Shown here in pieces: positions 1-64,000 of a stretch of 64,000 nt of DNA. Position numbers and translations under genes: made by a program. This stretch comes from Pagrus major (Eukaryota; Chordata; Actinopteri; Spariformes; Sparidae), in the NCBI RefSeq assembly GCF_040436345.1, contig NC_133235.1:23398660-23462659 (forward strand), read 5' to 3'. The notes under the pieces are model-generated. The model had not been told where the DNA came from. It made no database searches and worked only from the letters and a program-made list of their open reading frames with translations. How positions within the stretch are numbered: position 1 is the stretch's first letter; each line of letters begins with the position of its first letter.

Positions 1-1683
1 CTAAAGATGGTGCTGGGTGGGATGTAAATAAAAATTCCTGCTCACGAGGCTCACCTTCATCCTGTGAGAAGTCACCAGCGAGCTTATGTGCACTGATAAA
101 TATCTAATGTGTTTTCTGTCTCCGTCTGCCTAACGATGGCCTTGTGCATTTTTAGGACACAACTTCTCTGCTGGTAATTAACAGCATTCGTCGTCACAGT
201 AAAATAGAGAGTAGAACTGAAACAGTTAGCCCACTGATGGATCAGTTAGTCGACAGAAAATCAATCCACAGTGATTTTATGATTGTATTTTTATTAAAGT
301 TTATATTTATAGGGGACAAGTGTATATATAGCATGGATCAATGGCACATGCCGCATCATTTCTAACCAAAGGCAACATCGGCATTTATACAGTAACACAA
401 AACTCAACAGGAAAATATAAACAAAACAGAACAAAACACATAACATATCAAGGAAATATATACAAAACAGAGCAAAACACATAACATATCAAGGAAATAT
501 AGACAAAACAGAACAAAACACATACTGTTACAAGAAAAATAGACAAAACAGAACAGAACACATAACATATCAAGGAAATATATGCAAAAAAGCATAAAAC
601 ACTTTACTAAACAAGATAATACAATATATACAAAACAGAGCAAAACACATACTTAACAAGAAAACATATCTAAAACAGCACAGAACACATTACTCAACAA
701 GAAAATATAAACAAAACAGCACAAATATCATAATATCATGCAATGATATTCATGATAATAAAATAAACTGTTCAAATCATTATATTGATCAGATCTGTCA
801 CCTATTCAGGGGATGCAGCTTCTTCAGTGTGAGGATTTACCTCTTTTCTCTGTTCTGTATCCCTGTAAACGTCATATCTTTTGGATTTTTATCACAGTCG
901 ATCAAACGAAACGAGGCATTTGAAGTTATCAACTCGGACTTTAACAAATTGCAGCAGGCGTTTTCTTAACTTTTTGACATTTCATGGACTCATTTGGTTA
1001 ATCCACTATCCACTCCCTAATTTCTCAACCCTTAAACAGAATGAAATGTCATTCTTATGTGCTTTAGTTTCGCATTATTGACATTATTTATACTGTGCAT
1101 TTCTTTGATATTTTGACATTTTCATCCGTGTAAAAAATTAGGGTGTTTTGGCAATAAGTTCATTAAATTGACTAAATCTGTGTCAGATACTGATACAGAT
1201 AATTTTAGTCAAATTTTACAACGTTTAAGTCTGTCTTTTAAACCGCCTGATCTTTCTTTTGAGAACAGAAATGTCACCTAATTATCACGTGTTACCATTA
1301 GAGAAATTACCTCTAGAGAAGCAAAACTGTGAGAATATATCCGAAGATTTTAGGGTTGTTTTCTTTCGTATTTGGAAAAAGGACAGCTGTGAAGGCTGCG
1401 ATGATTTATCAGGCAGATTTTGTTCTCAGGTACATGAGCTGGCTCGTCTTTTATTAGTTTCTACTCTTCATATCGTAATCTAATGTTGAAATTCTTGCCT
1501 AATTGTTAATTTGGTAGTGATGATTACAGTGGCAGTGGTTGAATGTCTACATGTACATTGTCATGGAGGAAAACAATGGACAACCATATTCAGGGAATCG
1601 TGTTTTTCATGTGTTTGGAGATTCTGTGAGATTCTGTATGATCTGATCTAATGCTGATCTGCCTCTGTTCTCTGTTCTTCCAG
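1..1683 (+). other. rab6b: Left-edge non-coding stretch, probably rab6b intron 1
   Basis: No coding exon is recognised here. The first visible rab6b exon starts in the middle of the P-loop valine codon, so exon 1 (about 23 codons in this family) must lie upstream. I looked for a reading frame resembling the conserved Rab6 N-terminus and found none. The stretch is AT-rich and includes a degenerate minisatellite at about 408-727. The short reading frames in it are low-complexity and have no family signature. Confidence 0.6.
408..727. repeat. Degenerate minisatellite, 41-bp unit, about 7-8 copies
   Basis: An A/C-rich unit built on AAGGAAATATA, ACAAAACAGA and ACACATAACATATC recurs with a 41-bp period. 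The best copies lie between about 430 and 590; later copies lose register. Read on the minus strand it gives a repetitive Phe/Leu/Cys-rich frame with no protein signature, so I treat it as non-coding. Confidence 0.8.
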
Positions 1684-5636
<3,953 letters not shown>

Positions 5637-6030
5637 TGCAGAGCTGAAATCGGACAGCTCCCTTCACACCATAGGCTTGTTGTGTTGCTTACTACTGGTT
5701 AGCTTCCAGTTGACTTCTCTAATTGGATATAGGATGCGGGCCTTGTATCTGATTGGACAAATCAAATGTTATCTTTCAGTCTTGTTCAGTTGTAAAATAT
5801 TGTATACTTTGTCAATATGTAAGTGACTGGAGGAGAAAAGGGAAAAAAAAAAACAACAAAAACAAATGTTGAAATGAAAACGAACAAAAAACAGTTTTGG
5901 AAAAATGATAAAGGGGGAAAAACGGGACAACCAACGGAATTCTTTTCGCTGTTATGTTTTGTATTTTTTATATATAAAAAGGGAAAGCACCAAAAATGAT
6001 GCCTAAACATAGAAGGAGAAATAGTGGAGG

Positions 6031-6058
6031 GGTCGGCCATTTTTCTAGATGGCCGACC
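6031..6058. repeat. Perfect inverted repeat (10-bp stem, 8-nt loop)
   Basis: GGTCGGCCAT at 6031-6040 is exactly complementary to ATGGCCGACC at 6049-6058. If transcribed as part of the rab6b 3' UTR it would form a GC-rich stem-loop. Each arm also contains GGCCAT/ATGGCC, which resembles a YY1 core. Confidence 0.75.
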
Positions 6059-6101
6059 ACGTCTGAATGTCTGCAGCACGCATGCACGCTGATCTGATCT
6101 T

Positions 6102-6128
6102 TGACCTTTGACCTTTGACCTTTGGCCT
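6102..6128 (-). promoter_or_regulatory. Array of nuclear-receptor half-sites (DR1 spacing)
   Basis: Three TGACCT units and a final TGGCCT are each separated by a single T. This gives three overlapping DR1 arrangements of AGGTCA half-sites on the minus strand. DR1 is the arrangement bound by RXR heterodimers, HNF4 and COUP-TF. Function is not shown by the sequence. Confidence 0.5.
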
Positions 6129-6607
6129 GCCCTCCAGGGTCTCCGCACTCTGGAAGGAGGTTGACTATCTTAGAATGTTTTATAGCATCTCTCTATAGCA
6201 TCTCATGACAAAATGTAACTCATTTGATATTCCCACAAGAGTCAACTTCCAGTAGGTTCACCTAACAGTAGCTGTGAAAAATGTGGCACTCTATCTCTCT
6301 ATGGGTTTAACTTTTATAGAACAAACTGTACTGTGGTTAAAAAAAAAAAAAAAGAAGTAATAAAAAGACAACTTACTATCACAACTCCCCCTCCCTCCAA
6401 CCACTCCTCTGCTTTCCTGTCCCTTCTTTCCTCTTTAACCTCTCTCCTCTCCTGTCTCCCCCTCCCTCCATCCCGGTAATACACATATAACGATCCACTG
6501 TAATGCACTGCACTGTATATAATAATGTAATATGTATGTTGTGAACGTCCCTCTGTAGAAGTGGTCCTTGTTCACCAGTATGAATAATGTAATAATGTTT
6601 AATGATT

Positions 6608-6613
6608 AATAAA
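6608..6613 (+). terminator. rab6b: Candidate rab6b poly(A) signal
   Basis: AATAAA lies about 970 nt after the rab6b stop codon, with no strong alternative between them. Confidence 0.5.
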
Positions 6614-6630
6614 TTACAGATTAAAGGGCT

Positions 6631-7723
6631 TCACTCTCCTAACCATCCACATTTACCTGGTAGCAAAATGATCTTCTACTTGATGTTGGATTATATTTCC
6701 GGTTTGAATCTTAAAAATTTAAGTGTTGTACATCCATGTTTCTTTTACAATCAACAAAGTGAAATAGAGGATGGCAGGTTTTTTGTGATATTTCACACAA
6801 GAAGGTATTTATGCTTTCAATCACACCCTATCTTCACGTTTTACAATGCTAAAATAGGGTTTCTCATATTGGAATAGGATTTTTAATGTGAAATATATCT
6901 AACATAGGCTTTAATTATCTTAACACCTCATTTAAATAGCCTGCATCTTAGCTAACATTAGTAAAACGAGGGATAACCAACACACCATCCTGCTACTGAT
7001 GGCTAACGTTGACTAGCTTAATTCGTTAGCAGAGTTAGCTACTTTCTTTGACTGAAATATATTTTATCTTAGAGTGAGAAAAGGCATAATCAACAAGCCA
7101 TTCAATGAATCAATTAATTGTTTACAGTGATCATTTCTGCCCGCCTGTTGCAAAATTCCTGAACTCCCTGTGGAGTCTGTGTCTGAAAACCTGATAGTTA
7201 AGGGGAAGTTGAAGTGGAAAGAACCTTTTAAGAAGGAAACTGTCACTGTGACGTGTCAGGTCGCTTGCACTCAGCTCTCCCTGATGTAAGAGGACAGGTA
7301 TTCCCCTGGACGGACAGCACGTCATTCGATCCCCCTGAGGGGTCAACAGGCGGACGGAGGCAGTTAGTGCTGTTGGTGGACGGATGAACTCCGCAGAGAC
7401 AAGAGGTCAAGGGTGGCCTCGCTTAAAGGGTGAAACCTTCATTGTGAAGTTTGTGAAACTCCCAGTACATATGCATTAGTGTTATATTTATTTAAACATG
7501 GACTAAAATAAGAAACACAGGAAGATATGGAAGAAGACCTGAAAGATTGTTTTAAACACATGAGTCAAGATGTCCCACATATTAGTCAGCATGAATGGTG
7601 CACCTGTACTGTATTTCCTTCATTGAGATGGACACACCTCTTCCATCCAAAACACCACTGGTATGATCTCAGGTGCTCTCAGGTCCGAGTCACTTTGAAT
7701 CTTATTTACACCCAAAGCACATC
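6631..7723 (+). other. rab6b-aire intergenic region, aire upstream sequence
   Basis: About 1.1 kb with no recognised exon. It must contain the aire promoter and 5' UTR. There is no CpG island and no clear TATA box; the least AT-rich part is about 7230-7400. Short reading frames here carry no family signature. Confidence 0.5.
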
Positions 7724-10700
7724 ATGTCCAGAGTGGAAGCTTTTAGGGACACAAACCTTCGCTCTCTACTGAGGGAGCTGCGGACTGATATTGCCATGGC
7801 TGTAGACGACCCTTTCCCTCTCGTCTATGGTCTGGCGGACAAAAACATCATCACTGACCAACTACTGAAGGTAAGTAGATATGAAACTTTTTAGTTTGTT
7901 TGCTTTTTAAACTAATCACAAGCATTTGCATTAATAGATTGGATCTTTTTTGTCTACAAAGTAAGTCAGATGGATTTGTCCCATTTGAAGGCAGTGTTGG
8001 CCATCTCTATTTGATCCTGGAATGCTTTCTTAGATTATAACATATATTTGAAGGAACAGAATTCATTTATCTTGTGATTTTTTTCACAGGACACTTTGGA
8101 AAGGGAGGGCAGAGAAGGGATCCACAAGGCCATGTACTCTCTCCTGTCCTGGTTGTTGGAGCAGAGCAGATCCACCATCCAGGCTTTCTGGAGCAACTTG
8201 TCCAAAGACTACAACCTGGACAGCTACCCCAAACTGCAGACGCTGCTCACTAAACTGCACTCGAGTATGTCATGTTCAAGTTTCACCTAAATATTTCTCT
8301 GTCCAAATGACTGAACTGGGTCTTTGAGGTAGGACTTGAGTGGGGTATTTTTCATCTACTTATATACTTTTGGATATAATCTCTTATCTAACTGATTTTT
8401 CAGCCCTGTTGAGCCAAATTCACTTGTGTCTGTTTGTCGGTTGGTTGGTTTGCTTTGTCATTTCCACGAAACTTGGATGGAGGATGAGTCTCGGCCCAGA
8501 ATAGACCCCATTAACTTTCGGTGCAGATGCTTATAAAGCCATAGATCTAGGATGTTTTTCTCACTTTCTTTAACATCGCGAGATTGGATGTTTTCTGACA
8601 TTTTCGTTAATGTCTCAGTGAATAATGCATGGAACAGAATACAATTTAGTTTCAAAGTACAGTTCCTGTTATTTAGATATGTTACATTTTCCAAACAGTT
8701 GAAGAATTTGTAGGAAGTAGAAACTATCATTTTCCACCACAGCCCTGATCTATCCTCCCTGACAGAGTTCTGACTATCAGAGATATCAGAAGACATTTAA
8801 AACAATTTTTATTTTGAGCTATTATTTATTTATCATTTCTGACTTTTTGTTGACAGGACGGGATGCTGCAGGTTCTAGAGGTGAGAAGAGATCCTCTGGA
8901 GGCCATAAAACACCTCACAACAAGAAGAGGAGCCACGATGATAGAGTGACAAACTCACACGATCAGCAACCGCAGTATCATGCCAAGACAAGCGACGGAC
9001 CAGGTTTTATTTCTCATCACACATCTCTTCTCACTCTGTCTTCTAACCCTATCACAGTGGCTACTACAGCCCGTTCGACAGATCTTTATGCCCTACAAGT
9101 TGCTAAAAACGAATGAAATATAAAATGGCAAACAACTTGTTTTTTGATAGTGAATAAAAAATATGTTGTAATGTTTTCTCCAGGTGGTAAAGTGAAGCTC
9201 TACAGGGTGAAGAGTGAAGCTCCAGCCCCACAGCCAACATCTGGAAATAGTAATTATAAATCAAACATGTTTTCAAATATAGACAGATGGTGGCTGAATA
9301 CTACAAACACATTTAACTTTTGTTCAGGTGTTCAGCCGGTGTCCTCCTCAGTACAGATACCAGTCAATCCATCTTCCTCCTCCTCGTCCTCGTCCTCGTC
9401 CTCCTCTTCCTCAGCTAAGCTGCCTGTCAGTCATGAAGCCAGAGAGAAGCTTCTTATCAAACAGGTGTTTGGCTCAGATGATAAGTCACTGGGTGAGTAT
9501 CTGTGTTTTTAATTGGTCACAAATGTTGATAAAACTGTCCTGTGTTATCAGGTCATTACAAAAGTCTTTGTCATTCAACAGGATGTGCCAGAAAGTGCAT
9601 AAAAGTCGGTGGGGAGTTTTACTCCTGTCGTCAATCAGAGGAGATAAATGAAGCGTCCAAGTCCAAAGCTGCTAAGAACACGTTTCACCACAGGGGGGAG
9701 ACAACCACAGACATGGTAGACGATCCACTCATTCACAGCCGCCTGATTTTGAACATGTGTGTGTTTGCTTTTTGTCTTATATGTTCTACATTATCTACAC
9801 GTTGAGGTTCATTATAATGATGATGAGTGTGCGGTGTGTAAGGACGGAGGGGAGCTGATCTGTTGTGATGGCTGTCCTCGAGCTTTTCATCTGACCTGCC
9901 TGGACCCTCCACTCATATCCATACCAAGGTATCCATCTATCTGTCTGTGTAATTTTGTCAGTATATACTGTAGGCTGAGGGGTCGGTTTATACAATGATA
10001 ATGACGTCAAGTACAGTCAACAACAGCAAGGAGATTAAGAGAGAGAGAAATCCCCCAGACTCCCTTATAAAATCGCTTACTTTTGTGAGTTGTTAAGTTA
10101 GGGGAAACTATATAAACTTTGTGAAGAGCTGTTTCTCAGAAATGTTTCATTATTTGGTCCTTCTTGTAAATTCGACATATGTTATAGCATCGTTTATGGG
10201 GGTGCTCCTAGTTCCTGCATCCATGATTGTAGGCTTGTGTGTGTGTGTTCAGGGACGCAATGTTTTTTTAAAACTATTTTCTCTGAAAAGAAGGTTTCAA
10301 TGTCACATTTATAACCTTCAGTGGTCCTTGGCAGTGTGAGTGGTGCCGTGGCAACAGAGTGAAAACAGAGTCAGCCCAACTACCTTTACAAGTAAGTATA
10401 TGAAGGATACAATATAATACTGGTCATGCTGAATATGTACATGTATATTTTTGTATTTCATTTCCATTTTTGAATGAAAATCTCTGCACGCCATCACTGA
10501 ATATTTTCAAATTAAAATGCCTTTTTTGATGGTAGTATTAGAGTGATGAAAATAGCTGTGAACGATCTGTTTCCTGACATAAACCTGTCATCTCTTGTAA
10601 TTTTTTTATTTTATGCAAATGATGGTGGATGTTGCTCCCCTTGTGATACAATTTAAATGTGCTACAAGGAATCTGATCTGAAAAGCTTATTTTCTGGCAT

Positions 10701-12928
10701 AATATAGTCATAATATTTTATATTTCAGCCACTCATTGCCCAGTCTCAGCAAACAAACACGAACTCCAGTGACTCCATCACAGAAGTCTCTTTCTTCTCC
10801 TCGCTGTCATCCTCGTCTCTCACCGGCGTCACACCTTCTATAAATGGGACCAGCGGCAGAAACCAGGTACAGACTCAAGACTGTTTTTCTTATCTTTGTG
10901 ATAGCCGACAACCTTTGCACATTTTCCATTTTGTAATTTTGTGTCACAAAACAGTCCTGTTTGCTGAAATCTATAAAAATGTTTAATGTAGTGCTCAGGC
11001 GGAGAGCTGGTCAGCGTGAGGGAGGTGTGTGGTGTTTGTCACCTCGCAGGAGGAGACCTGACTCACTGTCTTCAGTGTCTGGGGCGTTTCCACGCACACT
11101 GCCACTTCTCCAAGTAAGACATCCAGCCTTCTCTACGACTGCTGTAGACCCTTAATGAAAACAACGTGTATTCTTTCCACTAGCTTGGCAAATCCTAATC
11201 TCAGCCTCAAAGTGATGCTCATCAGTGTGTTCCTACTGGCAAAGAACTTCCTGTGGATTCCTGTTTGTGTTTGTATTGATCAACAATGTGCATTAAGGGT
11301 GTGTGCTTACGGTGATAATTATGCAGCTAATGGTGACTAATGGATTGTAGATGGACATCTGCAGCAGGGTATACAGTATAATGTGTACTGTAAATGAAGA
11401 TCAATGATTTTACAAAATGCAAAAAAGGAGATACAGATGACAAATCAAACCAATGCAAATCCATCCATCCACTTCTTTTAAGCCTTTTCAGTGTTTTATA
11501 AAAGTTGCGTGATCTAAAAAATAAAGTCCTTGGATACTGGTAATGTAGCCCCATGTCACATCTAAACAGTTTGGTTTTCTGTCTGAAATGGTCTGAACCG
11601 CTTCCTCTGTAATCCCCCAGAGTGTTTGAAGTCACATATTGATTGACAGTAACATTACACACCACAGAAAACAGTCTGACTCACTCACAGTATCCCTGTG
11701 TTTGCTAGAGGCAGATCCATCTGCTTGTCCTGCTCCAGGCCTTGGGGCGGCTCTGCGGAGAAGGAGGCTGAATCCAGAAGCTTACAGGTGGGTCTGCAAA
11801 TGTTGAAAACAAAACCTGTGTATATACAGATAATATATACATTATTATACGTCATTATGTTAATAGTAATCTATGTAATCTTTGCTGTGTGTCCAGCTCG
11901 CCCCAGTGCTTCAAAATACACTCGGCCATGATCAGAGCTCTTCAGTGCCCGAGCCCGTCCTCCATAAAGATGAACTGGACTCCATCCTGGGAGACGTGAG
12001 TGAGGCTCAGTTACATGTCGATACCACAGACATGATATGAATATGACCAGAAGCATGCCAGACACAAGATGGCTGCATTTCTTATCAGACGGAGAACGAG
12101 TTGTCATGGTAAAATGCAGCCATGAAGACCAAACAATAACTGATCAGGAGTGTGTTTGTGTTGTTGTCTAGTTTGAGTCTTCTGTGAGAGAAATCTGTGT
12201 ACACACATTAAGGAACTTTCTTGTTTTATTTTGTGGGTTTTTTTATTTTTGTAGTTTTCACATTAGTATAATTATTATTGATGATTAATATATACATATT
12301 TTTACATATCCTGTACTCGGATGTAGATGAATTTAGAGCAAATAAATAGGAAGAGGTAGCTAATGTAACAAATGTACTTTCTGCTATGTACAGTTTGTCT
12401 AGATGTGAGAGGAAATAAGGATTGATTGGAATATAATACTTTGCAAGAGGCTAGATTGATTTATAAAATGTGAAATGTTAAGTATTTATTTATTTATTTT
12501 ACCATCAACGCACCTGCTTCTTGGTTGGTAAAGGGCTTTTTGCTCTCAAAGTGGACATGTATGATCCTACGGAGCAGACTGATTAGGGCTTCATTTTTAC
12601 CTCATCCTTGTTATCAGTTTCAGATTTACACTTTACACAGAGGAAATGTGGCTGTGCTGACAGAGTGACCTAAAAATTAAAATTGTTCCCCCAAACTGCA
12701 AACATAACCCGATATGATTCGATAACTGCTGTAATCTGGTAAAGATTGTTGCTATGTGATATCACTGTTGTCACTGACATCATACACATCTGCCAGATGA
12801 TGTCACCAGGACTCTGATCCTACTATTTTTTTTTTTTCACACAGCAGGGCTCCATCGATGGCATCTTACAGTGGGCTTTCCACAACATCTCTCGGCCTCT
12901 TCCAGACTCTCAAGGATGCTACCAGTGA
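7724..12928 (+). CDS. aire: Autoimmune regulator (AIRE), complete
   Basis: A chromatin reader that drives ectopic self-antigen expression in medullary thymic epithelium. Coding exons: 7724-7870, 8090-8264, 8857-9003, 9184-9249, 9328-9492, 9582-9715, 9807-9928, 10322-10391, 10729-10866, 10992-11113, 11709-11787, 11897-11995 and 12845-12928; phases agree and sum to 515 residues (human AIRE has 545). Domains: N-terminal HSR/CARD (about 1-105, starting [20 protein letters not shown]), a basic KTPHNKKR stretch (candidate nuclear signal), a Ser-rich linker, a short SAND-like region with [15 protein letters not shown]1 (from about 284; [28 protein letters not shown] and WQCEWC, the type that reads unmodified H3K4), a Ser/Thr linker, PHD2 (about 400-445; [15 protein letters not shown] to ICLSC) and a C-terminal DGILQWAF segment. 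The start was chosen because the HSR helix begins there. The acceptor of exon 4 and the donor of exon 3 are weaker than the rest. Confidence 0.93.
9370..9417 (+). repeat. aire: In-frame TCC/TCG microsatellite coding for poly-Ser in aire
   Basis: A run of serine codons (TCC, TCG, TCT, TCA) encodes about 15 consecutive serines in the linker before the SAND-like region. A trinucleotide repeat in coding sequence is prone to length polymorphism. Confidence 0.85.
10030..10215. repeat. Partial interspersed repeat in an aire intron
   Basis: The segment with CCCCCAGACTCCCTTA, GAGTTGTTAAG, GAAACT, AACTTTGTGAA and TTTGGTCCTTCTTGTAA shares ordered blocks with the larger copies at about 24961-25640 and 27604-28235. 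It lies within the intron that splits the PHD1 finger. Confidence 0.55.
12845..12850 (+). promoter_or_regulatory. aire: NAGNAG tandem splice acceptor of the last aire exon
   Basis: The acceptor reads CACAGCAG, so splicing can occur after either AG. Both choices keep frame and differ by one glutamine codon. Confidence 0.6.
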
Positions 12929-12994
12929 CAGAGGGACGATCGGTCCCGCACTCATGCATGAGCTCAGACATAGCTAATTAAACAGAGACCCCTG

Positions 12995-13268
12995 AATAAA
13001 GTGGAGATTATTTTCTTGTTTAAATTAAATGTCTAGTAGTGATTGGTATTAGATTGAACATGGAATTATTTATTTTCATTTATTCATTCATTTCATTTAT
13101 TTATTTTCAAGTGAAAAAATTGCAAATTAAAGGATGTTAAGGTATTAAAGGATGTTCTCGGGTTGTTGTGAGTTCATGTACAAACTTAAAAATATACTGC
13201 AACTGAACTTGTTATGACTATCATTCACAAATGATTGTACACTGAAACACACCATAATGGCAAATAAA
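12995..13268 (+). terminator. aire: aire poly(A) signals
   Basis: AATAAA occurs at 12995-13000, 67 nt after the stop codon, and again at 13263-13268. Either could end the transcript; the nearer one implies a very short 3' UTR. Confidence 0.6.
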
Positions 13269-13269
13269 G

Positions 13270-14107
13270 TTACCATTAGATTTGTTTTGAATTAAATCTG
13301 TGATTTTTTTTGCTTTTTAAAAAAATATTATTGTACAAATTCATGCACAGCTGAGTTGTGTACAATGTCTCTATACGTCTAGTGGGCATACTTATGTCAT
13401 GTTGTCGACATAAACTAAAGAGTGTCTATTTCACTGTCACACGTGGCTGGATTAACTTGTTACGGGTCACCATGGAAAAAAATCTTCTGACCTTTCATCA
13501 CCCTTCCCGCATGTGCAACGCACCCTATTGCCTCAAGGTCCCCATTAAGCCCAGTGCAACCAGCCCTCTTATATGCTGGAATTATGCTTTGTTAGTCTTC
13601 CAGAATTTGAGCAATGTATTTGCTAAAAAATAAAGCTCTTTTAACTAGATTTCAAGATCAGGCCGTCTACAACACATGGCCACTGACGATGCAAGACATG
13701 CTTTAGTTGATATTGCACCTAAGTGGTACAAATTTGTCATTTATCCAATTAAATAAACAACTGACATGCAGTGATCGAGGGGTCCCTGATGATCTGGGTT
13801 TGTCTCATCCAGTTGGTGATACATATAGCTGTACATATTTTTTAGTAGGATGTTGTCTTTGAACAAAGGACATTGCAAAGTTGGAGCAACTTAAGGTTTT
13901 TCTGATCATCCTTGTGACCCCAGTGTGTGTGTGTGTGTGTGTGTGAATCATCACACCATAATTGTGTAGGACATGGGGTCAGCACTGATGTGGGAGAGCT
14001 GGCAGCGAGCCTTCTCTGCTCAGGCCAAACTTTTGCTAACTTGGCCAAACAAACTGCACGCTGTGTTTTCATGTGTGTGAATGTGTGTGTGTGGAGAAAA
14101 ACTGGGT
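13270..14107. other. Intergenic, no gene recognised
   Basis: Low-complexity AT-rich sequence with a (GT)n run at about 13924-13945. Nothing resembles an exon with conserved coding content. Confidence 0.5.
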
Positions 14108-14760
14108 AATAATAATAATAAAAACAGCTATAAACTTTATGTGTACAGCACTCAGAACAAAGTTACAAAGTGCTTTACATGCTGAACCAAGATTAAAACA
14201 TCTCAGGACTGCGATGAGGCAAATAAGATGAAAACGGTAAAAATTATAAAAAAAAGAGATGTTGGACATATAACAGTGTCCTAGTGTTAATAGAAATAAG
14301 ATAAGTTCACAGAAGACTGTCACCAGGTCACCTTTAGTGTTGAACCAGGAGTTAGGAATAATTTAAAAATGAACTGGTAACCAGTGAGGAGAGGCTGAAA
14401 CAGGACTGATGTGATCTTAAAAGCCAAGCAGCTGCGTTTTGTAACAGCTAAATGCTTGAGATTGTTTTTGGCTTTGCCCTGAGTAAACTGAGTAACAGTA
14501 ATACAACCAAGATGATATAAAAGCTTGAATGACCTTCTTGAGATCAGGTCAAAGGAGAGAAAGGACCTCGTTTTGGAGATGCTCCTCTTATTTTTAAATA
14601 AAAGGTAACTGTCAAATACTACACCCAGGTTTCTGGCTGCAGGTTTCACATTTGCAGACAGGCAGCCAAGATGTTTCTGTAAAATAAAGTTGGGCTTTGG
14701 AAGACCAAGATGAGCAATGACTTCAGATTGGTTTCCCGTGAGCTGGAGAAAGATTTAGCA
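14108..14760 (-). repeat. Candidate interspersed repeat fragment
   Basis: The stretch has the character of a dispersed fish repeat: it includes a GTGCTTTACA block, an AACCAGTGAGGAGAGGCT block and an ACACCCAGGTTTCTG block in the order I associate with a common teleost repeat. The minus strand gives a short frame with NLGVVFDS, reminiscent of the connection region of LINE reverse transcriptases, but degraded. I cannot assign the class. Confidence 0.4.
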
Positions 14761-15156
14761 CTGTCATTTCTGAAAGACATGCACACATATGTGCATACAT
14801 CTACAGTGGTATGAACAAGACAATGCAATCTCCCATGTGCGCACGAAGACGAAGAAATGTCTCTCTCGCTGTGTGGGACCTGCAGGAGGATTCACATTCA
14901 CACGTTACACCAGATGGTTTCAATATGATGAGGTTTGCATGCTGAGAAATGCCTCTGTTTAACAGGAATTCCTTGAAGACTATCACTTAGATGTGGAATG
15001 TTGTTTTTGTCATGGGATTCGAGAGTTTAAGCATGACTGCCAGAGGGATGGAGCTCGGCCAGGCAGCACACGGATTCTTCTCCCCTCGGTATTCGGTTGC
15101 CATGGCTCTCAGCTCCTATACAGACCCAAAACAGAGGATGAGAAACATGCACGTTC

Positions 15157-15158
<2 letters not shown>

Positions 15159-15202
<44 letters not shown>

Positions 15203-15221
15203 ATGTGCATGTGCATGTGTG
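15159..15221. repeat. (GT)n microsatellite with GTGCAT tail
   Basis: An uninterrupted GT run of about 42 nt followed by GCATGT repeats. Confidence 0.95.
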
Positions 15222-16754
15222 TCCCTCTGTTTGTTTATGAATCCCACTTTCTAAATGGTTCATGAAACATCCTGCATACTTGAGGGCTCTGTGTCCTTGC
15301 AGGGAAAGCAACATCACTGACAGAGAGACAACAGTTTTCTTTGAAAATGTGCCAAAGATGAGAGGAAGAAAATCAAACAATGTTTAAGGCAATGAGTTAA
15401 TAAATTGGACATTAATTTGGGTCAAAGAGTGTAAAAAGTAAGTTAGCACTGCTACATTGTGTCCAACTTGCAGTCCTAATGATTTTTCTCTTCCTCCCGT
15501 CAGATATTTTGCACAAAAATCAGCTTATATTATTATTTTTTTACGGTGTAGGTCTCAATCGTGACACTTGCTTTACTATCACAAAACTTTCTCCTGGTTC
15601 TAGTTGCATACCATATGAGAGACCACATGGAAAAACTGATAAATTATCCCAACAGCCCCCTCTTTTCTCAAAAGGAAGAAAACCCAAACACGTTCCCACC
15701 ACTAGGTGGCATCCGTCTGTGACTGATTTAGTAAACCTGTCAGATTGATCACAATGTGACAGGAGAAGTATTTCCTTTAACAAAACAATGCTTGTGTTTG
15801 TAGAAAGGTGGGAATTACCCAGATTTCATCAGAACAAAAGAAACTATTTCCAACACAAATAAACTGTATAACACAAAAACTATATTGAGCATGAAGACAA
15901 TGAGTTTTTATTATCTTTAAAAGGACAAGTGTTGGCAAGTAACTAAGTATATTTACTCAGTAATGTTCACTGAAGTACAATTTTCAGAAATGTTATGCTA
16001 ATTTATGCCTCTACATTATGTAGAGACACTTTGAGAACAAATAAAGTGAGACACGTTCTGCTGTCGCACTGGTTGGCAGAGTACTACTCGTATCTCGGTG
16101 GAAGAAATGAGCAGAACCTTTATTCTAACAGAACCAGTCAGAAGTAAAAAAGAAAGTATGAATACAAATAAACTGCAGCTCACTACCCCAGCAAACTCTT
16201 CTCCCTCCAGGAATTTTCGTGAATGAGCCAGCAGAAGTATGTTTTTCTTCTCTATCTTCTATTAAAATAAAATCATGACTGACATTTACTACTAAAAGAT
16301 CTTGACACATCTTCTGACACGGACTACACCTCACATATGTCTCTTATGAATATTTATCTATTCAGATAAAAGCAGTTATCTATAGCGTTATCTAGCATTT
16401 ACTGATCTGAGAGCAAAAAGGATTAAAAGCTTAGACTTTAGACACTGTCAGGTAGACATGTGGTGGTATGTATTTCACAGCATTCCATGTATGATTCTCA
16501 GTTCATCACCCCTGTTGCAGCATCTTTTCTCTTATCTTTGTTATCTTATTTCCTGCTGCGCTGCATTCCTATATGATGTCTAATGAGGCGGAAATGTCAC
16601 AGAGATTATCAACAGTATGAGCAGAGTATTGTCTAAGGTCTCTGTAATCACATAGGCACTTTCATCTAACACTGTTTTAAAGATTTAGCTCAACATCTTG
16701 GGCAATGTGTTTGTACCCCCGTATATCATCAAGAGGGTTGATCAAACACTCACA
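15222..16754. other. Intergenic, nothing recognised
   Basis: AT-rich sequence without exon-like coding content, RNA gene or clear repeat structure. Reading frames are short and lack domain signatures. Confidence 0.4.
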
Positions 16755-16995
16755 TGTACAGTAAATAAATGCACAGTTAGCTTGGCTTAGCACAAAGACT
16801 GGAAACAGGAGAAACAGCTGGTCTGCCTATGCCCAAGCGGCCTACGGCACCTAAAAAACTCACTAATTAACGTGTTTCTTGTTAAATCCATACAAATACC
16901 TCACATTAAAAATGACAACTTGGTGTATTGGTGAGTAACTTCTAGTAACTTCCTGGTTGCGGCCAAGAAATAGTCTGGCTCATAACCCTCCCCCC
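16755..16995. repeat. Fish dispersed repeat (TTAGCTTGGCTTAGCACAAAG type)
   Basis: Contains AGCTTGGCTTAGCACAAAG, ACTGGAAACAGGAGAAACAGC and a TTCCTGGTTGC block, a combination I recognise as a common teleost dispersed repeat. A reverse-orientation partial copy appears at about 26215-26290 (CAGACTTTATGCTATGCTAAG). Confidence 0.55.
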
Positions 16996-18790
16996 ATAAA
17001 ATGCTGAACTATTCCTATAAATAATTTGAATGTAGTGAATTATGAAACACATTCATCATGCTTAGTCAAAATCTGTTGACCTGTACATTTCTAGTGCATG
17101 AACAGGCTGATGAATAAACATTTTTGAATGTATTTTCAGAGTGTTTCTCAGATGTGTGAGAAATGAGTGAGGAAAATGGAAAAACATAATAATATTGTTA
17201 GTAAGACACATATATACACCCACGTTTCTGTGTCAGTGTGAAAAGGTTAAATTCTTCATACACACACACACAAACACACATCCTGTTACGCCTCCGTTGG
17301 TCACAGGCCTGGAATTCTTTGGAAAAATATGATAGGTGAAATTCCCACGCTTTGGGCATCCTCTCCTCACATTTTTTGGCACTCCATAAGTGTGGGCAGC
17401 TCTCCAGTTTGCGTCCCTGCGGGGGCCACCGATGGTCTGAGGGTTTCTGGAGAGGTGACTTCCAGTCAGGACCCTTCACTCTTTGTTCATACTATTGTTG
17501 TGGACAGGAAACTGCGAGAGGCCCTCCTTTATCTTGGCACAAGGTTTCAGAGCAGAAAGTGTCACTTCTCTGAACCACTGAGTAATAACTGCACGGCACC
17601 GAAAGAGAATTTGGAAGCTGTTTGTATCACTAATCATTTCTCAGTTCCCCTTTAAAGATATAATATGTAATTCTACGCTAAAATGTCCCTCAGGAAAACA
17701 GTGCGGTTAGGGTTACCTAAGTAACCCATGTTACGTTATGTAAGTCACTTTACAACGATAGTAAGTTAAAAGAACTCACTGTTGACTTTCAGGAACAAGA
17801 ACAGCGGCCTCTTGAATTAAACTCCTTTTGCTTGTTTAACCCAACCGTCAATCCCCCGACCTCCTCCCTAAACAGGCTTATCGCTCTTTTTACTACTTTA
17901 CCTGACTTGATCCTTTGAGCTACTTTGTTGCAGCCACTGGAGGTCGCCACCTAAAAACAAACTTAAATATGAGTCGTAATTAGCTGCTTTCATTTTCGGC
18001 CTGGTCGTTTTCTTGATGAGGACAAAACAGTTGGATTACCTGACTGTACATTAGTTGTAAGCTTGTGGGCAACAGCACACAACAAGGCTATGTGTGTCTG
18101 TGTGTTTGCATTCAGGTCAACCTCTCGCGTCAACTAGGCACTCATCAGAGACTCCAGTTCTCTCTCCTCTCTGTAATGTTGCATTAATGAAAGAAAAGAA
18201 CATTTCCCCTCGCTGCTGCAGCCAGCTTGACAAACAGGAGTGAAGATAAATGCACGAGTCCAAAAGTTAAAGATTAATCTCTGAGCTCTCCTCATGTTGG
18301 TAAACGGCTCTGGATCAGGGCAGAATCAGGAGTGACTCCAGGTGTTTATTCCTCCAGGGGGTCTGGCTCTGCACCTGACTCACTCCTCCTGAGCCAGCAG
18401 CTTCCATCGTCTTTCGACAGAGACACCCCGAGCAGCATAAATTGTATACTATGCATTTTAGAAACTTTTTCACCACTGCTAAAGGGGATCAAAATCCAAA
18501 CAAAGTACAAGGGGAGAAAAGATAACATGATCTCTCTGCAAAATAAACTAAATCAATAACTAAACGTTTGAAATTTCAAAGGTATGCGTCTCTAATTTTC
18601 CTGCTATACATCTGAGAGGCGATACCTCCGTCTCCTTTGTAGCATTTTGGTTGGCTGAGATGGTCCAGACCCAACATTCCTGCGTTACATAAGAGTGGAC
18701 TGAAGTCAATAAAGGTCTGAGTTCTTATTTGCGTTCCTGATCTCACTGAGGTAGATCAGAACATACTGTTAGCTGGGGGTGAATACACTG
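16996..18790. other. Intergenic, no gene recognised
   Basis: Mixed-composition intergenic sequence. The section at about 17300-17660 has higher GC and open frames in two phases, but no known domain or splice pattern, so I do not call a gene. Confidence 0.4.
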
Positions 18791-18793
18791 CCA

Positions 18794-18810
18794 ACACACA
18801 CACACACATA

Positions 18811-18852
<42 letters not shown>

Positions 18853-18865
18853 ACCACCACCACCA
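18794..18865. repeat. (CA)n/(CCA)n compound microsatellite
   Basis: Interrupted CA repeats of about 57 nt run into a CCA repeat. Confidence 0.95.
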
Positions 18866-21800
18866 ACACAGCTGTGTCACATGCTTTTCCCACTCTGCCA
18901 AGAAACATTTACTCTCTTCTCTCTCCTGAACTGAAGTTTCCACATTTTAGTAAAGTGTCAAGGTAGGTTTTCCTTCCTGGTTTGAGTGATGCTCCGTCTG
19001 TAACCTGACACAGAGCTGAAGTCAAAAACAATGATCTCTGTGCTCGGCTTTACAATCGATTAATGCCTTTTCTTTTTCACCGTGCGGTCAAGAACCATCA
19101 CATTGAGTAAAAGGCAACACAACAAGATTAATCTGAGAAGACAGCGGCTCCCGGCATCTAGCTATTTGTCTAGACGTCTCCCTAATTTGAAGTGGTTTAG
19201 AGCAATTTATTAAAACTCATGAAGTCACTGTCTGTGGTCGCTCTCTTGTCTCTGCCTTTCCCTCGCTGTTTAGAGTAATATGGTCAGCTCTGAAGACAAA
19301 CATCTAAACCTCTGGTTAGAAAACTCCTCTAACTCTCTCCGTTTGTGTGTGTGTCCCCTGAGGAGGCCAGATAATGATACGCTGGCAGGGCAGATTGCAG
19401 GGTTGCCATTGGTCTGGAACTGTAAACACAGCGGAGAAGGCTCGTTAGGACATTCCAGAAAGGTCCTCAACTGGGAATTCTTGGAAGAGCTTCTCGTGTG
19501 TTTGCATTCTTCCCTTTGGGGCAGCAGCGCTAACAGCGTCTGCTGTGATCACTGCCCTGTCCCGAGCGAGAATTATATGAGGACAAATGAAGGCCAGCAG
19601 ATTTGAGCATTCCTCTGCAAACTGTGAACTGGACAGTGGTGACGCAGGTACAGCCGATCATTTCACTGCGGTCAATGTTTTTCCTTCTTTTTCCACGCTG
19701 AAAATCTAATTTTATACAAGATTAATCCAGTTACGTTTCTTCAAAGAACACATTTCATGTGAGGCTAACTGTTGGACTGCAGCCACAAGTGACAATCAGG
19801 TCGAATGCTTAAAGCTGAACCAGTGCTTGACATTCAGTTAGCATGCTATCATAGGAGTCGCACATTACCTTGTTTTAGCTAACACAATTATATATGTTTG
19901 AGAGGAAGAATGTGTCATTTCTTCTCTCATAAGTTAAATATCACCACTTTAAAGCTGAAATAATGACAAATGGGTCAAACGACAACTTGGTGAGTAAAAG
20001 GGGACACTCACAGTAACAAACTCAGTTGATTTATCCCCAATTATCACAACTCTAATCTTTCAAATTTTTGTTTAAAAGGCCTGCAATGTTATTTTGGGTT
20101 CAGTGTCACTCGTCTCATCGACCTCCAGCAGTTGTCATTAAAAAAAGTTAGAAAAACCCACAGTGCACTACTTCCCAGCGGGAAACGCCTGTCAGACAGA
20201 GTTAGCGACTAGCTTGTGAACATATGGAGCGTTTAGCAGCCTAAAAGCCAGATATGTCCCCAGTGAGTTGGTGGAGACTAAAATAAAGCTAAAAGAGAGT
20301 GAATATGGGACCAAAACTCATCAGGCGTAAACTCAACTCCGAAAGCCGACCTGAACTGATGTAAGATTCCCATTCTGACTTATCATCCCAGTCCTCCACT
20401 GGTTGAGATGTTCACCTTATCATCTTCACGAGGCGATGACATGACTGGGTTGTGCTCTCATCTTTTTCCACTGGCCCTAAGTGGGAAAATAATGTATGTC
20501 TGCTTTTAATCTCCAAAATTTTACCCGGCAAAATAGACTATAAAAAAATGACATCAAAATGTCAATAAAGTCAGAATGTGGATCACGGTTAAACATGAAA
20601 TCCTCTAGATTCTTATCACAGATTTCATGTCTTTGCATCAGGATGAATCAAATCACACGCCCAGGCTTCCAAAAATGTGTTTTTGTTAAGCTAAAGTGAG
20701 GTCATCTCAGCACAAAGGTGACCTCAGTGTCACATGTAGTGATACTGTAATATATACCAGGGTCATTTCTTCACATTGATTTGTTCTGAGGAAATTCAAG
20801 CAAGCGAACTGCCGTATGACATAACTGAAGCTGCGTCACTATGCTGGCATTTCAAAAAGTAGATCAGATAACTCGTAAGAAATCCTCTCAAGTGTCATTC
20901 AGCATTAAAAATAATCACTTGTTAGTTGTTATTCAGTCAAACAGCCGACTGTGTTTTCATTTTTTATCTCAGTCAGGCTCAAATAAGATCTTGACATGAT
21001 TACAGATTTGTTTATGGTCAAATGATAATACCAGATCAGTGACGGACATTACAAATAAGTGGATAACAGACAGAGAGACGTTCTGTCAACTTTAGAAACA
21101 TGCTACTGATTCTGCTTGTTTTCCAAGAACATTAACTACACAGCTGATCCTCTGACAGCTTTATCTATCTGGGTCAAAGCACAATGTGACTTTTCATCAA
21201 CTTAAAGAGATTCAAATTATTTTTTTCCCCCCCAGTTGGTATTGTTGGCCATTTGAATACATCTCAGAATAGATCATTTTCCCTCTGGCCTTTCCCCCCC
21301 CCCAGCCTTAAAAATAGACAGTCTGTGTAAAATAAGACAATGAGCTTCTTTTAGTCGACACAATAGAGTCTCTGTTTGTCAGCAGACACGTCCAGGCCTT
21401 GAGTCGCAACCATTAACATATCTCACAGCTGAATCATCATCACTTACTGGTAGTAACACCGAAGTTCGAAGTCATCCGGAAAATAATGAATATTTCCAGT
21501 TGACAGTTTAAGAAATCGTTTGATTTGAACAATAGGCTTACAGCAAGCCAAGCAGACAAATAAGCAGCGAGACAGGGACTTAACTGTTTGATAAATGATG
21601 TTCTGGTTTGTGTTAAAAGGTGTCACAACACATGACTGATTGTTTTACACTGGGAAGAAGTTGTTGGGTAAATAAATAGTAAATTTATAGTTAATCAAAC
21701 CTGATTTGCAACTGATGTTTACAATGCTTACTGTAAAGAAGAACAGTGTAGTTTGTCTATGAACAATATTTGGATGGCCACTGGTTGCAATTGATGTTTA

Positions 21801-24800
21801 GAAATCCTTAACAAATGCTTAATAAATGGTTTATTAACAGTGAAATAACAGATTAGTCAACTGTAAACTTACCATTTAGTTATAGAATTTTACCCAACAG
21901 CTTTTCCCAGTGTAAAACAATCAAGTTGAGGTAATGTCTGTTCGTGAAAATAAAAGATATATAGAGCATCTAAAAACATAATAGTGAAATGGATAGTTTA
22001 AGCAATCCAAATAAAAAAAAAAACATAAGTTAAGAAAGATAGAATATAATGTGACGTCTGAAACAGACTTATTGTTACGACATGAATTCATAAATAGACC
22101 ACTCATCTTAGAAGGAATGAGACGCGAGCCTGACGAAACACTGGACCGTCTGTGTCGATACCAATGTTGATATTTGAGAATCTCATTGGAAATCTGATGA
22201 TGGTGCACCAGCCACAAATGTTTTTTGGACATAGACTTCCTTGACAAGGATGCCTCCCACTGAAGACAACATCAGTCCATAGTATTGGTTTTCAAACTTT
22301 TCATGGCAAGCCAAAATCTCAATCGACACGTGCAAAACACCTTTTAAAACTTGTTATCTAATCACTCTGTACACATTTATTTTTTGGTTCCCTGGAATTT
22401 TTTAAGATATTGAATTTTCCTTTGTATTAGGAAATGAATGTGTACAAATGGCTGATTTAGTAAATTCAAAACTAAGTCATTACTCTATTAATACTCTATT
22501 TTCAAGGTAAAATCCCATTGTACTGGGATGTGTGCTGCGTCACACCATTTGAGGACCACTAGTCTACAGCATCAGCTAAGCCAATGTGTTGATTGAGCTC
22601 CACTACAAAAAAAAGCTTTTAAAACAAAAGTCAGTAATAATATAAACTAAATATCAGCGTATCTGTTATTATATTATAATGTTGATGTATTATAAAGCAC
22701 TATGGCACAACAGACACAGTCTAAAATGCTTCTCTAAAGCTTAAAAAAAGAAAAAATGGCTCCGCACAGCTCATCTGGCGTAATCCAATTCTCCGGAGGC
22801 CACTTTCCGTCAGCATGGGGTGAGTAGATAATGAATGAATTTTCGATTTTGTATGAACTTATCCTTCCATCTGTCCAAAACCTTTCAAAGAAGTTCAGTT
22901 TGGTTGACATTTGGTGCCTGTGAAGGCCATAGCATCGTCACTTACATCAGTTCAATCCTCAAGTAATATAGTATAAAGTAAAAATGCTGTCATTTTTGTA
23001 GTTGAAGTCAAGAATGTGGAGTATGTCTAATGGCAGTACAGAGTTTGAAGCTTGTTGCACAATATAACCATGTGGTGTTGCACAATGCCATTTAATGAAC
23101 ACTGTTATTGCACAATATCAGCCTGGCAGTTGTGGGAGTGCAAATAGCAGAGTAGTGACTAAGTCAAGTCATACCACTGGATAGATCCCTGTTTGTTTCA
23201 CCTGCAGGCTGAATGTAAACTCTCTCGTTAAAAGATAATTAAACTTTCACCGTATCATACAGAGAGAATATGTGGTAACACTTCAAACTGTTGCATCATA
23301 ATTACATTTCTCTCTCGAATTTTTAATCCTTACATCACCTCTCGAAGATAACCTACCTGCTCACCCTCTCTCCTCACCCTTAACTGAACCCTCACACACA
23401 CCCCCATCACGCCCCCCCCGCCTCCCACCATCCCAGCCCACATTCCCCTCATTGCTTCTGGACCATGGAAAGCCCCTGGTACATTTTCAGAGCTGCTGAG
23501 CACCCTATACAGACACAGAGCCCTCTCTCTCTTTCCACCGAGCCGCCGGCCAAAGCCAGCCATCAGATCACATGCTATGTGCAGCCTCAGCAGCAGAGGA
23601 GCGCAGCTATTTGCTGGGGGCACACATGCTGGGGCCCGAATGAATGACTGGCATTCTGGTGACCTCCCAGGATGGCAGCCGACCGCTGGGATGGAAGGCT
23701 GTTTTAGGACAGGGTGTCATGGCTTGTTGCTGTGTCATTCGTCTGTGGTAGAGGCATGTTGTCTCCGAGGCAGAAGGCAGCAAAATATTTTCACACCTCT
23801 AAAGGACAGCTTGGGCTGGTATTTATAAAGGGCCTCAGAGCTATGCAGCAGAGTGGTGCGGTTTTGCCCTGAAGATGGGGATGACTGAGGCTTTAAAAGG
23901 ATCTCTTTTGTGATTCAAGAACATTTTTTTCTATTTTGAGACACTAATAAATCTGGGCTATTAGCCACAGCTAAGCTTAGCTTCTTGCACAATAATGTGG
24001 CCTTCTTAAAAACTGAAAATGTTTGTTTGTCTGGCTGCTAGCCCCTGGTAGATTAGCTTTCATTATACAACTTTATGGCTTGTTTTCCATCTTGACACTT
24101 GACCTGACTTGAGATTCCTGTCACATACCAGAAGTACAGTTACTTTAGGCGAAGCAGATGTGTGCAGCTCTGCGTTTACTCAAAGAGGAGCGAAAGAAAA
24201 GAGGCGGCAGAAAATAGGGGATGGGAAGAAAAATGGAAAAGGGAACATCATTACAGTGACACTCAGCTATTTGCCCTCAGCGCTGTATGAGTAATACGTC
24301 TGAGAGCAGAGGCCAAATATTCAGAGTGTTTTGAGACAGTAAAGTTGCCATAGTGATGTCAACATGTAAATCTCATGTGTTAAAGGTGTGACATGTAAGC
24401 CTTTTATTACCCAATAGCAGAAAATTCCCATAAAATCTATGTTGAATTGGGTTGCTGGTGAATACCTCAACTATTAGTTCACCAGGTTGAGAAGAATTTG
24501 TGTTTTGCAGGAATTTCTTCCGAAGCTGCTCTAATTAGCTTGCTCACTCCTGTCTCTGTTGTACAGCTGTTTTGTCACCGTCTCCCAAAATGACAGTATG
24601 CTTGGTGGGTTAATGTTACGGTCATCCACCTGCCAACAGATCTCAATAAAAGCTTCTCACAGCAGTGTAAAGTGAAAGCTTCCAGTCAAACGGTTTATTT
24701 TAGCCCTCCTTTCACTTTTGAATGCTGGTAATTTCCACGCAGCAAAGCACAACACAAAGGAAGACTTCTCAGATATCATGACTGAGGAGAAAAATGTGGA

Positions 24801-24960
24801 TTTTCCAGTTCTGCAGACAGATGGGGTTGGTTGGGTGCATGTGGTCTCTTTGAAAACACACCTGAACATCACAGATACTGAAAAAAAACAGAAATTTAAA
24901 TCCTGATATTGAATTTGTTATATCCTCCACTGTAAGATGTTTGCAGTGGTACATTGCAAT
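18866..24960. other. Intergenic, about 6.1 kb, no gene recognised
   Basis: No exon, RNA gene or intact mobile element was identified. There are two more GC-rich islands (about 19270-19620 and 23330-23830) that could be conserved non-coding elements, but conservation cannot be judged from one sequence. A pair of related segments around 21640-21680 and 21890-21925 carries the inverted motif TTGTTTTACACTGGGAA / TTCCCAGTGTAAAACAA, suggesting a small MITE between them. Confidence 0.4.
21640..21925. repeat. Candidate small MITE with inverted ends
   Basis: TTGTTTTACACTGGGAA at about 21640-21656 is the reverse complement of TTCCCAGTGTAAAACAA at about 21905-21921. The adjacent GTTGGGTAAA / TTTACCCAACAG also pair. 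The internal sequence is AT-rich and non-coding. The flanks were not resolved into a target duplication. Confidence 0.65.
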
Positions 24961-25640
24961 ATTGCTGAGTCAAATTAAATCATTAATGTTAGAAAATGGG
25001 CTTATGTGCCTTCTTGCTGAGAGTTAGATGAGAAGATCCACGCCGCTCGTAGAGTCTGTTCACACTTGGTGTCAACATCCGTCCTGAGTGATCCAATCAC
25101 AGGTGGACAGATAAGTCTAAGTTAAGGTGCGAACACCCATAAGACGCGTTGAGGACGCATTTGAGATCAGATCACATTCAGAGGTGGTCTGGGCCACACA
25201 TGACCACATGTAGCACATGTGTGCTGGGCCACATTAAAGGACTGCCTACTCCACTGACGTCCTCCACGAAACAAGAAGAGGAAGAAGAAGAAGCCACAAC
25301 AACAGGCAGGATGGATTACACACTGTCTGATATCCATGTGATTCACAGTAATGCAAAATATGTGTCTGGGCTCTTCTATCCTGCCAATGTTAGGAGCAGA
25401 CATTTGTGAACACACTGTTTCAACTAACAATTGAACTAGTAACCGCAACGTCCCCAGACTCCCTTACAAATCTTGTGATTTAAAGAGTTGTTGAGTGACG
25501 AGAAACTTCAGTATTGTTGTTAAATGGCTACACGAAAATCATTCATTCAAAATCATTCATGACTTCTTGTAAGTTGGGCATAAAATTTAATACTTTAAGT
25601 TGTTTCTTCCTGTGCCAATATAGCCAACTGCTTTGATGCC
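24961..25640. repeat. Interspersed repeat, copy 1
   Basis: Nearly colinear with copy 2 at about 27604-28235, in the same orientation. Shared blocks include GAGAAGATCCACGCCGCTC, TCTGTTCACACTTGGT, AAGACGCGTTGAGGACGC, a GAAGAGGAAGAAGAAGAAG run and CCCCAGACTCCCTTACAAA. Copy 1 carries a 16-nt insertion after GAGGACGCA relative to copy 2. No coding capacity. Confidence 0.85.
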
Positions 25641-27603
25641 AGTCTCCCTTAAAAAAACGCTATATTTTGAGACTTGTGTCAGGAGAAACTTCATTAGCTT
25701 TGTGAAATACTCTCTACAACAAAAGGCCCTATTTGGGCCTTTTTGTAAAATTGGCAAAAGTTTTACATGAAGATATTTCTTTATTTGTGTATGAAATCTG
25801 TTTGTTCCATTGATGTAAGTGTCGATGAGCATGTTAATGCCATGTGTGAACTGATGGGCGTAAAACGGTTCTCTTGAAAACTTGAACACAACGCAAAGAC
25901 TACAGCTGATAGCCAACTAGCTTCTGTGCCTGCGTGAGAGGAAGAAACTCACCATACCACCAGGTGGCGGTAGTTTGTATTCGTCATTCAAAAAGGGAAG
26001 TCTTTGGACTGCTCTCTCACCGATGAGCTACGCTGTTGACAAGGGCCAACTAGTGCCAATGACGCAGGACCAACCAGAAAAACTATGGCCACAGGCACTC
26101 ACAAATGGCCTCGACATTGATGGTGCGTCAGGGCCCTCAAACATTGTGATTTCATGAGAACTTTGACACATTATATCTCCTAGAGTGACTGAAGTATGAA
26201 AAGGTATAAGTTGTGGTTTTCCTCTGATTCCAGACTTTATGCTATGCTAAGCTAAGCTAACCAGCTGCTGCCTGTAGCTTTCAGTTTTACTGTACAGACA
26301 TGAGATCGGTATGGATCTTCTCATATAAGTCTTGACAAAAAACAAATAAGTGTAATGCCCAAAATACCTAAATTCTAGGCAACATCTTGTGCACAGAAGT
26401 TGATTGACTACTCTCATCTCCTTTCAATCAGCTGTTCGAGGTCAATGCAACAAACCTGCCATGTCTCCGACTGCCCCACACATCTGTTTTGTCATCTTTG
26501 CACACTTAACAGATTCATCTCTTGTGAGTCACGTCTGAAGTCTGTTTGTTGTAAATGTCTGGAAATTCCCTTGAACGCAGCTCAACTTGCCGCAGCATGC
26601 AGCGATTCCTCCACTCTTCGCTTTAAATAAATAACTCACCATTAGCCACTTTCTTTTCCTTTTATATTTCTCTACAGGTGTCTGAAAGGAATGAGGTCAC
26701 ATCATGCCCGCCTGCTTGCCTCAACATAATTTTCATCGGGCATCACAATCCGAGCCGTTGCGAAATACGAATACATGGGAAGCTCGTCGTCAGTGGTTTC
26801 CTGAGAACAGGATACCACTTGAGCGCAGCGCACCTTGTCCTTGTCTATTGTGTACTGTGTGAACGAGGAAGCCGTCCATGGATGTGAGAGCCGAGGAGAG
26901 GAATCCATCCCGCTCCTTCCAACGCTATCAGTTACATTCCTGACCAATCCTGCCATATCAGATGACCTTGTCTGCTATTCTGTGTCATTCTTTCCCACAC
27001 AGGCCGACACTGCAACATGCATCCTGTTCTATCCGGTTCCTTTGACTCGTTCTCAAGCCGGATACAGACATCGTAGTCTCTGATCATCCATGAGTTCAAA
27101 GCAATCTACAAACTTCAAGATAAAGCTAGAGACTAAGAGTCACACATCTCATTGTTGTGTCTTTAATTTAGCGCAAATCTCTCCTCATATAATCAGTTAT
27201 TTAAAGTTTGACGAGGGAAACAGCCTTCAGCCTATATATTGTGACCCGATATGATCTTAATTACAGGGTGATGCAGGCCTTATGTATTACAAGGCTGTTG
27301 AGTAGTCGACTCCACACTGTTCTGAAGATGGTTTGTTTACAACTGAAAGGAAAGTAACGGCTCTCTTCATTATGTACTGTATATATTTAAACACGTGAAG
27401 CCTCATTTGCAAAAAAACAATATTTTTGAAATTCATTAAACACAACAGGATTGGTTGAAGATAAAGGTGGATGAAGTGGGTTACAATAACAGTACATTTT
27501 TCAAGTTGAGCTCTTCAAAGCAACAAAATATAACTTCTTGAGAAAGACAGCAGAGTCTCATCTCCAAATTGTCAAATACTGAAGCTATGGATTGGCAGCT
27601 CAG
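25641..27603. other. Intergenic between two repeat copies
   Basis: Includes a further degenerate block of the same repeat family at about 25640-25780 and a reverse partial copy of the AGCTTGGCTTAGC repeat at about 26215-26290. No gene is recognised. Confidence 0.4.
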
Positions 27604-28235
27604 GGGGTCATGAGTCAAATTAAATAATTAATTTGACATATTCGAAATTGGGCTCATCTGCTTTCTTGCTGAGAATCAGATGAGAAGATCCACGCCGCTC
27701 TTTGAGTCTGTTCACACTTGGTATCAACATCCGTCCTGAGTGATCCAATCACAGGTGGACAGATAAGTCTAAGTTAAGGTGCGAACACCCACAAGACGCG
27801 TTGAGGACGCACAGAGGTGGTCTGGGCCACATATGACCACATGTAGCACATGTGTGCTGGGCCACATTAAAGGACTGCCTACTCCACTGACGTCCTCCAC
27901 GAAACAAGAAGAGGAAGAAGAAGAAGCCACAACAACAGGCAGATGGATTACACACTGTCTGATATCCATGTGATTCACAGTAATGCAAACTATGTGTCGG
28001 GGCTCTACTATCCTGCAGATGTTAGGTGCAGACATTTGTGAACACACTGTTTCAACTAGCAATTTAACAAGTAACCGCAATATCCCCAGACTCCCTTACA
28101 AATCTTGTGATTTTAAGAGTTGTTGAGTGACGAGACACTACGGTAAATTCTAAATCATTTATGCCTTCTTGTAAGTTCAGCATTAATTCAATAGCTTTAG
28201 ATGTGTCTTTCCTTGTGTGAGGCGTCAGTTTGTCA
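27604..28235. repeat. Interspersed repeat, copy 2
   Basis: Direct-orientation relative of the repeat at about 24961-25640, 2.64 kb away, with long stretches of near identity in its central 350 bp. No open reading frame of note. Confidence 0.85.
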
Positions 28236-31200
28236 CTGCAACATAATACCAGCCTGTCTGTTTTCGTGTCTAATGTGCAAGAAGATGCAGATTGTCAAAT
28301 ACTAAAGCTTTGGATTGGCAGCTCGGGTCAGACGCCAACTGAAAGACAGTTTGGAAAACACTAAAAACTTCTTCAGATTGAACATTTTCCAGTAATTCTC
28401 TTTTACCAATGTACAACATTTGCTCACATTTCATTACATAGTACGTACTTGCCATGTAATTGGGTCAGAGCAGCTGCTCCTGGGTTCAGACTTATTTGCC
28501 AGAAGGTAAATTAATCTGCCTTTCATTTAAGACTTTACAGGTTTACTGTGCAAACACGCTGTGAATTTATAACTGAAACTTAATCCAGACATGTGGCTGA
28601 TGATGCGTTCAGCTGATACTTTAATGGTGCTGATTGCTGTGAGCAAATGGTTTTGAAATATTGTATGCAAATTAAATGAAACATGAAAAATAGAGTTGGG
28701 ATAAACTGGTTTTGCTGTGAAGTTTGTAAAACAGATATTGTATGTTGGCATTTGACAGTCAGTGTGAAGTATTTCATGTGTTGCTTGTTTCTGTTGACAG
28801 CAACTGTACATACAGGATATAAAAGTATTTCAGTGCCACTTTTTCTTTCCAAATCAATCCATTAATTAGTTACTAAAAATGAATCAATTCATTAATTAAG
28901 CCATTTCGCAATGTGTGTTGAGAGATGGTTTGGATTCTGGGCTAGGCAGGATGTGTTTGTTCCTGTTCAGTGGGTCTGAAAAATCTATTTCTGTATTAAG
29001 GAAATAGAAAAATGCAAGTCTGAACACGAGCAGTGAGTTCATTATTTAGGACGGGGAGAAAAAGACCCGGGAGCCTTTTGGGAAACAGCCAAATTGACTG
29101 AACTGAATAAAAAGTGAAACCTATAAACAAGAAAAACTCATCTTTGTCCTCTTTTCTCTGTATTTACTGAAAATTCACATAATAGCAGAAAAAAAAATTG
29201 TGTAATAAATTAACTATAGGCTACATGTAGTCTAACGTTGGTGTATGAACGATACTGAAACAAAGTTTATCATAGTACAGTTATTAATCTTACATAGCCA
29301 CAAGTAGATACAACATCTGAACAGCTGTGTTTAAAAAGAAAAATAGTATTAAAAATATGTTTTGTCTTTCTTTCAGTCGCTTTCAAAACAAATGCACACG
29401 CTAGTCAGATCAAGTTATTGAAGATGGTGGTGCTAATACCACTTTTGCCCACAGGGGCTGCCAGAATCAACAAAAAACTAATGTTTTGTGGCTCCTTTAC
29501 ATTCTGAAAATGTTATATGATAGTGGCTTGATATGAGTTTTCTTAGAGAGAAGTTTATTATATATTATAAAGGAAACAAAGACGGTTAGCATTCAGCTGT
29601 GTTAAGTTTTGCCAACATAGTTTGCTGGTGTGATATTGTAATATTTTAGAGCTGTTAGGTTGGATGTTTGGAATATAAGTACATATTGCTTTTACGTTAC
29701 AAACTAAAACTGCAGTAGACGTACAATGTTTGCGCCTTATATTGCATCATTATGTTCTCGATTTAAACCTTGTACTGGACACACAGCAATGAATTTGAAA
29801 TGAATGTAGTTGCATAAGAGTTAATGAAAGAGCTTATTTACAGTAACAGAAGTAGTAGTTTGTGTCTTTAAGAGCCCCCCTCTGTTGACACACACACAGA
29901 TTCTGTCTTCCTGCCTCCTCCCTTTGACAAAGGCATTTTTATACTGACTTTAACACACAGCTCAGATGAGTAAATTTAGAGTCAGACTGTTTCCAATTGT
30001 GTAACTGGTAGTTTGACTACACTCACTGTTGCCTCATTTGTGCTCATGTTTCCACTAAAACCTCAAGAGCAATATGGTTTTACTGTGCAGAGCAGCAACA
30101 CAATTGTGTTTTATTTATTCCTCACTGCCACTCTTCTTTGCACAAATTACTCATGACATTGGGAGTTTTTTGTCTGCTTCAGGGCCTCAGACAGTTCGAA
30201 CATTTGTGGCACGCCATTTTAGATGCTCATCTCCTGTAATGACTTTTTGAAAAAGCGTCCATAATTTTTCAAAGGGTCAGCCCTGCATTCCTCTGGAAGT
30301 TCACAGGAAGTGTGGCACAATGGAGGACAAAATGGCCAGAGGCGTTGTCCACCAACAGAGACACACACATGCTGACACACACACACACACACTCACACAC
30401 ACAGGGAGGGAGCAGAGGAAGTCGTGAGGTGGTGTTAAATGACATGACCAGACTTTTAAAAAGGTGGAGACTGCGCTGCTTCACAGTGTGGATCTGAAAT
30501 GCAAACATGTTCCACTTTGCTGACCAGTCGCCTCCCTGTTAGTGCCGCCCACAGAGACGCAGTGTCTGCATGTTTTTTTTAAAAAAAGAGCCCGTTTAAG
30601 AATATGCAGCATCTGAGACATGACGGGAATGTTTGTGCGTGCGTGTGTGTGTGTGTGAAAGAGCCAGAGAGATGATTGTGTACACATACCATCAGCCAGT
30701 CAATACAAACTAATTCGGCCTATAGATTTTTAGGTCTGATGAGATAATCAGCCTGAGGCCAGTGGCTGCATACTGTAAAAAAAAGAAATCAATCACAGCT
30801 GCCTGCTGTGTTTTGATTGCACACATTTCTTTACGGACTCAGCTCGGGTGTGCATGTGCTTTCTCTGCTATGTTCGTTTGGAGGGAAAATGTGGTTTATG
30901 CAGAAGCAGCTCCCTGCTCCTGTCTTTCTCTCCCTCCACTGCCCAAAGACATGATCAGTCTGCTATGACTGAAATGTCAGCTATTTAAAGGGCCCACAGT
31001 AAAAGTCAAAGTCTGACTAAAGTCCTCGATATAGTGGCAATAAATAGCTCTGTCTTGTCTTTTGGCTTGCACAGAAATAAAGCCTGTCATAAAGATTTGT
31101 TTTCTCCCTCGAGGCGGGAAGTTTATCTCATCGAGGAGACAAAGAGTAGACACGTGTCAAACAGTGTTGTGGTCTATCAATTGCAGAAAATGCATCATTT

Positions 31201-31459
31201 GACCAATTAAATGACCTAATCTGCGGATGGAAGGAGGGTAAATACTCCGTGACTCTGTGCGCGACCTCGTCTCCGCGGGAGGACGACCCCTGCATGTTTG
31301 AGATCTGAACCTGTAAATCAGCAGGAGGAGCGGTGCCCATGTGTGGCATTCTGCAGGCTCTGTTCTGCATCATGTAGTGTGATGCTGGGTACAAAGGGCC
31401 ACTGTGTTTGTAGTAATGGGGCATGCACGGACCTCAGATTCCAGGGGACAGCTGCCACA

Positions 31460-31460
<1 letters not shown>
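28236..31460. other. Intergenic, no gene recognised
   Basis: Contains short CA/GT runs (about 30361-30403 and 30642-30658). No exon-like coding sequence or RNA gene was recognised. Confidence 0.4.
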
Positions 31461-31512
<52 letters not shown>

Positions 31513-31526
31513 ACACACACACACAA
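31461..31526. repeat. (CA)n microsatellite
   Basis: About 66 nt of CA with one TC interruption. Confidence 0.95.
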
Positions 31527-32452
31527 GTGTGAAGGCATGCACAGCCTCAACACACTTGCACAGACAAGAATTTTTACTTATCCAGAGTGTCCTGCTGTGA
31601 ATGCCAAGAGCTTGAATTCTTATACAGACTTACACACAGGCCAGTTCTCCTGTTTTATTGTGGATGTTTGGATATCATGTTTTATTATGTTGTGTTTATT
31701 TACGGCTGCTACCTTAGTCAAGATCTTCATCTTAGTAGGATTTCCTGGTCAAATAAAGGTGAAATAAATAGAAAATACAAATGAAATGACTCAAGTTATA
31801 CACTCAAGTAAAACTTTGAGGTGCTTTACTTGAGTTTTGACATGTTATGGTGACTCCTGCTAGTCTTCAAAGAAAAATACTCCACCTCATTTATCAACAG
31901 TTATAGTTGCTGCTTGTCAGATTAGGATTTTATATGCAAAACATGTGTTTAGCTAATAAAATGTGAAGTATTGCAATAGATTAAACATCTCAACAGTTTA
32001 GAGAATAGACAGGATGATGAGAAATGTGAAATGACTCCATAGACATGTAAACAATAAAAAAAATTAATATATAGTATGAGGGATACGGCTTCAAATTATA
32101 ACTAACCAACAAAACTGAATCAAAACTAAAAGATAATGTTACTACTTCCTAGTTGTGTACATCTACTAACCTACTGTACTTAAATACTATTTTGAGAAAA
32201 CTGTACTCTAAGGTCAGTTTATGCTACTTTATACTCGAGCACAGAGAAATTAGTTTACTTTAATACTCCACTCCACTATTTTGCATGCAAAACACATAAC
32301 CAGCCTATAAAATATGATTTTGCATACCGAATACTTTTACTTTTGTAAGTCCAGGTGTGTTTTGTTACTCACTCTTCTGTACTTTCACTTAAATGCAAGA
32401 CTTGTACATGTTACTGAGTATTTTTACGTGTGATATTCCAACTTACTTACTG

Positions 32453-32627
32453 AAAGGGGCCCGGTGTAGTGTTGAAAAATAGGGGTCCGCCACATATAAA
32501 CAAAGTAAAACAGTATGACACTGTGTTGTTTATAAGGACAGTTTGTTTATTGAGTTTATTCACAATAGTTTGTTTAGGCATAAAAAATAAGATCCTTTCC
32601 CCAAAACTACATAGTGCACCTTTAATT
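32453..32627. repeat. MITE fragment, AAAGGTGCACTATGTAGTTTTGG family
   Basis: One end reads CTGAAAGGGGCCCGGTGTAG and the other CCAAAACTACATAGTGCACC then TTTAA, so the ends are degenerate inverted repeats. Related copies lie at about 46061-46378 and 63597-63895, and a solo end at about 60001-60016. Confidence 0.65.
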
Positions 32628-32876
32628 AAATGCTGTGGATACAAACACAGCGCTGCCTCTGAAAGCTTCTCTAAAGTCTCGTTGGAAGGAGATTTTTTTT
32701 GCCACAAACTGCTCATCCACTGTGCGTAAAGGCTTTTATTCTCCAAACACATTCACCCAAAGCTCAAATATCCAATCCTATAGCTCTTTTTAACTCTTCA
32801 TTGGTAAGCCTGCTCCCTCCTCCCCCTCCTCCCGTGTGGTTTTACGCTTTTGATCCCAGAGGGACCTCGCGTTTTA

Positions 32877-32891
32877 CATTCCTGGCATTCC
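32877..32891 (+). promoter_or_regulatory. amotl2: Paired TEAD-type motifs upstream of amotl2
   Basis: CATTCC at 32877-32882 and CATTCC at 32886-32891 are in the same orientation with a 3-nt gap, close to the inferred amotl2 5' end. CATTCC is the TEAD (M-CAT) core; AMOTL2 is a known YAP/TEAD target in vertebrates. Occupancy is inferred. Confidence 0.6.
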
Positions 32892-32899
32892 GACCTCAG

Positions 32900-33104
32900 T
32901 CCCTCCTCGGTTACTTATTATCGCCGCCTGCTCTCTCCACAATCATTTCACAGCAAGAGAGGACCGCGGCAGCCCGTCCGGGGGGAGGAAGATGAGACAC
33001 GTTTGACTCGAAAGAAACCTCATGGAAACGTTGGATTTACTCTGAACCTTTTACTTTTACGAGAGATCGAGAACAACGCCGTGCTACAATGAGAACGTGA
33101 GCTG
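32900..33104 (+). other. amotl2: Probable amotl2 non-coding first exon
   Basis: A higher-GC segment ends in GAGCTG followed by a good donor GTAAGA at 33105. The next acceptor (GTTCCAG, ending 33615) precedes the exon that carries the ATG. The 5' boundary is unknown. Confidence 0.5.
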
Positions 33105-33615
33105 GTAAGAAGAGCGTCTGTTTTTTTTCTGCCTTTAACAAAAAGAGAAACACGAGCGCTAAAATTAATAAAAGTCGCACATTTTAACTTCTAGTCGACA
33201 GTCGTGATAGTGGGTTGTGTTGTGAGGGGGGTTTAAGGCTGTTTTAAAGCTGATAAATGCACTCTAAGGCGAAAGATGAAGTTATTTTCCAGCGCGGTTT
33301 TTGTGCGCTTTTGCTCCCCCGTGAGATTGGAATTTTTGGCGCATGCATTTTGTGCCTGCTGTGGAAAATGTCTCCACATCTCTGTGTTGTCGCTGTTGGT
33401 AACTACACTCAAGGCTGCACTGTTTTTCAAACAATAACTCTGACTAAAACATTGATCAGAGAGCCTTGTGGAGTTTACATAAGAGGAAGTGTGTTTACAT
33501 GATGTTAAAGTCTGTGTTGTTATTCATGCCTCAAACTTTTCTTCTGCATTCAAAGTATGTTAATGTGGCCCCTGAGACTGATTGTGCTCTATTCTCTCCT
33601 TCTGCACTGTTCCAG

Positions 33616-33698
33616 GTTCACAGCTGATTTATTTAAATACTTTCAAAACAAGAAAGAGCTCAACTTGTCTTAGAAGATAACAACCAACACAAAGCGAC
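33616..33698 (+). other. amotl2: amotl2 5' UTR part of the first coding exon
   Basis: Sequence between the acceptor ending at 33615 and the ATG at 33699; the context GCGACATGG is a reasonable Kozak match (G at +4). Confidence 0.55.
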
Positions 33699-39547
<5,849 letters not shown>

Positions 39548-40544
39548 AGAACTGAGAGATGGACTTTGAATGAGAAAACCATTCTGAGAATCTGTGAAGA
39601 GTGCAAGTCTTTGGATTAAATATTGGATGCAAGAATGTCGTGGAAAGAGGCCAATGCACGAAGAAGAAAAAAAAGGACTGTTTTCACATTTTTAGAGGCA
39701 GAGCTGTGCTCCGACTCACTTACTCTCACTAAGCTTGGACAGCTGCAGGCAGTTTGCCCGACTGAAAGAGAAAAGATGAATCTTCTGAGGTACTCGGACA
39801 GTATTGTGGATTGTAATAGGGCAACATGTTCTCAGAGAGTGTATGCCAAAATATTTATATAAATATATATATATAATTGCTGCTTTTTCTCCCCCTTATT
39901 TGCCCTTTATCTACTTCCCAATCCAGTAAATTAAGTAGCTACATATTTATCTTATCTGGTTTCCACATTCCCCAAATATTAACTTAAACCTCATGCTCTT
40001 CTAGATAAATATTCAATGAAAGGTTATCTACGTGACCTTCTCCCCTCCCCCCACAAACAAATGTGGCGTCCATCTGAGTAACCTCATTCCCATCACATGG
40101 ATCTTATCTGTTTGGAAGACTTCCCTTTTGTCCAATAATTTAAGCTGACATGAAACACTGCTGATTTAAATGCTCTCGCTGTCCATGTGTCTTTAGCCCG
40201 AGTAGCTGGTTCTGCAGAGGCTTAGAGGTGTGTGAACAGTGAGATGCAACATAAATATATTAAAAGACAATTTGGTGTTTTGTTTTTTTTTGCCAAACTG
40301 ACACAAACCTGGTGTTGTTTGTAATTTTGGGAGGGTGTTGCATCATGGTGTTGATTTCATCATCTGTTGCTTTCTCTGATAACTTCTCAAAGTATGTTTG
40401 CATGTGTGATTTCAGTATGTGAGTGTGTTTCCTGACGTGGTGATGCCGCTGGTCCGGTCACCACTGTGGGATAAAAGTTGAAAACTACACCGTGTTTGGT
40501 TTTTTGTTTTGTTTACTGTGAGCTTTGAACTAACAAACAGGTTA

Positions 40545-40577
<33 letters not shown>

Positions 40578-40800
40578 TTTATACAGATGTTTGTATTGTT
40601 ATTTTAGATATGATAGTGCTTTGAGCCGGATGCCAAAGAGTTTATGTATGTTTGTTGTAAGTTATGTGCCGACAATCACGGTCATGTCAAGCTGTACACA
40701 ACCAACCGAGTGTTGACTTCAAACAGACATTTCTGTGAACTTCAAACAATATGCAACATTTCATAAAGCAATAAAATATTCTAATATACATTAATGGGCT
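39548..40800 (+). other. amotl2: amotl2 3' untranslated region (inferred)
   Basis: AT-rich non-coding sequence from the stop to AATAAA at about 40770-40775, including an (ATT)n run at about 40544-40574. The extent is inferred from the poly(A) signal. Confidence 0.6.
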
Positions 40801-40879
40801 CCTTGACTTGTGGATTGTGACATTTAATTAGTTTTTTACCCTTGAGTTGCAACTAGCGATTACTTCAATTCTCAAATAG

Positions 40880-41467
40880 AGTAGAGCACATTCACACGGC
40901 GGCCGTTCTCCTCTGACAGTAGGAGGCTAAAATATTGTACCATTGTGTCCCAGGCTGCAAGTCCTATAAATGTAAGGACTCTAACAAATTGTTGAAATTT
41001 CACCACTTCCTGATTGATCAGCAACTGAAAGTAAGTAGGGTAGTGAAAATCCAGAGAGACATCAGGCCACTTTGGAAGGTGAAACAACTTATTTGATAAC
41101 CACTTCTGTTAGACAACAGCTGAGTTGGCATTCAATACACGATATGATAGAAAAGGTGTAAACTAACTCTAAAATATCAACACACATCTTTTTTTTCCCA
41201 AGCCTTAAAGTGAAATGCACTGGACGTAAACAACAATAATGTTAACTAGGAGGTGGTTGAATGGCAATGTTAAAAAAATGGGTTATCAGATATGTTACTT
41301 TACCTCGATCGATGTCACTCCAGATTTTTTCTATGATTTGTCAGATTCCCTACGTTTAAACGACTTGTAACATGGACCACAGCAGCGAAACATTATCCCT
41401 GCATTCTAGCTTCCCAACCCAAGTGTGACATCAAAGGAAAATGGCCGCCATGTGAATATGGTCTACT
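40880..41467. mobile_element. Non-autonomous DNA transposon with a THAP-exon relic
   Basis: Imperfect terminal inverted repeats of about 36 bp (left 40880-40915, with ACGGCGGCC; right 41432-41467, with GGCCGCCATGT) bound a 588-bp element. Inside, 40941-41078 encodes a decayed THAP-like N-terminus (HCVPGCKS, KLLKFHHF, KIQRDIRPLWK) that ends at a GTGAAA donor-like site; the C-terminal C-x2-H part of the domain is absent. Target duplication was not resolved. Confidence 0.65.
40941..41078 (+). pseudogene. Decayed THAP-domain exon of a transposase
   Basis: The + frame reads HCVPGCKSYKCKDSNKLLKF and continues to a PLWK end. This matches the first half of the C2CH THAP fold: C-x3-C, then a FHHF motif, then basic I-x-R-D. 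The codon where ATG would be expected reads ATA, and there is no downstream second half. THAP domains of this style occur in P-element and Kolobok-type transposases. Similarity is judged by eye. Confidence 0.6.
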
Positions 41468-41689
41468 GCATTCAGCAGGGCCCAACAGTCCCCTTTATTT
41501 CAATCAAGCCTAATCCAATATCAATTAAAACATATTTATATGGATCAAGACTTTTATTTGGATCTGCATCAAATTGTACTCACTCAAAGATACCAGCCAC
41601 CAAAATCCACCTGATGTTTTTCATCAAGATTCATGCATTATTTCCTGAGAAATTAATAAAAATATCAAAATGATTTTTTTTTTTAAAAA

Positions 41690-41830
41690 GCAAAAAAAAT
41701 TCCTGGATCCACACCAAAAGTTGATGGGGTCTATTCTCGGCCAAGACCCATCCTCCATCCAACTTTGATGAACATCTGTCTGGCAGTTTTTGTGTAATCC
41801 TGCTTACAAACCAACAGGAAGCATAAACGT
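41690..41830. repeat. Fish dispersed repeat fragment
   Basis: Blocks GGGGTCTATTCTCGGCCAAG, CATCCTCCATCCAA and TTTGTGTAATCCTGCT are the reverse complement of blocks at about 8455-8515 in an aire intron, so the two are inverted partial copies of one repeat family. Confidence 0.7.
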
Positions 41831-42784
41831 AACCTCCTCGGCACAGGTAAGTATTCTGCCATATATAAATATAGATATAAATATTATCTCAAATATATGT
41901 TCATAAATAATTCAGGTAACGTTGTGAATCTTCTCCTGTTTCTCTCCCTCTTCGCTCTCTCATTGTCACCCTATCTCCTCGTTCCTGCCCTCTCGTTCCA
42001 CCACAGAGACGAGTGCTCTTCATTAATGAATACCAGAGCTGCATTCTTTCGGGTTCAACTTTCTCGGGTGGCCTGCTTTCTTGTTCTCTTCTTGCCGTGA
42101 AGAGCGTGCTTGACATAGATCACATTCTCATCGGGACACGTAACCCTAGATGTGACAAAGACAGGTTTCTCCCGGATTAGCCGCTGTTGCCGTTTGAAAT
42201 TCCTGCGTGCCGCCTTCAACCTCTGCTAACATGTGCTGCATTCCTAAATGCTTTTTATTTCCTCCGATTTAATCACACCCAGGGGTGTTTATGGACTATT
42301 TCAGGAGGTGCCCCTGGATATGAGGATGAGAGAATGGAGAGCTCTGTTATGTGGTATCTGTTTCAGGGTAGATCTTTCTCTCTCACACACATACACACAT
42401 GTGCATGAACGCACACACACAGACACACAAACACACACAGAAATCGACTTGTACCAGTTTCGGGCGGTTGAGCAGCGATAACAATGGGACTTTACAATGC
42501 AGTAGGACAATGACAATGACAATGAACGGTATGGTGTCATTTGTGTCCTCGCACATGATTCTCCAGTCATCCTACTGCGTACAGCATGTGTGTGAACTAT
42601 AAAATATGACTGCTGCAGAGAAGATTTCAAACATTTCAAGTGATAAATCTGGAGATGGGTGGGGAAATAAGTGAGACTGGAGTAGCTGGGATAAATATTT
42701 GGTTTGGTGTGTTAAAATGAAAACATATAACACTAAACTTCTGTTTCAGACTTTCTAGAAAATACACAGTATGTCCCCATGTTC
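41831..42784. other. Intergenic, nothing recognised
   Basis: Mixed sequence with short CA runs near 42380-42440. No exon is recognised. Confidence 0.4.
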
Positions 42785-43110
42785 CCATGTAAATACCCAT
42801 GTTAAACCTACACAAATGTCCATGTGAAGTGTATGAGATTACATGTGAAACCTACGGGATTACATGTGAAACCTATGAGATCATATGTGATACCTACAGG
42901 ATTACATGTGAGACCTATGAGATGAAAGTACTCATGTTAAACCCATACAAATGTCCATTTGAAACCTATGAGATTACATGTGAAACACATGAAAGTACCC
43001 AGGTTAAACCAATAAAAATGTCCATTTGAAACCAATGACATTGCATGTGAAATCTACTGGATTACATGTGAAACCTATGAGATCACACTTGAAACCTATC
43101 AAAAAAATTT
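42785..43110. repeat. Minisatellite with 21-bp unit
   Basis: Units based on GAGATTACATGTGAAACCTAT recur about 12-15 times with substitutions and occasional longer spacers such as ATGTTAAACCCATACAAATG. Confidence 0.85.
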
Positions 43111-44624
43111 CACATAAAGTGTGAAGAAATACATTGTTAATGTTTCTACATTCAGAATCGTTTTTTATCCGTTTTTTGTGTGCTTATCTAGTAACATTTG
43201 ATTAAAAACCTTTGTTTTCATTTTTTAAATGTATGACACAATTCAAATACTTATATCAATTATTATGGTTGATTGACTTGCGTAACCTTTTAGCTTAGAT
43301 TGTACAGATTTTAGGGATAAAATGCACCCTCAACAAATTATTAATCATCATTTTGTGTGGCAGCTTTGAAATTTTGCCCAAGCCTTGCCTAACTCTCTGA
43401 ATAAGCAAAGATAGAATGTATCCTGCTGCAGCGTGCACGTTTAATAACTGGATGGGGAATATGTTTAAACACCTAAGCATGCCTGGACCTGGGCAGAGAG
43501 GATATGAGCTGGAGAGATAGCACGGATGCTTCTGACAGAGAGGCTCACATGGGAAAACACAGAGCAGGAACTGGTGGAATGCGATGCCATCAATCTTATT
43601 TATGAACTGAGAGCTCTTACCTTGGCGTACTGACTGACAACATTGTGAAGACTCGCCAACATTCCTCCGCGAATGTGAAAGGCAGCTGACATGTTTCGAC
43701 TGTGGCTCTTTTTCCCAGAATTGATATGATGAAGGAGGATAGAACGTAAATGGGAGTCAGGGGTCAAATTCCATTGTGCTCAGACATCCAAGAAAAATTA
43801 CATTTTCTACACATTTTCGAGCAGTTTTCCCTCCTCTCTCTGGCGCAGTCACATGGGAACTTCATATTGACCGCGATCGCCATGAAAGGAATGGGTTTGT
43901 TGCTGTGTAAACCGTGGAAATGATCTTCTCACGCTGTGTGTTTGTGTGCACTGTCGGGTTTATTGCCCCGTCCTAATGTTTACAGTTTAACAGCACATTC
44001 CTACCAAGCTTCAGCCTTTGAAGTTTCAGCACATTCAGCAAATATGCTGATGGTGGCTGATTATATCAAAGTAAAAGAGTAAAGACAGGAATGCAGATTG
44101 TCCTTGACTCACATCGGCATGGTATTTAAAATGGCATTTATCTTACTTCTGAATCAGGCCAAACGATCATTAAGAAAGCAATAATAATTTGAATTTGTGA
44201 GACTTAAACACACAAATAAAAGCTGCTGTATGTGCACATTTCACATGCATGGATGCAAATGCAAACAAACACAGGAAAACAAATGGCTGTTGCAGCTGAG
44301 TCAGATGAGAGATTGATGGACTGCCCTCCTCAGGGGCAGATATATATTTCTAATTTGTCAGATACCTAGCAAGCAGACATCCTCAAAACACCCTGCGGGG
44401 AAATAAGTAAATCCACACAGCCCTATATAATTTCTTTCTCTTGCCATAAAACCCCATAGCATGTTTGTGGACATTGGTAATACACGTATCGTGCCCAGAG
44501 GGACACAGGAGTTGAGTAACTTGTCACCACCTGCTACACAAGCCTGCTGCTGTGAACGCCATTCCTGTTTGTTCAGGGGCCATGAGCCCATATTTCAGCC
44601 ACGCGTCCCTGCTGTGGATTTAAA
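43111..44624. other. Intergenic, no gene recognised
   Basis: No coding or RNA signal is evident. A GC-richer piece at about 43800-43980 is the only compositional departure. Confidence 0.4.
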
Positions 44625-45097
44625 GGGTAACTCCACCAATTTTACACATTAAAGTGTGTCTACAGGTCTTGGGGAGCACTACTGCATATGTGGGGGAAAA
44701 TGGTATAAAGCATTTTTTGGCACCAGAGGAAGCTGCATGTAAGCTGATAAGCAGCCTCAAGTGCTGTTGCATTGTGGGTAATGTATGCACCAGGTCTAGT
44801 GTCGCACTTCTATAACACTGTTGGACTCATTATGGACAGTTTTAAAGCAACACAATGGTTACAGCAGAACCAGAGATATCACCCTTTTCTTCTTCCTTTT
44901 CAAAACCTGCCGCCTACATTACCCACAATGCAACTTGGACACGGAGTGACGCCACTGGAGGCAATTTATGAGATCGAATGCAGCTTCCTCTGAAACCACA
45001 AAAGGCTTTTTACTACTTTATTAACATATGCAGTTGTACTCCCCAAAATCTGTAAACGCACTTTATGCTGAAATATTGGTGGAGTTGCCCTTTAAGT
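44625..45097. mobile_element. MITE with about 70-bp inverted ends, TTTAA-flanked
   Basis: The left end TTTAAAGGGTAACTCCACC and the right end GGTGGAGTTGCCCTTTAA are inverted, and pairing continues through TCTACAGGTCTTGGGGAGC / CTCCCCAAAATCTGTAAA to CATATG. TTTAA at both boundaries fits a TTAA-type target duplication, as made by piggyBac and Kolobok transposases. No internal coding capacity. Confidence 0.8.
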
Positions 45098-45508
45098 GAA
45101 AATGATAATATGCACACTTTCACAGGGCCATAATGTTAATAATGATTTTTGAAAGCATGTGTCCTAAAGGCTCTCAGAGGTGTTGCACAAAAATGCTTTT
45201 TGAAGGTTATAAAATCTCTTCAAAGTGGAGGCAACTTATGAAATTTTTGGTATTCTTAACAAGTTGCTCATCTGTTGAAAATATTCTGAATCAAAACATA
45301 AGAAACTTAGTGAGACATGTGTCAACACATGGGACAGACGTTAAATAGTTAAAATACAGAATGTAGTCACTCGTGAGTATTACTTACACTTACAGATCCT
45401 CTGAGACACAAAACAGTGAGGTATGCACTGTAGCTACAGTATGTGCTCCACCTCCTGGAAAACATGTGTTCTTTGACTTCAGGGATAAGATCTGTTAATT
45501 GCTTTAAG

Positions 45509-45510
<2 letters not shown>

Positions 45511-45560
<50 letters not shown>
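45511..45560. repeat. (CA)n microsatellite
   Basis: About 50 nt of uninterrupted CA. Confidence 0.95.
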
Positions 45561-45562
<2 letters not shown>

Positions 45563-46060
45563 GTCATCCTCTGGTAATGTATGACCTGACAACAGACTAG
45601 TAGACTTTAGGTTACAACTGCTTCTGGTGTTAGGTGATACCAACCTAACATCTAACTCAAAGACATTACTTTCAAAATCCACAGTACGGTGTACTCAAAG
45701 TATTTTAGGCAACATGCTTTGTTGTTAAATGTACTTGTTTTCACTGAGTGATGTCTATTTTATTGCATTCTGTTTTGATATTCCAATTTATGTTATTGTT
45801 TTTCAGTATTTTGTATTATATTTGTATTATCATATTTGTATTATTATATTTGTATTATTTGTATTATTGTATTATTATTATTATAAGTCTTCATCTCACA
45901 GCAGGAATTCCCTCATTAAATAAATTAAATTAAATCAAACTTTTCATATGTGCGCATTATTCAAGATTTCATAGTTTGATATATAAGGTTATATGAACAT
46001 TAACAAAAGCAAACAAAGAAAGTTAGTTCAAAGTGAGAGGTGGATTTACTAGCAATATAC

Positions 46061-46378
46061 CATTAAAGGTGCACTATGTGTTTTTGGTTAAGAAGTTTTA
46101 ATCAGAACAAACAAAACTAACTAACTAAACAAAGTCTCTTTGCTTTTGTGACTGAATAAACTGAATAAACAAACTGACCTTGAGCCACAACACAGTTTTA
46201 CTTTGTTTATATGTGGCGGACCCTGCCACCGTTCTAGCTTCCAACAGTGTTCTGGTGACCTTATTTTAATCTGAGAGCAGCTTGTTTATTCAGTTATGGA
46301 AAAAATAAATATTTTCTGAGTAAATATTAGAATTCAGAGTTTGATTTGTTTCTCCACAACTTCATGGTGCCCCTTAAA
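46061..46378. repeat. MITE, AAAGGTGCACTATG family
   Basis: Starts TTAAAGGTGCACTATGTG and ends near CTTCATGGTGCCCCTTA, giving degenerate inverted ends. Shares the internal GCTTGTTTATTCAGTTATG block with the amotl2 intron at about 35540-35575. Confidence 0.6.
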
Positions 46379-46668
46379 AAAAACGACCAAACAAAAAAAA
46401 CCTACTGGCAACATTCAAGATCATGATACAAAACTTTTGAAGCAGAGCAGCGCCACCTGCTGGAAACCTCACAGACCTGCACTTGGACATTATCAGTCTT
46501 TTATCAAACTTTCATGGGACTAAAAGCTGGTTTTGTTTCTCATGTTTTCTGGTCAGTAGCTGCCACATAATTCAGATTAATGATGAGTCTGCTCAAAAAC
46601 CATCAAATCATCATATATATAAATCATCATATCATCATACATATATGATATGTTTTTTGTGCTCTGCA

Positions 46669-47657
46669 GGGCCTGCCGAAAAGTGACTGCACCCTGTAAC
46701 TCTGGATTGGGAGGGGTTACATTCTCTGTCTTTTCAGCATTAATAGTAGAGGAAACCAGGTGCATGTACAGTGAATTTGGTCAATATCACTCCTTGCAAT
46801 CCAGAGTTACAGGGTGCAGTCACTTTTCGGCAGGGCTTGCCGAAAAGTGACTGCACCCTGTAACTCTGGATTGGGAGGGGTTACATTCTCTGTATTTTCA
46901 GCATTAATAGTTGAGGAAACCAGGTGCATGTACAGTGAATTTGGTCAATATCACTCCTTGCAATAAGGACTTACAGGGTGCAGTCACTTTCCGGCAGGCC
47001 CTGCCGAAAAGTGACTGCACCCTGTAACTCTGGATTGGGAGGGGTGACATTCTCTGTCTTTTCAGCATTAATAGTAGAGGAAACCAGGTGCATGTACAGG
47101 GAATTTGGTCAATATCACTCCTTGCAATAAGGACTTACAGGGTGCAGTCACTTTTCGGCAGGGCCTGCCGAAAAGTGACTGCACCCTGTAACTCTGGATT
47201 GGGAGGGGTTACATTCTCTGTCTTTTCAGCATTAATAGTAGAGGAAACCAGGTGCATGTACAGTGAATTTGGTCAATATCACTCCTTGCAATAAGGACTT
47301 ACAGGGTGCAGTCACTTTTCGGCAGGGCCTGCCGAAAAGTGACTGCACCCTGTAACTCTGGATTGGGAGGGGTTACATTCTCTGTCTTTTCAGCATTAAT
47401 AGTAGAGGAAACCAGGTGCATGTACAGTGAATTTGGTCAATATCACTCCTTGCAATAAGGACTTACAGGGTGCAGTCACTTTTCGGCAGGGCCTGCCGAA
47501 AAGTGACTGCACCCTGTAACTCTGGATTGGGAGGGGTTACATTCTCTGTCTTTTCAGCATTAATAGTAGAGGAAACCAGGTGCATGTACAGTGAATTTGG
47601 TCAATATCACTCCTTGCAATAAGGACTTACAGGGTGCAGTCACTTTTCGGCAGGCCC
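46669..47657. repeat. Tandem array of six 164-bp MITE-derived units
   Basis: CCTGCCG (CTTGCCG in unit 2) recurs at 46672, 46836, 47000, 47164, 47328 and 47492, exactly 164 bp apart; the last unit ends at 47655. Each unit begins CCTGCCGAAAAGTGACTGCA and ends with the inverse, ACTTTTCGGCAGG. Unit 1 has perfect 38-bp inverted ends; units 2-6 carry a changed right arm (AATAAGGACTTACAGGG). Junctions are therefore near-perfect palindromes with a one-base centre. The units are otherwise nearly identical and have no transposase. Confidence 0.95.
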
Positions 47658-48091
47658 TCTGATAGCACTTACTAATTTCTCAGTATGTGTTATATGATTG
47701 CTATCTAATGTGACGTGGAAACACTCCTGCATTCTTTTCTGCATTGATTTCCTAATCCTCGTTATAAAATCACTGAAACAGGGATATTGAATTATGACTT
47801 TATTTATAGATCAAAGCGGTGTAAAATCACATTGCAACAACGATAACAACAACAACAACAATAAAAGTGGCAAGGTAAAGCATCTACCCTCATCAATTGT
47901 TGACAACTAGCCTACATTATGGAAACATCAGGTTGCTTTTTTTTATCTGCGCCGTTCTTGTTCCGTAGCCTCTTCACTTGGGCTACAGGACTGCACAGTA
48001 AAAAAAACCTTTCTCTCGGTGCTGCGTCTGCCAGCTGACCCGTAGTAGACCTACGCCCACTTCCTCTGAACTGATGCGCGTTCCCGTCGGG
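47658..48091. other. Spacer between the MITE array and the first THAP gene
   Basis: No gene is recognised; contains a short (CAA)n run at about 47848-47862. The right part becomes GC-richer towards the promoter of the THAP gene. Confidence 0.45.
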
Positions 48092-48111
48092 GGCAGTCGT
48101 TTTTCGGCACT
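48092..48111. promoter_or_regulatory. MITE-end-like half site upstream of THAP gene A
   Basis: GGGGCAGTCGTTTTTCGGCA matches the array unit terminus GGTGCAGTCACTTTTCGGCA at 17 of 20 positions. It lies 7 nt before the conserved promoter block and about 215 nt upstream of the ATG. It is a single copy with no inverted partner nearby. Confidence 0.45.
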
Positions 48112-48117
48112 ACACCT

Positions 48118-48172
48118 GGATACGCCTGATTCCAAACCAAGCGAACCCCAACCCGAAGCCCCGCCCATTCCG
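48118..48172 (+). promoter_or_regulatory. Conserved promoter block of THAP gene A
   Basis: GGATACGCCT at 48118 and CCGCCCATTCCG at 48161 are 43 nt apart, the same as in genes B and C. The block includes a CCCCGCCC GC-box. It is 153 nt from the end of the block to the ATG. Confidence 0.65.
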
Positions 48173-48324
48173 CCGCCAACTCTGCCAACCATTGCAACTA
48201 ACAAATATAGCTAGCCGCTAGCTCGTGTGTATTTGGGACACTGGGGTAGTAAACACTGATACAATTAGAGGTAGTACGTGTTGATTTTTAACACTTTTGA
48301 AACTGGACCAAACTTAAATCCAGG

Positions 48325-48855
48325 ATGTGCTCGGTCGTCGGGTGTCACTCCGGACGTCGCAGCGTTCAGCCTCAGCGGTTCAGGCTACCGGAGGATCCGG
48401 AGAGGAGGCTGGAGTGGGTTCAGTTTCTCGCTACAGTCAACAAACAGCGCTTTAAAGAGTCGTCCTGGACTGACATCGCAATCTGTATCGACCACTTTAA
48501 AGATGACTGCTTTGAAAACGTGACACCGGGACACTCGGGCATGATCGGCAGGGTCCAGCTGAAGCCCGGTGCTGTCCCGTCACTGAGTCTCCAGTCTGGG
48601 TCGGACCAGCCCGAGCCTCGTCCGAAGAGCCCAGCATGTGTGGTGAGTCTGCTCTGACAGCTGGAAACAAACACACTAACTGCATTTGTTGTGTAATAAT
48701 GAAGTTTTGTTGCCTCTTCAGTCTACACAACGCATCTCCCGCGCTACGTTTATGCTACATCTCACATTAGATAGCATTTTCTGTAGGGTTTGTTTGTTTT
48801 ATACACCAAGCCGACTAAGTGGGCGGGGTTAATTCTCACTATGAATACTATGATT

Positions 48856-48916
<61 letters not shown>

Positions 48917-50693
48917 CTTTATTAATCTTCAAGGGGAAATTATGTTACCATAGCAGCTGGTACATTCAAGTACAAATACAGTACAAATATAGAAACAATA
49001 AGAGCAATAAAGTACAATATACAAAAGAACAATAAAGTACTGTATACAATATACAAAAAACAATAAAGTACTGTATACAATATACAAAAAACAATAAAGT
49101 ACTATATACTATAAAATGCTTAGGTAGTTAAAAAAAAATACTGAGGTAAATAAAATAAAATGGTATTGAGGAGTAAAGTGGAACATAAGGTGCAAGAGAA
49201 TAAGGTGCAGTTTTAACAGCACCCCAGGACACCACAGCGAAGAAGATGGTGCTCGCAACAACAGACTGATAAAACATCTGGAGCATCCGGTTGCAGACAT
49301 TAAGGACCTGAGCCTCCTCAGGAAGTAAAGCGGGCTCAGGCCCTTTTTGTAGACTGCCTCCGTGTTTGAAGACCACTCTAGTTTATTTTCCAGCACCACA
49401 CCCAGATATTTGTATGAGTCCACAATGTCAACATCTGTCCCACCGATGCAGACAGGAGAGGGCGGGGGCTTGTTCCTCCTGAAGTCCACCACCATCTCTT
49501 TCGTCTTCGCCACGTTCAGCTGCAGGTGGTTCTCCCCACACCACTTAACAAAATTGCCGACCAGGTCCCTGTACTCACCCTCCCTCCCGCCCTCTACACG
49601 CCCCACAATGGCCGTGTCATTAGAGAATTTCTTCAGATGACACGACTCAGTGCGGTACTTAAAGTCTGCAGTGTAAGTGGTGAAGTGGAAGGGAGACAGC
49701 ACAGTTCCCTGGGGGGCGCCGATGTTGCCGATCAGACGGTCAGACAAACAGTTCTGTAATCTCACAAACTGTGGTCTGCCCGTCAGATAGTCATCGACCC
49801 ATGTGACGAGGGGAGAATCCACCTGCATGTTCTCCAGTTTGGCCTTCAGCAGCCTGGGCTGGATGGTGTTGAAGGCGCTGGACATCATATCTATAGGCCT
49901 TGGTTGCCCTGGAGACAGAGACGGTGTTATCAGGACAGCTCCCCCTCACCACTCGTCCTGGGAGACTGGGGCATTTTACCGTTGGCCTTCACACTCAGCA
50001 ACAGAAATTTATTGTCCTCTCCTTTCACCCAAAATGTTCTCAATATGCACATCCACATTTTTTTCATAAACAAACTAACCAACAGTGCTCATCCACATCT
50101 TGTGTTCTTGGTAAGTATACACTTTGTAAAGTCAGTGCACACATAAGGGTTTTATACATTTTCTGATGAGATCAAAAGTTAGTTAAACATTGTCCGAGCA
50201 CAGTTTTTAATGTATCGTATGTTGCCATTCGTTGACTAAAATCTTTTTGTTGTTTTGTGTAGGAGCCAGTGGAAGCCGCAGAAGTTGCTAGCAGACTTCA
50301 GACATGTGACGGGCCAACTTCCTCTTCTGAAGAGTCAAGACTGACTCTCTTAGGTAAAAAAAAAAATCGTATGTTTTATCACAAATGACGTAAAATGAAA
50401 AATCTTCTCTAATACACTTTGAACTTAATTTTGCAGCTGCCCAAGGAAGCGCAGCCCGGCGCGGCGTCTCAACTGTTACAGATGCTGTTATATCTGTATA
50501 TGATCAGATGCATCCAAAAAATGTGAATGCTGATTTGACCAGAGAAAAGTAAGTTTTCTTTAAGTCTACGCTTAATTTTTTCACTTTTACTGCAGGTTGG
50601 TGTTTTAATGTTTCTATTAACTTAGAATAGAATAGAATAGATAGAATAGAATAGATATACTTTATTGATCCCAAGCTGGGAAATTAAGGAATT

Positions 50694-50729
<36 letters not shown>

Positions 50730-52668
50730 GAGCTGAACTTCTACAGAAGAAAGGGAAGTATGTCGTGAATGAAAAACGCCTCCTCCAGTTGTTTAGCTGC
50801 AAATGCCCGTTATGTGGTTCTGAGATCAAGGTGGAGAAGTCCACCTATGGGGTGCTCATCATCTTGAACCAACAGTGCCTCAAGTGTGAGTACAGAAACC
50901 AGTGGAAAAGCCAGGTCAATGCCAGTGTCCCAACAGCTGATGATCCACCCTTGACAGGAGGCACAGATGTAACTGCACTGATCGGACAGGTAGGACTTGA
51001 GTAGTCAGGCAAACTGCGACATAGAGTGAGAATTTTGCATCTAAAAAAAGAGAATTTTCTTTAAATTTGGCACATATGACCACTTGAACTGAAGGATGAA
51101 CTAACCTTTGGTGATCAAAGGTCAAGGTCACCGTGACTTCACAAAACACTTTTATGGCTCTTAACTCAAGAATTCATACGCTTATTATAACAAAACATCA
51201 AAGGCCGTCATGAAATAATATTTAAATCAGTCTGCTGTACAAACTCAAACTCTTTTTAATTTTACCCACATCCATTCCTGTCATTGTACTACAGGCAGCG
51301 CCAACAGATGACACTAACAGCAGCGCCACAGGGATCCCTGAGATCGTTGCTGTCGTTAACGAGGAGAGTGATCCCATGGCTGACTCGGAGATATCAGGCG
51401 AAGAAGGCAACGTCGAGTCAGATGAGGACTGGAAGCCACAGAGGCATTTTTTGCGGGTTGGCCTGCCTCAACAGGAAGCAGAGGACAAATCTGACAAAGA
51501 AGTAGAAGAAAATGATGATCTTCCTCCACCTGTCCCCATTAACAGCCAGCTCTGCACAGATTGTGGGGTGTTTTTCAATAAACTGAGGCCTCACACGTGT
51601 GAGCACAAAATCAAACCCTATTCTTGCAATATTTGTGGTAAGAGATGTGTTAGTGAGGTCGCGCTAAATGCCCACAGCAGAATCCATGATGAAAACTATG
51701 AGTTTCGGTGCAAATACTGCAACGTTTCATTCAAAACAAAGGTGGACAAATTCAATCACGAGCAGATCCACTCAACTGAAGGAAAACCCTACAAATGTCC
51801 CGACTGCTCTGAGACATTTCCCACAAATAAGGAACGCAGAATCCACCTGGAGGATCACAGAGGCCCCCGCCAGACAAAATGTCACATCTGTGCGATTGAA
51901 TTCTTCACGCCGCTTTATCTTCAGAGACACTTACCCGTGCACACCGGAGAGAGGCCGTTTAAATGTTCTGTGTGCCAACGTGGCTTCAACCAGCCAGGTC
52001 ACCTGAAGTCCCACATGCGTCTGCACACAGGGGAGAGGCCTTACAAGTGTCAGCATTGTGACAAGTGCTTCAATCACAACGTGAGCTTGAAGAGCCACGT
52101 CCAGCGTTACCACGCGTCCAACTCTGGAGGTGAACAGAATAAAGAAAAGATAAAAGAAGTGAACGTGGAAATAGAAGAAGACGACACTGGTGAAGCTGAG
52201 GGGAACTGGAACAAGAGAGGTGAAGACTCTGAGTTAGAAGACGAAGACACAGAGGAAGAGTTGCCAAAAAGTAGTAAGAGGAGCACAGGTAGACCCATAG
52301 GAAGGCCAAAGAGGAATGAATCAGACAACTTGGTTCTGAAAGTGCAAGTGGAACGCCTGTGTTTAAAACGTAAGACTGGAAAACAACAGGCGAAGAAGTT
52401 AAAAGATAAAACACAGCACGTCGATGAAGAAAGTGAGGATGAGCAGAGTGACAACGACACATTTGCCGCTTCAGCAGAGGAGGAAGAGGAGAGGAGTGAG
52501 ACCGAGACATCGAGCACGAGCAGATCAAGAAGAAGGGCAAGAGATTCTGAAAGTGACTCTGATTTTGAGCCCGAAGATAAAAAGAAAAAGAGTTACAGCA
52601 GCCAGAAAAGTGGCAAAAGTTCAGGGAAGCGCAGGGGAAGACCAAGGAAAAAACTAGTGGTGAAATGA
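48325..52668 (+). CDS. THAP / zinc-ribbon / C2H2 / AT-hook protein, gene A
   Basis: Not recognised as a named gene. Proposed exons: 48325-48642, 50263-50353, 50437-50548, 50731-50989 and 51295-52668, with GT/AG borders and matching phases, giving 717 residues. Exon 1 is a full THAP domain (MCSVVGC, SSWTDIAIC-x2-HF, GAVPSL). Exon 4 has LLQLFSCKCPLCGS and CLKCEYRNQWKSQ, a CPxC/CxxC ribbon like that in Kolobok-type THAP transposases. The last exon has an acidic lead, a C-x2-C-x9-H-x-C-x-H module (from residue 347), six C2H2 fingers with TGE[RK]P-type linkers only around the last three, then acidic and basic tracts with STGRPIGRPKR and GKRRGRPRKK, which resemble AT-hooks. Likely a nuclear DNA-binding protein; no transposase catalytic domain is seen. 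Intron 1 holds a LINE and an expanded TAGA repeat. Confidence 0.88.
48854..48916. repeat. (GATA)n microsatellite at a LINE 3' end
   Basis: About 15 GATA units directly precede GCTTTATTAATCTTCAAGGG. This fits the short-repeat tail of a minus-strand CR1/L2/Rex1-like LINE. Confidence 0.9.
48917..49893 (-). mobile_element. 5'-truncated CR1/L2/Rex1-like LINE in THAP gene A intron 1
   Basis: The minus strand encodes the C-terminal half of a reverse transcriptase: an SSAFNTIQP start, DYLTGRPQFVRL, GAPQGTVLSPF, a KFSNDTAIVG motif where an active enzyme would have DD, and KTKEMVVDFRR. A frameshift near 49300-49330 moves the frame before the conserved MLQMFYQSVV end. With the altered catalytic motif and truncation it cannot be active. 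Its 3' tail is the GATA repeat at lower coordinates. Confidence 0.85.
50625..50690 (-). repeat. LINE 3'-tail fragment in THAP gene A intron 3
   Basis: GAATAGAATAGATA repeats followed by CTTTATTGATCCCAAGCTGG and GGAAATT match the 3' end style of the larger LINE in intron 1 (CTTTATTAATCTTCAAGGGG, GAAATT). Confidence 0.7.
50697..50730 (+). promoter_or_regulatory. About 30-nt T tract at the acceptor of THAP gene A exon 4
   Basis: A near-uninterrupted T run ends in ATAG before the zinc-ribbon exon; the paralogous acceptor in gene B has about 14 T and gene C has an ordinary tract. Confidence 0.8.
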
Positions 52669-53811
52669 TTCTTGAAATACACGGAAGTAAAGAATTCATT
52701 TGGTTCAAACAGTTGTAAAGATAAAGGAGTCAAAAGTGGTTCATATGGATCTGGACTGTGTTTCTAGAACGTTACATAACATCTCAACATAACAAATCAT
52801 GTCAAGAGTCAAGATTGAATTTCAGTGACTTTTACTTTGATTTCAAAATGTTTTTAATCTTGTTACCTAACGTGTATACTTGTGAATAAAAGTGTATGAA
52901 ACAGGGCTGATGTTGAGTGCCTGCGTTAGCTTCTGATGTCCGATATTTAATTCTACTTAATTCTATCGTATGTACTTGTGATTGACCTGTAAACTGGTTC
53001 ACTTTCTGCTGAGAGGAGAGCTGGGAACGTCCACTTTTGGAGGAGCAAAATGACTGGCAATGAATGGCATAACTCATTGACTCTGAATACACATAAATTA
53101 AAGCTTGTGACTTTTTAGCTTCTTAACTCTGACCCATACGGAAAATAACACCAGTGACAATGTTCATGAAAAATGCATTGTACAAAATGGCTGCTAAAAG
53201 GCATCAATCCACATGTTGTCATCAATCATGTAAAACTCACTAAAATATGCAACTCAGTCCATTTTTATTCTACTTTTTTACAATTCCCTACTTATAAAGT
53301 AGGTCACACCAGTGACGTCAGTTAAAAGCTTCATATGAAATCTGGAGATAAATGTGAAACTTTCCCATAACTGAAAAGAGACAGTGGACTCAACCGTGTC
53401 ATTTCTTTACAGTTCTTCAGAAAATAGGTCAAAGGAAGTAAAGTGATGCCATCAGTGTGATTTTTATTCCAAAATAATAGACTTTTGTCACATGGTAACA
53501 CCAGTGACGTGACTCCAGGGGACGATTACTGTCATTATATATTTTATAATATTTATTTGGATTTTTTAAATGTAATTTCTATGATATATTTGATGCATAC
53601 TTTATTGCATTTTAAATAGTATTAAAACATGGTTTTGAGCTCAAAATACGGGGACAAGTAGTTCTATGGTGCTATCGTTTTATTATGAAATATGAAAATA
53701 ATTTAATCCTCAAGTGTTTTCCAGGTGTAACTTTTCTGTGAAGGCTAGGGGCAGAAAAATGGACGTTTCCACGGAGTGACCCTTTAAGCAATCTCACGCA
53801 TTGACCCTCAG
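52669..53811. other. Gene A 3' UTR and A-B spacer
   Basis: AATAAA at 52885-52890 is the likely poly(A) signal of gene A. The rest is AT-rich without genes. A motif ACACCAGTGAC recurs at about 53149, 53307 and 53501. A single MITE-like end (GGAGTGACCCTTTAA) lies at about 53774-53788. Confidence 0.5.
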
Positions 53812-53814
53812 CCG

Positions 53815-53869
53815 GGATACGCCTCACATCAAACCACGCGAACCCCGCCACCAAACCCCGCCCATTCCG
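53815..53869 (+). promoter_or_regulatory. Conserved promoter block of THAP gene B
   Basis: GGATACGCCT at 53815 and CCGCCCATTCCG at 53858, again 43 nt apart, with AAACCACGCGAACCCC between them. Confidence 0.65.
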
Positions 53870-54035
53870 TCGCTAACTTTGCCCGCCAGCGCTGCTGCAG
53901 CGACAGCTAGCTGTTAGCTTAGCTCATGTGCTGTTTGTTGTGTTGGGATGTGAGCGGACACGGGGGGTCTCTCCTCCAGCCCTCGTACACGGTAACTACG
54001 ACACCGTCCGCACCGGACCGAGCTTAAAATCCAGG

Positions 54036-54368
54036 ATGTGCTCCGTCGTCGGATGCGATTCGTGGCGTCGCAGTGCGCAGCGGTACAAGTTACCGGAGGA
54101 TCCAGAGAGCAGACTGGAGTGGGTTCAGTTCCTGTTCGAAGTCAATGGACAGCGACTGAAGGAGTCGTCCTGGACTGATATCACCATCTGCTCTGAACAC
54201 TTCACTCACGACTGCTTTGATAACATCATTTCGTTATCTGGCACGTTCCAGCTGACGTCCAGTGCCGTCCCATCTCTGTGTATCAAATCAGAGCCAGAGG
54301 AGCACGAGCTACCTGAGCACCCCGAGTCATACCAGGTGAGCTGACAACGTGAGGGGATGTTGCTCTGA

Positions 54369-54409
<41 letters not shown>

Positions 54410-57400
54410 TTAAGTTACTCATCCCTGCCTCTTCAGCATATTAAAACATATATTCCCCCCCCCAGAATCTCTCCCATTCAGTGATTTAAGAAAAATCAAA
54501 TAAATATACAATATATAATCTCAAATACACGACTGGAACAGAATGATTTATGTTGCATACACTTGTTAATTGTTTGTTATTGATGAGCAATGCATAATAC
54601 ATTTGTGTTACTGCTATACAAGAGCTACAGATTACTTTTGACAACATATTTTGTTTGTTATGACACAAACCCCTCGGTGGATGTTCATTTATACTTTGTC
54701 TTGCACACTGTTGTTATTGACAAAAGTGCTTTAAAAGGCGATTAATTCTTTTTAATTTAATACCTAATTGAAATGATTCACTCGACAATAGGCTTTAAAG
54801 ATCACTTTCTAGAAAAAGGTTTAAACTACACACCACTTATAAGTCATGTTTTCAGGTTTTCAAGTTGGATCTGGGGCACATTGCACAATGCTGCAGATTA
54901 TATAATATAATAATAATAATAACTTCTGCATGAAGTATGAATAGGTTGTAAACAGCATTTGATTATTCTGTGGAAACAAATGTATTTCTCCTGCTTTTAT
55001 ATGATCTAAAATGAATCTTCTAGGGGTTTTTTGTAATTGCATTCAACTGAAATAAAGTTTGATGTTACAGTGTGGATCATCTTGTATAAAGCGGTAGACA
55101 GCCTAATGATGTGTTTTTATCTTTGAAGGCGAGTGACGCTGTCGTTTGTAAAGAGGAAAGTGACGGCAGCGTGAGTGAGGGCGTCCCTGAGAGCTATGGA
55201 CGCGTGAGCAAAGAATGGGACGGGGAAGAAAACCCTGTGGATTATTTGCCGTTCCACAGTTTGGATTACGCAGCAAAGGTGAGGATCAAGACTGCTGGAC
55301 GACCAACTCCACTGATAACCGTGAACAAAAATGTTACACCTGCTCAGCAGAAAGTCTCCCAGCTGACAAAGGTCTGATATGAGAGATATTCTTGGCTAAT
55401 GGGCGGTCTAAACACTTGTATTGTTGACAAGGAGAAATGTTTTAGAGGGCATGGGGATATAAAGCTGACAAGTATAAAACAACATCATACCGTGGGTTAG
55501 TTTTCCTCCTGTCCTCCCCAGTATTTTGAGTCGCCAACAATATATAGAAACACTTCACATCTAAATATTTTCATTGACTCAGACTATCGCGCATGTGCAC
55601 ATGTGCAATGTCAATGGTGAGACGATATATTGTGCAGCCCTTCTGTCATGGAAAACTCAGCCTAACACGACTTTTAGTGTATTGAATCTAGCTTTTGTTT
55701 GTACAGCTCGTTGTTGGTCTATGCTGCTACAACTCCAGCTTTTATTTCTTGTGTTGCTGTGTAGGAGGAGCCTGTGGAAACATCAGACGCTGCTTCTCAG
55801 TATGATCAGCATGTAACATACGATACTCCATCTTCAGATTCTGAAGAGTCAGAACCAGCTTCACCGGGTAAGAAACTTGATAATTTTATGAGTTAGTAAG
55901 AATGGAGTGGGTGTTCTTGCAAATGTTTTCTCTTTCTGTGAATATTAAAGTTTAAATTTAATTTGCAGCTGCCCAAGAAAGCCCGGCGCCAAGTGATGCT
56001 TCAGATGATTTCATGTCTGATTATCGTCAGGTGCTACAAAAAGTTGCGAACCTTGATATAATCAGGGAAAAGTAAGTGATCTTTTGTAGCAGTTGTACTT
56101 TCGTTACAGAAGGCAGGTTTTTTTAAACCTGTATCTCGTTTTTTTTTTTTTTCAGAGCTGCACTTCTACAAATGAAAGGAAAGTATGTTGTGAATGAAAA
56201 CCGCCTCCTCCAGTTGTTCAGCTGCAAATGCCCGTCATGTGGTTCTCAGATGAAGGTGGAGAAGTTCACCTATGGGCTGCTCATCGTCTTGAACCAGCAG
56301 TGCCTCCAGTGTGAGTACAGAAACCAGTGGAAAAGCCAGGTCAATGCCAGTGTCCCAACACCTGAAGACCAACACCTGACAGGAGGCACAGATGTAACTC
56401 CGCTGATCAGACAGGTAGGGCGTGAATAGTAACAGATGTACTGCAACATATCCACCGCTATCTTATTAGTTTGTGCATCTAAGAAAGTTTTTTAAACTAA
56501 AATTATACCAATCTACACTGTCCAATATTAAGACACTTCCATGATTATACATGTCTTATATTATTTATATTTTTTACTCTTTGGTGCTGTTAATGTTTGT
56601 GCAGGCTCTTGTTAAATGAACAGGTATAGCTGCAACGATTAGTCGATTAATTGTTTAGTTGACAGAGAAATGATCGACTATTTAAATAATCGATTCATTG
56701 TTTAAGTCATTTATGGAGCAAAAATAGTGGGAAAAAAAGCTACAATTTCTCAGCTTCTTTGAGATTTTGCTGCTTCTCTTTGTTATCTTTGGATACAAGA
56801 CATTTGGTGACACAGCTTGACTCTTGATAGTTGCAATTTTTTATTTATTTATTTTTATTTACATATTTATTTAGCAAATTAATTGATAATGGTCAAAGGT
56901 CAATTAGTATAAAAGCACCCTAATGCTTCTTTGCTTGCAGCTCTCTGTTTGGCTGTAACATTCATCCTGACATACACTTTTTGAAATTTTTACACATTAC
57001 CTATCCCCTTTTTTGTCATCATATCTTTCACAGATAGAATCAACAGATGAAAAGCGCCGCACTACCACGGGTGTCTCTGAGATGGTTGCTGTTATCGATG
57101 AGGAGAGCGATCCCATGGATGAGGTATCGGGCGATGAAGACGACACGGATTCAGACGAAGATTGGGATCCAACGAATTTGCCGGTTGACAAGCTTCTTAA
57201 TGATGAATCTAATGAGGAGAGCACAGATGATGATGAAGATGACGACGACGATGATGATGATGATGATGATCTAGTTGCAGGCAAACACACTGAGCTCTGC
57301 ACAGATTGCGGAAAGTTTTTCCATAAACAGAAGCGTCACACGTGTGAGCACAAAGTTAAACCCTATTCTTGCAATATTTGTGGGAAGAGATGTGTAACTG

Positions 57401-58299
57401 AGGCCGCTCTGAGTTCTCACAGCAGAGTCCATGATGAAAACTATGAGCATCGCTGCAAATACTGCCATGGTCCATTCAAAACAAAGGTGGACAAAATCAC
57501 TCATGAACAGACTCACCAAACCGAAGGAAAGCCCTACAAATGTCCCGACTGTTCAGAGACATTTGCGACAAATAAGGAGCGCAGAGTCCACATGGAGGTT
57601 CACGGAGGTCCGAAACAGTTAAAATGTCACATCTGTGGGTTACAATTTTACCGTAAGCGTGCTCTCGCAAGACACTTACTTGTGCACACAGGTGAGAGGG
57701 CGTTTAAATGTTCAGTGTGCCAGCGTGACTTTAACCAGCCAAGCCACCTGAAGTCCCACATGCGTCTGCACACAGGGGAGAGGCCGTACAAGTGTCAGCA
57801 TTGTGACAAATGCTTCAATCACAACGTGAGCTTGAAGAGCCATGTCCAGCGTTACCACACATCCAATTCTGACAACGTAGAAGATAAAGAAGAGACGGGG
57901 CAGAAGGGAACAGATAGGCAAAAACGTAAAAGGAGGAGCACAGGGAGACCAAAAGGAAGACCGAAGAGAAATGCAGCTGGCAACTTGGTTTCAGAGGAAA
58001 CGCAAGGACAGTGTTTAAACACTAAGACTGTCAAATTAAAAGCACGGAAGTTAAAGAAAACACGTTGCAGCGATGAAGAGAGTGAGGACGAGCCGCCCGA
58101 AAGCGACATATCCTTTGACTCGGCAGAGGAGGAAGAGGAGGGGAGGAAGAAAGTGACATCGAGCACAAGTAGATCGAGAGGAAGGGCAAAACATTCTGAC
58201 AGCGATTTTGACCAAGAAGACTTGAAGAAAAAGAGGCACAGCGGCTCAGGGAAATGTGTGGGACGACCAAGAAAGAATAAAGCTGTAGAAGACACATAG
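54036..58299 (+). CDS. THAP / zinc-ribbon / C2H2 / AT-hook protein, gene B
   Basis: A tandem paralogue of gene A, not recognised as a named gene. Proposed exons: 54036-54335, 55129-55278, 55765-55867, 55969-56071, 56156-56414 and 57034-58299, giving 726 residues. The exon at 55129-55278 (50 residues, starting ASDAVVCKEESDG) has no counterpart that I can find in A or C. The order is THAP (MCSVVGCDSWRRSAQRYKLP), ribbon (LLQLFSCKCPSCGS, CLQCEYRNQWKSQ), acidic region with 11 consecutive aspartates, C-x2-C-x9-H-x-C-x-H module, six C2H2 fingers, STGRPKGRPKR and VGRPRKNK. The start was chosen by alignment with A and C at AAATCCAGGATG; an in-frame upstream ATG at 53928 would add 36 residues without similarity to the paralogues. 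AATAAA at 58400 ends the transcript. Confidence 0.88.
54370..54408. repeat. (CA)n microsatellite in gene B intron 1
   Basis: About 38 nt of CA beginning 34 nt after the exon 1 donor. Confidence 0.95.
56628..56905. repeat. hAT-like MITE in the last intron of gene B
   Basis: Begins GCTGCAACGATTAGTCGATT and contains ACAATTTCTCAGCTTCTTTG and GACATTTGGTGACACAGC; ends AATTGATAATGG. A common fish repeat, also in gene C intron 1 and amotl2. Confidence 0.75.
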
Positions 58300-58399
58300 A
58301 AATACATTGAGCTGCACATGCAACACATTAGATGGAAGCAAGGGACTTGAATCCTGTTGACTGATGTGTATAGCATTGGCTCAGACTGGGCAAAATAAC

Positions 58400-58405
58400 A
58401 ATAAA
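58400..58405 (+). terminator. Gene B poly(A) signal
   Basis: AATAAA 101 nt after the stop codon of gene B. Confidence 0.7.
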
Positions 58406-59065
58406 CTGTTTTTCCCTGGTTTCTTCTTCTTCTGTGTTTTAAATGATTAATAATTCTATAATCTACTACAGTGTATGTGAACATTAGATGTGTTAATTGC
58501 TGAAAAGAGTCTCATCATGTACATTTCTTACAAGAGTTGGTTTTTATTTTGACAATTGTGAGGCAACAAAGCTGAATTTTAAAATGATTTTGTAGTAACT
58601 TGATTATGGAGGATTGAACCTGCCAAAATAAAAATAATAATAAATGGCTCATTAAATTAATTAATATGTCATTAATTCCCCGGTCAGTGCTTACACCCAA
58701 GGACCTTATATTAAAACATGGATACAGTGTCGTGGACGTTCTGATCTTTACCATGATCTTCCAGTTTAGCGCCCGGCTAACTTGAATAGATATAAAATGA
58801 TTTATCTTGCGGCTCTTCTAGACTTTACAAGTTTTATTGGACTGAATGGCTCAAATTATGTTAATAATTTATCCACCATTTTAAAGCCACTTCTTTCACA
58901 ATGTAAGCTCACAGGAAAAAGTCTTTTCGCATCACATAATTACACGCTATGGCCATTATGACAGTTGGCTTCAAAGCCTGGCGCTCTTCCCGGTGGCTTA
59001 ACAAACTGAAGCTGCTGTTAGCCGTTTAGCTTGGTTAGCCATTCGTATAGCCATTCGGAGCTTGA
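58406..59065. other. B-C spacer, nothing recognised
   Basis: AT-rich, no exon, RNA gene or clear repeat until the inverted-repeat element that starts at 59066. Confidence 0.45.
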
Positions 59066-59821
59066 TACGGAAGCCTTAAAGAGCCATGCATTCATACATT
59101 TTATTTCCTCCGTTTTCCTGTGATAACAAGTTAATTTCATTCGTTTTCTCGAGATCTCGAGTTATTATCTCGAAATAACAACTGCCGTTTTCCCGAGATA
59201 ACGGGATAATTTTCTCGAGATAACGAGATAATGAAACTTTGTTTTCCCGAGATAACAATATAATTAATTCGAGATCTTGAGAAAACAAAACGATAGTGTA
59301 GTATATTAAATCATTGCAGGAAACATCATTCAGTGTAGCAATGTCAGAGGAGCAGGAGCATATCGATCACCGCGTCACATATCTTTTCAATCAAGGCCTG
59401 ACACAGGCTGAAATAGCATTATGCCTTGCTATTACAGATAATATACACATTAGTGTGCATAATCTAAAAAGATGGCTAGCAAGGCTTCAGCTATATCGGC
59501 GGCATAATCTAAGTGAGCCTGATGTCGTCGTTAACTACATAGCTGACCAGCTACGAGGTCCCAGGCGTCTCCATAATCTCAGGCCTATCATATCACAGTC
59601 ATTATCTCGAGATCTCGAATTAATTATATCGTTATCTCGGAAAAACAAAGTTTCGTTATCTCGAGATCTCGAGAAGATTATCCTGTTATCTCGGGAAAAC
59701 GGCAGTTGTTATTTCGAGATAATAATTCGAGATCTCGAGAAAACAAATGAAATTAACTCGTTATCACGGGACAACAGAGGAAATAAAATGTATGAATGCA
59801 TGGCCCTTTAGGGCTTCCGTA
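59066..59821. mobile_element. Foldback DNA transposon with about 225-bp inverted ends
   Basis: The ends TACGGAAGCC (59066) and GGCTTCCGTA (to 59821) are inverted, and complementarity extends inward for roughly 225 bp with few mismatches. The arms are packed with CTCGAGATCTCGAG and CCCGAGATAAC sub-repeats, themselves palindromic. The flanks GCTTGA (left) and GCTTGG (right) could be a 6-bp target duplication with one change. A short coding relic lies in the central single-copy part. Confidence 0.85.
59314..59590 (+). pseudogene. N-terminal helix-turn-helix relic of a transposase
   Basis: Between the inverted arms is a frame with YLFNQGLTQAEIALCLAI, VHNLKRWLARLQLYRR and a following DVVVNYIADQL. 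This resembles the N-terminal DNA-binding region of integrase-type (IS3EU/Ginger-like) proteins found in fish, where GF-x(4)-I-x(2)-LL is followed by TLKRWL and YRRK. No integrase core follows; the frame runs on into the right arm. Family assignment is from memory and uncertain. Confidence 0.5.
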
Positions 59822-60048
59822 GCTTGGAGCACCAGAGGTATGTTTGTGTTTATGCTGCTAGCACAGGAGCTTTGGACTGGGGCTAAGTGGTTAGCAACAA
59901 CATCACAAAACACAGACATCATAACTTCAAAATTGTTATTTCTTCATTATCTGTTCATGATTTAAGTTCATTTTTTTATGTTTTCAAGTGGAATTCTTAC
60001 ATAATGCACCTTTAAAGACAGTCTTTTCATATATTGAACGTACCGCCG

Positions 60049-60103
60049 GGATACGCCTGATATAAAACCAGGTGCACCCGGCCGTAGAGCTCCGCCCATT
60101 CCG
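60049..60103 (+). promoter_or_regulatory. Conserved promoter block of THAP gene C
   Basis: GGATACGCCT at 60049 and CCGCCCATTCCG at 60092, 43 nt apart as in A and B. A GCTAGCTGTTAGCTCG stretch follows, shared with gene B's promoter region. A MITE end (ATGCACCTTTAA) lies just upstream at about 60004-60015. Confidence 0.65.
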
Positions 60104-60251
60104 TTACCATCACAGCTACTAGCAAAAGCAGCTAGCTGTTAGCTCGCCACTGTTGATGGCGCTGGAAACCAGTGGACCCCGAAGCTTTCACTACATTAAA
60201 TATTAAACTTCAACGATATCGGGAACTGGAGAGACACGACTTAAATCCAGG

Positions 60252-63200
60252 ATGTGCTCCGTCGTCGGATGTGATTCGTGGCGTCGCAGTGCGCAGCGGT
60301 TCAAGTTACCGGAGGATCCAGAGAGCAGACTGGAGTGGGTTCAGTTCCTGTTCGAAGTCAATGGACAGCGACTGAAGGAGTCGTCCTGGACTGATATCAC
60401 TATTTGCACTGAGCACTTTACTGACGACTGCTTTATAAAGCTGACTGCGGCGACTGGCGCGGCCCGGCTAAAGTTTGACGCTGTCCCGTCACTGTGCATC
60501 AAGTCAGAGCCAGAGGAACCAGAGGAACCTCTGGAGAGCCCACATGTGGTGAGTCTGCCCGACAGCTGTGGTGAAGCTTTGTGGTCATTCAGCGTTTCAC
60601 ACAAGCAGCACACTGTGAACACATGAACCCATAAGTGAAGTGATAATAAAGGAATGATAAAATGTCTGTCAATTGGAGGAGTTTTTGCATTTGAGTCAGT
60701 CAATAATAGCACAGATGAACAAGAGTGTAAGTATGGTGTTTAAATACTTTATTCCATGTGATTGTATCACCATGTCAGAGAGGGTCTCCTCTCTGTGCAC
60801 TCAAACAATCAAACAAACTATAATCACATCTTCCTTTTATACAACATAAACTACAGACATATTCAACTGGTGGCCCGTGACCCAATTGTGGCCCTTTAAC
60901 AACCTCATTCTGGCCCTTTAAACCAAACTGACAACCTACTTCTAAGATGATAAAGGTACTTTTTAACTTCCTGTACTGTACTGTACTACTTATACCTCCT
61001 GTAGATATAAAATTTAAATAAAACAAATAAAAAAAGTCAGAAAAAAGTGCATTGTTTTTATGCAACCAAAGTCAGACATAGATGTAAATTATGTAAAAGT
61101 CCTGCACCTTAGTTGTTAACTCTTTTAAAAAATCTGGTAGTCGAATAGGCCTGATGTAGCATATGCTCAGTAAATCATATGCTAGCCCACATCTTGTGTT
61201 TCCATGTGCAGGCCAGGTTGGATGCTGCGACTAATGATTGTTTTCATCGTCAGTTATTCTGTAGATTGTTTCCTCGATTGATCAATTAGTTGTATCATCT
61301 ATAAAATGTCAGAAAATTGTGAAAAATGTCCGTCAGTTTCTCCCAAAGCCCCAAGATGATCCACAACCCAAAGTCGTTCAGTTTAATGTCGCAGAGGATA
61401 AAGAAACCAGGAAATATTCACATTTAAGAAGCTGGTTTTGAAAAAAATTACTCAAACCAATTCAGCTATTGTCTGAATAGTTGGCAATTATTTTAATCGC
61501 TGATGACTAATAATTGCAGCTCTAATCGAAATGTCAACCAAACACAATTTTAGTGAATTGTATGTAGCTTTTGTTTAACTACAAGCTCGTACTTTTGTCC
61601 TTTTGTGCAGGAGCTTGATCAAACTGTGGATGGTGCTCATCAGTGGGATGCCAGTCCTGAATCAAGTGCAGTGTCGCATTCACCGGATGCTTCAAATGCA
61701 TCTGGTTTTGACCAGATGCAGCGAAAAATCACGCTTGATTTGAACAAGGAAAGGTGAGTTACACTTTCTCGACTCCTTTGCTCTCTTTCTGTTCAGCATT
61801 AAGTTGACTTTTAAAATCTTCTTTTTCGTTTATTCTCAGAGACGCGCTTCTGCAGATGAAAGGAAAGGTTGCTGTGAACGAAAGCTGCCTCTTCCAGTTG
61901 TTTCGCCGCAAGTGCCCGTCGTGCAGCTTCAAACTTCAGATGGAGAAGGTCACCTGTGGGCTGCTCATCATCCTGAACCTACGGTGCCTCAAGTGTGACT
62001 ACAGCTTCCAGTGGAAAAGCCAAGTCAATGCCATTGTCCCAGAAGCTGAAGATCAACAGGTAGGACTTTAATAGTAAGGCATGCTGTACTTCTAAATCTA
62101 CTCTATGCTAATAATCATGCTATTATTATTGTATTTTTCACAGGAAATGCCAACAGATGATGACCCCAGTGGCACAGTTTTCTCTGAGATTGTTACTTTT
62201 AGTGATGAAGACAGTGATCCCGAGGATCACCCAGAGGAAGGCGAGGAAGCTGATGACGGAAAGGTGAGCTCAGACGGCGAGTGGTGTCCAACTGAGGATA
62301 TTCTGCTGGCTGAAGAGCTCACAAAGGCGGCTGAAGAGTACAGCGAAGATGAAAGCGAAGGAGAGGAAGAAGAAGAGTTGGATTCCGCGGGAGGCCTCAA
62401 AATCAACGAGCTCTGCACAGAGTGTGGCCGTTTTTTCAACATCCTGAAGCCTCACCAGTGTGAGCACAAAATAAAGCCCTTTTCCTGCAATATATGCGGC
62501 AAAAGATGCGTCACCCAAATGTCTCTGCATGCTCATAGCAAAATCCACGATGAAACCTATGAGCATCCTTGCAAATACTGCCACATTACCTTCAAAACGA
62601 GGGTGGACAAATGTAAACACGAGCAGACGCACCAAGGCTGCAAAGATCCGTATCAATGCCCGGACTGTCCAAAGACATTTGCAACCCGTAAACAGCGCAG
62701 CATCCACCTGGCAGATCACAGAGCCCCGAAGGAGTTCAAATGCGGAGTTTGCGAGATTGAATTTAAAGATGTGCATCATCTTCGGAGACACTCTGTGGTG
62801 CACACGGGATTGAAACCGTACAAGTGCTCAGTGTGCGAGCGTCGCTTCAACCAGTCAAGCCATCTCAAATCCCACATGCGTCTGCACACAGGGGAGAGGC
62901 CGTACAAGTGTCCGCATTGTGACTATAGATTCAATCACAACGTCAGCCTGAAGAGTCACGTCCAGCGTTACCACTCTGGAGGTGCACGGAAGAAAGAAAA
63001 GACAAAGGAAAGTGCGAGCGACACTGGTGATGCTGAGGACGATGGGAATATGAAAGGCACAGATTCTGAGTTTGACAATGTAGAAGAAGAACCAGACACA
63101 GAAGAGGAGGTGCAGACGGAGGGGACAGATGAGGCGAAAAGTAAAAAGAGGAGCACAGGTAGACCCATAGGAAGACCGAAGAGGAATGCAGCAGGAAAAT

Positions 63201-63520
63201 TGGTTCTGGCAGGCAAAAAAACAGGCCGGAGTTCAAACTCCAAGACCGGAAAATCAAAGGCACAGAAGAAGAGAAAAGGTTCCAGCGAGGAGGCAAGCGA
63301 GGACGAGCAATCAGACAGCGACGTTTCCTTTGACTCAGCAGAAGAGGAAGAAGAAGAAGAGATGGAGACGGTGAAGAAGAGCACAGGGAGAACAAAAGGA
63401 AGAGCAAAAAATGACAGTGACTCTGATTTTGACCCAGGAGAAGAAACAAAGAAAAAGAAGTACAGCAGCCAGAGCGCAGGGAAACGTCGAGGCAGACCAA
63501 AGAAGAATCCGGAGGTCTGA
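60252..63520 (+). CDS. THAP / zinc-ribbon / C2H2 / AT-hook protein, gene C
   Basis: Third tandem paralogue. Proposed exons: 60252-60548, 61611-61753, 61840-62059 and 62144-63520, giving 678 residues. The THAP exon is almost identical to that of gene B up to TDITIC and then diverges sharply. The second exon equals exons A2 plus A3 fused: the intron is missing and the A3-type start is shortened. The ribbon reads FQLFRRKCPSCS and CLKCDYSFQWKSQ, so CPxC and CxxC are kept although the surroundings have diverged. The last exon has an acidic lead, LCTECG-x(8)-PHQCEH, six C2H2 fingers, and AT-hook-like STGRPIGRPKR, GRTKGRAK and GKRRGRPKK. It is the most divergent of the three outside the THAP exon. 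No clear poly(A) signal is seen before the MITE at 63597. Confidence 0.88.
61222..61530. repeat. hAT-like MITE in gene C intron 1
   Basis: Begins ATGCTGCGACTAATGATTG and ends AATTGCAGCTCTAATCG, with ATAAAATGTCAGAAAATTG and CCCAAAGCCCCAAGATGA inside, a widespread fish repeat. Confidence 0.8.
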
Positions 63521-63596
63521 AAAATTCTTCACACGCGGCTGAAGAGTTAATTAACATCCACATAGTCCACCGTCTATCTGACTTAAACTTACTGTG

Positions 63597-63895
63597 AAAA
63601 GTGCACCATGTAGTTTTGGGGAAAAAATATAAAAAATCAGAAAGGTAATATTCACAACATTAATGAGGTAAAAATACAAACTCGGAAGTATTTATTTTTT
63701 AAAATGTTTGAAGCCAGAGAGGTGGCAACTTAAAGAGGTCCAGCAAATATAAACAAAGTAAAGTTTGTTTATCATTATTATTTTTATTTTTTTTATCATT
63801 ATTATTAATAAATATAGTCATGAAAAACAATCATTTAAGATTTTCTCTTCTGATTAAAATTTCTTCTCCAAAACTACAGTGTGCAACTTTAAGAC
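63597..63895. repeat. MITE, GTGCACCATGTAGTTTTGG family
   Basis: Left end AAAAGTGCACCATGTAGTTT and right end AAAACTACAGTGTGCAACTT are inverted. Internal CAGCAAATATAAACAAAGTA recalls the copy at 32453-32627. Confidence 0.75.
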
Positions 63896-64000
63896 ATCGA
63901 AGTTTGGTTTTCAAATTCTTGATGGATTAACCGAGTTAAATGCTGAGTCTGAGTTCCTTTGCAAGAAAAAAAAACGAGTGAGCGTTTGTTCAAAATCGAT

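Follow-up and report, generated by a model that had tools for sequence, protein, structure and literature searches.

Tandem genes predicted to join a THAP head to a C2H2 array

Three adjoining genes of Pagrus major appear to join a transposase-like THAP head to an array of C2H2 zinc fingers; how might this have come about, and what might their proteins do? The window, i.e., the whole 64,000-nucleotide stretch that was analysed (contig NC_133235.1), carries these genes, A, B, and C, as an intact head-to-tail trio on the plus strand (Table 1). Splice models were derived by comparing the paralogues and describe predicted transcripts, with GT-AG boundaries in 11/11 introns, open spliced frames in 3/3 genes, and intron phases of 0,1,2,0 in A and B and 0,2,0 in C. 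The predicted order is the same throughout, namely THAP, linker, CPxC/CxxC ribbon, and a single last exon with acidic stretch, C2H2 fingers, and GRP sites, and we infer that each gene yields these parts as a single transcript. A sequence-only reading of this DNA had described a tandem trio with THAP, ribbon, acidic stretch, and six fingers in that order, at 48325..63520; the coordinates proved right, with the start codon of A at 48325 and the stop codon of C ending at 63520, and the order was recovered in 3/3 genes. The stretch common to the upstream sides of the three genes is perhaps a promoter or 5' UTR.

Table 1. Features of the THAP–ribbon–C2H2 trio, in positions of the window
Feature	Position	Strand	Product or basis
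Gene A	48325-52668	+	717 aa; 5 exons
Gene A exon 1, THAP domain	48325..48642	+	Pfam 51.7 bits; GT donor, phase 0
Gene A exon 2, linker	50263..50353	+	splice model
Gene A exon 3, linker	50437..50548	+	splice model
Gene A exon 4, CPxC/CxxC ribbon	50731..50989	+	splice model, motif, match to transposon ribbons
Gene A exon 5, acidic stretch, six C2H2 fingers, GRP tail, stop	51295..52668	+	Pfam, splice model
Gene B	54036-58299	+	676 aa; 5 exons
Gene B exon 1, THAP domain	54036..54335	+	Pfam 40.4 bits; splice model
Gene B exon 2, linker	55765..55867	+	splice model
Gene B exon 3, linker	55969..56071	+	splice model
Gene B exon 4, ribbon	56156..56414	+	splice model, motif, match to transposon ribbons
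Gene B exon 5, acidic stretch, six C2H2 fingers, GRP tail, stop	57034..58299	+	Pfam, splice model
Gene C	60252-63520	+	678 aa; 4 exons
Gene C exon 1, THAP domain	60252..60548	+	Pfam 41.4 bits; splice model
Gene C exon 2, single linker exon	61611..61753	+	splice model
Gene C exon 3, ribbon	61840..62059	+	splice model, motif, match to transposon ribbons
Gene C exon 4, acidic stretch, six C2H2 fingers, GRP tail, stop	62144..63520	+	Pfam, splice model
Shared stretch upstream of each gene	A 48115..48186, B 53811-53883, C 60045-60104	+	blastn between repeats, alignment

Domains of the predicted proteins

The complete THAP domain proposed in the sequence-only reading scored above the Pfam cut-off in 3/3 genes (PF05485, 23.9 bits), and a search of PDB sequences found human THAP2 (E = 2.1e-5) and THAP1 (E = 0.003); designed armadillo proteins, which ranked between these two, were discarded as spurious. 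The ribbon exon (CPxC...CxxC...W.SQ; variant CPSCS in gene C) is present in 3/3 genes, and its Kolobok-like character was borne out, as it follows THAP in the order seen in the genome's Kolobok-type elements. No Pfam family matched the ribbon exon over the cut-off, and the PDB search gave a single weak match, PF0385 (E = 0.0016). Fifty stretches of viral contigs fitted a ribbon pattern, none of which was confirmed. The last exon of each gene encodes the expected acidic stretch and six regular C2H2 fingers. The C2H2 exon matched 242 distinct PDB sequences, with ZNF568, CTCF, and similar proteins as the best. A degenerate C..C...H.C element precedes the fingers in each last exon. The proposed RGRP/GRP motifs stood as GRP sites, with GRPxGRP in the tail of each gene (3/3) and, close to the C-terminus, another site that reads RRGRP in A and C and VGRP in B, but the AT-hook as a further domain is weak, being a motif recognised by eye alone (RGRP core in A and C, absent from B) and not significant in Pfam (AT_hook, 8.3 bits in C vs a cut-off of 17.4; no match in A or B).

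Kolobok-type relatives in the genome

The ribbon exon of gene B had 21 matches outside the trio in this genome (E = 1.6e-8 to 0.04), 11 within two clusters and 10 elsewhere; the best match (E = 1.6e-8) is to a transposon ribbon. We examined 12 loci of 10 kb, which covered 13/21 of these matches and 8 of the 10 non-cluster ones. All eight non-cluster elements examined have a THAP frame upstream of the ribbon and match the first-D, second-D, and H2CH regions downstream (queries from three of the same elements); by pattern, the first-D motif was seen in 4/8, DRH...DxxH in 6/8, and H2CH in 6/8. TTAA and inverted repeats were present at both ends in two of the five elements with ends read (L056 and L058, copies of one family). 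TTAA, inverted repeats, and DDE/DxxH/H2CH-type motifs are given for Kolobok in the available parts of two papers (PMC9587614, PMC6004289). The third catalytic residue was not located in these elements, and seven of eight element pieces had no Pfam match over the cut-off (no DDE domain), the eighth being THAP. Motifs, TTAA, and inverted repeats are therefore the basis on which these elements are assigned to Kolobok. The suspected transposase link was supported; the relatives found are Kolobok elements and not P elements.

We then compared the ribbon exons of window and elements. In 7/8 elements, an acceptor in phase 2 lies 25-26 codons ahead of the first Cys of the ribbon and, likewise in 7/8, a donor in phase 0 follows the Trp by 32 codons, as read from a consensus scan with rival sites in 5/8. 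The window ribbons have a phase-2 acceptor 24 codons before the first Cys and a phase-0 donor 28 codons after the Trp in A and B and 15 in C, and the C2H2 exon joins at this phase-0 junction in the splice models of 3/3 genes. Identity between window and transposon ribbons is only 32-43%, and the window ribbons form a long branch in the ribbon tree.

No catalytic part was found in the window, in line with the sequence-only reading: five transposase queries drawn from three of the genome's own Kolobok-type elements (three D1/D2-region, two H2CH-region) gave no DDE-region match at E 0.01 (0/5), and the two H2CH-region queries found no H2CH finger at the same threshold. No close copies of THAP, ribbon, or C2H2 occurred outside the trio among the best-scored genome candidates (best 150 of 230 for THAP, 27/27 for the ribbon, best 99 of 2208 for C2H2). 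Among the matches listed for the C2H2 exon, the best others by E-value were 30-34% identical, and shorter stretches reached up to 51%. Three of the best other genes were considered as sources of this exon and rejected, sharing ordinary finger sequence alone and no distinctive part. By eye, no C2H2 match among those listed lay within 1 Mb of the 21 outside ribbon matches.

Selection on the predicted proteins

THAP, fingers, and tail show clear purifying selection, the ribbon a weaker signal. Estimates of dN/dS (NG86; AB, AC, BC) were 0.19, 0.21, and 0.43 for THAP, 0.27, 0.21, and 0.24 for C2H2, and 0.29, 0.40, and 0.29 for the tail, and in each of these nine comparisons no more than 1% of 1000 bootstraps had dN equal to or above dS. 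Values were not significantly below 1 for the ribbon in A/B (dN>=dS in 15% of bootstraps), the linker in A/B, and the acidic stretch in A/B and B/C. YN00 estimates, obtained for 9/18 comparisons, included 1.46 for the acidic stretch in A/B.

Origin of the proposed fusion

We consider it probable that the trio represents host-transposase fusion genes in which a Kolobok head was joined to C2H2 fingers, duplicated in tandem, and put to use in DNA-binding regulators. Consistent with this, a transposase-homologous domain (THAP plus ribbon) is present, the C2H2 array is in frame in 3/3 splice models, and dN/dS is below 1 in all nine comparisons of THAP, C2H2, and tail. On this reading, the head of a Kolobok-superfamily transposase (THAP exon, linker, and zinc-ribbon exon) would have been kept, while the catalytic exons were either lost or bypassed. 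The phase-0 donor of the ribbon would have been spliced to an exon that encodes the acidic stretch, the six C2H2 fingers, and the basic tail. Tandem duplication would subsequently have followed, the copies being retained under purifying selection, with local gene conversion among them. Because the fusion is common to 3/3 copies, it would be older than the tandem amplification. The earlier idea of a captured transposase fusion that was then amplified thus agrees with a Kolobok-type THAP–ribbon joined to a C2H2 exon before amplification; that the head came directly from a transposon, not from a domesticated THAP–ribbon gene, is likely but not proved.

An unlikely, though not far-fetched, alternative is that a C2H2 gene gained its head from such a domesticated, DDE-less gene, resembling those clustered on contigs C1 and C4. 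Across four cluster loci of 10 kb each, covering 5/11 cluster matches, ribbon frames had no DDE-region match in 4/4 and THAP frames occurred in 2/4 (L059, L062). However, the nearest ribbons by E-value and tree path length are those of elements on contigs C5 and C13, in a tree that decides little because it has 81 columns, an arbitrary root, and 9/18 inner branches open. There is very little to recommend reading each repeat as two adjoining genes, a short THAP–ribbon gene and a C2H2 gene: the C2H2 exon might in principle have its own start, but 3/3 copies agree in the order of the parts, in the donor-acceptor pair, and in a phase-0 junction, the junction introns measure 305, 619, and 84 bases, and the spliced frame is open across the junction. 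Decaying transposon remnants with frames open by chance are scarcely credible even in a genome containing Kolobok-type elements, since the three frames stay open over 676-717 aa, THAP, fingers, and tail are under purifying selection, and close copies occur nowhere but in the trio among the best-scored candidates.

If the trio are indeed fusion genes, their proteins would most likely be nuclear, sequence-specific DNA binders, whose sites may be chosen by THAP together with the last C2H2 fingers, the latter having nearly constant contact positions. The acidic region may recruit partners, and the proteins would regulate transcription, possibly with repression of related Kolobok elements.

Relation to known fusions and significance

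The tandem genes have several partial counterparts. KRAB partners are reported for tetrapod host-transposase fusions; unlike in those cases, the part added in the trio is a C2H2 array, and therefore both halves of the proteins should bind DNA. Fusion genes of this kind splice a transposase domain to host exons (Cosby et al. 2021, via the available part of PMC10719622), and the trio would likewise combine a transposase domain with a host exon via splicing. Kolobok transposases themselves share with the trio a THAP exon before the ribbon exon, with ribbon phases as in the genome's elements, whereas the window has a C2H2 exon instead of any DDE, DxxH, or H2CH match. Domesticated Kolobok transposases of Xenopus mostly retain DNA-binding motifs and many lack the DDE motif, as in the trio, but the available text describes no fusion to a C2H2 array and does not use the phrase "zinc finger" (PMC6004289). 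The THAP-C class, in which THAP occurs with further zinc-finger domains, is listed for some echinoderms, Aplysia, C. elegans, and Drosophila and is absent in humans, according to the accessible part of a sea cucumber preprint (PMC13228809). It resembles the trio in uniting THAP and other zinc fingers in one predicted protein, but that part describes no ribbon or C2H2 array, and its two examples carry zf-C3HC4 or zf-SAP30 (PMC13228809). Similarly, the P2X7 purinoceptor combines a P2X4-like gene with a Kolobok-encoded part, yet this part is KolX instead of the transposase's THAP head, as far as the accessible sections of PMC9587614 describe it. No THAP–C2H2 fusion in fish appeared among the titles and abstract openings listed, a search lying mostly outside the subscription literature, and novelty is unproved.

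The trio looks like an exon-resolved vertebrate case in which the DNA-binding head of a transposase is reused alongside a second array that binds DNA. Whether captured transposase heads still bind their old transposon ends is a standing question on such fusions, and since related Kolobok-type elements occur in the same genome, two with both ends visible, such binding by the captured head is directly testable here. A bolder and rather doubtful proposal is that the trio belongs to a fish family of transcription factors derived from Kolobok, each reading DNA through two heads, the transposase THAP–ribbon and the C2H2 array, and still targeting Kolobok elements or their relics. If true, the proteins may serve as a home-made Kolobok silencer or may have rewired gene control via Kolobok elements or relics.

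Gene structure and surroundings of the tandem trio

We modelled the three head-to-tail genes (A, B and C) from an alignment of the repeats in which every intron had to be GT-AG. All three models are open, and 11 of 11 introns are of this type. Intron phases run 0, 1, 2, 0 in genes A and B; gene C, whose single linker exon takes the place of two, has 0, 2, 0. The predicted proteins (717, 676 and 678 residues) each carry a THAP domain above the Pfam cut-off and six regular C2H2 fingers, which confirms the three-gene arrangement proposed in the sequence-only reading; the AT-hooks proposed with it are recognisable at the level of motifs.

Features of the trio and its surroundings (window positions)
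Feature	Position	Strand	Basis
Gene A exons	48325-48642, 50263-50353, 50437-50548, 50731-50989, 51295-52668		splice model
Gene B exons	54036-54335, 55765-55867, 55969-56071, 56156-56414, 57034-58299		splice model
Gene C exons	60252-60548, 61611-61753, 61840-62059, 62144-63520		splice model
Tandem repeats	46666-47658		
Antisense frame	49109-49945	minus	
Conserved upstream stretches	48115-48186, 53811-53883, 60045-60104		
Similar stretches, A and B ribbon	50714-51023, 56139-56450		
Similar stretches, B and C THAP exon	54027-54314, 60243-60530		

A tandem array of roughly six units, each 164 bp long and matching at 97%, lies directly upstream of gene A, and intron 1 of this gene holds an antisense frame of 278 codons that we take to resemble part of a LINE reverse transcriptase. 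Frames upstream in the window are presumably AMOTL2-like and Rab6-like. A conserved stretch precedes all three start codons, contains the invariant CCGCCCATTCCG, and may be a promoter or 5' UTR common to the three genes.

Probable Kolobok-type origin of the head

The genome (785.9 Mb in 25 contigs, the window belonging to contig C21) was searched with individual exons. Among the best 150 of 230 candidates scored, the THAP exon of gene C matched the window copies at 100, 81 and 64% identity, and 65 further matches all had at most 41% (best E 7e-6). With the best 99 of 2208 candidates scored, the C2H2 exon of gene B matched the three window copies first and then other C2H2 genes; identity was 30-34% in those ranked highest by E-value and reached 51% in short stretches. 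The ribbon (CPxC/CxxC exon) of gene B matched the three window copies and 21 other places, down to E 0.04: 11 in clusters on contigs C1 and C4, and 10 elsewhere.

Eight of these ten non-cluster loci were opened (L053-L058, L063, L064) and represent about five families, L053 and L054 being mutual copies, as are L056, L058 and L064. A THAP frame lies upstream of the ribbon in all eight, and the first-D, second-D and H2CH regions matched in 8/8 with queries taken from L053, L055 and L056 themselves; strict patterns were found for the first-D motif in 4/8, DRH...DxxH in 6/8 and H2CH in 6/8. We did not locate a third catalytic residue in the opened elements, and Pfam named no DDE domain on pieces of them. 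Kolobok traits given in PMC9587614 and PMC6004289 are TTAA sites, RR termini, C/DxxH, THAP and H2CH. Among five loci whose ends were read, L056 and L058 have a TTAA on either side, and their inverted ends match and begin with AG; in L064, L053 and L054, TTAA is visible at the left only, the alignment leaving the right end unsettled.

A consensus scan, which also returned rival splice sites in five elements (L054, L056, L057, L058, L064), put the acceptor (phase 2) 25-26 codons ahead of the first Cys of the ribbon in 7/8 (exception L054) and the donor (phase 0) 32 codons past the ribbon Trp in 7/8 (exception L053). The ribbon exon of A, B and C is likewise entered in phase 2, 24 codons before the first Cys, and left in phase 0, 28 codons after the Trp in A and B and 15 in C; by eye, the THAP exon of one element, L056, ends in phase 0. 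The trio and Kolobok transposases thus have the ribbon exon in common, and the C2H2 exon occupies the place where catalytic exons would begin. Of the earlier proposal that a transposase N-terminus was captured and fused to a zinc-finger exon, derivation of the head from a Kolobok-type transposase is well supported, and direct capture from a transposon is likely.

The clusters lie at C1:22.77-22.83 Mb and C4:37.87-37.93 Mb (L035-L043, L047, L051, L059-L062), the THAP and ribbon matches of one paired with those of the other. The four loci opened (L059-L062, all on C1) have ribbon frames, two have THAP frames, and a DDE-region match is absent from all four. The clusters may represent another set of domesticated Kolobok heads.

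Selection, probable gene conversion and finger contacts

Pairwise dN/dS (NG86, 1000 bootstraps; AB, AC, BC) was 0.27, 0.21 and 0.24 for the C2H2 part, 0.19, 0.21 and 0.43 for THAP, 0.29, 0.40 and 0.29 for the tail, 0.48, 0.46 and 0.39 for the ribbon (A/B not significant), 0.82, 0.43 and 0.39 for the linker, and 0.69, 0.42 and 0.70 for the acidic part. YN00, which gave estimates for 9/18 comparisons, put acidic A/B at 1.46 and tail A/C at 0.74. Synonymous divergence varies by part, with non-overlapping 95% ranges (A/B: THAP 1.09 vs ribbon 0.13; B/C: THAP 0.28 vs C2H2 0.93). These several-fold differences, together with paired stretches 88% (A/B, ribbon) and 86% (B/C, THAP exon) identical, point to gene conversion between the copies, which would make single dN/dS values less exact.

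Under the usual numbering for C2H2 fingers, contact letters are identical across the copies in finger 6, change once, in A, in finger 5, change at one or two positions in fingers 2 and 3, and differ in finger 1 and above all in finger 4.

Proposed role

Our literature search, partial in coverage, found no THAP-ribbon-C2H2 combination. A sea cucumber preprint (PMC13228809) describes invertebrate THAP genes that carry additional zinc fingers, a class which it states humans lack; neither of the two examples it sets out is a C2H2 array. Host-transposase fusions through splicing are also known (PMC10719622). The proteins of the trio probably act as nuclear DNA-binding regulators, in which THAP and C2H2 fingers would choose the site, the acidic part would recruit partners and the basic tail would add affinity. 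DDE-less Xenopus proteins, according to PMC6004289, may suppress transposons by competing for target sequences.
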